Shown here piece after piece: positions 1 through 64,000 of a DNA stretch of 64,000 nt (position 1 is the first letter of the stretch; each line of letters opens with the position of its first letter). Source of the DNA: an uncultured Actinomycetes bacterium (GTDB lineage: Bacteria > Actinomycetota > Actinomycetes > Nanopelagicales > Nanopelagicaceae); NCBI GenBank assembly GCA_903822425.1, contig CAIJOY010000032.1, forward strand, positions 1 through 64,000. The letters are read 5' to 3'. The position numbers and the translations under genes are program-made. The notes under the pieces were generated by a model. It had not been told where the DNA came from and did no database searches. It saw only the letters and a list, made by a program, of their open reading frames with translations.

Positions 1-1706
1 GTGTTTTGATTGCGACCTTGCTTGCACCGGCTACAGCCACGGCTGCACAGAATTTCACCATCAATTTTTCTGATCACTTTAGTAGCGGCACAGTGCAATC
101 CATGATCACATCATCAAAACAGATGGCTTCAATGATGGGCAATGGTTATTACTTGTGTTCATCCCTTGATGATCCAAAATGTTCTCAAGCTGCTGATATC
201 ACCGCTATTTTGCCAATGTGTTCTGGAAGCACTGATGCATATTGCATTGAATCTTTGAACATCACAAGCAACAAATCCACGGCAGGAGCGGCTACAGTCT
301 TAAAAACCATCGGTAAGAGACAATTTAGCGCCGATGCTGCAAAGGGTCTGCCTGAAGGCTCACATGAGACTCTCTTTGAAGTTCCGGGTTTAAAAACTGC
401 AGGAGAACAGTCATTGTATGCAGTCAGAGTAAAAGTGGATTTAGTGTCTTTTCCTGGAGTTGGTGTAATTGCCACTGATTTTTCTGCATCAGTGGTTCCT
501 TATGAGAATTCTACAACATCATCATCTGATCCAGAAGTTCGAGAATCAGTTGATCCGCAAGGTAAGACGTCGGTAGGTGTCTTCGTCTCCGATACCAATA
601 ACACATGTGTCTGGATTGAAAATGGCGCGTGCGGCAAGGAAACAAAATTTCCAGATGGGGCAAAAGTTACCCTCACACTTCATATGGCAAACTATTTAAC
701 TACGTGGATGCACGGAAGATTGACTGAGCAGAGTATTACTTTGAGTCAACTAACCCCAAAGCAAAATCGAATTGTTGTGCAGGCTAAACCATTAGAAATT
801 CAAGGTTCGTCGATAACCCTTTCAACGGACAAAGTTGACCCTGCAATGTTGAATAATTTCCGCGATGCAAATGGCTTCTTGCACGAAGGGGATATCTCGC
901 AAATGGTTGAAACCTCTCAAGATGGCACATTGCCCTACTTCAAAGGCTTTGAAACTGACCTAGGAGATAAATCAAAGACCTTAACTTCCACATGGTCATT
1001 TAGGTCTTTGAGTGGGTCGATGTTAAGTGATCCCTCGATGGCACTTGCAGTCATGACAAATAACACGGCAGCGCTCAGTAGTGCACTCTCGGCTGCAATT
1101 GTTAAAAATTCAGGACTAGGTTCAATGGCGAGTGCTTGTCTTCCACAAGCCAGCACTCTTGCTGGAGCAATTTTGGGACAAAACTCCATCACAGATTTGA
1201 TTGGACTTGTGACAACCAGTGCAATGGTTTACGGCGCTGGCCCCCCAACTTTTAAAGATGGTGCACTGGACTATCAAGTTGCTGGTCTACATTTCAATCC
1301 CGATGGAACAGTGTTTTCTGGGCGTTATGACTTGTTGATGAATAAGACCATTGCAAAATGTATGTATGGCTTTGGACCGAATGTTCCTGTTTATGCAGAT
1401 GTTCAATTGGTCAATTCTGACGGCACGGCTCGTGTAACTACAGCGATCCTGAGCGAAGATGCCAATTGGCTCAAACTCGGTGTTTACGGAATTACATTCT
1501 CATCTCCAACAGTCAGAATTAAGTTGCGAGAAGTTGGTAGCACAACTCCTACTCCATCTGCTAGTGCAAGTCCTAGTCCCAGTCCCAGTGCGACTAAAGT
1601 TGCAGTGGCAAAAAAGTCGACCATTACTTGCACCAAGGCTAAAGTCATGAAGAGGGTGACTGCCGTTAATCCAAAATGCCCAAACGGCTATAAGCTCAAG
1701 AAGTAA
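1..1706 (+). CDS. large secreted protein, 5' end cut by window
   Basis: The frame is open to the left edge, so the true start lies upstream; the first visible residues (VLIATLLAPATATAAQ) look like the end of a signal peptide with an AxA-type cleavage site. About 550 residues of mature protein follow, with many Thr/Ser and scattered Cys, and no catalytic motif I recognise. Near the C-terminus is a Ser/Pro linker (about 1540-1600, PTPSASASPSPSPS), then a short Lys-rich tail with two Cys ending in CPNGYKLKK. Such linker-plus-tail ends suggest an envelope-attached protein. I do not recognise the family and function is unknown. It probably forms its own transcription unit. Confidence 0.7.
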   Translation, partial: VLIATLLAPATATAAQNFTINFSDHFSSGTVQSMITSSKQMASMMGNGYYLCSSLDDPKCSQAADITAILPMCSGSTDAYCIESLNITSNKSTAGAATVLKTIGKRQFSADAAKGLPEGSHETLFEVPGLKTAGEQSLYAVRVKVDLVSFPGVGVIATDFSASVVPYENSTTSSSDPEVRESVDPQGKTSVGVFVSDTNNTCVWIENGACGKETKFPDGAKVTLTLHMANYLTTWMHGRLTEQSITLSQLTPKQNRIVVQAKPLEIQGSSITLSTDKVDPAMLNNFRDANGFLHEGDISQMVETSQDGTLPYFKGFETDLGDKSKTLTSTWSFRSLSGSMLSDPSMALAVMTNNTAALSSALSAAIVKNSGLGSMASACLPQASTLAGAILGQNSITDLIGLVTTSAMVYGAGPPTFKDGALDYQVAGLHFNPDGTVFSGRYDLLMNKTIAKCMYGFGPNVPVYADVQLVNSDGTARVTTAILSEDANWLKLGVYGITFSSPTVRIKLREVGSTTPTPSASASPSPSPSATKVAVAKKSTITCTKAKVMKRVTAVNPKCPNGYKLKK

Positions 1707-1852
1707 CCTTCGCACTGAGCACTTTTAAGCAATTTTCTAGGCGCCTTCTCAGGTTTTAGGCTCAATAGGTGCTGGCTGGGAAGATCTAGAGACCTAAGAT
1801 TGTTCTACTGCTGATGGAAACTCCATCGCACGATAAAAGGAGACACGAATAT

Positions 1853-2650
1853 ATGCGCAGCTCAAACCCTGTGTTGGGAAGAGCCTTCAATCAGCGTGGA
1901 TACGCTGCATTTGATCCAACGAAAACAAATGATTCACCAGCAACGTTAGAGAATCTCTATAACGCTCCTTCTGCATCATCACTTCGTACCGGTCGTATGA
2001 CGATTGATGATGTCGTAACGCGTACAGGAATCCTCTTTGGAATTTTAGTAATTACTGGCGCCATTTCATGGTCGCTCAACTTTGGCATGCCAATGTTGAT
2101 GCTAGGAGTCCTTGGTGGTTTCGCCCTTGCCATGGTTAATAGCTTCAGCAAAACTGTCCGCCCTGCCATGGTCATGGCATATGCGGGATTTGAGGGCGTA
2201 GCGCTGGGAACCATCAGCCATGTCTATAACGATATGTATCCAGGAATTGTGAGCCAAGCAGTTATCGGAACACTTGCTGCATTTGCTGGAATGCTCTTTG
2301 CCTACCGCAGTGGTCGCATTCGCGTCACACCTAAGTTCACAAAGATGATGATGGGCGCCCTCATGGGTTATCTCGTGCTTGGACTTGTCAGCATGATCGC
2401 AGGATTTGCTCATGTGGGTGGCGGACTAGGTTTCTATGGAGTAACTGGAGTTGGCCTACTTCTAGCCCTGGGCGGAGTTGCACTTGCAAGCTTTTTCCTT
2501 GTTCTGGATTTTGATCAAATTGAACAAGGAATTCGACAAGGTGCACCTGAACAAGAATCTTGGAGAGCTGCCTTTGGGTTGATGGTCACCATCGTCTGGC
2601 TCTATATGGAGATACTTCGTTTGATTTCCATATTACGCAGTAGTGACTAA
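1853..2650 (+). CDS. BI-1/YccA (Bax inhibitor-1) family membrane protein
   Basis: A 265-residue protein with a polar N-terminus of about 60 residues followed by seven hydrophobic segments. The core matches the actinobacterial Bax inhibitor-1/YccA-like family, including the late acidic stretch FLVLDFDQIEQGI, which in the family carries the pore aspartates. Members act as inner-membrane leak channels or stress modulators; the bacterial role is poorly defined. An in-frame ATG lies at 1814, but a clear AAGGAGA Shine-Dalgarno at 1838-1844 fits the ATG at 1853, so I use that. It is monocistronic and ends at a strong terminator shared with the convergent MFS gene. Confidence 0.85.
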   Translation: MRSSNPVLGRAFNQRGYAAFDPTKTNDSPATLENLYNAPSASSLRTGRMTIDDVVTRTGILFGILVITGAISWSLNFGMPMLMLGVLGGFALAMVNSFSKTVRPAMVMAYAGFEGVALGTISHVYNDMYPGIVSQAVIGTLAAFAGMLFAYRSGRIRVTPKFTKMMMGALMGYLVLGLVSMIAGFAHVGGGLGFYGVTGVGLLLALGGVALASFFLVLDFDQIEQGIRQGAPEQESWRAAFGLMVTIVWLYMEILRLISILRSSD

Positions 2651-2661
2651 TGAGATTAAAG

Positions 2662-2696
2662 AAAGACCCGGTTCCCACAAGGAGCCGGGTCTTTTT
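2662..2696. terminator. bidirectional Rho-independent terminator
   Basis: A 14-bp stem, AAAGACCCGGTTCC pairing with GGAGCCGGGTCTTT (one G-U pair), around a short CACAA loop. It is followed by a T-run on the plus strand, and the A-run before it becomes a T-run on the minus strand. It sits between the convergent BI-1 and MFS genes and can serve both. Confidence 0.9.
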
Positions 2697-2706
2697 ATTT
2701 TCCGAG

Positions 2707-3897
2707 TTATTTAAGGTGTGACTTGCGAGTTTCGGGAAGACGAAAGGCTAAGAGCACTGAGACTGAAAAAACCGCAGCAGATACGATAAATGCTGCACGA
2801 AATGAGTAAAGATCTGAAAGTAATCCCACTGTAATAGGGCCAACAATCATTCCCGCATCACCTGACATCTGCCAGAGTGCAATAACCTGTCCACTTTTTC
2901 CTCGAATTACATCTCCGACAATGTTGGCCGGAGTTGTTGACAAGAAGGCGCCTCCTAGTCCCATGATGCTCATCGCCACCAAATACATCCAAGGATGAAC
3001 AGCGAAGACAAGCACAAGTACGCCTGCTAGAACTACGGTGGTGCCGATGATGAGGGCTTGGCGGCGACCTTTGGTATCAGAAACATTTCCAGACGGAAGA
3101 AGCAGGACGCCTTGAAAGAGCGCTGCCAATGTGAATCCCAATCCAACTATGGCAGTTGTTGAGTGCAAATCTTCGGTTACAAAAAGTGGCAATATTGAGG
3201 ATCGAAGTCCAAAAAGAACCCAGCTAGTTAGAAATGAAAGCAACAGTGCTGTGCGGTAAGGAGCAAGTCTGATTGCTTCAGGGATGCCCATGTTCTCGTC
3301 AGAGTCTGATTCAGACTTGTGTGTTGGCTTGCCAGGTGAAAGGAAGAAATAACCCACTGAACCAGCGCAGAAAAGCATGATCGAATAAGTAAAGAATGGC
3401 GCACGTAAGGAAATAACACTGAGTGCTCCACCAATGGCTGGACCTGCAATACCACCGACAAGGAATGCTCCGTTATATACAGACTGCGCGCGGCCGCGAT
3501 GTTCATCAGATACCGATCGCATAATGATCGAACCCGCTGCAACCGAGAACATGGATGATCCCAAGCCGCCAGCGGAGCGGAAAATTAACAATTGTGTGTA
3601 GCTGTGAGCCAATGCGCAGAGAAAGGTGAAGAAAGAAACCAAGAAGATTCCTGAGGCAAAAATTGGTTTTTCGCCGAATCGATCGACGAGTTTTCCAGAA
3701 ATTAAACCAGATGAAAACCTTGCAATGGCAAACATCGAAACAATGAGGCCAACGGCTGAGTTATTGACCCCGAATGATTTAGTGAAAAGGGGTATGGCTG
3801 GAACGACAATTCCAAATCCGACCGCAACAAAAAATGATGATGCGACAAGAATTTTGACTTCGCGCGGTATGTCCGCAAGAAGTCGATTACCGATCAA
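2707..3897 (-). CDS. MFS transporter (12-TM, DHA1-like)
   Basis: A 396-residue protein with about 12 hydrophobic segments and MFS signature loops: the motif-A-like region [11 protein letters not shown] after TM2, and [12 protein letters not shown] in the first half. The second half repeats the pattern with [11 protein letters not shown]. The family exports drugs or small metabolites by proton antiport; the substrate cannot be told from sequence. The start is a TTG whose first base pairs sit inside the TGA stop of the upstream DHA2 exporter (TTGA overlap), so the two exporters are translationally coupled. Confidence 0.85.
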
Positions 3898-5504
3898 CCA
3901 ATTGCCTCACCAGCTGCATCTTCACGTGCGGCGGCATAATCCTGATTTGTACGCAGTGGGAGTTCGCGTAGTGAAAGGGCAAGGATGAAACCCAGCGCTG
4001 TCACAGGAGCTGCTGCATAGAAAACAATATGGAATGCATTGACGTAGGCATCTAGCGCTGTGTTAACAACCACTGGAGCAAATGTCTCTGGTGCAGAGAT
4101 GATCTTGGTAATTCCAGTTTGTGAGACATCAAGACCAGATACCGCAGTTGGATTTTGCGCAGCAAGTCCTGAGAACCCACTTGTCATGTAATGGGTGAGG
4201 CGATTATTTAAAACTGCCCCGAACAACGCAGTACCAAAAACGCTACCAAGGGAGCGGAAGAATGTATTGGAACTTGTTGCAACTCCCATATCCTTGAAAT
4301 CTACTGAGTTTTGTAGAGCAATCACTATGGTCTGCATAGAAAGACCAAGTCCTGCACCGACCAAAATCGCATAAATAGATAGCTGCCAGTAAGGCGTATT
4401 GCGAGTCAGGGTAGTCATCAGCAAAATTCCCACCGTCATTACGGCAGTGCCGATTACCGGAAATAGCTTGTATTTTCCAGTAGCAGTGATTCTTTTACCA
4501 CTGAAGATTGATGTGGAGACGATTCCAAGCATCAGAGGGATTAACTTCAGCCCAGCCTCAGTTGCAGAGTTACCTTTTACAATCTGTAGATATAAAGGCA
4601 ACATCACGATGGCACCGAACATACCCGCACCAATAACTCCGCCAAGAAGTGACGTCAAAGTAAAAGTGTGATTTTTGAAAAGTCTCATCGGCAAAATTGG
4701 TTCCTTAGCTTTGCCTTCCCAATAAACAAAGAAGACGGAGAGAATTAAGCCAACAGCTAGATAGCCGAGTGTGCGGGAGTCGAGCCAACCATCTTGTGGT
4801 CCATATACGGCAACAGAGAGCAGAACAAATGTAACGCCAAGGACTAAGAGTACGGCGCCTAAGTAATCGATGGAATGCTCACGCTTTACTTTTGGAATGT
4901 GTAAAACGGCGGATGTAATAGCAAGTGCTGCAATACCAAATGGCAAGTTGATGTAGAAAATCCAGCGCCAGCCGGTGAAACCTAAAATTTGATGGTGATC
5001 AGAGAAGAATCCGCCGAGTAATGGACCGGCTACGGATGAAAGTCCCCAGACTGCACCGAAGTAGCCTTGATAACGCCCGCGCTCGCGCGGAGGAACGATG
5101 TCGCCAATAATCACGAAAGTCAGAGCCATTAAACCGCCAGCACCCAGACCTTGCAGTGCGCGGGTTGCAATCAGCTGGGCCATGTTTTGAGATAGACCTG
5201 CAAGAAGTGAGCCGACAAGGAATGTAACGATCGCAAACTGGAAAACGATGCGACGGCCATAAAGGTCAGAGATTTTTCCATAAAGCGGGGTTGAAGCCGT
5301 TGATGTTAATAAGTATGCGGTGACCACCCAGGTGTACTCCTTGAGTCCGCCAAGGTCGATAACGATGGTCTTAAGAGCAGTCGAGACGATGGTCTGATCT
5401 AAGGCGGCTAGGAGCATGCCTGTCATGAGGCCGCTGAGGATGATCATGATCTCGCGGTGGGTATGAGCTTTTGCAGGTGCTCCGGATCCAGCGTGCTTAG
5501 ACAT
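3894..5504 (-). CDS. DHA2-family (EmrB/QacA-like, 14-TM) MFS exporter
   Basis: A 536-residue protein with about 14 membrane segments. TM1 contains [10 protein letters not shown], the motif D1 of DHA2 drug antiporters; motif A ([13 protein letters not shown]) follows TM2, and the motif C-like region [16 protein letters not shown] lies near TM5. A polar tail of about 20 residues ends the protein. Members exchange protons for drugs, dyes or lipids. The ATG has an AAAGG Shine-Dalgarno. It is the first gene of a two-gene operon with the MFS exporter at 2707-3897 and diverges from the DrrAB-like operon, so three exporters lie side by side. Substrate unknown. Confidence 0.88.
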
Positions 5505-5567
5505 AGGTGGCCTTTCGTTTATTTATCAGTGAGATATTTTCGAGTGTAAGAAACTTGTTCAAGGATG

Positions 5568-5573
5568 TAACTT
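5568..5573 (+). promoter_or_regulatory. -10 element TAACTT for a leaderless GTG start
   Basis: TAACTT ends 6 nt before the GTG at 5580, and there is no Shine-Dalgarno at normal spacing. No good -35 element is visible. The spacing would place the transcription start at or next to the GTG. Confidence 0.5.
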
Positions 5574-5579
5574 TACCTC

Positions 5580-6560
5580 GTGAAATCGATTATGGCAGAA
5601 CATTTGGTGAAGACTTACCGCAAAGGCGAAGTACGGGCTCTAGATGACCTCAGCCTTGATGTGGCTGAAGGCACAGTTCTCAGCGTTCTCGGACCTAATG
5701 GTGCAGGCAAAACCACGGTGGTTCGAATTCTCACCACATTGCTTGCTCCTGATTCAGGCAGTGCAAGCGTAGGTGGAATCGATGTCGTTAAACATCCCGA
5801 TAAAGTGCGCGAAATTATTGGTCTTTCTGGTCAATATGCAGCCGTTGATGAAACTTTAACTGGCTGGGATAACTTGGTGATGTTTGGCCGCTTGTATCAC
5901 TTAGGTAAAAAAGCCGCCGTTGTTCGTGCTGATGAATTACTCGAAAGATTTTCATTAACCGACAGCGCTCGCCGCCCTATCAAAACCTACTCAGGTGGAA
6001 TGCGTCGCAGACTTGATTTAGCGGCATCTCTTATTGTTCAACCAAAAGTTCTCTTTCTTGATGAACCGACGACGGGCCTTGATCCACGTGGTCGTCAAGA
6101 AATGTGGGGAGTTATCGAAGAACTTGTAAAAGGTGGAGTGACCCTTTTACTTACGACTCAATATTTAGATGAAGCAGATCAGTTAGCTGATGAAATTGCC
6201 GTGATTGATCACGGAAAAGTAATTGCTCGTGGAACATCAGATGCTCTCAAACGTCAAGTGGGCGGTGAGCGCTTAGAAGTTGTTGTCGATCAAGATCACA
6301 TAACTGCGACAATGGAAATTGTTGCAAAGGTCAGTGGCCAGCAAGCCTCCCTTGATGCCGGGCTTCGCCAAATTTCAGCACCAGTAACAACTGGGGCAGG
6401 CGCCCTCATCGAAGTTTTGCGAAATCTAGACAGTGCGGGAATTCATCCACTTGATGTTGCACTTAAGCGCCCATCACTTGATGACGTGTTTATGGCTCTC
6501 ACTGGTCACGTTGCCGAAGAAGAAGTTGCTGCACCGGCAGGAAAGAGAGGCAAAAAATGA
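5580..6560 (+). CDS. DrrA-like ABC exporter ATP-binding protein
   Basis: A 326-residue nucleotide-binding subunit of an ABC-2 exporter. Visible motifs in order: Walker A GPNGAGKTT (about residue 39), signature YSGGMRRRLDLAASL, Walker B VLFLDEPTTGLDP, and a switch region LLTTQYLDEADQLAD with Gln where most ABC ATPases have the H-loop His, a known feature of DrrA/daunorubicin-type subunits. The C-terminal 90 residues match the extra domain typical of the DrrA family. It overlaps the permease gene by ATGA. GTG at 5580 is supported by the -10 hexamer 6 nt upstream; ATG at 5592 is the alternative. Substrate unknown. Confidence 0.88.
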   Translation: MKSIMAEHLVKTYRKGEVRALDDLSLDVAEGTVLSVLGPNGAGKTTVVRILTTLLAPDSGSASVGGIDVVKHPDKVREIIGLSGQYAAVDETLTGWDNLVMFGRLYHLGKKAAVVRADELLERFSLTDSARRPIKTYSGGMRRRLDLAASLIVQPKVLFLDEPTTGLDPRGRQEMWGVIEELVKGGVTLLLTTQYLDEADQLADEIAVIDHGKVIARGTSDALKRQVGGERLEVVVDQDHITATMEIVAKVSGQQASLDAGLRQISAPVTTGAGALIEVLRNLDSAGIHPLDVALKRPSLDDVFMALTGHVAEEEVAAPAGKRGKK

Positions 6561-7351
6561 GAGCGTTCACAGATGCGCTAATCATCACTAAACGCCAACT
6601 GCTGCAGTTGGCTCGTGTTCCAGAAGTTTTGATTTTCTCCACGATTCAGCCCGTGATGTTTGTGCTGCTATTTCGCTATGTCTTTGGTGGCTCAATTGCT
6701 ACAGGTCAGCCTGGGGGATACGTACAACTGTTGATGCCTGGAATCTTTGTGCAGACAACGGCTTTTACCCTTGCAGCAACTGCCTCTGGACTAGCTGAAG
6801 ATATGACCAAAGGTTTGATTGATCGATTTCGATCTCTGCCAATTTCTCGCTCGGCGCTAGTTTTTGGTCGCACACTAGGCGATGGCCTGCTAAACGTTGT
6901 TGTGCTTGCAGTCATGGGCCTTGCAGGTTACATCGTTGGCTGGCGTCCCTCATCTGGAATCTTCAAAATAGGTTTAGCTTTTATTTTCCTACTAGCTTTT
7001 GGATATGCACTTTCATGGGTAGGTATTTTTGCGGGCCTTGCCGCAAGAGATGCTCGAGTAGTTCAAAACGTGAGCTTCCTGATTACCTTTCCGCTGACTT
7101 TTCTTTCTAATGCATTTGCACCCACTACAGGGATGCCACGTGCCCTGCAATATGTTGCTGAATGGAACCCAGTTTCCACTATGGTGGCTGCATGCCGTGA
7201 ACTTTTCGGCTTGAAAAATCAATTTGGTGCAACTGCTGGATCATTTCCTAGTGAGCATCCATTGACGATGTCGCTGATTTATATGGTTATTATCGTTTCA
7301 ATCTTTGTTCCGCTCAGTGTTCGCAAATACACAACCGCTGCCAAGAAGTAA
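6557..7351 (+). CDS. DrrB-like ABC-2 exporter permease
   Basis: A 264-residue membrane protein with six hydrophobic segments and the ABC-2 permease signature: amphipathic N-terminus, EDMTKGLIDRFRSLPISR loop, and the late NAFAPTTGMPRALQYVAEWNP region. It should form the membrane channel with the ATPase encoded just upstream, with which it shares a 4-bp ATGA overlap. The family exports antibiotics, lipids or glycolipids. The gene ends 3 bp from the convergent greA stop, with no terminator between them. Confidence 0.87.
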   Translation: MRAFTDALIITKRQLLQLARVPEVLIFSTIQPVMFVLLFRYVFGGSIATGQPGGYVQLLMPGIFVQTTAFTLAATASGLAEDMTKGLIDRFRSLPISRSALVFGRTLGDGLLNVVVLAVMGLAGYIVGWRPSSGIFKIGLAFIFLLAFGYALSWVGIFAGLAARDARVVQNVSFLITFPLTFLSNAFAPTTGMPRALQYVAEWNPVSTMVAACRELFGLKNQFGATAGSFPSEHPLTMSLIYMVIIVSIFVPLSVRKYTTAAKK

Positions 7352-7354
7352 AAG

Positions 7355-7831
7355 TTACTGGTAAAACTCAGCTTCTAGAATCGCAACTTTAATTTCACGA
7401 CCACTAGGCGCTGTGTATGTCACGGTATCGCCAATCTTGGCACCGAGCACCGCTGCTCCCAGTGGGGATTTCTCGCTATAGACATCGAGATCACCCGAGG
7501 CAATTTCTCGTGATCCAAGCAAGAATTTCATTTCATCTCCACCAATATCGGCAGTGATGACCATTCCGGCTCCGACAAATCCTGATTCACCAGCAGGCGG
7601 TGCACCAATGTGTGAATGCTCGAGCATGTGCTTGAGTTGGCGAATTCGTGCTTCCATCTTTCCTTGTTCTTCACGCGCTGCGTGGTAGCCACCATTTTCT
7701 TTCAGGTCACCTTCGGCACGTGCTGTTTCAATTTTCTTAATAATTTCGGCACGCCCAGTACTTTCGAGTGTTGCCAGCTCGCTTGCAAGTCGGTCGGCTG
7801 CCTCTTGGGTCAACCATGTCTGGGTTGTCAT
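7355..7831 (-). CDS. greA: transcription elongation factor GreA
   Basis: A 158-residue GreA: an N-terminal antiparallel coiled coil with the tip acidic region ARAEGDLKENGGYHAAREEQ, then the FKBP-like C-terminal domain ending GREIKVAILEAEFYQ. GreA enters the RNA polymerase secondary channel and stimulates cleavage of backtracked transcripts. Size and motifs are normal. It follows the DUF4307 gene by 12 bp on the same strand, an arrangement also known in mycobacteria. Confidence 0.97.
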   Translation of the reverse strand: MTTQTWLTQEAADRLASELATLESTGRAEIIKKIETARAEGDLKENGGYHAAREEQGKMEARIRQLKHMLEHSHIGAPPAGESGFVGAGMVITADIGGDEMKFLLGSREIASGDLDVYSEKSPLGAAVLGAKIGDTVTYTAPSGREIKVAILEAEFYQ

Positions 7832-7843
7832 AAGTGTCGAAGG

Positions 7844-8227
7844 TTACTGGTTAGTGGCCCTACAGCGCGAGATGCCCGCATTCACGCTAGCCATACGCGT
7901 GGGAATGAGGATGGTGCGCTCGATGTGGACGCTACCGGCCGGGATGAGATCCTCAATTTCTCCAGTGACATTTTTGTCGAAATCATGAGCCACCAAAGTG
8001 CACGTGACCAAAAGGTTGGCATCACGACGATCGATGGAATATCTCAAACTCATCTGGCGATCGGAAACTACAGAAAATGAAATCAACGAGCTAGATATCT
8101 CAGGTCTTGAATGATGTAGGCCTGCCCACACCAGCCATGCTCCACCAATAATGAGCAAAGTCATAGCTAATGGTTTCCAACGCGCAGGCCGTTGCCCATA
8201 GCGATCAGAAAAAGAGAGTTCATCCAT
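7844..8227 (-). CDS. DUF4307 membrane-anchored protein
   Basis: A 127-residue protein with a short cytosolic N-terminus (FSDRYGQRP), one membrane segment around residues 20-38, and an external beta-rich domain containing CTLVAHDFDKNVTGEI. This matches actinobacterial DUF4307, of unknown function, usually encoded next to greA. The RYG motif near the N-terminus is typical. The region before the ATG holds AAGAAT 6 nt upstream and no Shine-Dalgarno, so transcription may be leaderless, though this hexamer is weaker than others in the window. Confidence 0.8.
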   Translation of the reverse strand: MDELSFSDRYGQRPARWKPLAMTLLIIGGAWLVWAGLHHSRPEISSSLISFSVVSDRQMSLRYSIDRRDANLLVTCTLVAHDFDKNVTGEIEDLIPAGSVHIERTILIPTRMASVNAGISRCRATNQ

Positions 8228-8258
8228 GGGATGATTCTTTCAGATAAAAGGGGTTGAT

Positions 8259-8396
8259 ATGTCAAAGAACATTGAAATTGGCGTTGCCGGTTCAATAACC
8301 GTTTCTATCCTCACGATTAGCTTTGCATTTTTGATGCGCAGTTTCTATAAGCGTTTCAGCCGTTTGGAGAAGCGCAAGGACGATGCTCCAGAATAA
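8259..8396 (+). CDS. 45-residue single-pass membrane protein
   Basis: A short gene: ATG at 8259 preceded by AAAAGGGG at good spacing, TAA at 8394-8396. The product starts MSKNIEIGVAGSITVS, has one hydrophobic stretch (about residues 8-27), then a basic tail with FYKRFSRLEKRKDDAPE. Its last 14 bases overlap the start of the SURF1 gene, implying coupled translation. Small proteins of this kind occur between the greA/DUF4307 region and neighbouring genes in actinobacteria; no function is known. The strong Shine-Dalgarno and the membrane-plus-basic pattern argue that it is real. Confidence 0.65.
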   Translation: MSKNIEIGVAGSITVSILTISFAFLMRSFYKRFSRLEKRKDDAPE

Positions 8397-9105
8397 ACTC
8401 AAAAGCATTACTGTTTTTCTCGGAGTCGCCCTACTTGCTAGCGCATTCTTCTCTTTGGGGATGTGGCAATGGAATCGAGCCCAAGATAGTCAAAAAACTT
8501 TAGTCGTAGATAAGACGCTCGTTACTCTGGAATCAATTTCCCAACCACGTACTGCACTTGCATCTGCGGCAACATTGCGCCACGTGAAAGTCACCGGCAA
8601 GTATGTAGCCACTTACAAGGCCCCCAATCAAGTTGATGGCAAAGGTAATGTCAGTGATTGGCAAGTTGCACTACTGGCAACAAATTCTGGAGCTGCGATT
8701 TTGGTAGTGCGTGATCAGTGGTCACAGATGAACAAAGTTGCACCGGGAGATGATCTAACGGTGACTGGCGTTTTGATGCCTCACCAAAGTGATAATCGCG
8801 CAGAGAGTGCCCCTGGAGTTTTATCTCGTATTGATAGCGCACTAGTCGTTGCTCAAACACCCTTGGATCTTTACGATGGTTTTGTTATTGCCGATAGCGA
8901 ACAGCGATCTGACATGATCATGCTCTTGCCTAGCATTACCCCGCCAGCGCCCTCAAGCGCGGTGCCGGGCTTTTATTGGCAACACATCTCTTATGTGATT
9001 ATTTGGTGGCTTATGGTCGGGGTTGTGATCTACCTTTTCCTTTATCAGCGACGATTTCAAAGTAGAGTTAATCTAGAAGCCAACAGTGAAGAAAGTGAGT
9101 TATAA
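8383..9105 (+). CDS. SURF1 family protein
   Basis: A 240-residue protein with two membrane segments: an N-terminal one ending SLGMWQWNRAQ and a C-terminal one in ISYVIIWWLMVGVVIYLFLY, with an external domain between. The layout and the FYWQHISYVIIWW region are typical of SURF1, which helps cytochrome c oxidase assembly and haem a insertion. It overlaps the 45-residue gene by 14 bp and abuts the DUF3817 gene (TAA then ATG). Bacterial homologues vary, so oxidase assembly is inferred from the family. Confidence 0.87.
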   Translation: MLQNKLKSITVFLGVALLASAFFSLGMWQWNRAQDSQKTLVVDKTLVTLESISQPRTALASAATLRHVKVTGKYVATYKAPNQVDGKGNVSDWQVALLATNSGAAILVVRDQWSQMNKVAPGDDLTVTGVLMPHQSDNRAESAPGVLSRIDSALVVAQTPLDLYDGFVIADSEQRSDMIMLLPSITPPAPSSAVPGFYWQHISYVIIWWLMVGVVIYLFLYQRRFQSRVNLEANSEESEL

Positions 9106-9426
9106 ATGGATGCAAACAAGCCACTCATGGGTGGAACTTTGATTCGGTTCCGCGTCATGGCAATCTTTTCTGGCACCATGATGCTCTTGCTCTGCTTTGT
9201 CGAGATCCCAGTCAAACACCTTCTCAATAACCCTGACTTAGCCAGCAATTTGACATGGATACCGGTGGTTCATGGCTTTACCTACCCCCTCTATGTGATT
9301 GCAGCCATTCAATTCTCGGTCAAAGCTCGCTTCTCACTTGCCAAGATGCTTGGCTTTATTTTGGCTGGCACTTTGCCTCTGGCTTCCTTAATCGCAGAGC
9401 GCCATGCAGTTGCGCGTTTTCGCTAA
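9106..9426 (+). CDS. DUF3817 small integral membrane protein
   Basis: A 106-residue protein with three hydrophobic segments and the pattern of DUF3817: FRVMAIFSGTMMLLLCFVE, then VVHGFTYPLYVIAA, then a last helix ending AERHAVARF. Function unknown; members are common in actinobacteria and often lie near SURF1 or guanine metabolism genes. The ATG follows directly on the stop of the SURF1 gene, so it is in the same operon. Confidence 0.82.
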   Translation: MDANKPLMGGTLIRFRVMAIFSGTMMLLLCFVEIPVKHLLNNPDLASNLTWIPVVHGFTYPLYVIAAIQFSVKARFSLAKMLGFILAGTLPLASLIAERHAVARFR

Positions 9427-9442
9427 GTAGGACTTTGCCCTC

Positions 9443-10249
9443 ATGGCTTTAGCGTTGACGGTTGGGACAAAGCGGTTTGTGAAGTCATTGCTCTACCCGC
9501 TCTATGAAAAACGTTTAGCGCTCTCTTTAGATTTCGATGAAACGCCTCATCATGTTGGGGTTATTTTGGATGGGAATCGACGTTGGGCTAAAGCCAATCC
9601 TGATGAAGTGGGAATGTCTTCATCCTCTCGTGGACATCGCGCCGGAGCTACAAAGATTGTTGAATTCTTAGGGTGGTGCGAGGAAGCACAAGTCCGAGTT
9701 GCCACTTTGTGGTTGTTATCTACCGAAAACCTCAACCGCTCCTCGGAAGAGCTGGCTCCACTTTTGGAAATAATCGGTGAAACCGTCGATGCGCTGACCA
9801 TGACCAAGCGCTGGAGGATTAAACCCGTCGGCGCACTTGAACTGCTGCCGCCATGGTTGCAAGAGAAGTTGCTGTTGGCATCCCAAATGACTTCACATAT
9901 CAATGGAATCGAAGTAAACGTCGCTATTGGATATGGGGGTAGGCGCGAAATTGTGGATGCCGTGAAGAGTTATTTACAGAATGAATCTGCTCATGGCCAG
10001 GACATCAACGCGGCTGCTGCGAAGATCTCGACAGAGGAGATCGCCAACTTTCTCTATACCGCTGGGCAACCTGATCCTGAATTAGTGATCCGAACTTCAG
10101 GGGAGCAGCGACTCTCAGGATTCTTACTGTGGCAAAGCGCGCACTCGGAGTTCTATTTCTGTGAGGCTTATTGGCCTGATTTTCGTCGAGTGGATTTCCT
10201 TCGTGCACTACGGGCATATTCACTGCGCCATCGCAGATTCGGTTCCTGA
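9443..10249 (+). CDS. cis-prenyltransferase (isoprenyl diphosphate synthase, UppS family)
   Basis: A 268-residue Z-prenyltransferase. The pyrophosphate-binding motif VILDGNRRWAKA lies near residue 40, with HRAGATKIVEFLGWC, the LSTENLNRSSEEL helix, and the C-terminal PDPELVIRTSGEQRLSGFLLWQ with SEFYF. It condenses isopentenyl diphosphate onto an allylic primer to give polyprenyl carriers for wall synthesis. Actinobacteria often have two such enzymes, one short-chain and one long-chain; sequence alone does not separate them. The start is 16 bp after the DUF3817 gene and has no Shine-Dalgarno. Gene order near a PhoH gene matches other actinobacteria. Confidence 0.9.
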   Translation: MALALTVGTKRFVKSLLYPLYEKRLALSLDFDETPHHVGVILDGNRRWAKANPDEVGMSSSSRGHRAGATKIVEFLGWCEEAQVRVATLWLLSTENLNRSSEELAPLLEIIGETVDALTMTKRWRIKPVGALELLPPWLQEKLLLASQMTSHINGIEVNVAIGYGGRREIVDAVKSYLQNESAHGQDINAAAAKISTEEIANFLYTAGQPDPELVIRTSGEQRLSGFLLWQSAHSEFYFCEAYWPDFRRVDFLRALRAYSLRHRRFGS

Positions 10250-10393
10250 AAAAGCTCAAAATTGAAGTCAAGAATTCACTGCAAATTATAAAAATCCCTA
10301 GCGCGTGTCGCTCAATATTCAGCCACTCTGGCTTTACATTTTTCTTGTTCGGATTTCCTTGTGGAATCAAGACCCAGAGCTAGTCCCCTCTAG

Positions 10394-11746
10394 TTGCCCT
10401 TCGAGCACAACTACAAAAGATTGCGGGACAGACCTTTGACGGTTAAGGCCGAAAAAAAGACCTATGTTCTCGACACCAGTGTGCTGCTGGCAGATCCCGG
10501 CGCGCTTTTGCGCTTTGCCGAACATGAAGTAGTCCTACCGATAGTTGTTATCAGCGAATTAGAGACCAAGCGTGATCATCCTGAATTAGGTTTCTTTGCT
10601 CGTGCTGCTTTGCGTTGCTTAGATGATTTACGCCTGAGCCATGGTCGCTTAGATCAACCGTTAAAAATCACACCTGAAGGCGGCACGCTTTCGGTAGAAC
10701 TCAACCACGCCGATACCAGTGCATTGCCGCCGGGTTTTTTACGGGATGGAACAAATGATTCACGGATTTTGGCCGTTGCCCGCAACTTGATGAGTGAGGG
10801 ACGCGATGTAGTTTTGGTCAGCAAGGATCTTCCGCTTCGCGTTAAGGCATCCTCCATGGGAATTGAAGCCGAGGAGTATCGCGCCGAACTTGTCTCCAAT
10901 AGTGGTTGGACTGGAATGGAGGAGATCACCGTTGCCTCCAGTGTTATTGATTCCCTCTATGCCACCGATCACGCCGATCATGAAGTCGCTCATTCTTATC
11001 CTTGCCATACCGGAGTTGTTCTACATTCAGATAAAGGAAGCGCACTTGCTCGCGTGACTCCAGATAAGCAACTGCGTTTAGTACGTGGAGATCGGACAGC
11101 ATTTGGGCTCCATGGTCGAAGCGCTGAACAGCGGGTGGCTCTAGATTTATTGCTCGATGCAGAAGTGGGGATCGTTTCCTTGGGAGGCCGGGCCGGAACG
11201 GGTAAAAGCGCCCTTGCTTTATGTGCTGGTCTTGAAGCAGTGATGGAGCGGCGCCAACATAAGAAGGTGGTGATCTTTCGCCCGCTCTATCCCGTGGGCG
11301 GACAAGAGCTCGGATACCTACCGGGCAGTGAAGGCGAGAAAATGTCGCCATGGGCCCAGGCCGTTTTTGACACTCTCGGTGCGCTAGTGAGCCAACCAGT
11401 GATCGATGAAATTCTCGATCGTGGACTGATTGAAGTTTTGCCGCTGACCCACATCCGTGGTCGCTCCCTTCATGACTCCTTTGTTATCGTGGATGAAGCT
11501 CAATCCCTGGAACGCGGTGTCTTGCTCACCGTCTTATCGCGCATCGGCCAGGGTTCTCGAGTGATCATGACCCACGATGTTGCCCAACGCGATAATTTGC
11601 GAGTCGGTCGCCATGACGGAGTGGTCGCCGTGGTGGAAACGTTGAAAGGCCACCCGCTTTTTGCCCACATCACCTTGACCAGAAGCGAGCGCTCCCCAAT
11701 TGCCGCGTTAGTAACCGAACTTCTCGAAGGCCCGCCGCCGTCCTAG
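10394..11746 (+). CDS. PIN-PhoH protein (PhoH2-like ATPase/ribonuclease)
   Basis: A 450-residue protein. An N-terminal PIN domain (about 20-150) shows acidic residues in [20 protein letters not shown] and DGTNDSRIL. The C-terminal PhoH ATPase (about 235-445) has Walker [11 protein letters not shown] and Walker [16 protein letters not shown]-PhoH fusions are ATP-dependent RNA-unwinding ribonucleases in mycobacteria; the same role is inferred here. The start is uncertain: in-frame TTG codons occur at 10394, 10421 and 10436 and none has a clear Shine-Dalgarno. The last choice leaves only a few residues before the PIN domain. Confidence 0.9.
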
Positions 11747-12067
11747 AGTCCTAGCCAGTCATTCGGCCCTGATGCCCGGGTCGAGAAATGCCTCAAAACG
11801 GACACGGGATATCTCACACTCACATTTCGGGCATTTCGGACTTCCCCCAATGCCACCTGCACTTTTAGGTTGCCCATAAGGGGGATGTTTCTGGGAATCT
11901 GCTCGCCACGCGTGTTGGAATTTGCCCACGACACCCCTTCTTGCCACCCTTAAACCATTCCCCCGCCTAGTAGGCACAGAGCTGGGCCCAAAACTGGGCC
12001 TGGATTTGGCTGGGCAGGGATCGAGTAGATGGTCTCATTGAGAAAAGTTAGGAAAGGAGTGGGTCAG
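11747..12067. other. 321-bp gene-free stretch with inverted repeats
   Basis: There is no convincing gene here. An 8-bp perfect inverted repeat, GAAATGCC (11785-11792) with GGCATTTC (11830-11837), and a shorter one, GGGCCC with GGGCCT near 11983-12000, could fold in RNA leading to the transglycosylase gene. No known riboswitch core could be matched. A minus-strand reading frame with CPKCEC is discussed under rejected items. This is the longest non-coding stretch of the window. Confidence 0.5.
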
Positions 12068-12697
12068 ATGAAGGCAGTCCTAGGCGTTATGCCTCCAGCA
12101 GTACTTCGCCTTGCCCGCCGCTTGCGCCGAATTTTGACCCTGTCCTTAGTGGCCTGGTCCAGTGTTGGTGCGATGCTCTTTCTGGCGACGGTTCAACCCA
12201 GTGCCTATTCGCTGGATTTGCCTATGGTGACCCACATTTCTCTACCGGCTACCGGTGAGCAAAGTCCGCTTGAACCAGTCAGTGATCCTGGCGTCGAACT
12301 TTTTATTCAAGTTAAAACCTCGTTTTCCATTTCCGCTAATGAGCTGGCCTTAGTTTCCTTTGCCAGCCAACAAGTAGAAATGGCGCGCACCCCGATGGGC
12401 GCCAAGCGCGTTGCCAAGACTTTGATGGCTGATGAATTCGGCTGGAATAACTACCAGTACGGATGCCTTCAGACTCTATGGAGACATGAAAGCAATTGGA
12501 ATTATAAATCCCATAACAAAGCCTCTGGTGCTCATGGAATTCCTCAAGCTCTGCCGGCTATAAAAATGGAGAGCATGGGAACAGATTGGCGCACCAACCC
12601 AGTGACTCAGATTCGTTGGGGCTTGCGCTATATCGACCAGCGCTATTCGAGTCCTTGCAAAGCGCTCGCTAAATTTAAGATGAGCCACTACTACTAA
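12068..12697 (+). CDS. secreted lytic transglycosylase-like protein
   Basis: A 209-residue protein with a basic N-terminus and a signal-anchor segment ([20 protein letters not shown]). A Pro-rich external stretch follows, then a C-terminal SLT-like domain: [12 protein letters not shown] carries the expected catalytic Glu, with [32 protein letters not shown] and a final SPCKAL. Such proteins cleave peptidoglycan glycan strands and are often described with resuscitation-type hydrolases. ATG at 12068 is chosen because AGGAAAGGAG lies just upstream; ATG at 12029 is possible but lacks one. Its stop overlaps the convergent fumarase stop by 4 bp. Confidence 0.83.
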
Positions 12698-14355
12698 GGC
12701 TTGCTTCCGATCATCATCGGTTTGGCAGTATCGGCATAGAAATCATTTCCTTTATCGTCGATGACAATAAATGCTGGAAAGTCCACGACATCGATCTTCC
12801 AGACTGCTTCCATTCCTAGCTCTTGAAAATCTAGAACTTCCACTTTCTTGATGCAGTCTTGGGCCAACCTTGCTGCTGGTCCGCCAATGGATCCGAGATA
12901 GAAACCTTTATATTTTTTGCATGCCTCGGTCACCGCTTTGGAACGATTTCCTTTTGCCAACATGACAAAGGAGCCTCCATGGGATTGGAAATATTCAACG
13001 TAGGAATCCATCCGGCCCGCTGTTGTTGGTCCAAAGGAGCCTGATGTGAAACCAACAGGAGTTTTGGCAGGGCCTGCGTAATACACCGCATAATCCTTTA
13101 AATATGAAGGCATGGGAGCCCCTTGCTCCATGGCAGCTTTGATTTTTGCATGGGCTAAATCGCGAGCCACTACCAGAGTTCCAGAAAGTGAGAGTCGCGT
13201 CTTGGCGGGATATTTGCTTAATTCTTCGCGCACTTTTGCCATTCCTTGATTTAGATCAATGGCTACCACGTTGGCATCGTTTTCGATTAAGTGGGCATCT
13301 GTTGTGTCGGGTAAGTAATGAGCTGGATCGCGCTCTAAATCTTCAAGGAATATGCCGTCTTTGGTGATTTTGGCACGAGCTTGGCGATCAGCAGAACAGG
13401 AGACTGCAATTGCAATAGGTAGGGATGCTCCATGGCGCGGTAAGCGAATAACGCGAACATCGTGACAGAAGTATTTGCCACCAAATTGTGCGCCAATACC
13501 CAAAGTTCTGGTGAGTTTAAGAACTTCTTCCTCCATTTGGATATCTCGAAACCCATGACCAGTTGCGGCATCTCCTGTAGTTGGCATTGAATCCAAATAC
13601 TTGGTGCTGGCAAGTTTGGCGGTTTTCACTGTGTGCTCTGCACTTGTGCCGCCGATAACGATGGCCAAATGATAAGGAGGACACGCGGCAGTTCCGATAG
13701 AGCGCAACTTCTCATCTAGCCATGAATAAAAAGTCGTGGGATTGAGAACTGCTTTTGTTTCTTGATAGAGGAAAGATTTATTGGCGCTGCCTCCACCTTT
13801 GGCTATGAAGAGAAATGAATATTCATCTGCATGGTCGGTATCGGCATAAATTTCTACCTGGGCTGGCAAGTTGTTACCGGTGTTTTTCTCCTCCCACATG
13901 GTGATGGGAGCCATCTGCGAATAACGCAAGTTCAAAGTTGTGAAGGCATCATAAACACCCTGAGCGATAGCTTCTTCATCTTTGCCAGTAGTGAGAACAT
14001 GCTGGCCTTTCTTGCCCATCACAATTGCTGTTCCCGTGTCTTGGCACATAGGCAATATTCCACCGGCTGAGATGTTGGCGTTTTTAAGAAGATCTAATGC
14101 GACGAAGCGATCATTAGGTGAGCTCTCGGAATCTTTAAGAATATTAGCCAACTGCTGCAGATGTGCAGGGCGCAGATAGTGGGAGATATCGTGAATTGCG
14201 GTTTCAGTCAGATGTGAAATGGCTTCGGGGGATACTTCTAGGAATGTTTTCTCGCCGTGTTTTACACTCTTTACGCCGGTGCTACCTAGGGATCGATATT
14301 TTGTTGTGTCTTGACCAATTGGCAAAATGTCAGAATAAGAAAATGTTGGAGTCAT
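12694..14355 (-). CDS. fum: class I (4Fe-4S) fumarate hydratase
   Basis: A 553-residue class I fumarase, interconverting fumarate and malate in the TCA cycle. The Cys ligands expected for the oxygen-labile cluster are in [24 protein letters not shown] and AVSCSADRQ; the C-terminal beta domain has [20 protein letters not shown]. The ATG at 14355 overlaps the xseB stop (ATGA), so it is translated in an xseA-xseB-fum operon. An open frame extends 29 codons further upstream but lies in xseB, so it is not used. A class I rather than class II enzyme is notable in an aerobic actinobacterium but known. Confidence 0.93.
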
Positions 14356-14558
14356 TGCGCAGGTTTGATCGACTCTAGTTTTGCGCGAGCCCCATCTAGC
14401 CATTCTTGGCAGATAGTTGCCAACTCCTCGCCGCGCTCCCATAGCTTGAGAGATTGTTCAAGACTCACGCCCCCTGCTTCAAGGGCGGTGACAACTTCAG
14501 CAAGTTCATCGCGCGCAGCCTCATAGGAAAGTTTCTTCGCATCAGATGAGGTAGCCAT
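14352..14558 (-). CDS. xseB: exodeoxyribonuclease VII small subunit
   Basis: A 68-residue protein, the normal size, with the family core [36 protein letters not shown] and [13 protein letters not shown]. It binds XseA to form exonuclease VII, which degrades single-stranded DNA. ATG at 14558 is chosen; the open frame extends about 100 residues upstream but that part is out-of-frame xseA sequence. It lies 35 bp after xseA and overlaps fum by 4 bp. Confidence 0.92.
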
Positions 14559-14593
14559 GGTGGTAAATCTACTCTCTGTCGTGGGGAAAAAGG

Positions 14594-15799
14594 TTACTTT
14601 GTGGTTGAAGTAACTTCTGCTGGAATCTCGCCACCGGCTAGGCGGATACGTAACTTCTCTCCCACTGACAGCGCCGCTGGATCGCGTGCGATTGAGCCAT
14701 CGAGTAATTGCACGACCGCATAACCGCGATCCAGAGTTGCTTGCGGTGATAGAGATCGCACTCGTGCTGAAATTTGTACTAACTCTTCGCGGGCCATGGC
14801 AACTGCATGGGTGGTGCTTCGATGTGAACGAGCACGTAGACCTTGAATGATTTCCCATCGACTAGTCACTAAGACCATCGGATCTTTCAGCACTGGGCGC
14901 TGTTGCAAACTCATGATCTTCTGGAACTCCATGTCGATGAAGTTGCTGATTTTTCTGCGTGCGCGCTCTCGCAGCTGATTGATAAGCGCAATCTCCTCAA
15001 CGATATCTGGGACAACTTTTTTAGCAGCATCGGTAGGAGTTGAGGCTCGCAGATCTGCGACAAGATCTAGCAGCGGTGCATCTTGCTCATGACCAATCGC
15101 ACTGACGATAGGAGTCGAACAAGATGCAGCTAAGCGAACCAAACTCTCATCAGAAAATGCCAAGAGATCTTCAAAAGAACCTCCACCTCGAGTGATGATG
15201 ATGACATCAACTTCTGGGTTTGCCTCGAGTTCGGCAAGAGCTGCCGAAACTTCTACAACGGCAGCTGCTCCTTGGACGGCAACTTCACGAATTTCAAACT
15301 GCACAGCAGGCCATCTGCGTTTAGCATTCTCAACGACATCTTTTTCCGCTGCGCTATTGCGACCGCAAATCAGGCCAACGCGTCGAGGCAAAAGCGGTAA
15401 ATTCTTTTTGCGCTCTTGTGAAAAGAGACCCTCTGAGGCCAGTAATTGCTTGAGGGCTTCAAGTCGCGCAAGGAGTTCGCCCACACCCACTTGGCGAATT
15501 TCTTTGGCCGAAAGTGAAAGAGTGCCACTTTTTGTGTAATAGGAAACTTTAGCAAACACCACTACGCGAGCATTTGCTGGCAATGGAGAAACTGGAGCCA
15601 ACACTGTGCGATGGCACATGACCGAAACACTCATGTCGGCACTGGTATCTCGCAGGCGCATGAACGCCATGCCAGTGCGTTCGTTAATCTCAGAAACTTC
15701 GCCTTCGATCCAAATTGGACCTAAGCGGTCTATGTACTCCTTAAGCGCTTCAGAAAGAACACGTACGGGCGCTGGAGATTCTGCTGAAGTTTCGAGCAC
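14594..15799 (-). CDS. xseA: exodeoxyribonuclease VII large subunit
   Basis: A 401-residue XseA. The N-terminal OB fold has GPIWIEGEVSEINERTG; the catalytic domain has GLICGRNSAAEKDVVENAKRRWP, IIITRGGGSFEDLLAFSDE, AIGHEQDAPLLDLVADLRASTPTDAA in three parts; a shortened helical region and the GYAVV C-terminus follow. With XseB it processively cuts single-stranded DNA. The GTG at 15799 has no Shine-Dalgarno but has TAGAAT 6 nt upstream, consistent with a leaderless transcript. It diverges from ispH across only 25 bp. Confidence 0.95.
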   Translation of the reverse strand: MLETSAESPAPVRVLSEALKEYIDRLGPIWIEGEVSEINERTGMAFMRLRDTSADMSVSVMCHRTVLAPVSPLPANARVVVFAKVSYYTKSGTLSLSAKEIRQVGVGELLARLEALKQLLASEGLFSQERKKNLPLLPRRVGLICGRNSAAEKDVVENAKRRWPAVQFEIREVAVQGAAAVVEVSAALAELEANPEVDVIIITRGGGSFEDLLAFSDESLVRLAASCSTPIVSAIGHEQDAPLLDLVADLRASTPTDAAKKVVPDIVEEIALINQLRERARRKISNFIDMEFQKIMSLQQRPVLKDPMVLVTSRWEIIQGLRARSHRSTTHAVAMAREELVQISARVRSLSPQATLDRGYAVVQLLDGSIARDPAALSVGEKLRIRLAGGEIPAEVTSTTK

Positions 15800-15805
15800 G
15801 CGATG

Positions 15806-15811
15806 ATTCTA
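15806..15811 (-). promoter_or_regulatory. -10 element TAGAAT for leaderless xseA
   Basis: On the minus strand TAGAAT is followed by exactly 6 nt and then the xseA GTG. It is separated by a single base from the plus-strand -10 element of ispH, so the two promoters are back to back. Confidence 0.6.
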
Positions 15812-15812
15812 A

Positions 15813-15818
15813 TAGACT
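15813..15818 (+). promoter_or_regulatory. -10 element TAGACT for leaderless ispH
   Basis: TAGACT is followed by 6 nt and the ispH ATG at 15825, with no Shine-Dalgarno in the 25-bp gap. Any -35 element would lie inside the xseA coding region. Confidence 0.55.
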
Positions 15819-15824
15819 CGCGCC

Positions 15825-16796
15825 ATGTCTAAGAGAGTTCTCCTTGCTGCCCCGCGTGGCTATTGTGCCGGAGTCGATCGTGCAGTGATCACTGTAGAAA
15901 AAGCACTAGACCTCTATGGAGCGCCTATTTATGTGCGCAAGCAGATTGTTCACAACAAACACGTAGTGGCCACCCTTGAAGCTCGTGGCGCAATTTTTGT
16001 TGAAGAAACTGATGAAGTCCCTGAAGGTGCCCGCGTAGTTTTCTCTGCTCACGGAGTTTCCCCGCAAGTACATGAGGATGCTGCTCGCAGAAACTTACTA
16101 ACGATCGATGCCACCTGTCCCTTAGTAACAAAAGTTCATCAAGAGGCAAGGAAATTTGTTTCCGAGGATATTGAGATTTTGCTCATCGGTCACGAAGGTC
16201 ACGAAGAAGTCGATGGCACAGCTGGAGAAGCCGTCGGAATGGTGCAACTTGTCGACGGAGTTGAGCATATTAAGGATTTGAAAGTAAAAGATGAGAATAA
16301 AGTGGCTTGGTTGACGCAAACAACGTTGAGTGTTGATGAAACTCTTACAACTGTTGCTGCGCTTCGCAAACGCTTCCCAAACATTATTGATCCACCTAGT
16401 GATGACATTTGTTATGCAACGCAGAATCGCCAAGTTGCTATTAAAGAAATTGCCCCTCAAGCAGATTTAGTTTTAGTTGTCGGTTCGACGAACTCTTCAA
16501 ACTCTGTGCGTTTAGTCGAAGTTGCCAAGGAATATGGCACACCCAACGCCTACCTCATCGATTTCGCGGCAGAGGCAAAAGAAGAATGGCTTGTGGGTGT
16601 TGAGATTGTGGGTGTTTCAAGCGGCGCATCAGTCCCAGAGATCTTGGTTCGCGACCTATTGGCTTGGCTAGCAGAACGCGGCTTCAACGATGTTGAAACA
16701 ATAACCGCCATGGAAGAATCACTTCTGTTTTCTCTACCCCCAGAACTACGTAAAGATCTCAAAGCTGCTGGACGCAGCACGGCAACGCACTCCTAA
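15825..16796 (+). CDS. ispH: 4-hydroxy-3-methylbut-2-enyl diphosphate reductase
   Basis: A 323-residue IspH (LytB), last enzyme of the MEP isoprenoid pathway, giving IPP and DMAPP. The three Cys ligands of the iron-sulphur cluster are in [24 protein letters not shown] and [11 protein letters not shown]; active-site SSNS-type residues appear as [11 protein letters not shown], and the C-terminal [10 protein letters not shown] motif is intact. It would supply precursors for the cis-prenyltransferase encoded at 9443. The stop codon lies inside a 13-bp tandem repeat. Confidence 0.97.
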
Positions 16797-16826
16797 GCTA
16801 CGTCCGCAAGCTACATCCGCAAGCTA
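16795..16826. repeat. 13-bp tandem repeat at the end of ispH
   Basis: Two copies of AAGCTACRTCCGC (16795-16807 and 16808-16820, one difference) are followed by a partial third, AAGCTA. The first copy includes the last two bases of the ispH stop codon. It is probably a slippage product with no evident function. Confidence 0.75.
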
Positions 16827-16956
16827 AGTCACCGCACAAGGATTTCCACACGCACTCAAGGGCACGGCTAACTCCTTCCTGCAGCACCAAAGACTTCTCA
16901 CCATGAACACAGAAGTGCATTCACCTAAAAGGGTGTTCATGAAAAGGAGTTTGACG

Positions 16957-17223
16957 ATGAAGTTCTATAAAAAACTTATGGAGATGGCAAGGGCAATCAC
17001 AGACCGTATGTGTGTACTTTTAATCCAGTTCGTTGCAGCTATGCGCAGGCGCCTGACCCAAAGTATGCGGGAATTTGCCACTGACGAACAAGGTGATGTT
17101 CCCGGATGGGTTCTCGTTGTATTAATGACAACTGGACTAGTCACCGCCATTTGGACGATTGCAGCCCCCCGCTTAACCGCGATCTTGAAAAACTCCCTGG
17201 ATTCCATGAATGGGATTCGATGA
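16957..17223 (+). CDS. small Flp/Tad pilin-like protein
   Basis: An 88-residue protein: a basic amphipathic N-terminus, then DEQGDVPGWVLVVLMTTGLV leading into one hydrophobic helix and a short tail. This resembles class III/Flp-type prepilin signals with a hydrophobic helix after a Gly, but the usual Glu five residues after the cleavage Gly is absent. The ATG at 16957 has AAAAGGAG at good spacing and is preferred to ATG 16903. It overlaps the next pseudopilin gene by 4 bp (ATGA). The assignment to the Tad system is inferred mainly from its neighbours. Confidence 0.65.
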   Translation: MKFYKKLMEMARAITDRMCVLLIQFVAAMRRRLTQSMREFATDEQGDVPGWVLVVLMTTGLVTAIWTIAAPRLTAILKNSLDSMNGIR

Positions 17224-17585
17224 ATGGATACTTCCGTAAGTTTTTGCGTGAAGAAAGTGGAGTTGTAGAAAGTACTTTGGTGCTCATCCCGCTCATTATT
17301 TTATTTCTTATATCGGCCGAACTTATTGTTGCCGTTAATTACAGAAATCTAAATTTGGCACATGCTCAAGGCGAGGCGACACTAGGGGCCATAACTTCAG
17401 CGATTTCACCTAGTGATGAAGTCATCGATCTATCGGCATCGGGATCCCTCGAAAAACTTCGCCTGCTTATAACGCATAAGAAAAGCTCTCTGCCCAATCT
17501 CTTGCCCACTTTGCCATTTCTACATGGTGAAGCAGGAAGACAAAGCGATGTCATTGGGATTGCGCTGATTGAGCAAAATCCATGA
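17220..17585 (+). CDS. TadE-like pseudopilin
   Basis: A 121-residue protein with the TadE-like start FLREESGVVESTLVLIPLIILFLISAE in two parts: a short basic segment, Gly then ValValGlu, and one long hydrophobic helix. This is the prepilin-like N-terminus of minor pseudopilins. The remainder is a small external domain without Cys. It is translationally coupled at both ends (ATGA with the gene before and after). In the family such proteins are processed by TadV and act with the Tad secretion ATPase; none of these assembly genes is in this window. Confidence 0.75.
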   Translation: MNGYFRKFLREESGVVESTLVLIPLIILFLISAELIVAVNYRNLNLAHAQGEATLGAITSAISPSDEVIDLSASGSLEKLRLLITHKKSSLPNLLPTLPFLHGEAGRQSDVIGIALIEQNP

Positions 17586-17989
17586 AAAATTGGTTACTAA
17601 AAGATGAATCTGGAAGTGCTTCCGTAGAGTTTGTCATTTTGGCTATACCGCTTTTCTTACCGATCTTTATATTCCTTGCGCAATTTTCCGAGGTGAGCGT
17701 CAAGGAGATGAATGCCCGTACTTTGGTGCGTGAAATTGTTCGCACTTATGTCACTAGCGAAAACTTGGATAATGCAGGTGCACGAGCAACTACCGTTATG
17801 CAGTATGGGGCACAACGTTTAGGGTTTACAAACTCCGAGATCGACTCGATGTCGCTCTCCTTTGATTGTTCATCCCATTCATGTCTAAGCCCCGGTGAGC
17901 GGGTTCGTGCTGATTTGCGATTTATCCTGCCTATTTCTCATCGAATCGTGCACGTTTCTGCTCAAGAGTATGTCTCGCCATGGCAATGA
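17582..17989 (+). CDS. TadE family pseudopilin
   Basis: A 135-residue protein starting MKNWLLKDESGSASVEFVIL, the textbook TadE pattern (basic leader, Gly, Glu at the fifth position of the mature helix region, hydrophobic helix). The external domain has two Cys (DCSSHSCLSPGE) that could form a disulphide. It overlaps both neighbours. The role, a minor pseudopilin of a Flp/Tad fibre, is inferred from the family. Confidence 0.82.
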   Translation: MKNWLLKDESGSASVEFVILAIPLFLPIFIFLAQFSEVSVKEMNARTLVREIVRTYVTSENLDNAGARATTVMQYGAQRLGFTNSEIDSMSLSFDCSSHSCLSPGERVRADLRFILPISHRIVHVSAQEYVSPWQ

Positions 17990-18474
17990 GGATCTCTCGC
18001 CTTCGCATATTTAAAGTTGGTTTGATAAGGCAAGAAGAGGGATCTATCTCAGTTCTTATCATTGGGCTGTTCCTGATAACCGTCTCCCTACTTTTTATCA
18101 TTACCGATATCGCCACAATTGCAGTGGCAAAACGATCTTTAGTGCAAGCAAGTGAATCTGCAGTACTTCGCGGTGTGCAAAGTATCGATCGTGCTGGTTA
18201 TTACAATCAAAGTACTGGTGTTGCAATCCCGATTGATTGTTCCCTTGCTAAAGCACGAGTCCTTGAAGAACTTGCATCCTGGAGTGCTAGTGGAAGTGAT
18301 TTGAAACGCTCAGAATTGTCAGAAGTACAATTACAGGACTTTTATTGCCAGGCCAATACTGTTTCTATACAAACTTCTGCGCGAGCACTTCTGCCATTTC
18401 ATCTGCCGCAATCCATACTCACCGATTTTCAAGTAACCGCCAGCGCTGGCGCGCAAAGCAATAGAGCGCAGTAA
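17986..18474 (+). CDS. TadG-like (Flp pilus-assembly, TadE/G-like) protein
   Basis: A 162-residue protein with an N-terminal EEGSISVLIIGLFLITVSLL stretch and DIATIAVAKRSLVQASESAVLRG, the hallmark of the putative Tad-like N-terminal domain found in TadG and in actinobacterial helicase/secretion-neighbour proteins. Two Cys lie in the external part. ATG at 17986 forms an ATGA overlap with the previous stop, matching the pattern of this operon; ATG at 17980 is equally possible. It ends 19 bp before prfB, which has its own promoter. Confidence 0.75.
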   Translation: MRISRLRIFKVGLIRQEEGSISVLIIGLFLITVSLLFIITDIATIAVAKRSLVQASESAVLRGVQSIDRAGYYNQSTGVAIPIDCSLAKARVLEELASWSASGSDLKRSELSEVQLQDFYCQANTVSIQTSARALLPFHLPQSILTDFQVTASAGAQSNRAQ

Positions 18475-18481
18475 TTCTGGG

Positions 18482-18487
18482 TACTCT
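18482..18487 (+). promoter_or_regulatory. -10 element TACTCT for leaderless prfB
   Basis: TACTCT is followed by 6 nt and the prfB ATG. The 19-bp gap from the pseudopilin stop holds no Shine-Dalgarno, so prfB can be transcribed independently of the pseudopilin operon. Confidence 0.55.
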
Positions 18488-18493
18488 TAGCCC

Positions 18494-19606
18494 ATGGCTG
18501 CGCGCGAATACAATCTCGAGATCGCTGAGATAGACGCGACCCTTGTTTCGATCGAGAAAGTTCTTAACTTGCCCAAGTTGCGCCAGGATGCAATCGCCTT
18601 TGAAGCAGCTGCTGGAGTACCTAACCTTTGGGATGATCCTGAGAATGCTCAAAAAGTCACGAGCAAGCTTTCGCGTGTGCAAAGTGAGATCAAGAAACTT
18701 GTAGACCTTCGCCAACGCGTCGAAGATCTTCCGATTCTTATTGAACTTGCCCAGAACGAATCTGACCAAAGCGCACTTAAAGATGCCGAACGAGAACTCG
18801 ATAGTGTTGTTAAGTCAATCGGAGAACTTGAAGTTCAAACTCTTCTTAATGGCGAATATGACGATCGAGATGCGCTTATTACGATTCGCTCCGAGGCTGG
18901 TGGAGTAGAAGCAGCCGATTGGGCAGAAGCGCTGATGCGTATGTACTTGCGCTATTGCGAACGCCACAATTTCAAAGTTGATGTTTTGGAAACTTCATAT
19001 GCTGAAGAAGCTGGCATTAAATCCACAACTTTCCGCGTCACTGCGCCATATGCCTACGGCACTTTGTCGGTAGAGCAAGGGACACACCGTTTGGTGCGCA
19101 TCTCTCCATTTGACAGTCAAAGCCGCCGGCACACATCATTTGCCGGCGTTGAAGTTGTCCCCGTTGTTGACCAGAGTGATCACATTGAAATTGATGAAAA
19201 AGAGATTCGCGTTGATGTTTATCGTTCATCTGGCCCTGGAGGACAAGGGGTTAACACAACAGACTCTGCCGTTCGGATTACTCATATGGCAACAGGGATT
19301 GTGGTCTCTTGTCAGAATGAGCGTTCTCAAATTCAAAATAAAGCAACTGCAATGGCAGTACTGCAATCAAAATTACTTGAGCGCCGGCGACAAGAAGAAC
19401 AAGCAAAAATCAATGCACTCAAAGGCGATAACAGTGGTTCGTGGGGAAATCAGATGCGCTCTTATGTATTGCATCCCTATCAAATGGTGAAAGATTTGCG
19501 CACTGATTACGAGACTGGAAATACTGCAGCAGTACTCAACGGTGAAATTGATGAGTTCATTGAAGCCGGAATTCGCTGGCGCCGAAGCGGAGTACCAGAA
19601 TCCTAA
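18494..19606 (+). CDS. prfB: peptide chain release factor 2
   Basis: A 370-residue RF2 that ends translation at UGA and UAA. It has the SPF anticodon-like tripeptide ([15 protein letters not shown]) and the catalytic GGQ in [16 protein letters not shown]. The reading frame is continuous from the ATG, so the programmed +1 frameshift used for autoregulation in E. coli is absent. It heads the conserved prfB-ftsE-ftsX-smpB-ssrA order. Transcription appears to start at the ATG. Confidence 0.97.
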
Positions 19607-19763
19607 TTCTGTGCAAGATCGTGAGAGATTTCTCCCATTGCACGCAAGAAGAGTGATAAATCCCCCTAAAAAATGCTGGCAAAGAGGTCTCTTTTACCCG
19701 AAGTACTCAGGGTCTTTGCCTAAACTAGCGCGATAGATATCCCTTAATCCTTTTGGAGTCTTT

Positions 19764-20453
19764 GTGATTCGCTTTGAGAATGTGAGCAAGCTCTACCCTG
19801 GTCAAGACAAGGCCGCGCTTGATAGCGTGAACTTGGAAGTTACTAAGGGCGAGTTTGTCTTTCTCGTTGGTCTTTCTGGTTCAGGCAAATCAACTTTCTT
19901 ACGTTTGGTTTTGCGAGAAGAGCAACCAACAGCTGGCGTGATTCATGTAGCTGGAAAAGATTTGGGCACTCTTTCTAACCACAAGATTCCTGAGCTGCGC
20001 CGCCAAGTTGGAACAGTTTTCCAAGATTTCCGCTTGCTTCCAAATAAAACAATATTTGAAAACGTTTCTTTTGCATTGCATGTGCTGGGGTATTCACAAA
20101 AAGAAATTAACCGTGAAGTGCCCGAAGTGCTCGAATTAGTAGGTCTTGAAGACAAGAGCGATCGTCGTCCGAGTGAGATCTCAGGTGGAGAGCAACAAAG
20201 AGTCGCTATTGCTCGAGCATATGTAAGTCGGCCTGCGATTTTGATTGCAGATGAGCCAACAGGAAACCTAGATCCTGCAACAAGTGTCGGAATTATGAAG
20301 TTACTTGATCGCATCAACCGTGAAGGAACGACGGTAGTTATGGCCACCCATGATTCAGGAATTGTTGATCAGATGCGTAAGAGAGTTATCGAACTAGACG
20401 CCGGCCACGTGATTCGTGACCAAGTTCGTGGCGTATACGGATACACGGGTTAA
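19764..20453 (+). CDS. ftsE: cell division ATP-binding protein FtsE
   Basis: A 229-residue ABC ATPase with Walker A GLSGSGKST, Q-loop FQDFRLLPNKT, signature SGGEQQRVAIARAYV, Walker B ILIADEPTGNLDP and H-loop MATHDSGIV. The FQDFRLL and DEPTGNLDP sequences are typical of FtsE. With FtsX it activates peptidoglycan hydrolases at the septum or lateral wall. The GTG at 19764 has GGAG 7 nt upstream. The 157-bp gap after prfB probably holds its promoter, but I could not identify one firmly. Confidence 0.96.
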   Translation: MIRFENVSKLYPGQDKAALDSVNLEVTKGEFVFLVGLSGSGKSTFLRLVLREEQPTAGVIHVAGKDLGTLSNHKIPELRRQVGTVFQDFRLLPNKTIFENVSFALHVLGYSQKEINREVPEVLELVGLEDKSDRRPSEISGGEQQRVAIARAYVSRPAILIADEPTGNLDPATSVGIMKLLDRINREGTTVVMATHDSGIVDQMRKRVIELDAGHVIRDQVRGVYGYTG

Positions 20454-20465
20454 GGGAGAAGTCAG

Positions 20466-21368
20466 ATGCGCGCAAGATTCTTAATGAGCGAAGTTGGTAT
20501 TGGACTTCGTCGTAACTTCACAATGACATTTGCTGTCATCATCACCGTTGCTATCTCACTTTCCTTGCTTGGCATCGGATTGCTCTCGAACTCACAAGTA
20601 AGTGCCATGAAGGATTACTGGTATGACAAGATCGAAGTTTCGGTGTATCTCTGCGGATCTCTCTCGGAATCACCTTCTTGCTCTGGAGGAATCATCTCCT
20701 CAGCACAGCGCCTTCAGATTCAGCAAGATTTAGAAGCACTGCCGGTTGTAGCTAGCGTCTACTACGAATCTCAATCAGAAGCGTTTTCTCGCTTTCAAGA
20801 GCGGTTCAAGAATTCAGCCATTGCGCAGAATGTATCTGCAGATCAACTTCCAGAATCTTTCCGTGTTAAATTAAAAGATCCTACGCAATTTCCTGTGATC
20901 GTTAGTGCATTTTCTGGCCGACCAGGTGTTGATGTAGTCCAAGACCAGCGCAGCATTCTTGAGAAGTTCTTTAACCTTCTTGGAGTATTGCGTAATGGTG
21001 CGCTCTTAGTTGGATTGGCATCAGTTCTCACTGCCGCTCTTCTTATTAGCAATACATTGCGCATTGCAGCATTTAACCGACGCCGTGAAACTGGTGTTAT
21101 GAAGCTTGTCGGTGCCACGTCACTTTCGATTCAACTTCCATTTCTTTTAGAAGGTGTCATCTCTGCAATTCTTGGTTGGGCAATTGCCACAGGATTGTTA
21201 GCGGGTCTCAAAACCGTCATTGATTCCAAAGTCGCACCACTTCTGACATTTACCAAGTTCTTCGGATGGGGCGAAGTTTGGCTCGCATCGGCCTATTTGC
21301 TGGCCACCGGTTTAGTTGTTTCTATTCTTGCTTCGGTATTGACGCTTCGCCGCTACCTCAAGGTCTAA
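20466..21368 (+). CDS. ftsX: cell division permease-like protein FtsX
   Basis: A 300-residue protein: a cytosolic start with the typical RARFLMSEVGIGLRRN, TM1, an external domain of about 120 residues with two Cys (SVYLCGSLSESPSCSGG, as in mycobacterial FtsX), then three membrane segments. It signals from FtsE to external wall hydrolases. A GGGAGAAG Shine-Dalgarno precedes the ATG, 12 bp after ftsE. The domain order and length are normal. Confidence 0.95.
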   Translation: MRARFLMSEVGIGLRRNFTMTFAVIITVAISLSLLGIGLLSNSQVSAMKDYWYDKIEVSVYLCGSLSESPSCSGGIISSAQRLQIQQDLEALPVVASVYYESQSEAFSRFQERFKNSAIAQNVSADQLPESFRVKLKDPTQFPVIVSAFSGRPGVDVVQDQRSILEKFFNLLGVLRNGALLVGLASVLTAALLISNTLRIAAFNRRRETGVMKLVGATSLSIQLPFLLEGVISAILGWAIATGLLAGLKTVIDSKVAPLLTFTKFFGWGEVWLASAYLLATGLVVSILASVLTLRRYLKV

Positions 21369-21395
21369 ACTCCACGGTATGTGGAGTGGTGCGCG

Positions 21396-21881
21396 ATGGT
21401 AAAAGAGGTCGGTCGCAAACTCATCGCCCAAAACAAAAAGGCGCGTCATGACTACTCCATTGAAGATGTTTTTGAATGTGGTCTAGTCCTTACTGGCACT
21501 GAGGTGAAATCTCTTCGACTTGGACGAGCTTCCCTCATTGATGGTTTTGCCATGGTGCGCGATGGCGAACTTTGGTTGAGCGGAGTTCATATTCCCGAAT
21601 ACACCGAAGGCACCTGGACCAACCACACGCCTCGGCGCGAACGTAAATTGCTAGTGCATAAAGATGAAATCAATCGCCTCACTGCAAAAACAAAAGAAGG
21701 CGGATTAACTCTGATTCCATTATCGATCTATTTTAAAGATGGAAAAGCAAAGATTGAATTAGCAGTTGCCCGTGGTAAGAAATCTCACGACAAACGGGCT
21801 GCCTTGATGGAACAACAAGCAGGGCGCGAAATCGAGCGCGAGATCTCACGACGACGTTCAGGTAAATCAGGGGATCGCTAA
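21396..21881 (+). CDS. smpB: SsrA-binding protein SmpB
   Basis: A 161-residue SmpB with the beta-barrel core [45 protein letters not shown] and the C-terminal basic tail [13 protein letters not shown]. It delivers tmRNA to stalled ribosomes. ATG at 21396 is chosen over GTG at 21381; GGAG lies about 10 nt before it. The partner RNA ssrA is encoded 177 bp downstream on the same strand. Confidence 0.96.
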
Positions 21882-22058
21882 AGACTCGTTATTCTTATTT
21901 CTAGGCCCAAAGTTCTACCGTGTACTGCGCCAAGCACGCTCGTAAAATAATCGAGTTACCTAATACGCCTGTCATCTTCTACACTTACCCTGCAGGTAAT
22001 CCTGCGCACGATCACAATTACATAGCGATGCAGTAACGCTTCAATTCCCAATAATCTT

Positions 22059-22428
22059 GGGGGTGAACGGTCTCGACTTTGGATGTTGGGACAGGGGAAG
22101 CGGGCCGAGGAAGCCAGGATGATCTCGTTAACCAATAACCTGTGCAAAAAACTAAGCGCCAGTACAACTGCCGCTGACTTTGCTCTCGCTGCCTAAGCGA
22201 GCTCCCTAGTCCGTTAGCCCGAGTGAGCCTTCGATTCGGGATCTAACGCCGTAAGAGGGCTTTTCATGGTGTTGGCTTTGCGAACAACATCAGAGAACAG
22301 TTTCGCAAATGAGTTCGTCGAATACTTGTGTGTAAGAGATTCGGAACTGAGAAAACGATAATCACACTACGCCCGTAGAAGCCCTGTTTTGGTACCGAAG
22401 GACCCGGGTTCGATTCCCGGCACCTCCA
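22059..22428 (+). ncRNA. ssrA: transfer-messenger RNA (tmRNA)
   Basis: The 5' end GGGGGTGAACGGTCTCGAC pairs as a 7-bp acceptor stem with CACCTCC at 22421-22427, and the T-arm GGGTTCGATTCCC precedes it, giving a one-piece tmRNA of about 370 nt. The tag reading frame runs from GCC at 22158 to TAA at 22194-22196 and encodes ASTTAADFALAA, ending in the LAA degron expected for Clp proteolysis. The sequence after the discriminator A is CGTG, so the CCA end is not encoded and must be added. Confidence 0.97.
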
Positions 22429-22477
22429 CGTGTATTTATTTCTTAAAAAATATCCTGCCTAGATATTCTCTTTTGCG

Positions 22478-22762
22478 TTATTCCTCTTTGAGTTTAGGGG
22501 GAGCTCCAAATTCTCTCTTAACTGCCCAGAGAGAAGTGCCCACTGCAAATATTCCCAACATGCGTGGGACTGTTCCGCTTAAAGCAAAAATAAAATTAAC
22601 TCCAGTGAGTGATCCCCACATCGTAAGCAGACCTACTGCAATTTTCTTAGCGATCTCTCGATTTCTACTAACTGGATGAATGCGCGTAATGATCAGTGCG
22701 ATTGGCCCACACAAAAGTGATGAGAAGAAAAGTAGCGCTACAAGAAATGCTAGTGATTGCAT
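22478..22762 (-). CDS. small membrane protein, unknown
   Basis: A 94-residue protein with three hydrophobic segments (about 4-26, 40-60 and 63-82) and a short charged C-terminus. I do not recognise the family. The ATG is preceded at 6 nt by TAACGT, which overlaps the stop codon of the upstream GNAT gene; it can also be read from the GNAT transcript. It lies downstream of and antiparallel to tmRNA. Confidence 0.55.
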   Translation of the reverse strand: MQSLAFLVALLFFSSLLCGPIALIITRIHPVSRNREIAKKIAVGLLTMWGSLTGVNFIFALSGTVPRMLGIFAVGTSLWAVKREFGAPPKLKEE

Positions 22763-22768
22763 GCCTTA

Positions 22769-22774
22769 ACGTTA
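22769..22774 (-). promoter_or_regulatory. -10 element TAACGT before the small membrane gene
   Basis: On the minus strand TAACGT, whose TAA is the GNAT stop codon, is followed by 6 nt and the ATG at 22762. The geometry fits leaderless initiation, but the overlap with a stop codon makes chance more likely here. Confidence 0.35.
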
Positions 22775-23317
22775 GCGCGCAAGGACTGAAAACAGAGCCA
22801 TATCCTTCTGAGTTCCGTCCTCACGCGTAACTCGATCGCGCATGATCCCTTCAAGACTGAAGCCGGCCGATAGCAGGAGCGCTTTTGAGGCCTCATTGGT
22901 GACATCTACTACTGCTTCGATTCGGCGAAAACCCATTGTTGTGAATCCGTATTCGGTAATTAACTTTGCAGCATTTGTACAGATTCCTCTGCCGCGCATG
23001 TGCTTGGCCATCCAGTAGCCAATTTCTGAGCAATGATCAGGTAAGTCAATCGAGTGTAGAGAGATTACCCCGGCGAAAACTTCGTCATAGATCATTGCAA
23101 ATGGAATTTCTTTCTTAGCGGCAAAGAAGTCGGGAGATTTCACATTAACAAAATGTTCGGCACTTTCAATTGTGTATTTGGCTGGGATCGTCGTAAATTG
23201 GGGAATCAGCGGATCCTGGACGCCTTGATAAACAGAAGGAATATCACTTTCGTTCAAAGGGCGCAGAGTTAACAACCCATACTGCAAAGTCGGAATTTCG
23301 GTAGGCCACCAGATCAT
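22772..23317 (-). CDS. GNAT N-acetyltransferase (RimJ/RimL type)
   Basis: A 181-residue protein with the RimJ/RimL-type fold: an early LLTLRPLNESDIPSVYQ, acetyl-CoA binding region IGYWMAKHMRGRGICTNAAKL, and the C-terminal GFRRIEAVVDVTNEASKALLLSAGF in two parts. It should acetylate an amino group of a protein or small molecule; the substrate is unknown. ATG at 23317 is preferred to GTG at 23335 because AATACT lies 6 nt before it. It forms a two-gene unit with the small membrane protein downstream. Confidence 0.83.
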   Translation of the reverse strand: MIWWPTEIPTLQYGLLTLRPLNESDIPSVYQGVQDPLIPQFTTIPAKYTIESAEHFVNVKSPDFFAAKKEIPFAMIYDEVFAGVISLHSIDLPDHCSEIGYWMAKHMRGRGICTNAAKLITEYGFTTMGFRRIEAVVDVTNEASKALLLSAGFSLEGIMRDRVTREDGTQKDMALFSVLAR

Positions 23318-23378
23318 TGAGCAAGTATTGCGCACAAATGCGAGAGATCAACTTTTTCGGGCAGGAAGCCCTCGTGCA

Positions 23379-24356
23379 TTAGCTTTCTATTAACTTCGTT
23401 GGGGCGTTGTGGACGGCAGGAACGCTACCCAAAACTCCATTCTGAAAATCTTCGTATGCTTGCAAGACTTCTTGCTTGGTATTCATGACAAAAGGTCCCA
23501 TCCATGCAACAGGTTCCTTAATTGGTTGCCCGCCAAGAATAAACAGATCAAGTTCTGGAGATCTTCCCTCTTGAACATCCGCCGCGCGCACAACGATCAT
23601 GTCCCCATCGCTAAATACAGTGAGTTGCCCCATCTCAACTGGACGACGTTCCTCTCCCATTAATCCACGTCCAGCAAGTGTGTATACGAGTGCGTTGTAA
23701 TCCTTGCGCCACGGCAGGCGAAGTTCCGCCCCAGCTGCGATCGTTGCATGAATCAAAGTGATGGGCGTTTGTGTGGAACCAGGTCCTCTATGTCCAGCAA
23801 CTTCACCAGCGATGACGCGAATTAACGCCCCACCATCGGATGAAGAAAGTAGCGCAACATCTTTAGCGCGAACATCTTGATATGCAGGAGGTGACCATTT
23901 CTTAGCAGCAGGCAAGTTAACCCACAATTGAAATCCGTGGAAGAGGCCACCACTCATCACTAAATGCTCTGGGGGAGTTTCAATGTGCAAAATTCCTGCA
24001 CCAGCAGTCATCCATTGAGTATCGCCGTTGCTAATTGTGCCGCCACCGCCATTGTTATCGCGGTGATCGAAAATTCCATCGATGATGTAGGTGACAGTTT
24101 CAAAACCACGGTGTGGGTGCCAAGGAGTTCCTTTTGGCTCACCGGGTGCGTACTCAACTTCACCCATTTGGTCCAAGTGAATAAAAGGGTCGAGTTGTTC
24201 CATAGGAACACCAGCAAATGCGCGACGAACAGGAAAACCTTCACCTTCAAAACCTTGAGGTGCTGTAGTTACAGAGCGAATTGTGCGCGCACGTGCGGAA
24301 GGATCAACGTTAATGCGCGGCAGAACAGTGATGTCCTTAACGGTTACAGCAGGCAT
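23379..24356 (-). CDS. pirin family protein
   Basis: A 325-residue bicupin. The N-terminal cupin holds the metal-binding HPHRGFETVTYIIDG and a later MTAGAGILHIETPPE, which give the His and Glu ligands; the pirin C-terminal domain follows. Bacterial pirins can be quercetin dioxygenases or metabolic regulators, and the role here is unknown. ATG at 24356 is chosen because AAGGAG lies 7 nt upstream; the frame is open 15 codons further. It sits downstream of the transhydrogenase operon's partner strand but has its own start signals. Confidence 0.88.
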   Translation of the reverse strand: MPAVTVKDITVLPRINVDPSARARTIRSVTTAPQGFEGEGFPVRRAFAGVPMEQLDPFIHLDQMGEVEYAPGEPKGTPWHPHRGFETVTYIIDGIFDHRDNNGGGGTISNGDTQWMTAGAGILHIETPPEHLVMSGGLFHGFQLWVNLPAAKKWSPPAYQDVRAKDVALLSSSDGGALIRVIAGEVAGHRGPGSTQTPITLIHATIAAGAELRLPWRKDYNALVYTLAGRGLMGEERRPVEMGQLTVFSDGDMIVVRAADVQEGRSPELDLFILGGQPIKEPVAWMGPFVMNTKQEVLQAYEDFQNGVLGSVPAVHNAPTKLIES

Positions 24357-24422
24357 ATTCGGCTCCTTAAGATCAGAGGCAAATAGTAGTTGAACTTTCA
24401 ACTAGTGGCAACTCAGCCATAT

Positions 24423-25814
24423 TTAAAGGTTTTTAAGCGCGCTCACTACTTTGGTCAATGTCTCTTTTGCATCACCAAAGAGCAAAGTAGTTTTTGGATC
24501 ATAGAGAAGCTCATTTTCAATGCCCGCAAAACCCGGACGCATCGAGCGCTTCAGGAAGATGACGTTTGCGGCATCTGCTACTTCAAGAATTGGCATTCCA
24601 TAAATTGGGCAACCAGGTGTGTTCTTAGCAGCAGGGTTCACTACGTCATTTGCACCGATCACAAGTGCGACATCAGTCTGTGAAAACGTTGGATTCACTT
24701 CTTCCATTTCAGCAAGTTGCTCGTAGGGAACATTTGCCTCGGCAAGGAGAACGTTCATGTGCCCTGGCATACGACCAGCAACAGGGTGAATACCGTAGGC
24801 AACCTCAATACCCTTTGCTGCCAGTACATCAGCCATTTCACGCACTGTGTGTTGGGCTTGAGCAACAGCAAGTCCGAATCCCGGAACGATTACAACGCGA
24901 CGTGCGTAGTTGAGCAAGATTGCAACATCTTCTGGTGAACCAGATTTAACTGGACGCACTTCGGCTGATTCAGATGCAGCTTGTGGCTTTGCAGTGAAAG
25001 CACCAAAGAGAGTCTTAAACAGTGAGCGCCCCATGGCATCTGCCATCAAGCGAGTCAGGATCGTTCCGCTAGCACCGACAAGTGTTCCGGCAACAATCAG
25101 CAAGGTTGTCTGGAGAACGTAACCACTTGCTGCAACGGTAAGTCCAGTGAAAGCGTTCAAGAGGGAGATGACGATAGGAACATCGGCGCCACCCACTGGA
25201 AGTACAAAAAGAACGCCAAACAAAAGTGAAAGCCCACCCAGAACCGCAAGGGAAGTATTTCCACCTGAGTTAATCACCCATCCAGCAGCTGCAAATACCC
25301 CAGCAACGTTGAGTGCAATAACAAAGCGTCCACCAGGGAAAACTACGGGGCGTGTTGTCATGAGTTCCTGCAGTTTTGCGAAAGTGATGCATGAACCAGA
25401 GAAGGAAACGCTTCCGACAATAACTGTGAAGACAGTTGCGATTACTTCGGCAGATGTGGCATCAACGCCAAGACGTAAGTATTCAACGATTGCCACAAGT
25501 GCTGCTGCGCCACCACCAACACCATTAAAGAGTGCTACAAGTTGAGGCATCGCAGTCATCTGCACTTTGCGTGCAGCTGGAACTCCTATAAGTAAACCGA
25601 TGGCAATTGCAGCAAGTATGAGCGGCAAGTGATGGAGCGGAAGTGCATGTGCGCCGCCGGTAAAGAAGAAAACCAGCAATGTTGCAACAGTTGCACCGAA
25701 TGCACCAATTAAGTTACCGCGACGAGCTGTCTTTGGATGCGAAAGGCCTTTGAGGGCAAGGATGAAGCAGACTGCGGCAGCTAAGCCGATGAGGTCATAC
25801 AGGTTGCGGTTCAT
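24423..25814 (-). CDS. pntB: NAD(P) transhydrogenase subunit beta
   Basis: A 463-residue PntB with about nine membrane segments in the N-terminal half and a soluble NADP-binding domain III, visible as VVIVPGFGLAVAQAQHTV, GIHPVAGRMPGHMNVLLAEA, and the late ALVIGANDVVNPAA. It completes the proton-pumping transhydrogenase that makes NADPH from NADH. Its start overlaps the pntAB stop by 4 bp. Gene order is pntAA-pntAB-pntB, so the alpha chain is split in two. Confidence 0.95.
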   Translation of the reverse strand: MNRNLYDLIGLAAAVCFILALKGLSHPKTARRGNLIGAFGATVATLLVFFFTGGAHALPLHHLPLILAAIAIGLLIGVPAARKVQMTAMPQLVALFNGVGGGAAALVAIVEYLRLGVDATSAEVIATVFTVIVGSVSFSGSCITFAKLQELMTTRPVVFPGGRFVIALNVAGVFAAAGWVINSGGNTSLAVLGGLSLLFGVLFVLPVGGADVPIVISLLNAFTGLTVAASGYVLQTTLLIVAGTLVGASGTILTRLMADAMGRSLFKTLFGAFTAKPQAASESAEVRPVKSGSPEDVAILLNYARRVVIVPGFGLAVAQAQHTVREMADVLAAKGIEVAYGIHPVAGRMPGHMNVLLAEANVPYEQLAEMEEVNPTFSQTDVALVIGANDVVNPAAKNTPGCPIYGMPILEVADAANVIFLKRSMRPGFAGIENELLYDPKTTLLFGDAKETLTKVVSALKNL

Positions 25815-26098
25815 TTTTTCTTCGCCTTAAACATCTCGAGCATTCGGTCGGTAACAACAAAACCACCAACCATATTGACGGTAGCCAAAACGATTGCGGT
25901 CAGTGCGAGCCAAAGTTCAACATTATTTGAGGAGTGGTCAGCAACAACTATTGCACCAACCAAGATCACGCCGTGGATTGCGTTTGCACCACTCATGAGC
26001 GGTGTGTGTAAGGTGGAGCTGACTTTAGAAACTACTTCAAAGCCCACAAACACTGAAAGGGTGAAGATGGCTAGCAGAGCCATTCCGTTACTCATCAT
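25811..26098 (-). CDS. pntAB: NAD(P) transhydrogenase subunit alpha, membrane part
   Basis: A 95-residue protein with three membrane helices, containing TPLMSGANAIHGVILVGA and NMVGGFVVTDRMLEMF, both typical of the membrane domain of PntA. In E. coli this is the C-terminal end of one alpha polypeptide; here, as in Rhodospirillum and many actinobacteria, it is a separate gene. It overlaps both neighbouring genes by 4 bp. Confidence 0.94.
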   Translation of the reverse strand: MMSNGMALLAIFTLSVFVGFEVVSKVSSTLHTPLMSGANAIHGVILVGAIVVADHSSNNVELWLALTAIVLATVNMVGGFVVTDRMLEMFKAKKK

Positions 26099-27207
26099 TT
26101 CTTGACGACCTCTTTCTTGAGCTCTCCGTTATGGACCACAACTGAACCAGCGATAATCTCATCGTCAAAGTTGATTGTGATTGCTCCTTCTTTTGCCATC
26201 AAGGTCAATAAATTTACAACGTTGCGCGAATAAAGCATTGAGGCATGGAAAGGCAGCTGACTTGGCACATCTTTGCCACCCCAAATTCGAACACCATGTG
26301 CTGTTGTCACAATTTCGCCAGGTTTAGATCCTTCAACGTTTCCACCAGTTTCAGCAGCTAAGTCAACGATCACTGTTCCGGGAGCCATGGAATCAACCAT
26401 CGCTTGTGTGACGAGACGAGGAGCAGTGCGACCTGGCACAGCAGCTGTTGTAATCAAGACATGTGATTTGGCGATGTAAGGAGTGAGGAGCTCGCGTTGT
26501 TTCGCAGCGCGCTCTTCTGTCATCTCGCGTGCGTATCCGCCAGCGCCTTCAAGGGATTCAAGTTCGAGTTGAATAAATGTTGCGCCCATAGAGCGAACTT
26601 CATCAGCAGATGCTGGTCGAACATCATATGCTGAAACAACAGCGCCTAATCGACGAGCAGTTGCAATTGCTTGCAAACCAGCAACTCCTGCACCTAGTAC
26701 AAGGACCTGTGCTGGAGTAATGGTTCCTGCAGCTGTCATAAGCAATGGGAAAAATCGTGGAGAAAGTTCAGCGCCAACAAGTGCTGCGCGATAACCCGCG
26801 CATAAAGCTTGTGATGAGAGCGCATCCATAGATTGCGCGCGCGAAATTCGTGGAACAAGTTCGAGAGAAAAAGCCGTGACTCCAGCTTTCAGCGCCGCAT
26901 CAATGGAATCTTGAGCAGTTGTAATAGGAAGGAACGAGATCGTAATGGCACCTTTTTTAAGCGTTGACATCTGTTCCGGTGTGAGGGGCTGGACCGATAG
27001 GACTACATCGGCATCTTTGAGTACGTCGCCAGAGACAACTTTTGCTCCGGCGTTTGTGTATTCAGCATCAGAGGCTTGAGCATGTAATCCTGCGCCAGAT
27101 TGAATCGATACATCTAAGCCAAGTCGTACTAACTTATTGATGATGTCTGGAACTAGAGCTACACGCTTCTCGCCAACTCTTGTTTCGGTTGGGACGGCTA
27201 CGCGCAT
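26095..27207 (-). CDS. pntAA: NAD(P) transhydrogenase subunit alpha, NAD-binding part
   Basis: A 370-residue soluble domain I related to alanine dehydrogenase: MRVAVPTETRVGEKRVALVP at the N-terminus, the NAD-binding VLVLGAGVAGLQAIATARRLGA, and the mobile-loop-region YAREMTEERAAKQREL. It binds NADH for hydride transfer to NADP on PntB. It is first in the operon. The ATG lacks a Shine-Dalgarno but has TACGGT 6 nt upstream. Confidence 0.95.
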   Translation of the reverse strand: MRVAVPTETRVGEKRVALVPDIINKLVRLGLDVSIQSGAGLHAQASDAEYTNAGAKVVSGDVLKDADVVLSVQPLTPEQMSTLKKGAITISFLPITTAQDSIDAALKAGVTAFSLELVPRISRAQSMDALSSQALCAGYRAALVGAELSPRFFPLLMTAAGTITPAQVLVLGAGVAGLQAIATARRLGAVVSAYDVRPASADEVRSMGATFIQLELESLEGAGGYAREMTEERAAKQRELLTPYIAKSHVLITTAAVPGRTAPRLVTQAMVDSMAPGTVIVDLAAETGGNVEGSKPGEIVTTAHGVRIWGGKDVPSQLPFHASMLYSRNVVNLLTLMAKEGAITINFDDEIIAGSVVVHNGELKKEVVKK

Positions 27208-27213
27208 GGTGTA

Positions 27214-27219
27214 ACCGTA
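27214..27219 (-). promoter_or_regulatory. -10 element TACGGT for leaderless pntAA
   Basis: On the minus strand TACGGT is followed by 6 nt and the pntAA ATG. It lies in the 59-bp gap after argF, which allows the pnt operon to be transcribed apart from argF. Confidence 0.5.
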
Positions 27220-27266
27220 GTCGGTTCACTTATTGCTTGTCATGTTTGGCGCGTAGACGGCGAGTG

Positions 27267-28205
27267 CTAGCGCCCCTTAATGTCCCCACGGACTAGGTGG
27301 TAGATCACAGATTGAATTGTGGTCCGTCGGTGAAGTGCTTCACGCCATACAACAGATCGTGGGCCATCGATAACATCAGCAGAAACTTCTTCTCCTCGGT
27401 GTGCAGGCAAACAATGCATGAATATTGCATCCTTGGTAGCAAGGTTCATGAGATTGGAATTCACAGCAAATGGTGAGAGAGTTTTAATCTTATCTGCGCG
27501 TTCAGATTCGGGATCGCCCATTGACATCCAAACATCTGTATAAAGAACACTTGCATCTTTAGCAGCAGATTGAGCATCATGTGAAATCTCAATAATTGCA
27601 CCCGTGGTTTTAGCAATCTCTTTTGCTTGGGCAACTACTGCCGAACTTGGTGCCCACTTGCCTTCAGGTGTTGCCGCAACAACATGAGCACCCATGATTG
27701 CACCCATGGTTAGCCATGCATGAGACATATTGTTTCCATCGCCAAAGTAAACAAATTTGCGCCCAGCAATATCTTTCCCAAATTTTTCACGGATGGTGAT
27801 CCAGTCCGCTAATAATTGCGTTGGATGATCATCATCTGTTAACGCATTGATGACTGGGATCGATGCTGCAGCCCCTAGCTCTTCCACATCGGCTTGTGCA
27901 AAAGTCCTAACAATAAGCGCGCTGCAATATCCACTAATGATTCGAGCGGTATCAGAAATGCTTTCACCGCGGCCTAGCTGTAAATCATCACCTCGTAAAA
28001 ATATCGGTGTTCCACCTAGATGTGCGATCGCTGTTTCAGATGACAAACGAGTACGGGTCGAAGGCTTGGTCATATAAATGGCCACTGTGCGATTTGATAG
28101 TGCAGTTGATGCTCTCAGAGGGTCTGTTGCAAAGTCGGCAGCCGTAGTAAGCAATAGCTCAACATCATCTCGCGACAGATCTGAGGTGCGCAGGAGGTCT
28201 TTCAT
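27267..28205 (-). CDS. argF: ornithine carbamoyltransferase
   Basis: A 312-residue transcarbamylase. The carbamoyl phosphate site is in TKPSTRTRLSSE; the family signatures DDHPTQLLADW and FMHCLPAHRGEE, with the ornithine-side Cys, mark it as ornithine rather than aspartate transcarbamylase. It makes citrulline in arginine synthesis. No other arginine gene is nearby except argS at 43 kb. A GTG at 28208 immediately precedes the ATG at 28205; the ATG is favoured because TAGAAT lies exactly 6 nt before it. Confidence 0.93.
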   Translation of the reverse strand: MKDLLRTSDLSRDDVELLLTTAADFATDPLRASTALSNRTVAIYMTKPSTRTRLSSETAIAHLGGTPIFLRGDDLQLGRGESISDTARIISGYCSALIVRTFAQADVEELGAAASIPVINALTDDDHPTQLLADWITIREKFGKDIAGRKFVYFGDGNNMSHAWLTMGAIMGAHVVAATPEGKWAPSSAVVAQAKEIAKTTGAIIEISHDAQSAAKDASVLYTDVWMSMGDPESERADKIKTLSPFAVNSNLMNLATKDAIFMHCLPAHRGEEVSADVIDGPRSVVWREALHRRTTIQSVIYHLVRGDIKGR

Positions 28206-28211
28206 CACATT

Positions 28212-28217
28212 ATTCTA
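28212..28217 (-). promoter_or_regulatory. -10 element TAGAAT for leaderless argF
   Basis: TAGAAT on the minus strand, followed by 6 nt and the argF ATG. The same hexamer and spacing are seen at xseA. It lies 10 bp from the plus-strand element serving the DUF3039 gene. Confidence 0.6.
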
Positions 28218-28227
28218 CTGTGACAAG

Positions 28228-28233
28228 TATTGT
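28228..28233 (+). promoter_or_regulatory. -10 element TATTGT for the DUF3039 gene
   Basis: TATTGT is followed by 7 nt and ATG at 28241. It supports that ATG over the GTG at 28220, which lies upstream of the element and would then not be transcribed from it. Confidence 0.5.
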
Positions 28234-28240
28234 TCTTGGT

Positions 28241-28507
28241 ATGGGAATTTTCCGGAGATCACCCGCTCAAGACACAGATACCGATCTGCTTACCCGCCCA
28301 GACCTTAAGCCCGATGATGGCGACCACGATCGTTTTGCGCATTACGTAAAGAAAGAGAAAATTCTTCAATCTGCCATGAGCGGCAAAGAAGTAAAAGCTC
28401 TTTGTGGAAAGAAATGGATTCCCTCAAGAGACCCTGAGAGATTTCCTATCTGTCCTGTCTGTAAAGAAATTTACGCTGGCTTGTCTCCAGCGCCCGAAGA
28501 TAAATAG
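28241..28507 (+). CDS. DUF3039 protein
   Basis: An 88-residue protein with the conserved DUF3039 core GDHDRFAHYVKKEKILQSAM, VKALCGKKWIPSRDPERFPI and CPVCKEIYAGL. The Cys in ALCGKKW and the CPVC pair could bind zinc. Function is unknown; the family is nearly confined to actinobacteria. GTG at 28220 would add seven residues. The end overlaps the convergent aquaporin gene by 37 bp, so the two mRNAs overlap at their 3' ends. Confidence 0.85.
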   Translation: MGIFRRSPAQDTDTDLLTRPDLKPDDGDHDRFAHYVKKEKILQSAMSGKEVKALCGKKWIPSRDPERFPICPVCKEIYAGLSPAPEDK

Positions 28508-29151
28508 CGAAAAAAAGGAACGCCAAGTGCTGCACCAACCATTGGTGCTAGTAGATACAGTGATGCGTTTTCCCAATATCCACCCGCAAGAGCTGGGCCA
28601 AACCAACGTACTGGATTAAAGCATGCTCCTGTAATTGGCCCCATCGCCATAATGTTGACGACGATAGTTAAACCAACAGCCAGCGGTGCCCAACTTGCAC
28701 GAGGATTTTCTTTATCAACTGCGATGGAAAAAATCACCAGAACAAGAATTATTGTGAGCACCGATTCAATGAGAAAACCTTGGACAAAGGTAACTGAAGG
28801 CGCAAGTGTGTTAACGCCATTTCGTACTTGAGATGCAACGCTCTGTGTGAATGCTGCGCGGAGAGTAAGAGCTGCAGCTGTTGCACCTGCGAATTGGGCT
28901 ACACAGTAGACCAGGAATTCTTGAACTGTCATCTTCTTTGCGAGCAAGAAAGCAAAAGAAACTGCAGGATTTAAGTGAATGCCAGAAATATGGCCAGATG
29001 TGATAATCAAAATTGTCACAACAATTCCTGGCGCTAAGGCAATTCCAAGTAAATCAAATGACTTGTTGATGATCACACCAGTTGCAGCGAATATGAGAAA
29101 GAATGTTCCGAGTAATTCAACTATCGAACGTTTAAGTAGCGTGTGCTGCAT
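28471..29151 (-). CDS. aquaporin / MIP family channel
   Basis: A 226-residue protein with six membrane segments and two half-helices. The first NPA box is intact (SGIHLNPAVSF); the second reads ACFNPVRWFGPAL, with Val for Ala. The Arg after it, part of the selectivity filter, is kept. The channel should pass water or small neutral solutes such as glycerol. ATG at 29151 is chosen since GGAG lies 8 nt upstream; 14 more open codons precede it. It is convergent with and overlaps the DUF3039 gene. Confidence 0.88.
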   Translation of the reverse strand: MQHTLLKRSIVELLGTFFLIFAATGVIINKSFDLLGIALAPGIVVTILIITSGHISGIHLNPAVSFAFLLAKKMTVQEFLVYCVAQFAGATAAALTLRAAFTQSVASQVRNGVNTLAPSVTFVQGFLIESVLTIILVLVIFSIAVDKENPRASWAPLAVGLTIVVNIMAMGPITGACFNPVRWFGPALAGGYWENASLYLLAPMVGAALGVPFFRYLSSGAGDKPA

Positions 29152-29247
29152 TTTGATACTCCAATTCCTTATCCATGGGATTTTCTGAGGCATCTTTACG
29201 CGTGGTCGCGCTAATTTGGTGAGCCTACCCGATACCCTAAAAATCCT

Positions 29248-31020
29248 ATGTTCACCCCGCGTACTTCAATTCCTCAGCGCGTCTGGATTCTTCCAGTTGT
29301 TGCGATGATGGTTGCTGCGCTGACACTGCCAATGGTTAATGCGAGTGAAGCTGCGTCGCCACCTCGTAAGATCTTGACTGGCTGGATTCCATATTATGGA
29401 ATGAAAACTGCATTGCCATCTGCTGTTGCCAACGGAGATCTCATAAAAGAGGTAATGCCTTTTTGGTACACGCTCAAAAATGCAACGAACATAACAGATC
29501 TGTACACCCCTGCTAATCCAAGTGTCCCCATGAGTACGCCATTAGCAACGATGCGTGATTCTGGCTTCACCATAATTCCTACTATTACAGATGGCACAAG
29601 TAAATTGGTTTTGGCGCAACTCCTAGCCAAACCAGAAACTCGAACTCAGGTTGTAACAACCATCGTCAATCTAGTCATGGCTAACAACTTTGATGGCATT
29701 GATTTGGATTTCGAGGGTTTTGCATTTGTAGATGGAACCGCAACATGGAACGGCACTCGCCCTGGTTGGGTGGCCTTCGTTCAAGAGTTAAGCATCGCTT
29801 TGCATGCCCAGGAAAAGTTACTTTCTATAACTACTCCAGTCTTATTTGATCCTGCCTCAGGCAAGAAGGGTTATTACGTCTATGACTGGGCAACGATTGC
29901 TCCGATGATTGATCGATTGCGCATCATGACCTATGACTATTCAACTGCTTCCCCAGGTTCAATTGGACCTTTAGCTTGGGTAGAACTCACTGTTCAATAT
30001 GCAGTAACAGTTATTCCTGCTTCTAAGATTTACATCGGGGTTGCTGGTTATGGCCGTGATTGGGTGACTAAAGTTGTTGGGATCTGTCCTGCACTTTATT
30101 CCAAGACAATATCTACAAAAGCAAAAGCAGCAACGTTTCTCATGCGCAATGCACCAGCCTTAATAGCAAGTTATGGTGCAAAGGCTTCATATAGCGAAGT
30201 GACCGCTGAAGTTTCCTTTACTTACGATAAAGTTTACAGCGGTGCAACAAGTACCGGTCTTGATACCTCATGCACGGCATCACGAAAGGGTTCCTATCAA
30301 GATGCCCGTAGTTATGCAGCACGCGCAAAGTTGGTTGAAAAATATCGCCTTGGTGGAATAACAGCGTGGACTTTCGGGATGGAAGATGTCGCTGCAACAG
30401 ACGCTGTTCGCTTAGTTGCACAAGCTATGGCTCCAGATCTTGTGATGAGCACAATCACCGTCGATCAAAGCGGAACACTTTTTGGTAACCCAGTCATTAT
30501 CAAGGGAGAATTTCACCTTCCTGATAGTCAGCCAGTTGCTGGGTTATCGGTAAAACTTGAAGCGTTGACTCCTGGCACAACAACTTGGCGTGAAATTCTT
30601 ACAACCGTTACCGATAGCGATGGGAGCATCCTGACACCGCTCATTCTTTCTACTTCTTCCTCAGTGCGTTTATCCTCTGAAGGTTCTTGGGAACGTTTGG
30701 CTTCACTCAGTGCGGAGCAACCGATTGCACTCTCTCGCCGGTTAGCTGTTTCAGTACCAACATCTGTATTGGCCAATAAATCATTTACGGTGAGTGGAAC
30801 AATTCAGCCGCATCAATCTGGAGTTTCACTTGAGCTTGAGAAAAAGATCAAAGGGACTTGGGTGCAAACAGGTCTATCACTTTTGAGCGATGATGCTGGC
30901 CGTTTCACATTCTCACTCACTGAAAACTCACGAGGCCTAAGTTCCTATCGCGTGCTGGTTGGCGGGGATGATAAATTTCAAGGAGCACAAAGCTCTATAT
31001 TTACAGTAGTCATTCGCTAG
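29248..31020 (+). CDS. secreted GH18-type glycoside hydrolase-like protein
   Basis: A 590-residue protein with a signal peptide (cut near VNASEAAS). The catalytic-type barrel spans about 40-385 and contains the GH18 motif DGIDLDFEG, with all three Asp and the Glu proton donor, plus LRIMTYDYS and [11 protein letters not shown]. The C-terminal 200 residues form two beta-sandwich-like segments without catalytic motifs. GH18 members hydrolyse chitin, peptidoglycan-like or other GlcNAc polymers; spore-cortex-type relatives act on wall sugars. A TACCCT lies 9 nt before the ATG. It is followed 7 bp later by clpS. Confidence 0.88.
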
Positions 31021-31027
31021 GAGCACC

Positions 31028-31318
31028 ATGATTAACACCACGACGGAGATTGAGGATCTCGTTAATCCTACATTTCTTGTCGATCGCCCGTGGGTAACAA
31101 TTGTTTGGGACGATCCAGTCAATCTTATGTCCTACGTGACATATGTTTTTATAACTGTATTTGAATATTCTAAAGAGCGAGCAAACCAACTGATGCTGCA
31201 AGTTCACAACGAAGGTAAAGCTGTGGTCTCAAGTGGTCGGCGTGAAGAAATGGAACGGGATGTTCAACGTTTACATGAGCGCGGACTTTGGGCAACCCTT
31301 CAGCGTGATGATCAGTAA
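31028..31318 (+). CDS. clpS: ATP-dependent Clp protease adaptor ClpS
   Basis: A 96-residue ClpS with the characteristic [20 protein letters not shown], a variant of the DDPVNxxxYV motif that binds N-end-rule residues, and [18 protein letters not shown]. It delivers N-degron substrates to ClpAP or ClpCP. GGAG precedes the ATG. It lies between the GH18 gene and the DUF2017 gene, in the typical actinobacterial clpS-DUF2017-murI-rph-rdgB run. Confidence 0.95.
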
Positions 31319-31891
31319 ATGAGTAATACCCCCGGATTTACACGTCATGGCGATAATTCTTTCATTGCTAAGTTCTCTGCGAGTGAGCGCGATGTTTTGA
31401 TAAATCTTTCAGAACAATTAATTGAAATTCTTGCTGAACGCATCGATGCAGTGGATAGTGATCCACTTGCGGCAATGATTGGAATCACAGGACATGATTC
31501 CCCGCCAGATGATGATGTTTTACTTCGACTTCTTCCCAATGCCTACGCCGATCCAGTTGATTCTGCAGAATTTCGTAGATACACGGAGTCTGTATTGCGC
31601 GATAAGAAACGATTGCATGCGATGGCAATTCGATCCCACTTGCTCAATAGTCCCCATGGAGATGAATCACGGGTAGAGGTAGATCAAGAGAATGCGCAGG
31701 CATGGTTAGGAGCCATGAACGACATACGTTTGGCGCTCGGTGTTAGATTGAAAGTTGAAGAAAATTCCCACGAGCATCTCGAACTTCTCGCACCTGATGA
31801 TCCTATGCGTGGGGTTTACGCTGTTTATTCATGGTTGGGCTGGTTGCAGGAGAGTTTGGTTTTAGCGTTAATGGATGATGCCCAAGAGTAA
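31319..31891 (+). CDS. DUF2017 protein
   Basis: A 190-residue mostly helical, acidic protein matching DUF2017: an early FSASERDVLINLSEQLIEIL, a central LRLLPNAYADPVDSAEFRRY, and LGVRLKV with VYSWLGWLQESLVLAL near the end. Function unknown; it is almost always encoded between clpS and murI in actinobacteria. The ATG follows directly on the clpS stop, so the pair is coupled. Confidence 0.88.
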   Translation: MSNTPGFTRHGDNSFIAKFSASERDVLINLSEQLIEILAERIDAVDSDPLAAMIGITGHDSPPDDDVLLRLLPNAYADPVDSAEFRRYTESVLRDKKRLHAMAIRSHLLNSPHGDESRVEVDQENAQAWLGAMNDIRLALGVRLKVEENSHEHLELLAPDDPMRGVYAVYSWLGWLQESLVLALMDDAQE

Positions 31892-31903
31892 TAAAGCGCA
31901 GGG

Positions 31904-31909
31904 TAGGCT
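31904..31909 (+). promoter_or_regulatory. -10 element TAGGCT for leaderless murI
   Basis: TAGGCT is followed by 6 nt and the murI GTG, in the 24-bp gap after the DUF2017 gene. The same TAGGCTTG string with 7-nt spacing occurs before glyA. Confidence 0.6.
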
Positions 31910-31915
31910 TGCCGC

Positions 31916-32713
31916 GTGAGTGATGCACCGATTGGCATATTTGATTCAGGCGTAGGTGGCTTGACTGTTGCTCGTGCAATTTTAGATCAACTTCCCAATG
32001 AATCCACTCTCTACATTGGTGACACAGCACGCGGCCCCTATGGTCCGCGACCCTTAGCCCAGGTCCGCGAGTTTGCATTAGAAACTTTAGATTATCTCGT
32101 TGAGCAAGGATGTAAAGCAATTGTGATTGCCTGTAACACAGCAAGTGCTGCAATGTTACGCGATGCTCGTGAAAGATATTCGGTACCAGTGATTGAAGTT
32201 ATTCAACCTGCTGTCCGTCGCGCAGTGGCAGCAACTCGCACTGGTCGCATAGGTGTAATCGGAACGCAAGCCACCGTTGATTCAAAAGCTTATTTAGACG
32301 CTTTTGCGGCCGCTCCACAATTAGCAGTTACTTCGATCGCTTGCCCATTATTTGTTGAATATGTTGAACGTGGAGAAACTTCAGGAGCAAACATCACTTC
32401 TGTTGCTCGAGAATATTTGCAAGAGGTGATGAATGCTGATGTCGATACATTGGTTTTAGGATGCACTCACTACCCCCTATTAACTGGTGTGATTTCATAC
32501 GTCATGGGCAACGAAGTTTCACTCGTCTCTAGTGCCGAAGAAACCGCCAAAGATCTCTACCGCGTGCTTGTTGAGAATAATCTTTTACGCTCACCACAAT
32601 CCCCTCCTGCTACACATCGATTCTTAGCAACAGGAGATGCGGCAGCTTTTGAAGTTCTAGCACGGAGATTTCTTGGTCCTGAAGTTGGCCGAGTAGAACA
32701 TGCAGAAATCTAA
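31916..32713 (+). CDS. murI: glutamate racemase
   Basis: A 265-residue MurI supplying D-glutamate for peptidoglycan. The two catalytic Cys are in [12 protein letters not shown] and [27 protein letters not shown] and [15 protein letters not shown] mark the N-terminus. The start is GTG with no Shine-Dalgarno; a -10 hexamer 6 nt upstream supports it. It is in line with rph and rdgB. Confidence 0.97.
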
Positions 32714-32737
32714 AGTTTGTCCCTAGGAGAGGAAAAA

Positions 32738-33463
32738 ATGGCACGTAACGACGGAAGAGAAAACGCACACTTGCGTGAAATTAAGTTCACGCGTAACTGG
32801 CTCGACAATGCAGAAGGTTCCGTACTTGTTGAGTTTGGGGCCACCCGCGTTCTCTGTGTCGCCTCATTCACACCAGGAGTCCCACGATGGCTAAAAGATT
32901 CCGGAAAAGGTTGGGTGACTTCTGAATACGCGATGCTGCCTCGCGCCACGCATACTCGCTCTGATCGGGAAAGCGTCAAGGGAAAATTAGGTGGACGTAC
33001 TCAGGAGATTTCTCGACTGGTTGGACGTTCACTTCGTGCAATTGTTAATACGAAAGAGCTTGGCGAAAACACCATTGTTATTGACTGTGATGTATTACAA
33101 GCAGATGGTGGAACACGCACAGCCGCAATTACTGGCGCCTATGTCGCACTTGCAGATGCAATTGCATGGGCAAAAGCTAATGGACACATCCCAGCAAAGG
33201 CGCAACCACTTTCTGATTCTGTTGCAGCAGTAAGCGTCGGAATAATCGGTGGCGTTCCGATGCTAGATCTTTGCTATGAAGAAGATGTTCGCGCAGACAC
33301 CGATATGAATGTTGTGTGTAGCGGAAGTGGAAAGTTTATTGAAGTTCAAGGAACTGCAGAAGGGCAGCCATTTGATCGTGCGCTCCTTGATTCATTACTG
33401 GATTTAGCAGTAGCTGGATGCAAAGAGTTGACTGCACTACAAAGCGAAATTCTTGCAAAGTAG
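32738..33463 (+). CDS. rph: ribonuclease PH
   Basis: A 241-residue phosphorolytic exonuclease trimming tRNA 3' ends. Conserved parts include [13 protein letters not shown], the [20 protein letters not shown] loop, [20 protein letters not shown] and [20 protein letters not shown] at 32738 is chosen because AGGAGAGGA lies just upstream; a TTG at 32717 would add seven residues. The enzyme matters here since tRNA and tmRNA CCA ends are not encoded. Confidence 0.97.
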
Positions 33464-33466
33464 TTT
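33461..33466 (+). promoter_or_regulatory. -10 element TAGTTT before rdgB
   Basis: TAGTTT, which includes the rph stop codon, is followed by 6 nt and the rdgB ATG; no Shine-Dalgarno is present. It could give an internal leaderless transcript, though coincidence with the stop codon weakens the call. Confidence 0.4.
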
Positions 33467-33472
33467 GAATCG

Positions 33473-34093
33473 ATGAGCGCGCATCGTTTAGTTTTGGCTA
33501 CCCGCAATAAGGGCAAAATTGAAGAGTGCCGACGAATTTTGGAAGAAATTGCTCCAGATTCCATCGAACTCCTTGGTTTAGAGCAGTTTCCAGATATGCA
33601 AGACGTGGAAGAAACTGGATCGAGTTTCCAAGAGAATTCACTTCTTAAGGCACGTGCAATATGCAAAGAAACTGGGCTGCCAGCGCTAGCCGATGACAGC
33701 GGAATTTGTATTGATGCACTCGGTGGCGCACCTGGAATATTTTCCGCTCGCTGGTCTGGCGTTCATGGAGATGACAAAGCCAATATTGCAAAAGTACTTA
33801 CACAATTGGACGGGCTAGCTCCTGAAAAACGTGGAGCCCATTTCACTTGTGTAACATCATTTGTAACACCAGACGGATTTGAGTTAACGCAGGAGGGTAT
33901 TTTGAGGGGTTACATTTTGAATGAGCCAATTGGCACACTTGGCTTTGGCTATGACCCAATCTTCGTTCCGGAGGGTTTAACTAGCTCATTCGCGCAGATG
34001 CAGGCTGGAGAGAAGGATGCAATCAGCCACCGTGGCAAATCTCTCCGAGCGATTGCGCCACAGGTAGCCGTCAGATTAAGAACCCTGGGGTAA
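33473..34093 (+). CDS. rdgB: dITP/XTP pyrophosphatase (RdgB/HAM1)
   Basis: A 206-residue nucleotide-pool sanitiser that removes dITP and XTP. Visible signatures are LATRNKGKIEECRRIL, PALADDSGICIDALGGAPG with SARWSG, and GTLGFGYDPIFVPEG. Its active-site Asp and Glu residues are in the expected places. It starts 9 bp after rph and closes the clpS to rdgB run; no terminator was seen before the next gene. Confidence 0.95.
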   Translation: MSAHRLVLATRNKGKIEECRRILEEIAPDSIELLGLEQFPDMQDVEETGSSFQENSLLKARAICKETGLPALADDSGICIDALGGAPGIFSARWSGVHGDDKANIAKVLTQLDGLAPEKRGAHFTCVTSFVTPDGFELTQEGILRGYILNEPIGTLGFGYDPIFVPEGLTSSFAQMQAGEKDAISHRGKSLRAIAPQVAVRLRTLG

Positions 34094-34152
34094 ACTTTCC
34101 CACATCAAGATGATCTTGCTATTAGCAAGAACCAAAAACTCAAGGAGTTACT

Positions 34153-34995
34153 GTGGCTGTAAAGAAGGCAACTGCCAAGAAGTCAGCAGCTAAAAAAGCT
34201 GCCCCTAAAAAGAAATCTGCAGTGAAGAAATCACCTGCAAAGAAGAGCGCTGCCAAGAAGGCTAAGAAGAAGGTTGTCAAGAAATCTGTAGTTAAGAAAT
34301 CAACAGCTAGAAAAGCGGCTCCTAAGAAGAAATCAACCGTCAAGAAAGTTGCGAAGCGTGCAACTAAGAGAACAGCCCAAGGTATCGATAAATTTGTTGT
34401 TCCAGCCGTTCCGCTAGGTGGCGGATCTCGCTCATCAAATGTTTCAGTAAGTTCAACACCATCACGTCCAGCTCCAGCAGCTGCAAAACCAGCTCCGGTG
34501 AAGAAGGATGGACTCTCTAAGGGAGTTATCTACGCGGTAGTTGTTGGTGTGGTTATTCTTCTTGCGATAGTTGTGGGAAAAGGTGGTTCAAAAAACGATG
34601 ATGCCGCACCTATGCCACTTCCAACAGCAACAGATTCAGTAGCAGCTACACCTGAACCGACGGTTTCTGAGAGTCCAACTGAAGCTGCACCTGTGGCGGT
34701 TGCAACTGTTGAAGGACCAACAGGAATCGTCGCTCAATACACAGCAACTGGTGCAACAATTTTCTGGAAAGCCCCAACAGCAGTTGATGGTCTGTCTGGA
34801 TACAGCATCGAAGCATCGGTTAGCGCCGGGCCTTGGAAAATGTTGTCAACCGTTGGTGCTGACCAATTTAGTTTTGACGTAACAAAGGGTGACTCAACTG
34901 GAAACACTTGGACATCATTCAAGGTTTCTAGCGTTTACTCAGATGGACAAACTGCAGCCGGAAAAGTTTTCGGATTGCCAGGTTTGTTTTCATAA
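34153..34995 (+). CDS. histone H1-like Lys-rich membrane protein with external FN3-like domain
   Basis: A 280-residue protein with three parts. Residues 1-75 are a repeated Ala/Lys-rich tail (AKKSAAKKAAPKKK units) like eukaryotic H1 and bacterial H1-like proteins that bind DNA. One membrane helix follows at about 127-146 (VIYAVVVGVVILLAIVVG), then a Pro/Thr/Ser linker, then a C-terminal domain of about 85 residues resembling fibronectin type III (TGIVAQYTATGATIFWKAP, GYSIEASVSAGPWK). The GTG start has AAGGAG 6 nt upstream. With the tail inside the cell, the protein could link DNA to the envelope; this is inference. The gene ends at a strong terminator. Confidence 0.8.
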   Translation: MAVKKATAKKSAAKKAAPKKKSAVKKSPAKKSAAKKAKKKVVKKSVVKKSTARKAAPKKKSTVKKVAKRATKRTAQGIDKFVVPAVPLGGGSRSSNVSVSSTPSRPAPAAAKPAPVKKDGLSKGVIYAVVVGVVILLAIVVGKGGSKNDDAAPMPLPTATDSVAATPEPTVSESPTEAAPVAVATVEGPTGIVAQYTATGATIFWKAPTAVDGLSGYSIEASVSAGPWKMLSTVGADQFSFDVTKGDSTGNTWTSFKVSSVYSDGQTAAGKVFGLPGLFS

Positions 34996-35010
34996 CTCAC
35001 TAAGTTAATA

Positions 35011-35048
35011 AAATAGCCCTCGTACACAAAATGTGCGGGGGTTATTTT
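35011..35048. terminator. bidirectional Rho-independent terminator
   Basis: A 16-bp stem (35011-35026 with 35032-35047) with three G-U pairs and no mismatches around a CAAAA loop; its ends are A/T-rich on both strands. It lies between the convergent H1-like gene and the acyltransferase gene and includes the latter's stop codon. Confidence 0.88.
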
Positions 35049-36808
35049 ATTTCTGGAGCATGAAGTTTTGAAAGTATTGCTTCGACATATGCAGTGATAC
35101 CAGCAGGAAGCAGATGCACGCCATCTGGACCAAAATATTCAGGATGGCCTTCTGAGATCTTGCGCCAATCCACTACAGACGCTTGTGAATATTTCTGCGC
35201 ATAGCGAGCTATAAGTAAATCATTCTCGTCACGCCAATCTCGTGGTACCGCCGTATTAACTATCACGATTTGAGGTTGATCTTTGATTTCTTCAAAAACC
35301 GCAGCCACTTCTGATTCGGTAAGGCGATTGTTATTGCCGAGATCAAGAATTAGTGGGGAGTTGGACATTGCGGCTTTATCATGTTGCAACACAGTAAAAA
35401 CTTCAGCAGCTTGACGGCCAACTTTTGCGTTAATAAGTTCAATTGGTTCCTTGAGTGCCAACTCATATCGAATACCCAAAATAACAGAATCACCAACAAC
35501 CCATAAGCCGTGCACTTGCGAAATAGGTGGAGCCGCTGGAACCACCGGAGCTAGCAGGCTGGCTTCGATTGCTGCTTGCGTACGGTTGGTTTGATCGATG
35601 GCGTTAATGCTCACAATTGTTGCCGATGAAATCAATCCAACACCTAAAATTAGGACACCTACTTGTTGGCGCACTCGTGCACTCTTTGTTCGATACTTCA
35701 TGCCCCTGAACCAGGCACCGACAGCATCACTTCTTATCGGCAGTTCTACCCAACGTAATGAAATATCGGCAAGTGCAAAAACAATCAAGATGCGTAAGGC
35801 ATACAGGGCCCATGGTGCGCCGGCTAGATCAACTGTTGGACGCGTTATCTGAAACACAATCCAATGCCATAAGTAGATGGCATAAGAGCGTTGTCCGATC
35901 CAGAGCATCGGACGTGCACTCAAAAGTGGCGCAAAACGCGAAGCTGGATGCACTAGGGAGATGATTATCGCGCAACCAAAAATGCCTGCTAGTGGAAAAG
36001 CTAAGCGATAAAGGTTGGCGTTGTTTTCATTAATAAATAGAAAGCAGCCCAGTAATCCGAGCAGTCCGAAGACTCCGATCCCATCGATAAAATCTTGCGC
36101 CCGCTGTGCAATGTTTGTAGTTAAATTCTGCGGGATCCAACTCACGGCAAGGGCAGCACCAAGAAATAAACCAATGCTGTGAGTATCTGTACCAAAGTAA
36201 ACGTGACTGACACTTTGGGCATTGTCAGCGTCAAGTCGTAAAGAAACGAGAAATAGCAAGCCTCCAGATATTCCAGCGATCAACAATGCGACACTTGATA
36301 ATCTATTTTTTCCAAACCAGCGGAGGACAAGTAGGAGAATGAGCGGCCAGACTAAATAGAACTGCGCTTCTACAGCCAGTGACCACGTGTGTTGCAAGAG
36401 CGGCGGACGACCAGTTGCGGCGAAATAATCTTGATGTCTATAGACCAAAGCCCAGTTCATTGTTCCAGTCAATGCATATGGAAGATCAGCCACAAAGCGT
36501 TTAATTGCCTCTGGTGCCCAAACCCCAACAAACAGTGCAGTCGTAAATACCATGAACAGCAATGCCGGAAGAAGTCTGCGCACACGCGCCGCATAGAAAC
36601 CGCGAAGATCCAATCCGCCACTTCGCTGAATTGAGTCCAAAAGTAATCGCGTTATGACGTACCCAGAAATTACGAAGAAGAGATCTACTCCAAGAAATCC
36701 ACCAGGAATCCAATGAAAACCCAAGTGGTAAAGCATGACTGCGATAACTGCAATTGCACGCAAGCCATCGATTGGAGCGATATGGCGGATACCACGGTTG
36801 GTTTCCAT
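35042..36808 (-). CDS. acyltransferase 3 with C-terminal SGNH domain (OafA-like)
   Basis: A 588-residue membrane acyltransferase. The AT3 part has APIDGLRAIAVIAVMLYHLG with the catalytic-type His, GVDLFFVISGYVITRLL, FYAARVRRLLPAL and about ten membrane segments to residue 400. The C-terminal part is SGNH-like: GDS in LWVVGDSVILG, GNN in LDLGNNNRL and DGVHLLPAG with the Asp-His pair. Such fusions O-acetylate surface polysaccharides or peptidoglycan. It lies 5 bp after the coiled-coil gene on the same strand, so they are co-transcribed. Confidence 0.9.
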   Translation of the reverse strand: METNRGIRHIAPIDGLRAIAVIAVMLYHLGFHWIPGGFLGVDLFFVISGYVITRLLLDSIQRSGGLDLRGFYAARVRRLLPALLFMVFTTALFVGVWAPEAIKRFVADLPYALTGTMNWALVYRHQDYFAATGRPPLLQHTWSLAVEAQFYLVWPLILLLVLRWFGKNRLSSVALLIAGISGGLLFLVSLRLDADNAQSVSHVYFGTDTHSIGLFLGAALAVSWIPQNLTTNIAQRAQDFIDGIGVFGLLGLLGCFLFINENNANLYRLAFPLAGIFGCAIIISLVHPASRFAPLLSARPMLWIGQRSYAIYLWHWIVFQITRPTVDLAGAPWALYALRILIVFALADISLRWVELPIRSDAVGAWFRGMKYRTKSARVRQQVGVLILGVGLISSATIVSINAIDQTNRTQAAIEASLLAPVVPAAPPISQVHGLWVVGDSVILGIRYELALKEPIELINAKVGRQAAEVFTVLQHDKAAMSNSPLILDLGNNNRLTESEVAAVFEEIKDQPQIVIVNTAVPRDWRDENDLLIARYAQKYSQASVVDWRKISEGHPEYFGPDGVHLLPAGITAYVEAILSKLHAPEIK

Positions 36809-36813
36809 AAAAT

Positions 36814-37635
36814 TTATTTACGTTTTGTAGAAGTCTTCTTCACAACCTTCTTGGTAGGTTTCTTAGCGGTCTTCCTGGCAGCCGAAGATTTTGGGGCATC
36901 AAGTGCTGGTTGGTTTCGCTCACTGCTGACTTTCAAGGGTCCCGATTTAATGAGCGTGTCATCTGATCGCAAGTTTTCTAGCACAGCTTTTTGTAAGTCA
37001 GCTAAACGACCAAAGGCGCTTTCCAATCGACTACGAGATTGATGAATTGCACTTTCGGCGGCATCTAATGATTGAGTTTGAATTTTATATAAGCGCTCTG
37101 CTTCGCCGATTACCCCTGAGAGCCACTGACGGTAGTCGGTGACTTCTTTTGCTGCTTCAGAAATGAGTCGTTCGCCTTCACGTCGTGCAGCACCTGATAA
37201 TTGAGTTGCTTCACGTTTTTTAGCTTCCAAAATAGTTTCAGCTTCGATACCCGCTGATTCGAGCATTTCTTGTGCATCAGATTCAGCAGCTTGAATATAT
37301 TTGCGACCACGAGCTTCAGCAGTTGAAAGTAATGCTTTAGCTTTTTGATCCGCTGACTCAATTGCATCCTTGGCTTGGCGGGCTGTTTCAGTAATGACAC
37401 GGTCTGCAATAACCTGCGCTTTAGATTCGCGCATTTGTGCAGATTTGATCATTGTCATTGCAGTTTCAGTTGCAAGAATTTCAAACTCTTCTTTGGATAA
37501 TGTCGTGATGTCTCTACGAGCACGCAAATCAGCTAGCTGTGATTCCAATTCACGAATGCGGTCCACTGAACCAGGCACATCAACTTCTTCGCCTTTGAAT
37601 CCAACCCAATTAAGGAAAGAATTTTTTTGACTCAT
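36814..37635 (-). CDS. coiled-coil protein with Lys-rich C-terminal tail
   Basis: A 273-residue protein, almost all heptad-type helix from about 20 to 225 (RIRELESQLADLRARRD, then long Ala/Glu/Lys stretches such as ADQKAKALLSTAEARGRKY). It ends with a basic tail containing KKPTKKVVKKTSTKRK, similar to the H1-like protein encoded 2.7 kb away. The layout resembles DivIVA-type scaffold proteins, but the DivIVA N-terminal lipid-binding motif is not evident. No function can be assigned. It precedes the acyltransferase gene by 5 bp. Confidence 0.75.
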   Translation of the reverse strand: MSQKNSFLNWVGFKGEEVDVPGSVDRIRELESQLADLRARRDITTLSKEEFEILATETAMTMIKSAQMRESKAQVIADRVITETARQAKDAIESADQKAKALLSTAEARGRKYIQAAESDAQEMLESAGIEAETILEAKKREATQLSGAARREGERLISEAAKEVTDYRQWLSGVIGEAERLYKIQTQSLDAAESAIHQSRSRLESAFGRLADLQKAVLENLRSDDTLIKSGPLKVSSERNQPALDAPKSSAARKTAKKPTKKVVKKTSTKRK

Positions 37636-37802
37636 AGCTTTGCCTCACCATCTCAACACCATGCGGCCTTGTGGCCTCTTTGGCAATGTGCTCAGATTAG
37701 AGCAAATAACCGAACTACCAAAAGCCCCAACGCAAGGGCGATAACCCTCGCATCACCCTTACTTTCCACGCTGCCTGCATGAACCCGGCATAGCGCCAGG
37801 AC

Positions 37803-38468
37803 CTAGTTGCGGTAAATCGCCACCGAGATAGCTATGTATTGAGAGACCCATGCGGCAATCACGAATATGTGGAAGAGCTCGTGAAAGCCAAAGTATTTGG
37901 CATTTTTACCGGGCAATTTCAAAGCGTAGAAAATAGCGCCTACGGAATAGAAAAGACCACCGATAAGAATTGGCAACAAAATCCAGAGCCCACCAGCTCG
38001 GTAAAGCTGTGGGGTATACAAAACTGCAACCCAGCCCAGAATTAAATAATTCGCCACATACAACCATCGAGGAGCGCCAACCCAAAAAACGCGAACTCCT
38101 ACTCCAATGAGGGCACCAATCCACACTACCGATAACAAAATCGTTCGATCTCGCCCCTCAAGCAAAGTAACAGCAAATGGTGTGTAAGAACCAGCAATCA
38201 ATAAATTGATGTTGGCGTGATCCCAGCGGCGCCAAATCTTTTTCTTTGATGGCGACCACGGAACTCGGTGATAAATCGCAGAAACACTAAAAAGTAAAAT
38301 CGCAGTGAGTGAATACAATGCGACGGCAAATTTCAGGGAATCTTTGCTCAGAATAAAAAGAACCAGCGAAGCGATAAAAACGACAGGGGCTGCTCCTAAG
38401 TGAAACCACCCACGTAACTTGGGCGGTGCAACAGGAGTCGTTGTTACCTCATTGTGGACCTTACCCAT
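37803..38468 (-). CDS. hemolysin III / PAQR family membrane protein
   Basis: A 221-residue protein with seven hydrophobic segments and the family's conserved polar residues: SAIYHRVPWS, RRWDHANINLLIAGSYTPF and the late FGFHELFHIFVIAAW, whose His and Asp residues can bind a metal. Function is unclear despite the name; the family relates to adiponectin receptors. The ATG has TAGAGT 6 nt upstream and no Shine-Dalgarno. Confidence 0.9.
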   Translation of the reverse strand: MGKVHNEVTTTPVAPPKLRGWFHLGAAPVVFIASLVLFILSKDSLKFAVALYSLTAILLFSVSAIYHRVPWSPSKKKIWRRWDHANINLLIAGSYTPFAVTLLEGRDRTILLSVVWIGALIGVGVRVFWVGAPRWLYVANYLILGWVAVLYTPQLYRAGGLWILLPILIGGLFYSVGAIFYALKLPGKNAKYFGFHELFHIFVIAAWVSQYIAISVAIYRN

Positions 38469-38474
38469 TTGGTG

Positions 38475-38480
38475 ACTCTA
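38475..38480 (-). promoter_or_regulatory. -10 element TAGAGT for leaderless hemolysin III gene
   Basis: On the minus strand TAGAGT is followed by 6 nt (CACCAA) and the ATG at 38468. It is the only start signal seen. Confidence 0.55.
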
Positions 38481-38598
38481 CGCCCATGAAGCCTTCGCGG
38501 CATTAATTCAATCTCGCAAATAGCATTAATGTCGCGAATGCAGCTCTGGTAGGTGCAAATCACACGCACGTAGATTGCGGTTTAGCGAGGGAGAGGTC

Positions 38599-38604
38599 TA
38601 CTGT
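38599..38604 (+). promoter_or_regulatory. -10 element TACTGT for leaderless glutamate dehydrogenase gene
   Basis: TACTGT is followed by 6 nt and the ATG at 38611. It selects this ATG over an upstream TTG at 38575 that is in frame. Confidence 0.5.
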
Positions 38605-38610
38605 GAAAGC

Positions 38611-39852
38611 ATGACAACGGAGTCACCAATGGCAACAGCCCTTGCCCAACTACGGCGAGCGGTAGATCAGCTTCAACTATCTGACAATGACTGGAACACT
38701 CTTTCAACCCCGCGGCGAATTCTTGAAGTAGCAGTACCGCTACGTCGCGATGATGGTCGGGTTGAGATGTACAAGGGTTATCGCGTTCAATATTCAACTA
38801 CACGCGGGCCATCCAAAGGTGGCGTGAGATTCCATCAAGATATTGACTTAGATGAAACCGTTGCTCTTGCCATGTTGATGACATGGAAATGCGCGCTGAC
38901 TAATTTGCCTTACGGTGGCGCCAAAGGTGGCGTGGCAGTTGATGCGCACACTCTTTCATTAGCCGAGAACGAGCGCTTGACTCGTCGCTACACCTCAGAA
39001 ATTTTGCCGATCATCGGACCAGAACGTGATATTCCTGCACCCGATGTCGGAACAGATGAGCGCAACATGGCATGGATGATGGATACCTATTCTGTTAACG
39101 CAGGATTCTCTGTACCTGGCGTTGTAACTGGAAAGCCAATCGTGTTGGGTGGATCCCTTGGCCGCACAACTGCGACTGGAGATGGTGTTGCAATCTCCAC
39201 CATCGAAGGCTTGCGCGTTCGTGGAATCAATCCGCAGGGTGCCACAGTTGCGATTCAAGGTTTCGGAAAAGTTGGTTACTGGACTGCGATCGCACTAGAG
39301 AAGATGGGGCTCAAGATTGTCGCTGTTAGCGATGTCAAGGGTGGCGTGACAGGATTTAAATCTGTTGCTGAAATTTTCGAATATTCAACGAAAACTGGAA
39401 GCGTAGTAGGTGCACCAGGAACCGATACTTTAACGAATGAAGAGATATTGCACTTAGATGTTGATGTGCTCATCCCTGCAGCACTTGCTGATTCCATCAC
39501 AGAAAAAACTGCACCTGGTATTAAAGCCCGCGTTATTGTGGAAGGTGCAAATGCACCAACAACACCTGAAGGCGATGCAATCTTGAACGACAAAGGCGTC
39601 CTAGTAGTACCAGATATTTTGGCTAACTCAGGCGGTGTAATTGTTTCTTACTTCGAATGGGTGCAAGATAAGCAGAACTTCTTTTGGACAGCGGCTGAAG
39701 TTCGCGAAAACCTTAATCAAATTCTGATGAAGGCAATTCATGAAGTCGAAGAAACTTCTAAATCTAAGAATGTGACTTGGCGCGAAGCAGCACATATGTT
39801 GGGTGTAAGCCGCGTTGCTGAAGCCCATCGTTTGCGCGGTCTATATCCATAA
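38611..39852 (+). CDS. glutamate dehydrogenase
   Basis: A 413-residue Glu/Leu/Phe/Val dehydrogenase of the hexameric type. The substrate region has GGVRFHQDIDLDETVALAM, then MTWKCALTNLPYGGAKGGV with both expected Lys; Asp of PAPDVGTDERNMAWMMD follows, and the Rossmann motif is IQGFGKVGYW. It interconverts glutamate and 2-oxoglutarate. The cofactor preference cannot be read with confidence. An aldehyde dehydrogenase gene follows 54 bp downstream and may be co-expressed. Confidence 0.93.
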   Translation: MTTESPMATALAQLRRAVDQLQLSDNDWNTLSTPRRILEVAVPLRRDDGRVEMYKGYRVQYSTTRGPSKGGVRFHQDIDLDETVALAMLMTWKCALTNLPYGGAKGGVAVDAHTLSLAENERLTRRYTSEILPIIGPERDIPAPDVGTDERNMAWMMDTYSVNAGFSVPGVVTGKPIVLGGSLGRTTATGDGVAISTIEGLRVRGINPQGATVAIQGFGKVGYWTAIALEKMGLKIVAVSDVKGGVTGFKSVAEIFEYSTKTGSVVGAPGTDTLTNEEILHLDVDVLIPAALADSITEKTAPGIKARVIVEGANAPTTPEGDAILNDKGVLVVPDILANSGGVIVSYFEWVQDKQNFFWTAAEVRENLNQILMKAIHEVEETSKSKNVTWREAAHMLGVSRVAEAHRLRGLYP

Positions 39853-39906
39853 GAAGTAAACCCAAACACAGTTGCTCAAGGTAACTTGGGCAGATCAGGA
39901 GCGGTA

Positions 39907-41388
39907 ATGATCAAAGGCATCAACCCACCAGTAAATGCACTCATCGGTGGCAAGTGGATTCCGGGATCCGGCGGTAGCTTTGAAGCTAAGTCTCCACATT
40001 CTCGTGAAGTGATTAGCAAAGTTTCGCGTTGCACACCTGCTGATGTTGATCGCGCAGTTGCAGCAGCTCGAGCAGCCCAGCCGGCGTGGGCAGCGCTTCC
40101 AGTTATCGAACGGGCAAAGATTTTGCGCCGCATTCATCAACTATTTCTAGAACGTGCCGAGCCAATCGCTCAGATGCTCTGTCATGAGATCGGTAAGACA
40201 ATTACTGATTCTCGCGAGGAAGTCTACGAATATGCAGTGCCTTCTTATTCCAAGGCGGCTGAGGAGATTCTTCGCCACCGCGGTCTATCTTTTCCATCCA
40301 GCCAAGAGCAAACAACTAATAAACGATTAGTGCTGGGACATCGCCCACTTGGTGTGGTTGGCGTTATTACACCGTATAACTTTCCAACAGATATCTCCTC
40401 CATTGCTTTAGCGCACATCATTGGTGCGGGCAATACCACTGTGTGGAAGCCATCGGAGTTTTCAGCTTTGAGTTGTGCCATGGTTGCTGAGATATTTGAA
40501 GAAGCAGGACTTCCCGCCGGTGTTGTCAACGTCGTGCAAGGATTTGGCGATGTCGGTGCAGCAATTGTTGAACATAATGATGTCGATGGAATCTTTTTTA
40601 CCGGCTCGACTAAAACTGGTGAAATTATTGCGCGTGCTTGCGCATTGAAGCCGCACCTACTTGAGCTCGGGGGCGATGGCCCATTCATCATTCTTGCCGA
40701 TGCTGATGTGGATGCCGCAGTTGATGGAGCAATCAATGGTTGCTTCTATTACTCTGGCCAAGTTTGTACTTCTGCTGAGCGACTTTTGGTCCATGAAGAT
40801 ATTTATGATGAGTTCGTAGCCAAGTTCACAGCAGCAGCCGGAAAACTTGTTATAGGTGATCCCGCGTTGGAAACCACAAACATGGGCCCACTGTGTAATG
40901 AGGGTACGTTGACTCGCGTTAAAGATCACGTTGAAGATGCTCGCAAAAAAGGCGCAAGAATTATTCAGTTTGGCCCAGAGAAAGATCTCTACTTCCCTGC
41001 AACAATTCTCACGGGAGTGACTGAAGATATGCAGATTATGCAAGAGGAAACTTTTGGTCCGGTTGCACCGATCATGAAGATAAAATCTGCTGAGCATGCA
41101 ATTGAGATCGCAAACAAGAGTGAACTCGGACTAATTGCTTCACTCTGGACTCGAGATCTTTCAAATGCCTGGCGAGTTGCCGAAGCGCTGCCACATGGTT
41201 CAGTGAATGTTAATGAGACCAGCAACTACTGGGATCAACTTGCTCCATTTGGAGGCGCAGGCAAGAGCGGTGTGGGTCGTGAGTTGTCACAGTGGTTCTT
41301 GGAGTCATTTACCGAGCGAAAGCTCATCGTCTTTGATTTAGGAAATAGCGAAGTTAAATACAACCGTCGCGCTGAAGGCGGTTGGTAG
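39907..41388 (+). CDS. NAD(P)-dependent aldehyde dehydrogenase
   Basis: A 493-residue ALDH. It has the catalytic Cys in YYSGQVCTSAERLL, the general-base Glu in LLELGGDGPF, cofactor-binding VVGVITPYNFPTDI with TTVWKPSEFSA and FFTGSTKTGE, and the C-terminal EETFGPVAP and PFGGAGKSGVGRE. LELGGDGP is less usual than LELGGKSP and recalls semialdehyde or lactaldehyde-type enzymes; substrate unknown. ATG at 39907 is chosen because AGGAG lies 5 nt upstream; the frame opens seven codons earlier. Confidence 0.9.
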   Translation: MIKGINPPVNALIGGKWIPGSGGSFEAKSPHSREVISKVSRCTPADVDRAVAAARAAQPAWAALPVIERAKILRRIHQLFLERAEPIAQMLCHEIGKTITDSREEVYEYAVPSYSKAAEEILRHRGLSFPSSQEQTTNKRLVLGHRPLGVVGVITPYNFPTDISSIALAHIIGAGNTTVWKPSEFSALSCAMVAEIFEEAGLPAGVVNVVQGFGDVGAAIVEHNDVDGIFFTGSTKTGEIIARACALKPHLLELGGDGPFIILADADVDAAVDGAINGCFYYSGQVCTSAERLLVHEDIYDEFVAKFTAAAGKLVIGDPALETTNMGPLCNEGTLTRVKDHVEDARKKGARIIQFGPEKDLYFPATILTGVTEDMQIMQEETFGPVAPIMKIKSAEHAIEIANKSELGLIASLWTRDLSNAWRVAEALPHGSVNVNETSNYWDQLAPFGGAGKSGVGRELSQWFLESFTERKLIVFDLGNSEVKYNRRAEGGW

Positions 41389-41433
41389 AAAGCAATCAGC
41401 AAGCCCGTTCATGTGGGAGGAATTTCACACGTT

Positions 41434-41463
41434 CACTCCTATGCGCTACATCGCGTAGGAGTG
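41434..41463. repeat. 12-bp inverted repeat upstream of the propeller gene
   Basis: CACTCCTATGCG and CGCGTAGGAGTG pair along 12 bp (one T-G pair) around a CTACAT loop. No T-run follows, so it is not a standard terminator. It may be an operator or an mRNA structure between the aldehyde dehydrogenase and propeller genes. Confidence 0.6.
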
Positions 41464-41534
41464 TCGTGGGTATCGCTGTTGCTTTTGGGTAAAATTTCTC
41501 TTCACTGTCCATAAGGGAAACTGGGTACACGACG

Positions 41535-42575
41535 ATGAGCAAAATGCAATCTCATAGGGCCATGATTAGAACCTCTCTAGTTTTCGGCCTGGTGTTTAGT
41601 TTCACCGCGATGACAACACCTACAGCAATTTTTGCCGCACCTGGGTCAAATTATTCTTGGACTGAATCACAACTCCCTTTTCAACCGGCCACTTGGGCCT
41701 TGGCTAGCTCCTTTGATGGGAGCCAAGTATTTGTGCCGAGTTATGACGGAAATCTTTACACCACTGCTGATTCAGGACAAGGATGGACTGCTTTAACTCC
41801 CGATCCAACAAGCGCTCTTTCTACCGCATTGAAGCTCGGACATCTATCTAGAGTGTATGTGAGCAATGACAAGGCACATATATATGCTCTTGGATTCGGA
41901 ATGAATATTTTTTCATCAAGCGATAAAGGCATCTCATGGCTCGCAAATACTGCAGCTCCAGTTGCAAGTTGGGGTGGCCTTGCTTCATCAGATGATGGCA
42001 CTCATCTTGTTGCAATTGCCTACAACGGATTTATTTATACTTCTGTAGATGCTGGTCTTTCTTGGACTGAACACCGTGATCTTAAATCAGGTTGGTATGG
42101 CATAACTTCTTCTAGCAACGGCAAATATCTATCAGCCGTAGCTTGGGCAGGTTACATTTACACGTCAAAGAATTTCGGTCAATCTTGGACTATCCGCAAG
42201 AGTGCTGGAAGGAGAAATTGGTATTCAGTTGCCTCCTCAAGTGATGGAAAATATCTTGCTGCAGTTGTTACCGTTAAGGGCTACCTTTACACCTCAAATA
42301 ACTACGGTGCTACGTGGACTGCAAGAAAATCTGCTGGCTTAGCAAGCTGGGAAGGCTTGGCGATGTCAAGTGACGGAAAGAAAATAATTGCATCCGGGAC
42401 TACGTCGGCAGCCTTTATTCGCAGTTCCGATGACAGAGGCGTAAGTTGGACAAAGAAAAAAATAATCAACAGCAAATCAAGCGGAACCGTGGTTATGTCC
42501 AAAGACGGGACTCGCGTATTTGGAGCGACAACAAGTGGAAATTTCTATGTTGGAACGCTAGAGGCAACCAACTAG
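41535..42575 (+). CDS. secreted beta-propeller with BNR/Asp-box repeats
   Basis: A 346-residue protein with a signal peptide (cleavage near IFAAPGS). The mature part holds about six or seven repeats of 40-45 residues with the Asp-box pattern S-x-D-x-G-x-x-W: ADSGQGWTAL, SSDKGISWLA, SVDAGLSWTE, SKNFGQSWTI, SNNYGATWTA and SDDRGVSWTK. Between them recur SSDGKYLAAV-type strands. The fold should be a propeller like photosystem assembly or sialidase-type proteins, but no sialidase active-site set is visible. It is probably an exported binding protein. The ATG lacks a clear Shine-Dalgarno. Confidence 0.8.
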   Translation: MSKMQSHRAMIRTSLVFGLVFSFTAMTTPTAIFAAPGSNYSWTESQLPFQPATWALASSFDGSQVFVPSYDGNLYTTADSGQGWTALTPDPTSALSTALKLGHLSRVYVSNDKAHIYALGFGMNIFSSSDKGISWLANTAAPVASWGGLASSDDGTHLVAIAYNGFIYTSVDAGLSWTEHRDLKSGWYGITSSSNGKYLSAVAWAGYIYTSKNFGQSWTIRKSAGRRNWYSVASSSDGKYLAAVVTVKGYLYTSNNYGATWTARKSAGLASWEGLAMSSDGKKIIASGTTSAAFIRSSDDRGVSWTKKKIINSKSSGTVVMSKDGTRVFGATTSGNFYVGTLEATN

Positions 42576-42618
42576 ATCGTCGCCTTGTCATACGCGCTTC
42601 GAGGTTTCGAATTCTCCA

Positions 42619-42654
42619 CACTTGCCAGACTTGTCACACTTGCCAGACTTGCCA
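42619..42654. repeat. 9-bp tandem repeat (cacttgcca/gacttgcca)
   Basis: Four 9-bp units, SACTTGYCA, run head to tail, with alternating first base giving an 18-bp superunit. They lie just after the propeller gene and are non-coding as far as I can see. Part of a 105-bp repeat cluster before tRNA-Leu. Confidence 0.8.
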
Positions 42655-42678
42655 GTGAGAGGACCTGCAGCCACTTCT

Positions 42679-42723
42679 AAAATGTGGAAAATGTGGAAAA
42701 TGTGGAAAATGTCGAAAATGTAG
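42679..42723. repeat. 9-bp tandem repeat (aaaatgtgg)
   Basis: Five 9-bp units: three AAAATGTGG, then AAAATGTCG and AAAATGTAG. They are unrelated in sequence to the units 25 bp upstream but have the same period. They lie 35 bp from the 3' end of tRNA-Leu. Confidence 0.85.
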
Positions 42724-42757
42724 AAGAGTCGCTGAGTAGCAATAAGTTATTCCTGTG

Positions 42758-42838
42758 TGCGGGAGAAGGGACTTGAACCCTCACGTCCGAAGACACAGGT
42801 TCCTAAGACCTGCGTGTCTGCCATTTCACCACTCCCGC
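42758..42838 (-). tRNA. tRNA-Leu (TAG anticodon)
   Basis: Read on the minus strand: acceptor stem GCGGGAG with CTCCCGC, a D-arm with GAAATGGCAGAC, anticodon stem CAGGT/ACCTG around loop CTTAGGA (anticodon TAG), a long variable arm (TGTCTTCGGACG) typical of class II leucine tRNA, and T-arm AGGGTTCAAGTCCCT. The bases after the discriminator A are not CCA, so the CCA end is added after transcription. Confidence 0.96.
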
Positions 42839-42931
42839 GAGAGCTTCGTTCGGTGTAACAGGGGCAAGGTTAGAGGTAAGTAGGCCAATTTAACGAATGC
42901 TCTTTTCGCGCAAGGAGCGCAAGCCAAACGG

Positions 42932-42937
42932 TAGCCT
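42932..42937 (+). promoter_or_regulatory. -10 element TAGCCT for leaderless argS
   Basis: TAGCCT is followed by 7 nt and GTG at 42945. It lies downstream of the in-frame ATG at 42897, and so argues that the GTG is the real start. The string TAGCCTTG resembles TAGGCTTG at murI and glyA. Confidence 0.55.
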
Positions 42938-42944
42938 TGCTCAG

Positions 42945-44609
42945 GTGAGCTCCCATAGCGATCTTCTAGCGACCAAGATCACCGCTGCCTTAACGGCCTG
43001 CGTGGATCGGGGCGAGTTGAGCTGCGAAATCCCGAGCACGATTTCACTCGAGCGTCCAAAGAATCGCGACCACGGTGACTATGCCTCATCTATTGCATTG
43101 CAAGTTGCAAAAAGTGCAGGACGAGCACCACGTGAGATTGCCGAATTATTGAAACGAGATTTGGAAGCACTCCCTGAGGTTGCCAAGGTTGATATTGCAG
43201 GTCCAGGCTTTATAAACATCACCTTAGAGCGGGCAAGCCAAGGCGAAATTGTGCGACAGATTCGCCAAGGTGGTTCTAACTTTGGAAATGGCACATCCCT
43301 CAATGGCGTAGCGGTGAACTTAGAATTCATTAGCGCAAACCCAACAGGGCCACTACACCTTGGGCACACACGTTGGGCTGCAGTAGGAGATGCACTCGGT
43401 CGAGTACTTAGCGCCGCAGGTGCGAAAGTAACTCGAGAGTTTTATATCAACGATCGCGGAAATCAGATGGACCTATTTGGTGCATCAGTGCGCGCTGCAG
43501 CCATGGGGCAAGCGATACCAGAGGATGGGTATCAAGGGGCATACATTGCAGATTTAGCTGCAGCAGTTGTTGCAAAAGATCCTGGCATTTTGAATGTTGC
43601 CGGAGATTTGCAGTTTGTTGAGTTTCGTGAACGCGCTTACACGGCTCAGCTTAAGAGTCAACAAGATGTGCTGGATGAATTTGGTACGAAATTTGATGTT
43701 TGGTTTTCTGAGCGTAGTTTGCATAGTAGTGGCGCAGTCGAACATGGACTAGAAAAGTTGCGCTCGCAAGGACATGTCTTTGAACTCGATGGCGCAACCT
43801 GGCTTCGCACCACAGATTATGGTGACGACAAAGACCGCGTCTTGGTGAAAAGTGGTGGGGAATTAACCTATTTTGCATCCGATACTGCCTATTACATCAA
43901 TAAGCGCGAACGCGGCTCTGATATTTGCATTTACATGTTAGGAGCCGATCACCATGGGTATGTCAATAGATTAAAAGCGATTGCAGCATGCGCAGGAGAT
44001 GATCCTAAGTACAACATCGAAATTTTGATTGGGCAACTAGTAAAAATTATGGAAGGTGGCGAAGAAGTAAAACTTTCTAAGCGCGCCGGTACCATCATTA
44101 CCCTGGAAGATCTCGTGGAAAAAGTAGGTGTGGATGCTGCTCGCTATACCTTGATCCGCTATCCAGTGGAAACCCCAATGGTGCTCGATGTTGATGTGTT
44201 GAAAAAGCGGACCAACGAAAATCCTGTTTATTACGTTCAATATGCGCATGCTCGCATCGCTGGCGTTTTACGCAATGCCCAAGAACTTAAAGTTCCAGAT
44301 TCACTCGAAGATTTCGATCCAGCATTATTGGTGCATGATCGCGAAAATGAATTACTTGGTGCATTGGCTGAATTTCCTCGTGTGGTAGCAAGTGCTGCTG
44401 AGATGCGTGAACCTCATCGAGTTGCTCGTTACTTGGAAGTGTTAGCAGGGGTTTATCACGGTTTCTATGCAGATTGCCGAGTTCTACCACTGGGAGATGA
44501 AGCGATTACAGCAACTCATTCTGCACGTGCCAATTTGTGTGCGGCAACAAAGCAAGTTCTCGGTAATGGCCTGCAATTGCTTGGCGTGAGTGCACCGGAG
44601 AGGATGTAG
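42945..44609 (+). CDS. argS: arginyl-tRNA synthetase
   Basis: A 554-residue class I synthetase. The HIGH motif is in TGPLHLGHTRWAAVG, the KMSKS-like motif in VKLSKRAGTIITLEDL; the anticodon-binding helical domain is C-terminal. An ATG at 42897 would add 16 residues of low-complexity character; GTG at 42945 fits the family's usual start and has a -10 hexamer 7 nt upstream. It heads a run argS-lysA-hom-thrC-thrB, with lysA only 5 bp downstream. Confidence 0.95.
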   Translation: MSSHSDLLATKITAALTACVDRGELSCEIPSTISLERPKNRDHGDYASSIALQVAKSAGRAPREIAELLKRDLEALPEVAKVDIAGPGFINITLERASQGEIVRQIRQGGSNFGNGTSLNGVAVNLEFISANPTGPLHLGHTRWAAVGDALGRVLSAAGAKVTREFYINDRGNQMDLFGASVRAAAMGQAIPEDGYQGAYIADLAAAVVAKDPGILNVAGDLQFVEFRERAYTAQLKSQQDVLDEFGTKFDVWFSERSLHSSGAVEHGLEKLRSQGHVFELDGATWLRTTDYGDDKDRVLVKSGGELTYFASDTAYYINKRERGSDICIYMLGADHHGYVNRLKAIAACAGDDPKYNIEILIGQLVKIMEGGEEVKLSKRAGTIITLEDLVEKVGVDAARYTLIRYPVETPMVLDVDVLKKRTNENPVYYVQYAHARIAGVLRNAQELKVPDSLEDFDPALLVHDRENELLGALAEFPRVVASAAEMREPHRVARYLEVLAGVYHGFYADCRVLPLGDEAITATHSARANLCAATKQVLGNGLQLLGVSAPERM

Positions 44610-44614
44610 CCACT

Positions 44615-45934
44615 ATGTCACAGGTTTGGTCTTCAAAAGTTACATTCGCACATGGCCAATTGCACTTGGCAGGAGTACCTGCAAAGCAATTAGCAGAAGA
44701 ATTTGGTACACCAACATTCTTTCTCGACGAGGCAGATTTCAAGGCCCGTGCTGCAACCTGGGGTAATGCTCTAAGTGCATCCTTTGGGCAAAATGCCGGC
44801 AACGTGTATTACGCAGGAAAAGCATTTTTATGTATTGAAGTCGCTAAATGGATTGCACAATCTGGCATTGGGTTAGATGTTTGTACTGGCGGCGAGCTTG
44901 CAGTCGCACTTGCTGCAGATTTTCCGGTTTCTAAAATTCAAGTTCACGGCAACAATAAATCTAAAGCGGAAATTAGAAAAGCCGTTGAAGTTGGAGTAGG
45001 CACGATTGTTGTCGATTCGTTAATCGAGATTGAGCGCATTGCGGCAGCAGCCAAGTTAGCTCATAAAGTTCAGAAAGTTTTGCTGCGTTTAACTCCTGGC
45101 ATTGAAGCGCATACCCATGAGTCGATTGCTACCGCACATGAAGACGTGAAGTTTGGTTTCTCTATATCTAGTGGCTCTGCATGGGAGGGGGTGCTCGCAA
45201 CTCGCAAGCACCCAGAAATTGAAATTTGTGGATTCCACGGGCACATAGGCTCTCAAATTCTCTCCATGGATGCATTCGCAGTTGCAGCAGATCGCTTAAT
45301 TGAATTTCTTGCAAAATATCGTGATGAGTTTGGAGTGCAATTGCCCGAACTTGATCTAGGCGGAGGATATGGAATTGCCTATTTGCCTGAAGATCAATCA
45401 CTTGCCCCCGAGACTGTTTTGCCCGCGCTATTTGATGCAGTGCAGAATGCTTGTGCGAAGTACAAGATAGATATGCCACGAATCTCGATTGAACCTGGTC
45501 GCGCAATCGTGGGGCCTGCAATGTTCACTTTATATGAAGTAGGAACAACAAAAGAAGTAGTACTTGAATCGGGTGCTACTCGAAACTACATCTCAGTTGA
45601 TGGTGGAATGAGTGACAATATCCGCCCATCTTTATATGGAGCTGAGTACACCGCAGTCATCGCAAACCGGGTATCGACATCTACAGTGAGATCATCTCGA
45701 ATCGTTGGAAAACATTGCGAAACTGGCGATATCGTTATTCGCGATATTGCTTTGCCATCTGACCTTGCACCTGGAGATTTGCTCGCCGTCCCCGCCACGG
45801 GCGCATATGGTCGCAGCATGGCAAGCAATTACAATCATGTGCCAAGACCTCCTGTAGTAGCCGTTATAGATGCAAAGGCGCGCGTGATTGTGCGTCGAGA
45901 GACCGAGGCAGATCTTCTCGGCCTGGATATGTGA
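44615..45934 (+). CDS. lysA: diaminopimelate decarboxylase
   Basis: A 439-residue PLP enzyme making lysine from meso-diaminopimelate. The PLP Lys is in VYYAGKAFLCIEVAKW, as in actinobacterial LysA; HGNNKSKAEI, GFHGHIGSQIL, LDLGGGYGIAY and the substrate-binding EPGRAIVGPA are present, with YVSVDGGMSDN-type sequence near the C-terminus. It is in line with argS (5 bp) and hom (12 bp), linking lysine and threonine synthesis from aspartate semialdehyde. Confidence 0.96.
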   Translation: MSQVWSSKVTFAHGQLHLAGVPAKQLAEEFGTPTFFLDEADFKARAATWGNALSASFGQNAGNVYYAGKAFLCIEVAKWIAQSGIGLDVCTGGELAVALAADFPVSKIQVHGNNKSKAEIRKAVEVGVGTIVVDSLIEIERIAAAAKLAHKVQKVLLRLTPGIEAHTHESIATAHEDVKFGFSISSGSAWEGVLATRKHPEIEICGFHGHIGSQILSMDAFAVAADRLIEFLAKYRDEFGVQLPELDLGGGYGIAYLPEDQSLAPETVLPALFDAVQNACAKYKIDMPRISIEPGRAIVGPAMFTLYEVGTTKEVVLESGATRNYISVDGGMSDNIRPSLYGAEYTAVIANRVSTSTVRSSRIVGKHCETGDIVIRDIALPSDLAPGDLLAVPATGAYGRSMASNYNHVPRPPVVAVIDAKARVIVRRETEADLLGLDM

Positions 45935-45946
45935 AAGAGTAAGCAC

Positions 45947-47245
45947 ATGAATTCCTCGCTTCCTATCTTGAAAATCGGAATGCTTGGCTGCGGAAATGTG
46001 GGCAGCCAAGTTGCTCGCTTGCTCAAGGATGATCAGCGCGAACTTTCAACTCGATCAGGCGCTCAACTTCAATTAACAAAAATTGCTGTTCGAGATCTCA
46101 AAAATAAACGTGAAGGCTTAGACGCGTCGCTATTTACTACCGATGCACAGAGCATTGTCCAAGATCCTGAGATCAATATTGTTATAGAGGTGATGGGCGG
46201 AATTGACCCAGCACGAGAGTTAATTCTTTCTGCCTTTGCGCACGGAAAATCCGTAGTGACTGCCAATAAGGCGCTCCTAGCAACGCACGGAGCAGATCTT
46301 TATAGTGCGGCCGATGCCGCAGGAGTCGATCTTTATTACGAAGCCGCGGTTGCCGGAGCAATTCCAATTCTGCGCCCACTTCGTGAGTCACTGGTTGGTG
46401 ATCACGTGAAGAAGATTATGGGAATTGTTAACGGAACAACCAACTTTATTTTGACCAAAATGGATGAAGAAGGCCGCGCTTTCGCCGATGTATTAGCGCA
46501 AGCACAAGCATTAGGTTATGCCGAGTCAGACCCAACGGCAGATATAGAAGGAATTGATGCTGCTGCAAAGGCCGCAATTTTGGCGGGCCTTGCTTTTCAT
46601 ACACGCGTGACTGCAGCTGATGTGCACCGCGAAGGCATTAGCTCAATTACTGCAGCCGACGTAGCCGTTGCTAAATCCATGAACCATGTCATTAAGTTGT
46701 TGGCAATTGCTGAATTAACTTCTGATGACAAGATTTCGGTTCGAGTTCATCCATCATTGATTTCCCGCACTCATCCATTGGCTGCTGTGCGCGATGCTTT
46801 TAACGCAGTGTTTGTAGAAGCCGAATCTGCAGGAGAACTTATGTTCTATGGCCGAGGAGCAGGTGGTGCACCAACTGCAAGTGCCATTCTCGGAGACGTT
46901 GTTGCAGTAGCGCGTCACCGAACAGGTGGTGCCCTAGGACCAGGTGCAAGTGATTATGCCGAACGCGAGATCGTGCCACTCGGGCAAACCAAGACGAAGT
47001 ATTTGATTCGCCTCAACGTTGCTGATAAATCAGGTGTATTAGCAGCTATCGCACAAGCATTTGCAAGTGAAAATGTATCGATTCAGACTGTTCGCCAATC
47101 TGGTCGCGGGGCAGATGCTGAACTCATCGTCATGACTCACAGTGCGACAGAGCAAGCTTTGGCATCAACTGTTAAACGTTTATCTGACATGGATATGGTC
47201 AAGAGTATTGAAAGTGTTATTCGCGTTGAAGGGTCGGGACAGTAA
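45947..47245 (+). CDS. hom: homoserine dehydrogenase
   Basis: A 432-residue enzyme reducing aspartate semialdehyde to homoserine. The Rossmann motif is [15 protein letters not shown]; the catalytic core has [43 protein letters not shown] and [20 protein letters not shown]-terminal ACT domain (from about residue 350, [18 protein letters not shown]) suggests feedback control by threonine. Its TAA overlaps the thrC ATG by one base (TAATG). Confidence 0.96.
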
Positions 47246-48309
47246 TGAGCACCCCGCATCAATGGCGTGGAGTCATTGAGGAATATCGCGATCGCCTACC
47301 TGTTAGCGCAAAGACGCCGGTCATCACACTGCGCGAAGGTGGAACCCCACTCATCCATGCAACACATCTTTCGTCGCTACTTAACAACGACATCTGGTTG
47401 AAATTTGAAGGGGCTAACCCAACGGGTTCTTTTAAAGATCGCGGAATGACGATGGCGATTTCTAAAGCAGCAGAAGATGGCGCAAAAGCAGTCATCTGCG
47501 CATCAACTGGAAATACCAGCGCGAGTGCCGCTGCTTATGCAACCAAAGCCGGAATGGTCCCAGCAGTGTTAATTCCGCAAGGAAAGATTGCCATGGGTAA
47601 ATTGGCTCAAGCGATCATTCACGGCTCTACTATTTTGCAAGTTGATGGAAACTTCGATGATTGTCTCAACCTTGCTCGTGAACTAGCCGATAAATATCCA
47701 GTAGCACTTGTCAATTCGGTCAACCCATATCGAATCGAAGGTCAAAAGACGGCAGCATTTGAAGTAATAGATTTTCTTGGCGATGCTCCAGACATTCACG
47801 CACTCCCAGTCGGTAATGCAGGAAATATCACTGCATATTGGAAGGGCTACAACGAATATCGTTCCGATTCGATTTCTACGAAGTTGCCACAGATGTGGGG
47901 TTTTCAAGCTGCTGGATCTGCTCCCATTGTGCGCGGTGAAATTGTTACCAATCCAGAAACGATTGCAACAGCTATCCGGATTGGAAATCCAGCTTCATGG
48001 AAGCAAGCTATTGCTGCTCGCGATGAATCATCTGGATTGATTGACGCTGTGACCGATGAGGAGATTTTGAGTGCGTATCGATTAGTGGCGGGTAAAGAAG
48101 GCGTTTTCGTTGAGCCATCTAGTGCTGCTGGACTTGCTGGCCTTATTAAATATGAAGCGCAAGGTAAGTTGCCACATGGAAAACGCATCGTAATTACTGT
48201 CACAGGTCACGGACTCAAAGATGTTTCGTGGGCTCTTGAAGGTGCGCCAGATCCCGTGGTGATCTCTCCGGATGTTTCGGCCGCCGCAGATGCATTGGGA
48301 TTAAGGTAG
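47245..48309 (+). CDS. thrC: threonine synthase
   Basis: A 354-residue PLP enzyme of the shorter class. The PLP Lys lies in [14 protein letters not shown]; the phosphate loop region is [14 protein letters not shown], and [13 protein letters not shown] follows. It converts O-phosphohomoserine to threonine. It is coupled to hom by a TAATG overlap and followed by thrB 8 bp later, so the last two steps of the pathway are adjacent, in the order thrC then thrB as in mycobacteria. Confidence 0.96.
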
Positions 48310-48317
48310 GAACCACC

Positions 48318-49250
48318 ATGGCAAAGCCAACTTTTCGTGCGACTCCGATTCAAATTCAAGTACCGGCAACAAGTGCAAATTTAGGTCCAGGTTTTGATTG
48401 TTTTGGTTTAGCGCTAGGCATGTATGACCGTTACGTCGCACAAGTCACCGATGAAGTCGGCTTAGATCTAGATGTCACCGGTGAGGGCGCCGACTCTGTA
48501 CGCCGCGATGATAAAAATCTTATGGTTAAAGCGATGTTCAAAGGATTTGAACATATGGGAGGCAAACCCCGTGGCCTTTCGGTTCGAGCATTGAATGTGA
48601 TTCCACACGGTCGTGGCTTGGGTTCATCAGCAAGTGCAATCGTTGGTGGATTGGTTTTGGCTCGCGCACTCGTGCTTTCTGGAAATGAACGCATGATCGA
48701 TGAGGAACTTCTCAATATTGCAACCCAACTCGAAGGTCACCCAGATAATGTTGCTGCGGCACTTTATGGTGGAGTAACGCTAGCTTGGCAAGAATCACAA
48801 CACGGTCATCTGGTGGCACGCGCAGTTGGTATTAGCGTTGATCCAAGAATTACTGTTTTGGCATTCATCCCTAATCACTCGGTTGCAACATCAAAAGCTC
48901 GTAAGCTTTTACCAGAATCGATTAGTCATTTAGATGCAGTAGCAAACTCAACTAGAACAGCCCTCCTGGTTCATGCACTTTCAGGTCGCCCAGATCTGCT
49001 GTTAACAGCAACAGAAGATTTCCTCCATCAAAAATATCGTCAAGAAGTAATGCCAAAATCATTTACGCTTGTAACTAAGTTGCGTGCTGCGGGTGTAGCT
49101 GCATTTATTTCTGGAGCAGGACCAACAGTGTTGGTTTTGCACGCTGGAGACACCAAGGAGATTGCTGAATTAACACGGGCAGCCGGGGATGAGTTCAGCG
49201 TTAAAGAATTGCCGGTGAGTCCCACAGGCGCAGGGGTTATTTCCGCCTAG
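48318..49250 (+). CDS. thrB: homoserine kinase
   Basis: A 310-residue GHMP kinase phosphorylating homoserine. The ATP-binding motif is VIPHGRGLGSSASAIVGG; N-terminal PATSANLGPGFDCFGLAL and C-terminal AAFISGAGPTVLVL complete the GHMP pattern. It is the last gene of the lysA-hom-thrC-thrB run; a 164-bp gap to rho follows, with no strong terminator. Confidence 0.96.
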   Translation: MAKPTFRATPIQIQVPATSANLGPGFDCFGLALGMYDRYVAQVTDEVGLDLDVTGEGADSVRRDDKNLMVKAMFKGFEHMGGKPRGLSVRALNVIPHGRGLGSSASAIVGGLVLARALVLSGNERMIDEELLNIATQLEGHPDNVAAALYGGVTLAWQESQHGHLVARAVGISVDPRITVLAFIPNHSVATSKARKLLPESISHLDAVANSTRTALLVHALSGRPDLLLTATEDFLHQKYRQEVMPKSFTLVTKLRAAGVAAFISGAGPTVLVLHAGDTKEIAELTRAAGDEFSVKELPVSPTGAGVISA

Positions 49251-49414
49251 CTTTCCGATGGCTTGCTCACGGCTCTCTTGGCCTTGTTCGGGTTTGGCAG
49301 ATAGCCAAGGGCGATGCTAAGGTTTTGTCATCTGATACGCCGATGGCGATGAAACAGCTCAGATAAATCATCAGAAAATTCACGGGATTTTTCCCATAAC
49401 TGAAATGAAGATCA

Positions 49415-50962
49415 ATGACTGAAAAAGCTCCAGTACGCTCGAGCAGCCCCGAACTTGCATCAATGCTCCTGCCACAACTTCAAGAAGTTGCTGGCCAATT
49501 AGGAGTCGAGGGCGCCGGCAAGATGAAGAAAGCCGCACTTGTTACCGCGATTAGCGATCTGCAAGCTGCCAACCGCGAAGCTGCAAAACTTGAACGCGAA
49601 GCTAAACGAGCCGAACGCAATAACAACCGTAATAAGAAGCGCCAAGATTCTGATAAATCCGAAGATTCCGACGATGACTCACAGGAGTCAAAAAGTGATG
49701 ACCGTGGTCCAGATAACTCCGATCGTGGACGCAGTCGCGACAGAGGTCGCGATCGTGGTCGTGACCGAGGTCGCGATCGCAATCACCCTCGAGAAGAGCG
49801 CGAACCAGTGCTTTCTGAAGATGATGTACTTGTTCCTGTTGGCGGCTTAGTAGATATTTTGGAGAGTTATGCATTTATTCGCACAGGCGGATATTTGCCA
49901 GGGCCAAACGATGTCTACATCTCTTTGCAACAAGTCCGACGTTATGGATTGCGTAAAGGCGATGTAGTCACCGGAACTGTTCGCCAAGCGCGTGAAGGCG
50001 AGCGTCGCGAAAAGTTTAATGCGCTTATTACTTTGGAAACTATTAATGGAATGCAACCCGATGAAGCGCGCAACCGCGTTGAATTTGGCAAGCTTGTTCC
50101 GCTATATCCACAAGAGCGCTTGCGTCTTGAGACTGAACCTAACATTTTAACAACTCGAGTGATCGACTTGATTTCACCTATCGGTAAAGGACAGCGCGGA
50201 CTTATTGTTTCGCCTCCTAAAGCTGGTAAGACCATGGTTTTGCAAGCAATTGCTAATGCCATCACTACAAATAACCCAGAGTGTCACTTGATGGTTGTTT
50301 TGGTTGATGAGCGACCTGAAGAAGTTACAGATATGCAGCGTTCGGTAAAGGGTGAAGTGATCGCTTCAACTTTCGATCGCCCAGCAGATGATCACACAAC
50401 TGTTGCCGAACTTGCTATCGAGCGAGCAAAGCGCTTAGTAGAACTCGGCCACGATGTTGTTGTCTTGCTTGATTCGATCACTCGTTTAGGCCGCGCTTAC
50501 AACATTGCAGCTCCTGCAAGCGGTCGTATTTTGTCGGGCGGCGTTGACTCTGCAGCTCTATATCCACCTAAAAAGTTCTTCGGTGCTGCTCGTAATATTG
50601 AAGATGGCGGATCCCTCACGATTCTTGCAACTGCGCTGGTTGATACAGGCTCACGCATGGATGAAGTGATCTTCGAAGAGTTCAAGGGAACTGGAAATAT
50701 GGAACTTATCTTGGATCGTCGCCTAGCCGATAAGCGCATCTTCCCAGCTGTCAACGTTGTTGCCTCTGGTACTCGTAAGGAAGAAATCCTTATGGGTACA
50801 GAAGAGCTCAACATTGTCTGGAAATTGCGTCGCGTTCTTCATGCACTTGAACCACAGCAGGCTCTTGAGCTTCTACTTGAGAAGATGAAGGGCACTAAGT
50901 CCAACGTTGAATTCTTGATGCAGATCCAGAAGACCACTGTGGGACCAGGCAACGAGAACTAA
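49415..50962 (+). CDS. rho: transcription termination factor Rho
   Basis: A 515-residue Rho helicase with the actinobacterial insert. After the N-terminal helical part (about 1-60), a low-complexity stretch of about 75 residues is rich in Asp/Ser/Lys and then in RGRDRG repeats. The RNA-binding OB fold (YAFIRTGGYLPGPNDVYIS) and the ATPase with Walker A VSPPKAGKTMV, DERPEEVTDMQRS and the Q-loop region DSITRLGRAYN follow. Such inserts bind RNA and broaden termination in related species. The ATG lacks an evident Shine-Dalgarno or -10 hexamer at 6-7 nt. Confidence 0.97.
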   Translation: MTEKAPVRSSSPELASMLLPQLQEVAGQLGVEGAGKMKKAALVTAISDLQAANREAAKLEREAKRAERNNNRNKKRQDSDKSEDSDDDSQESKSDDRGPDNSDRGRSRDRGRDRGRDRGRDRNHPREEREPVLSEDDVLVPVGGLVDILESYAFIRTGGYLPGPNDVYISLQQVRRYGLRKGDVVTGTVRQAREGERREKFNALITLETINGMQPDEARNRVEFGKLVPLYPQERLRLETEPNILTTRVIDLISPIGKGQRGLIVSPPKAGKTMVLQAIANAITTNNPECHLMVVLVDERPEEVTDMQRSVKGEVIASTFDRPADDHTTVAELAIERAKRLVELGHDVVVLLDSITRLGRAYNIAAPASGRILSGGVDSAALYPPKKFFGAARNIEDGGSLTILATALVDTGSRMDEVIFEEFKGTGNMELILDRRLADKRIFPAVNVVASGTRKEEILMGTEELNIVWKLRRVLHALEPQQALELLLEKMKGTKSNVEFLMQIQKTTVGPGNEN

Positions 50963-51076
50963 TCCACGCTTAGATTCAGCACCGATTTCCTAGGAATAGC
51001 GCCTCGGCGTTACCCTTGGGCCATCACGAACTGGTTCACGTACTTCACACGACCCAGTCCTATGAAAGGAAAGAAC

Positions 51077-51292
51077 ATGAAGAAAGAGATTCATCCGCAA
51101 TATGGTGAAACTAAAGTCACCTGCGGTTGCGGCGAGACATTTACAACTCGCTCAACTGTCCCAAGTGGTTCTATCTATGTTGAAGTGTGTTCGGTTTGCC
51201 ATCCTTTCTACACAGGCAAGCAGAGAATTCTCGACACTGGTGGACGCGTTGCGAAGTTCGAAGAGCGCTTTGGAAAATCTGGCGCCAAGTAG
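51077..51292 (+). CDS. rpmE: 50S ribosomal protein L31 (zinc-binding type)
   Basis: A 71-residue L31 with [19 protein letters not shown] and the zinc ligands CGCGETF and [10 protein letters not shown], the Cys-containing (C+) form. ATG at 51077 is chosen: AAAGGAAAG precedes it, and the frame's ATG at 51062 would add five residues. It is monocistronic with a terminator right after it. Confidence 0.96.
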
Positions 51293-51303
51293 ATTTCTAA
51301 ACA

Positions 51304-51346
51304 GACCGCTTCCGTTACCCCTGTAACGGTTGCGGTCTTTTTATTT
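51304..51346 (+). terminator. Rho-independent terminator after rpmE
   Basis: A stem of 15 positions (GACCGCTTCCGTTAC with GTAACGGTTGCGGTC) with a 2-nt internal mismatch, a CCCT loop, and TTTTTATTT directly after. It separates rpmE from prfA. Confidence 0.88.
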
Positions 51347-51361
51347 CTCAAATTTCACACC

Positions 51362-51384
51362 AAGGACCGGAAGGACCGGAAGGA
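51362..51384 (+). promoter_or_regulatory. triple AAGGA ribosome-binding repeat before prfA
   Basis: AAGGACCGG occurs twice in tandem (51362-51379) and is followed by AAGGAG at 51380-51385; the last copy has normal spacing to the prfA ATG at 51391. Three Shine-Dalgarno-like sites in a 9-bp period are unusual and may be a slippage product. Confidence 0.6.
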
Positions 51385-51390
51385 GCAAAG

Positions 51391-52476
51391 ATGAGTACAG
51401 ACGATCGCTTTGCCCTTGCTCACGAGTTAGTCCGTGAATATGCCGAACTTGAAGCGCAAATGTCGAATCCAGATATTCATAACGATCAAGGCAAAGCTCG
51501 TCAACTTGGGCGACGTTACGCGCAGCTTGGTCCAGTTGCCGCTGGGTTTCGTGAATGGCGCATGGCTGAGGATGATTTGGCAGCAGCAAAAGAGTTAGCG
51601 GAAGTTGATGCTGATTTCGCATCTGAAATTGCTGGGCTAGAAATTGCCCGCGATGAAGCCGCCACAAAACTTGAAGAATTGCTTTTACCTCGCGACCCTA
51701 ATGATGATCGGGATGTAATTTTAGAAATTAAGGCCGGAGCCGGTGGAGATGAATCTGCACTCTTTGCAGGAGATCTTCTGCGCATGTATTTGCGTTATGC
51801 AGAAAAGCATGGCTGGAAAACAGAAATAATCGATGCAACCGAAAGTGATCTGGGTGGGTATAAAGACATTTCTATGGCAGTTAAATCCAAAGGCGTTCCA
51901 GAACCTGGCAAATCACCTTATGCCCGTTTGAAATTCGAAGGAGGGGTTCATCGAGTACAGCGTGTGCCTGAAACAGAGTCCCAAGGTCGAATCCACACAT
52001 CAGCTGCTGGCGTAATGGTCTTGCCTGAAGCAGAAGAAGTTGAAGTAGAAATAAACATGAATGATTTGCGTATTGACGTCTACCGCTCGAGCGGACCTGG
52101 CGGCCAAAGCGTAAACACCACAGACTCTGCGGTACGAATCACTCACATACCAACAGGCATTGTGGTTTCTTGTCAGAATGAAAAGAGCCAACTTCAAAAC
52201 AAAGAATCCGCACTTCGTATTTTGCGTGCTCGCATGCTCCTTGCTGCCCAGGAAGCGGCTATGGAAGCCGCATCGGCAGAACGCAAAAGCCAAGTGCGCA
52301 CCGTAGATCGTAGTGAGCGAATTCGTACCTATAACTATCCAGAAAACCGAATTAGTGACCACCGCGTGAACTTTAAATCCAACAATTTGGATGCCGTTCT
52401 CAATGGCGAATTGGATCCAATGATTCAAGCGCTCTTAGATGCCGATAAGGCAGCCAAACTTGCTTCTACTAGTTGA
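51391..52476 (+). CDS. prfA: peptide chain release factor 1
   Basis: A 361-residue RF1, reading UAA and UAG. The codon-recognition tripeptide region appears as [17 protein letters not shown] (PxT type), and the catalytic GGQ is in [16 protein letters not shown]. The N-terminal helical domain is of normal length. It follows rpmE after a terminator and is followed by prmC, whose product methylates the GGQ Gln of both release factors. Confidence 0.97.
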
Positions 52477-52488
52477 TGTAGATTCCGA

Positions 52489-53337
52489 ATGAATGTAAGA
52501 GAAATTCTAAAACCGGCAAAGGTAAGTCTTCGTGGCGCTGGATTCGAAGAAGTTGACGCAGAACATCTACTTGCGCATCTTCTTGGCATCAGCCGAATGG
52601 AACTGCACAACTCAATTCAGGTAGAGGAAGCACTTACGGCATATAGCGATAGCAAAGAATTGCAAACAGATTACGATCAATTAATTCAGCGTCGATTAGC
52701 TCATGAACCGGTGCAATACATTACTGGTTTGGCTTATTTTGCCGATCTGACATTGCATGTTGGTCCCGGGGTATTGATCCCTCGTCCAGAAACGGAATTG
52801 ATGATTGATCGGATTTTGGTGCACCTTTCCAACTTCACCGAGCCAACGAGTGTGATTGATTTAGGCGCCGGTGCTGGTTCATTAGCTTTGGCAATCGCCA
52901 CACAAGCGCCAATGTCGAGAGTAATTGCTGTGGAAGTGGCGCCAGAGGCTGTTTTTTGGTTGCGTAAAAATATAGAGGCCACTGGGGCAGAAGTACGCGT
53001 TGTTGAAGAAGATGTTGAAAGTGCACTGCCCGGCGTAAAAGCAGATGTCATCATTGCAAATCCACCGTATGTCCCAAGTGGGGAAGTTTTGCCAGCTGAA
53101 GTAAAGGATTACGAACCACACATTGCATTATTTGGTGGGCCAGATGGCATGGATATTCCAAAGCGCTTTTACATCGCTGCCGCCAGGCTCCTTAAATCTG
53201 GTGGTTTATTTGTTACCGAACACGGTGAAGAACAAGGACCAGCTGTGGCGAATGCTTTAGCTTCAGATTTTCATGATGTAGCGTTACATAACGATTTGAC
53301 CGATCGGCCACGTTGGACAACTGCGACAAGGAACTAA
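52489..53337 (+). CDS. prmC: release factor glutamine methyltransferase PrmC
   Basis: A 282-residue SAM-dependent methyltransferase that modifies the Gln of the GGQ motif in RF1 and RF2. The N-terminal helical domain has AEHLLAHLLGISRMEL; the SAM site is VIDLGAGAGSLALAIA, and the catalytic NPPY is in DVIIANPPYVPSGE. It lies 12 bp after prfA. The start has TAGATT only 4 nt before it, too close for the leaderless pattern seen elsewhere. Confidence 0.96.
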   Translation: MNVREILKPAKVSLRGAGFEEVDAEHLLAHLLGISRMELHNSIQVEEALTAYSDSKELQTDYDQLIQRRLAHEPVQYITGLAYFADLTLHVGPGVLIPRPETELMIDRILVHLSNFTEPTSVIDLGAGAGSLALAIATQAPMSRVIAVEVAPEAVFWLRKNIEATGAEVRVVEEDVESALPGVKADVIIANPPYVPSGEVLPAEVKDYEPHIALFGGPDGMDIPKRFYIAAARLLKSGGLFVTEHGEEQGPAVANALASDFHDVALHNDLTDRPRWTTATRN

Positions 53338-53345
53338 CTAAGAAG

Positions 53346-53972
53346 ATGGCAACCACTGTCGAAACTGCACAAAAGTGGATTCAAGACGGATATGTACTTG
53401 TTGCCCCGCTTGAACATGGATATGCCTATCTTGTTGATGCCTTTAATCATGATGGAGTTCGAACAGTCCATGCGATGCGTGGAGACGCACTGGGTGTGAG
53501 CGCACAAGTCCTTCTAGCAAGCACTCGAGCTGCTTCTGGAATTATTCGTGAAATTACTCCTCAAACTCAGGCACTTATGGATGGATGTTGGCCAGGACTT
53601 CTGAGTTTGAATGTTCGACCACAAGTGGGGTTGATGTGGGATCTAGGTGATGATCGCAAACTCGACACAATTTCAGTGCGCGTGCCACGAGCTGAGTTTG
53701 TTCTTAAACTCCTTGCAAAAACTGGACCACTGGCGTGCGCTAGTGCGGCAAAAGTTGGACAGCCTGCGATTTTGAAACTCGAAGATCATGAAAATATCAA
53801 TAATGATATTTTGCGAATATGTGATTTCGGAGAACTCACTGCAGGCCCAGCATCTACGGTGGTTCTCAGTAAGGGCGCCACAATCTCCATGACGCGCGAA
53901 GGAGCTATAGCTTTTGAGCAACTGCAGGCTCTAGTGCCTGAAATCTCACGCTCTAGCTCCGCAATTTCCTAA
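53346..53972 (+). CDS. degenerate TsaC/Sua5 (YrdC-fold) protein
   Basis: A 208-residue protein in the place where actinobacteria encode Sua5 (after prmC). The YrdC-fold pattern is visible: WIQDGYVLVAPLEHGYAYLV at the start, MDGCWPGLLSLNV (as WPGP-L-T), ISVRVPRAEFVLKLL, GPLACASAAKVGQPA and a C-terminal PASTVVLSK with MTREGAI. But the three catalytic-site motifs are changed: PT-D/E-T becomes PLEHG, K-x-R becomes MRGDA, and S-x-N becomes SAA. It may not make threonylcarbamoyl-AMP. ATG at 53346 is chosen; the frame opens 11 codons earlier inside prmC. Confidence 0.72.
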   Translation: MATTVETAQKWIQDGYVLVAPLEHGYAYLVDAFNHDGVRTVHAMRGDALGVSAQVLLASTRAASGIIREITPQTQALMDGCWPGLLSLNVRPQVGLMWDLGDDRKLDTISVRVPRAEFVLKLLAKTGPLACASAAKVGQPAILKLEDHENINNDILRICDFGELTAGPASTVVLSKGATISMTREGAIAFEQLQALVPEISRSSSAIS

Positions 53973-53980
53973 CTAGCCAA

Positions 53981-53986
53981 TAGGCT
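53981..53986 (+). promoter_or_regulatory. -10 element TAGGCT for leaderless glyA
   Basis: TAGGCT is followed by 7 nt and the glyA ATG. It is the same hexamer and following TG as at murI. It gives glyA its own transcript within the prmC-wecA run. Confidence 0.6.
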
Positions 53987-53993
53987 TGTAGGC

Positions 53994-55259
53994 ATGTCCG
54001 ATACTCCTTTTTATGGTCCTGATTTCGATCTCTTGGTACGCCAAGATCCAGATGTTGCAGCTGTTGTTCTCTCTGAGTTGCATCGTCAGCAAACAGATTT
54101 GCAATTGATCGCCAGTGAAAACTTCACATCGCGCGCGGTTCTTGCTGCGATGGGATCCACACTTTCCAATAAGTATGCAGAAGGTTATGCCGGCAAGCGC
54201 TACTACGGTGGCTGCGAAGAAGTGGATAAAGTAGAAATCTTGGCAATTGAACGTGCAAAGTCCCTCTTTGGTGCCGAGCATGCAAATGTGCAGCCGCACT
54301 CAGGGGCAACGGCAAATATCGCGGTGTATGCGGCATTCACTAAACCTGGAGATACAGTCCTTGCGATGTCTTTGCCTCATGGTGGGCACCTGACCCATGG
54401 TTCAAAAGTTAACTTTTCTGGAAAATGGTTCAACATCGTTTCCTATGGTGTTCGCCAATCTGATGAACTTATTGATTACGACGAATTACGTGATCTAGCT
54501 ATTGCTAACAAACCCAAGATGATTTGCTCTGGCGCAACCGCCTATCCCAGCTTGATTGATTTTGAAAAAGTTCGCGCGATTTGCGATGAAGTGGGCGCCA
54601 TTATGTGGGTGGATGCTGCCCACTTCGTTGGTCTAGTTGCTGGCAAGGCAATTCCATCTCCAGTGCCATATGCAGATGTTGTTTCTTTCACGACTCACAA
54701 AGTTTTGCGCGGTCCACGCGGGGGAATGATTCTTTCTAAGGCCGAACATGCTGCTGCTATCGATAAAGCAGTCTTTCCGGGCATGCAAGGTGGACCGATT
54801 ATGTCTGCCATTGCTGGCAAAGCCATCGCATTAAAGGAATGCGCAACTCCTGAATATCAACAGTATGCCAAGACTGTGATTTCTAATTGTCAGGTACTTG
54901 CTGGCGCATTAGAAGATGAAGGTATGCGCGCAGTCTCTGGTGGAACTCAAACCCACTTAGCTTTGATTGATATTCGAAATACGAAAATAAATGGCAAAGT
55001 TGCCGACCAACGTTGTGGAGCATCTGGCATTGTTCTTAATAAGAATGCCATCCCATTTGATCCAGAATCTCCGGCAGTGACAAGCGGAATTCGTGTTGGC
55101 TCTGCTGCAATTACAACTCAAGGAATGGGTCCAGATGAAATGAAGAAAATTGCATCCTTTATCTCACGTGCCATTGCAGCTGATGATGAAAAGCAGTGGG
55201 GACAAATTCGTAAGGAAGTTCACGAACTCACCTCTCGGTTTCCCATCTACGCTGCATAA
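53994..55259 (+). CDS. glyA: serine hydroxymethyltransferase
   Basis: A 421-residue PLP enzyme converting serine and tetrahydrofolate to glycine and methylene-THF. The PLP Lys is in VVSFTTHKVLRGPRGGM; LQLIASENFTSRAVLAAMG, SNKYAEGYAGKRYYGG and ANVQPHSGATAN are typical. The gene is inserted between the TsaC-like gene and wecA, where mycobacteria have none. Start supported by a -10 hexamer 7 nt upstream and no Shine-Dalgarno. Confidence 0.97.
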   Translation: MSDTPFYGPDFDLLVRQDPDVAAVVLSELHRQQTDLQLIASENFTSRAVLAAMGSTLSNKYAEGYAGKRYYGGCEEVDKVEILAIERAKSLFGAEHANVQPHSGATANIAVYAAFTKPGDTVLAMSLPHGGHLTHGSKVNFSGKWFNIVSYGVRQSDELIDYDELRDLAIANKPKMICSGATAYPSLIDFEKVRAICDEVGAIMWVDAAHFVGLVAGKAIPSPVPYADVVSFTTHKVLRGPRGGMILSKAEHAAAIDKAVFPGMQGGPIMSAIAGKAIALKECATPEYQQYAKTVISNCQVLAGALEDEGMRAVSGGTQTHLALIDIRNTKINGKVADQRCGASGIVLNKNAIPFDPESPAVTSGIRVGSAAITTQGMGPDEMKKIASFISRAIAADDEKQWGQIRKEVHELTSRFPIYAA

Positions 55260-55263
55260 GTAA

Positions 55264-56349
55264 ATGCGCGAGTACTTAATTACTGCTCTGCTGGCGGCGT
55301 CGCTGTGCTATGTATTAACCCCGCTCGTAATCAAAATTGCGGAAAAATTTGGTGCAGTTGCAGAAGTGCGTAAAAGAGATGTCCACACAGAGGTAACAGC
55401 CCGTTGGGGTGGGGTTGCAATGTGGGTGGCGATGACACTGACATTTATCATGGTTCGTCATCTGTCACTAGTTGGCAAAGCTTTCGGACATGAACTCACT
55501 GGAATTTTTCTTGCGTCCACTTTTGTGATGCTTCTAGGAATGGCAGATGATCGATATCAACTTGATGCACTCACCAAATTAGCTGGCCAAGCTCTGGCTG
55601 CCGGCATTCTTCTGCTTTACGGAATTCAGATTCTTTGGTTGCCCATTAATGGTGTCATCACTCTTCCACCAAGCATCGGTCAAGCTCTCACGGTCTTAGT
55701 GGTTCTTATAACAATCAACGCAGTTAATTTTATTGATGGACTCGATGGACTAGCTGCAGGAATAGTTGCAATCTCTGGTGCATCATTTTTTGCATTCGCA
55801 TATTTGTTAGCAGTCGTGTATGGCTTCAGCCGCGCTGGATCCCCTTCACTCATAACAGCAGTAATAGTTGGCGTCTGCATTGGCTTTTTGGCTCATAACT
55901 CCCACCCAGCCAAGATTTTTATGGGCGATTCAGGCTCCATGTTTCTAGGTTTGCTTCTGGCATCTGCAGCAATCACCTTGACTGGACAAGTGGATGCCAA
56001 TGCGATTTCTGCTGAAAATAGCGGACCAACGCTCTTGCCGTTGCTCTTGCCTTTTGCAGTTCTTGCTATTCCATTGGCCGATCTTATTTTGGCTGTAGTG
56101 CGCCGCACGATGTCAGGGCGTTCGCCCTTTGCGCCAGATAAAGAACATTTGCACCATCGATTGCTTAGCGCAGGAAATTCCCATCAACGAACTGCGGTGA
56201 TTATGTATGTTTGGACCGCAACACTTGCTGTACCTGTGACAGTCCTTGCATTTTTGCCTTGGTGGGTTGCACTTATCACTGCATTAGCTTTGGCTTTGCT
56301 CAGCATCGCAATTTCACGTCGCTGGATTGCACAAGGAGTAAAGGCCTGA
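55264..56349 (+). CDS. wecA: UDP-GlcNAc:polyprenyl-phosphate GlcNAc-1-phosphate transferase (WecA/MraY family)
   Basis: A 361-residue protein with about eleven membrane segments. The family motifs are MADDRYQLDALTK, the catalytic NAVNFIDGLDGLAAG, KIFMGDSGSMFLG and the carbohydrate-recognition region PDKEHLHHRLL. In mycobacteria the gene at this place (rfe/wecA) starts arabinogalactan synthesis by adding GlcNAc-1-P to decaprenyl phosphate; here it may start a wall polymer or surface glycan. It is 4 bp after glyA, and its stop overlaps the next start (TGATG). Confidence 0.92.
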   Translation: MREYLITALLAASLCYVLTPLVIKIAEKFGAVAEVRKRDVHTEVTARWGGVAMWVAMTLTFIMVRHLSLVGKAFGHELTGIFLASTFVMLLGMADDRYQLDALTKLAGQALAAGILLLYGIQILWLPINGVITLPPSIGQALTVLVVLITINAVNFIDGLDGLAAGIVAISGASFFAFAYLLAVVYGFSRAGSPSLITAVIVGVCIGFLAHNSHPAKIFMGDSGSMFLGLLLASAAITLTGQVDANAISAENSGPTLLPLLLPFAVLAIPLADLILAVVRRTMSGRSPFAPDKEHLHHRLLSAGNSHQRTAVIMYVWTATLAVPVTVLAFLPWWVALITALALALLSIAISRRWIAQGVKA

Positions 56350-56795
56350 TGAAAGAACGAAGTAACGAACGCAAATTAGTTCAAGGCGCATTAGTTCCAT
56401 CATTTATTGTGGGAGTAATTGGCCTCTGTGGATTCACTCTCCTACGTGGCAGGTCAGGTCTCTACGGAGCACTTTTAGCCCAAGTAATAGTCCTCATTTT
56501 TTTTGCTGTACACCTCATAATTTCCAAATTTTCAAAAGAAAGTAATCCAATTACAACGATGGTTTTGGCTCTGACCTCTTACTTTCTCAAAGCCATAATC
56601 TTGGGGGCTTTTTTGTTGATTTTGGTCAATAAAACTGACCCTGCTACTTTGGATCGAACGAGTTTTGGTGCGGTGGCAATTGCTATAACCTTGGCGTGGA
56701 TGGGTGGAGAGATTCGGGCATTTCTGAAACTTCAGCTACATCTACCTTTGCCAGGCACGAAGGTAAGTAATGGCAAACAGGATGGAGAGAGTTAA
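56349..56795 (+). CDS. AtpI-like membrane protein before the ATP synthase genes
   Basis: A 148-residue protein with four hydrophobic segments after a charged N-terminus (MKERSNERK), and a late AITLAWMGGEIRAFLKLQLH helix. Position and topology match the ATP synthase subunit I family, which aids assembly of the c-ring. The start overlaps the wecA stop by TGATG. Much of its frame upstream is wecA in another frame and is not used. It directly abuts the small AtpZ-like gene. Confidence 0.75.
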   Translation: MKERSNERKLVQGALVPSFIVGVIGLCGFTLLRGRSGLYGALLAQVIVLIFFAVHLIISKFSKESNPITTMVLALTSYFLKAIILGAFLLILVNKTDPATLDRTSFGAVAIAITLAWMGGEIRAFLKLQLHLPLPGTKVSNGKQDGES

Positions 56796-56984
56796 ATGGC
56801 ACGACAAGATGACAGCGCTTTTTGGACGATCATGGCCTACTTGATTTCAGGTTTAGGGTTTTGGGGTGGGGCTGGCGCCCTTGCAGATCACTTCCTGGGC
56901 TACCATTTTTTGATCTTTGTTGGACTAGCTGTCGGGCTTACCGCAGGACTTTCCCTGATTTGGCTGCGTTTTATACGCGAATAG
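56796..56984 (+). CDS. AtpZ/AtpI-type small ATP synthase assembly protein
   Basis: A 62-residue protein with two membrane helices, containing GLGFWGGAGALADHFLGYHF and VGLAVGLTAGLSLIWLRF. It matches the ATPase_gene1/AtpZ family found as the first gene of many F-type operons and linked to divalent cation transport or c-ring assembly. It starts right after the stop of the AtpI-like gene, so two accessory proteins precede atpB. Confidence 0.78.
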   Translation: MARQDDSAFWTIMAYLISGLGFWGGAGALADHFLGYHFLIFVGLAVGLTAGLSLIWLRFIRE

Positions 56985-56989
56985 CGGTT

Positions 56990-57009
56990 GGCGCCACATG
57001 TGTGGAGCC
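56990..57009. repeat. palindromic hairpin before atpB
   Basis: GGCGCCACA and TGTGGAGCC pair over 9 positions with one mismatch around a 2-nt centre, giving an operator-like CCACATGTGTGG core. It lies 6 bp after the AtpZ-like stop, in the 119-bp leader of atpB. Possibly a regulator site or mRNA structure controlling the operon. Confidence 0.5.
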
Positions 57010-57103
57010 GAGGTTCGGTTTGGCAGATTGAGACCCAAGGCTCTAGGTTTAGCCCCGAAAGAGCGAAGAAATTGAGCATCACGCCTTCATAAGGAGTTGG
57101 ATT

Positions 57104-57886
57104 TTGTCCGCAACACTGCGCATGGCTCCGGATGGATTCGTTGCCCCCAGTAGTTCAGACTTCTTTTTCCGCCCCATATTCGGAAGCAGTATTTATTTCA
57201 CAAAACCCGTCATTTTGGTGGCTCTCTCAGTCATTTTGATTTCGGTCTTTTTTATAGCTTCAGCTCGCAAAGCCGCCATTGTTCCTTCAAAACTGCAATT
57301 TGCTGGTGAAGGAATCTATTCATTCGTGCGCCATAGCCTGGGTGAAGAAGTTATTGGCCCCGAGTTCATGCGCTTTGTTCCATTCCTCTTTACGCTATTT
57401 ACTTTCGTATTGTGTAACAACATTTTTGGCGTTATTCCATTCTTGCAATTTCCAACCATGTCTCATATTGGATTCCCAATAGCGCTGGCCATTTTCACAT
57501 ATGTCGTTTACCACTTTGTTGGAATTCAACGTCATGGTTTAGGAAAATACATCAAGGACATCTGTTTCATGCCTGGGGTACCAAAGTACATCTACATCAT
57601 TCTTACCCCTGTTGAATTTGCAACTTATTTCATCATCCGCCCGGCAACTTTGTCGCTGCGATTATTTGCCAATATGTTTGCCGGTCACCTCCTGCTTCTC
57701 GTCTTTACGATGGGCGGGGAGTACTTGTTGATGAACACAATTTTGATGAAGGTTTTGAGCATCTTTTCCTTTGGCTTCGCAGTAGGTCTTTCCTTCTTCG
57801 AACTCGGAATTGAATGCCTGCAGGCCTACATATTCACTTTGTTAACTGCGCTCTATATCGCTGGCGCATTAGCAGATGAGCACTAA
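57104..57886 (+). CDS. atpB: ATP synthase F0 subunit a
   Basis: A 260-residue subunit a with five or six membrane segments. The essential Arg is in PATLSLRLFANMFAGH, facing the c-ring Glu; the late helix has FFELGIECLQAYIFTLLTALY. The start is TTG, chosen because AAGGAG lies 7 nt upstream; an internal ATG (MAPDGF) is six codons later. A 119-bp leader with a palindrome separates it from the accessory genes. Confidence 0.95.
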   Translation: MSATLRMAPDGFVAPSSSDFFFRPIFGSSIYFTKPVILVALSVILISVFFIASARKAAIVPSKLQFAGEGIYSFVRHSLGEEVIGPEFMRFVPFLFTLFTFVLCNNIFGVIPFLQFPTMSHIGFPIALAIFTYVVYHFVGIQRHGLGKYIKDICFMPGVPKYIYIILTPVEFATYFIIRPATLSLRLFANMFAGHLLLLVFTMGGEYLLMNTILMKVLSIFSFGFAVGLSFFELGIECLQAYIFTLLTALYIAGALADEH

Positions 57887-57946
57887 CCAGTAAGAAACTA
57901 ACTTTGGCTAGAGAAAGCTCTGGTCATTACGTGAAAGGGAAGTTAC

Positions 57947-58153
57947 ATGACAGGAACAATGGCTATTGTAGGTTTCGGCCTCTCCACAATCGGTCCCGGT
58001 GTTGCAACCGGCCTGGTTTTCGCTGCTTATATCAATGGAGTTGCTCGTCAGCCTGAAGCTCGCGGCTTGCTACAACCGATCGCATTCCTTGGCTTCGCTC
58101 TTGCTGAAGCTTTGGCACTCATCGGTCTCGTACTTGCATTCGTATTAAAGTAA
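57947..58153 (+). CDS. atpE: ATP synthase F0 subunit c
   Basis: A 68-residue hairpin of two helices. The polar loop is [11 protein letters not shown], and the ion-binding Glu is in [13 protein letters not shown]. No Gln/Ser set for sodium binding is evident, so it should be proton-driven. TM1 has the Gly/Ala packing pattern. AAAGGGAAG precedes the ATG. Confidence 0.96.
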
Positions 58154-58190
58154 AAAGCGACCAGACAAAACAGGAAATTAGAGGACACAC

Positions 58191-58730
58191 ATGAGCACTA
58201 ACCTCTGGATACTTGCGGTGGATGAAGTGGGACCAAGTCCTGTCATTCCAAAGCCTGCAGAAATTGTTGTGGGCTTAATCGCTTTCTCCATTCTCTTCTA
58301 TCTCTTGCGAACTCGCGCTGTGCCAAAATTTGAAGAGGCATACCGCGAACGCACCAACGCTATTCAAGGTGGGCTCGAGCGCGCAGAAAAGGCGCAGCGC
58401 GAAGCCGAAGTAACTCTCAAGACCTATCAGGCTCAACTAGCTGATGCTCGCGGAGAAGCCTCCAAGATGCGCGAAGATGCTCGCAGCGAGGGTGCTCAGA
58501 TCATCGAACAAATGCGTGCAACCGCACAAGAAGAGGCACTGCGTATTAGTGCCGCTGCTCGAGCATCGATCGAAGCTGAACGTCAGCAAGCAATCAATTC
58601 TCTTCTCAATGAAGTTGGAACGATTGCAACAACTCTTGCTTCCAAGATTGTTGGCGAAGCACTTGATGATCAAGCTCGTCAATCACGAGTAGTTGAAAGA
58701 TTCCTTTCCGACCTGGAGGGTTCTAAGTAA
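58191..58730 (+). CDS. atpF: ATP synthase F0 subunit b
   Basis: A 179-residue stator subunit: a short external N-terminus, one membrane helix (IVVGLIAFSILFYLL), then a long helix with heptads (ERAEKAQREAEVTLKTYQ, LADARGEASKMREDARSEGAQ) that dimerises and contacts delta. Length is normal. GAGGACACAC lies before the ATG. It is followed 2 bp later by atpH. Confidence 0.95.
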   Translation: MSTNLWILAVDEVGPSPVIPKPAEIVVGLIAFSILFYLLRTRAVPKFEEAYRERTNAIQGGLERAEKAQREAEVTLKTYQAQLADARGEASKMREDARSEGAQIIEQMRATAQEEALRISAAARASIEAERQQAINSLLNEVGTIATTLASKIVGEALDDQARQSRVVERFLSDLEGSK

Positions 58731-58732
58731 CT

Positions 58733-59578
58733 ATGACATTGACCATGAAGGGCGCAAGTCGACTCTCATCAGTTGCCATTGCCTCCACCTTCGGTAAAGA
58801 ATTATCGAAGTTAGATTCAGCTGCGATTTCACGTTTTTCAGCTGATCTATTTGTCATGGTTAGAACTTTAGATTCTTCGATCTCATTGCGTCGCTCCTTC
58901 TCAGATAGCGCTCGAGTTAACAGCGACAAGGAATCCCTTGCCCGAGCAATCTTTGAGAAGTCAGTTACATCAACCAGCCTGACTTTTCTCTTTCACATGA
59001 TCGCTCAACGCTGGTCATCACCTCGTGATTTGGTAGACCTTCTTGAAGCTCTAGCTGTTGAATCTCAAGCTGCAGCGGCTGCAAAAGATGGAACTCTGGA
59101 TCTGCTCGAAGAAGAATTCTTCGCATTCTCACGAATCATTGCTGATAACTCAGCATTGAGATCAGCTTTCGCTGATCGTTCCAATGTTGCTGGGCAAAAG
59201 CCTAAAAGCGAACTGGTAAGTGTCTTGCTCAAAGGCAAAGCAACTCCAGCCGCAATTACTTTGATCTCAGTCTTGGTTGACCATCCACGTGGCCGCAATA
59301 TCGAGTCTGGACTCCTGGAGTATGCCGCAATTGTTTCAGGCCATCGACATCGCTTAATCGTTCACGTTGTCACTGCAGCAGAGCTAACACCAGTTCAAGT
59401 AGAACGCTTAACCAAAGCACTATCTAAGAAGATCGGCGCAGAAGTTCGAGTAAATGTTGAAATTGATAAGAGCGTCGTGGGTGGAATTTCCATCCGTTTC
59501 GGCGATGAGCTTATTGACGGAACTTTATTAACACGTTTAGTAGAAGCAGATCGCGCACTTGCCAGCAAGAGCGCGTAA
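58733..59578 (+). CDS. atpH: ATP synthase F1 subunit delta (long form)
   Basis: A 281-residue delta, longer than the 175-180 residues usual elsewhere but normal for actinobacteria other than mycobacteria, where it is fused to b. The delta-type C-terminal sequence is VTAAELTPVQVERLTKALSKK with VDKSVVGGISIRFGDELIDGT-like ending. The first 100 residues are the extra N-terminal part. It links F1 to the b stator. Confidence 0.93.
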   Translation: MTLTMKGASRLSSVAIASTFGKELSKLDSAAISRFSADLFVMVRTLDSSISLRRSFSDSARVNSDKESLARAIFEKSVTSTSLTFLFHMIAQRWSSPRDLVDLLEALAVESQAAAAAKDGTLDLLEEEFFAFSRIIADNSALRSAFADRSNVAGQKPKSELVSVLLKGKATPAAITLISVLVDHPRGRNIESGLLEYAAIVSGHRHRLIVHVVTAAELTPVQVERLTKALSKKIGAEVRVNVEIDKSVVGGISIRFGDELIDGTLLTRLVEADRALASKSA

Positions 59579-59615
59579 GACGATTCACAAGACACGCTAG
59601 AAGAGGGAGAACAAA

Positions 59616-61256
59616 ATGGCAGAACTCACGATCCGGCCCGAAGAGATCCGTGATGCCTTAGCGAATTTCGTTAAGTCATACGATCCAGGTGCTGCGACAC
59701 AAGATGAGGTCGGTACTGTCACCCAAGCCGGAGACGGCATCGCACGCGTTGAGGGCCTGCCATCAACGATGGCTAACGAGCTCTTGCAGTTCGAGAACGG
59801 AACCCTTGGTCTTGCACTCAACTTAGATGTGCGTGAAATCGGTATCGTTATTTTGGGAGATTACGCAGGCATTGAAGAAGGTACATCTGTTCGACGCACT
59901 GGTGAGATCCTCTCCGTGCCAGTTGGCGATGCATTCCTTGGCCGCGTTGTAGATCCATTGGGTCGCCCAATTGATGGCAAAGGCGAAATCAAAGCAGAAG
60001 CACGTCGTGCACTTGAAGTGCAGGCACCTTCTGTAGTTCAGCGCCAACCAGTGAAAGAGCCATTGGCAACAGGAATTAAAGCTATCGATGCTATGACCGC
60101 AATTGGTCGCGGACAGCGTCAGTTGATCATTGGCGATCGTCAGACTGGTAAGACGGCAGTTGCAGTTGACACAATTATTAACCAGCTTGAAAACTGGAAA
60201 ACTGGAGATCCAAAGAAGCAAGTTAAATGTATTTATGTTGCTATCGGTCAAAAGGGATCAACTATTGCATCCGTTAAGGCATCTCTTGAAGAAGCTGGCG
60301 CGATGGAATACACAACAATCGTCGCATCTCCTGCTTCTGATCCAGCAGGTTTCAAATACCTTGCTCCATATACAGGTTCATCAATCGGCCAGCACTGGAT
60401 GTATGCCGGTCAGCATGTACTTATCGTTTTTGATGATCTCTCCAAGCAAGCTGAGGCTTATCGTTCAGTCTCGCTATTGCTACGCCGCCCACCAGGTCGC
60501 GAAGCATACCCAGGAGATGTTTTCTACTTACACTCACGTCTTCTCGAGCGTTGTGCCAAACTTTCTGACGAACTTGGCGGCGGTTCGATGACTGGTCTTC
60601 CAATCATCGAGACAAAGGGAAATGACGTTTCTGCATTTATTCCTACCAACGTAATTTCGATTACCGATGGTCAGTGCTTCTTGGAAACAGACTTGTTTAA
60701 CGCAGGCGTGCGCCCAGCGATTAACGTTGGTGTTTCTGTATCTCGCGTTGGTGGTTCTGCTCAGACAAAGGCAATGAAGAAGATCGCTGGACGCCTGCGT
60801 CTTGACTTGGCTCAGTTCCGCGAACTCGAAGCATTCGCTGCGTTTGGTTCTGACCTTGATGCTGCATCCAAAGCTCAACTTGAGCGCGGTGCTCGCATGG
60901 TTGAACTCTTGAAGCAAGGTCAGTACTCACCTTATTCACTTGAAAAGCAGATCGTTTCGATTTGGGCCGGTACTTCTGGTCAACTCGATGATGTTCCTGT
61001 TGCAGATATTCGTCGCTTCGAAAGTGAACTCCTTGATTTCATTGGTCGTGAACGCAAAGCAATCTTTGATGTAATTTCTGAAACCAAAGAACTCAAAGAT
61101 GACACTGTTGCATCCATGGTTGAGGCCGTGACTGCATTCAAGACTCGCTTTGTCTCCTCTGCCGCGAAGGCTCTCAATGAAGCTCCTGCTAATGCATTAG
61201 ATGGCGAAAGCAACGAGCAAATTACTAAGCACGTGCCACCGGCGGTGAAGAAGTAA
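59616..61256 (+). CDS. atpA: ATP synthase F1 subunit alpha
   Basis: A 546-residue alpha subunit. Walker A is [17 protein letters not shown]; the signature [17 protein letters not shown] and the arginine-finger region are intact. The C-terminal extension after about residue 505 ([17 protein letters not shown]) is an acidic, linker-like tail resembling the actinobacterial alpha-subunit tail that can restrain ATP hydrolysis. GAGGGAG precedes the ATG, and atpG follows 3 bp after the stop. Confidence 0.97.
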
Positions 61257-61259
61257 AAA

Positions 61260-63598
<2,339 letters not shown>

Positions 63599-63601
63599 TC
63601 A

Positions 63602-63853
63602 ATGACACTTAACGTCGAACTAGTGTCGCCAGTACAAAGAGTGTGGTCGGGCGAGGCTCAAATGGTCTCCGCTCGTACCATTGACGGTGATTTAGGAATT
63701 CTTACCGGTCATGCACCTTTGTTTGGCGTCCTAGTCGATGGTCAAGTCAAGATTAAGGGCGTCGATGGCAGCGTTACAGAGTTCTCTGTACGTGGAGGAT
63801 TCCTATCGGTCTCTAAAGATCGTGTATCTATTCTGACTGAAAGCGTCGAATAA
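63602..63853 (+). CDS. atpC: ATP synthase F1 subunit epsilon (short form)
   Basis: An 83-residue epsilon containing the N-terminal beta-sandwich only: LNVELVSPVQRVWSGEA, IDGDLGILTGHAPLFGVL and VRGGFLSVSKDRVSIL. The C-terminal helical hairpin, which inhibits hydrolysis in many bacteria and brings the usual length to about 120-140, is missing. The stop at 63851 looks genuine. It is the last gene of the operon, 3 bp from the convergent gene's stop. Confidence 0.93.
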   Translation: MTLNVELVSPVQRVWSGEAQMVSARTIDGDLGILTGHAPLFGVLVDGQVKIKGVDGSVTEFSVRGGFLSVSKDRVSILTESVE

Positions 63854-63856
63854 CTT

Positions 63857-64000
63857 TTATTTTTTTGATTCAACTTCAAGATCGTGGGTCACCATCATCT
63901 TGACCAAATCATCAAATGAAACCTTTGGATTCCATTTCAGATCCCTTTTTGCCTTGCTTGGATCCCCGAGGGATGCTTCGATCTCCAGCGGACGCAATAG
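63857..64000 (-). CDS. gmd: GDP-mannose 4,6-dehydratase, 3' end only
   Basis: The last 47 residues of a gene entering from the right edge on the minus strand. Visible residues include RPLEIEASLGDPSKAKRDL followed by KWNPKVSFDDLVKMMVTHDLE, which match the C-terminus of Gmd: the product GDP-4-keto-6-deoxymannose leads to fucose, rhamnose or perosamine in surface glycans. It is convergent with atpC. As only a fragment is seen, the assignment rests on this C-terminal pattern. Confidence 0.8.
   Translation of the reverse strand, partial: LLRPLEIEASLGDPSKAKRDLKWNPKVSFDDLVKMMVTHDLEVESKK

Follow-up and report, generated by a model that had tools for sequence, protein, structure and literature searches.

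The TsaC/Sua5 family is nearly universal, and acI bacteria are among the most abundant freshwater bacteria. The window analyzed here, a stretch of 64,000 nucleotides of DNA from an uncultured acI / Nanopelagicales-type actinobacterium, holds a gene at the place of tsaC whose product has exchanged most of the residues used by this family for TC-AMP synthesis. This locus raises two questions: what is the role of the altered protein, and which enzyme performs the TC-AMP step of t6A synthesis in these bacteria?

A TsaC-type protein with an altered active site

The gene (53346..53972, forward strand) encodes a protein of 208 aa, which ORF translation, profile match and structure model identify as a degenerate TsaC-type YrdC-domain protein, pseudo-TsaC. 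Its conserved neighbours on the same strand are prmC upstream (52489..53337) and glyA downstream (53994..55259), and the position beside prmC is that of tsaC in other Actinomycetes. PF01300 is matched along the length of the protein (66.4 bits; gathering score 25.1) and the AlphaFold2 model, confident with a mean pLDDT of 91, displays a standard YrdC domain, which together place pseudo-TsaC in the YrdC-domain superfamily. The model aligns with T. maritima TsaC2 in complex with TC-AMP (VIA-align Z 25.0, rmsd 2.4, 203 residues), and P. abyssi Sua5 is matched by Foldseek with an E value of 3e-17. The YrdC fold pattern and the conserved place after prmC reported in a preliminary description of this DNA are borne out by these results, including the structure prediction it had proposed. 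The score of pseudo-TsaC for the TC-AMP synthase equivalog TIGR00057 is 83.1 bits, under the cut-off of 123.2. Short proteins of relatives score 94.6-100.8 bits, and all tested short proteins (83-101 bits) remain under this cut-off. The chain of pseudo-TsaC ends after the YrdC domain and has no C-terminal SUA5 domain (PF03481), so that it is not a Sua5.

Residues were mapped by alignment to P. abyssi Sua5, in whose numbering the relevant positions are T33, K56, R58, S143, N145, S181 and R195. The KxR and SxN motifs together with T33, S181 and R195 bind ATP and threonine, and TC-AMP synthesis by yeast Sua5 depends on all of them (PMC10321239). In pseudo-TsaC, PLEHG (residues 21-25; 53406..53420, forward strand, as are all following motifs) replaces the PT(D/E)TV threonine/ATP motif, with L22 at the position of T33. 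MRGDA (residues 44-48; 53475..53489) replaces AKGRG, turning KxR into R45-G-D47, with R45 for K56 and D47 for R58. SAA (residues 133-135; 53742..53750) replaces SAN, with S143 kept as S133 and N145 changed to A135. Hence neither the KxR...SxN catalytic tetrad nor the full threonine-binding set T33/S181/R195 is present, even though the equivalents of the two threonine-binding residues S181 and R195 are kept as S170 (53853..53855) and R184 (53895..53897), the latter invariant in all groups compared (roles from PMC10321239). Further YrdC motifs are WPG (82-84), VRVP (111-114), STVV (170-173) and REG (184-186). The preliminary description had correctly read PLEHG, MRGDA and SAA, but its claim that all three motifs are lost was too strong: S133, S170 and R184 are kept and the exchange of lysine for R45 reads as conservative, so that, judged from the alignment, the active site is gone for the most part but not entirely.

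Conservation across the order

Orthologues of pseudo-TsaC are found in 111 of the 112 genomes of the order (acI / Nanopelagicales-type Actinomycetota; genomes at least 90% complete), with relatives in the same genus and the same family. The genomes that keep the short gene are streamlined (about 1.1-2.2 Mb), and its reading frame is intact in nearly all copies. Named loci number 80 and include the complete genomes CP015604, CP015603 and Ca. Planktophila lacus NZ_CP016769; since the scan for these loci used the pattern PLE[HN][GSA]Y, conservation of residues 18-27 is biased in the resulting alignment. The gene is adjoined by prmC at all 80 loci and by glyA at 78, the remaining two loci ending early. 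Canonical TsaC genes in other families also adjoin prmC. Among the acI-type genomes are several (loci L113, L135, L150, L177, L188) that were deposited as Streptomyces griseus or Bifidobacterium breve and are apparently mislabelled, and two genomes carry a second short-type copy each (G070:C29:23488-24069 and G084:C11:39496-40068).

An alignment free of the pattern bias compared 40 short copies with 19 canonical TsaCs from other families and with 28 Sua5s. All canonical TsaCs and Sua5s (100%) have K56, R58 and N145. The short copies have K and R in 0/40, N in 1/40 (G030) and the threonine of T33 in 1/40 (G033). Residues typical of the short copies are E23 (95%), H or N at position 24 (85%), R45 (97%), D47 (75%) and Q54 (85%). 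For 55 close pairs of short copies, the median dN/dS is 0.054 (range 0.02-0.15), which is strong purifying selection. The short protein nevertheless diverges faster than Sua5 in 276/276 genome pairs, with a mean identity of 44% vs 69%. As it is common to the 40 aligned copies and accompanied by such low dN/dS values, the pattern of motif loss is far beyond chance.

An intact Sua5 in genomes of the order

Most genomes of the order carry a second, long PF01300 protein with a C-terminal SUA5 domain (PF03481). In this protein, the motifs PTETVYG, KGRP and SAN are intact, S181 and R195 are present, and the HY loop, SPT and GVE motifs of Sua5 are also found (motif definitions: PMC10321239). The Sua5 of genome G011 scores 182 bits for the TC-AMP synthase equivalog, above the cut-off of 123.2. 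At the level of the order, one option raised in the preliminary description, the existence of another TsaC, is therefore supported by a full Sua5 that coexists with the short gene. A full-length Sua5 match is present in 17/17 single-contig genomes vs 65/95 multi-contig genomes (Fisher p = 0.003), and the 30 of 112 genomes without one are all drafts. The neighbourhoods of sua5 (L086-L097) are variable, with glycosyltransferase, asparagine-synthetase-like and sugar-epimerase-like genes, and are often cut by contig ends, so that sua5 is easily missed in metagenome-assembled genomes; in G005, G014, G022, G027 and G119 the gene itself is cut by contig ends, which marks it as a frequent assembly break point. 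In G025, G026, G031 and G032, all without a full-length Sua5 match, the SIMPL-domain neighbour of sua5 was not found and no assembly gap can be demonstrated at this site. One genome, G123, has two full-length Sua5 copies (G123:C2 and G123:C26).

The window's own genome is a draft of 1.43 Mb in 48 contigs (98% complete). The genes tsaE, tsaB and tsaD, for which the preliminary description had advised a search, lie together on its contig C7, and t6A synthesis thus appears to be retained. The search for a second TsaC that it had likewise proposed yielded the degenerate copy as the sole TsaC/Sua5 in the 48 contigs, with neither a full Sua5 nor a PF03481 domain. In several relatives of the same genus, sua5 is divergent from an adjoining glycosyltransferase gene. 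The orthologue of this glycosyltransferase in the window's own genome lies against the end of contig C25 (4,495 bases), which cuts it down to its last 122 residues; C25 also carries the SIMPL-domain neighbour. Because the neighbouring gene is cut by the contig end, the absence of sua5 was not taken at face value; the gene probably lies just past the end of C25, in an assembly gap. For the alpha/beta hydrolase that adjoins sua5 in G011, the window's own genome gave weak matches only, and the presumed gap is bracketed from one side.

Origin of the two forms

In the tree, the long Sua5s of the order group with those of G037, G040 and G052 (support for the whole clade 76). In G037 and G040, which belong to other families, Sua5 is accompanied by a TsaC with partial changes (L079, L080): SxN reads GxN in G037 and PTDT reads AADS in G040, and these proteins are possible intermediate states. 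G052 has Sua5 together with an intact TsaC. The three states fit an inferred timing in which Sua5 was gained, TsaC was then relaxed and the new state was finally fixed. As the tree is midpoint-rooted, does not gather the short copies in a clean clade and does not settle the deep order, descent of the short protein from TsaC is argued mainly from gene place and shared residues. A third, weak and very divergent PF01300 protein of about 220-258 aa is encoded in G029, G004 and G003 (L073, L074 and L075, respectively); these proteins form their own clade with 100% support and are YciO-like by appearance only. L067 (G034:C32), also a very divergent YrdC-domain protein, has a long branch of its own and joins none of the short, long and YciO-like groups.

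Probable replacement by Sua5 and a probable new role for the old TsaC

Taken together, it is likely that Sua5 took over TC-AMP synthesis and that the old TsaC, still conserved, has acquired a new role as a YrdC protein that probably does not adenylate. Under this model, the ancestral actinobacterial tsaC would still stand at the prfA-prmC-tsaC-glyA place, while the lineage would have gained, and kept elsewhere, a full Sua5 (YrdC plus SUA5 domain), upon which the old TsaC would have stopped acting as TC-AMP synthase. Sua5, which probably performs the t6A step in the order, would use ATP, threonine and bicarbonate to make TC-AMP, which TsaE, TsaB and TsaD would pass on to tRNA. The old TsaC would no longer have K, R and N for ATP/phosphate or the first threonine of PTxT. 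Its fold would have been preserved, as would S170 and R184 on the threonine side, and the well-conserved cleft residues E23, H/N24, R45, D47 and Q54 would be new. Given the charge reversal at R58 and the loss of N145, the short protein is very probably unable to adenylate and hence without TC-AMP activity, although some residual activity might persist, as the change of lysine to arginine is conservative and S133, S170 and R184 remain. From the retained serines and arginine and from the polar residues newly conserved in the short copies, it seems that the cleft was rewritten rather than erased. The favoured reading is thus a binding protein that does not adenylate, whether as a sensor or as a partner of Sua5 or translation factors. 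The rewritten cleft may bind a small carboxylate or an amino-acid-like ligand; alternatively, the short protein might be a sensor or a regulatory subunit docked to Sua5, a translation factor or RNA.

Several other explanations have to be weighed against replacement by Sua5. That the altered motifs result from a frameshift or from an assembly or sequencing artefact is extremely improbable, as the same motifs recur in relatives from many independent assemblies, complete genomes included. A local error or pseudogene was likewise rejected in view of the 80 loci, the median dN/dS and the presence in 111/112 genomes; the preliminary description had named motif-keeping relatives as the sign of such an error, and the absence of K and R from all 40 short copies excludes this. 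The faster evolution relative to Sua5 in every genome pair would be expected of a decaying TsaC relic without important function that is on its way to loss. Nevertheless, the low dN/dS, the intact frame in nearly all copies, the presence in all but one of these streamlined genomes and the conservation of the new residues across genera make such decay very unlikely.

The short protein could also be a remodelled, working TC-AMP synthase, in which R45 serves for the lysine and other residues replace R58, N145 and T33. The intact fold, the conservation of S133, S170 and R184, and the drafts that show the short copy alone would agree with this reading, but the charge at R58 is reversed and N145 is lost, both residues being required in yeast Sua5 (PMC10321239), and all single-contig genomes have an intact Sua5; a working synthase is thus unlikely. 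Membership in a YciO-like group acting in RNA metabolism, rather than descent from TsaC, could be proposed from the shared domain and from YciO being a paralogue that lacks TsaC function in vivo (PMC12506659). Yet most TsaC active-site residues are reportedly kept in YciO (PMC12506659) and not in the short protein, which also occupies the TsaC place and retains WDLGD and GPLA, two stretches characteristic of TsaC in actinobacteria, whereas the weak copies identified as YciO-like by appearance form a separate clade; this origin has little probability. Of the options listed in the preliminary description, the second enzyme is supported at the level of the order by an intact full Sua5, whose coexistence with the short gene makes a different role the likeliest reason why the latter was kept, while the remodelled enzyme is unlikely.

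We lean towards regarding the short protein as an order-wide, neofunctionalised TsaC descendant whose new cleft (E23, H/N24, R45, D47, Q54), with a new ligand or as a regulatory partner of Sua5, would constitute a new functional class in the YrdC superfamily. Streamlined genomes that keep the short gene must gain something from it, and annotating this gene as a TC-AMP synthase from domain and position would probably be wrong. The persistence of both forms throughout the order, with TsaC turned into something else, can be viewed as a natural experiment in which a universal enzyme was replaced and then reused.

Comparison with known systems

In the open-access literature, no paper was found that links Nanopelagicales to threonylcarbamoyl synthesis or describes the acI short protein. 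Coexistence of TsaC and Sua5 is reportedly rare and unstable, with Leotiomyceta fungi and Vibrio named as cases (Pichard-Kostuch et al., PMC10321239); the acI order represents a stable coexistence with a changed TsaC. With the single-domain TsaC of Actinomycetes, the short protein shares fold, length, the place by prmC, WPG, WDLGD, GPLA, S133, S170 and R184, but its PTDT, KxR and SxN motifs are replaced and it falls under the equivalog cut-off. Sua5 / TsaC2, the two-domain TC-AMP synthase, provides the best structural matches (6f89, 9dsq) and has the same YrdC domain (Z about 25), whereas the short protein lacks the SUA5 domain, the interdomain loop and the catalytic residues, and a true Sua5 is found in the same genomes. 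YciO, a PF01300 paralogue, resembles the short protein in being a YrdC protein found alongside a genuine TC-AMP synthase and in having another, putative role (PMC12506659); compared by description, it differs in its reportedly kept active-site residues and in gene place. Finally, the YrdC domains of HypF and TobZ have the same fold (Z 17-20 and 11-12, respectively), but they use carbamoyl phosphate and ATP, keep KxR...SxN (PMC9654439) and are fused to Kae1-like domains.
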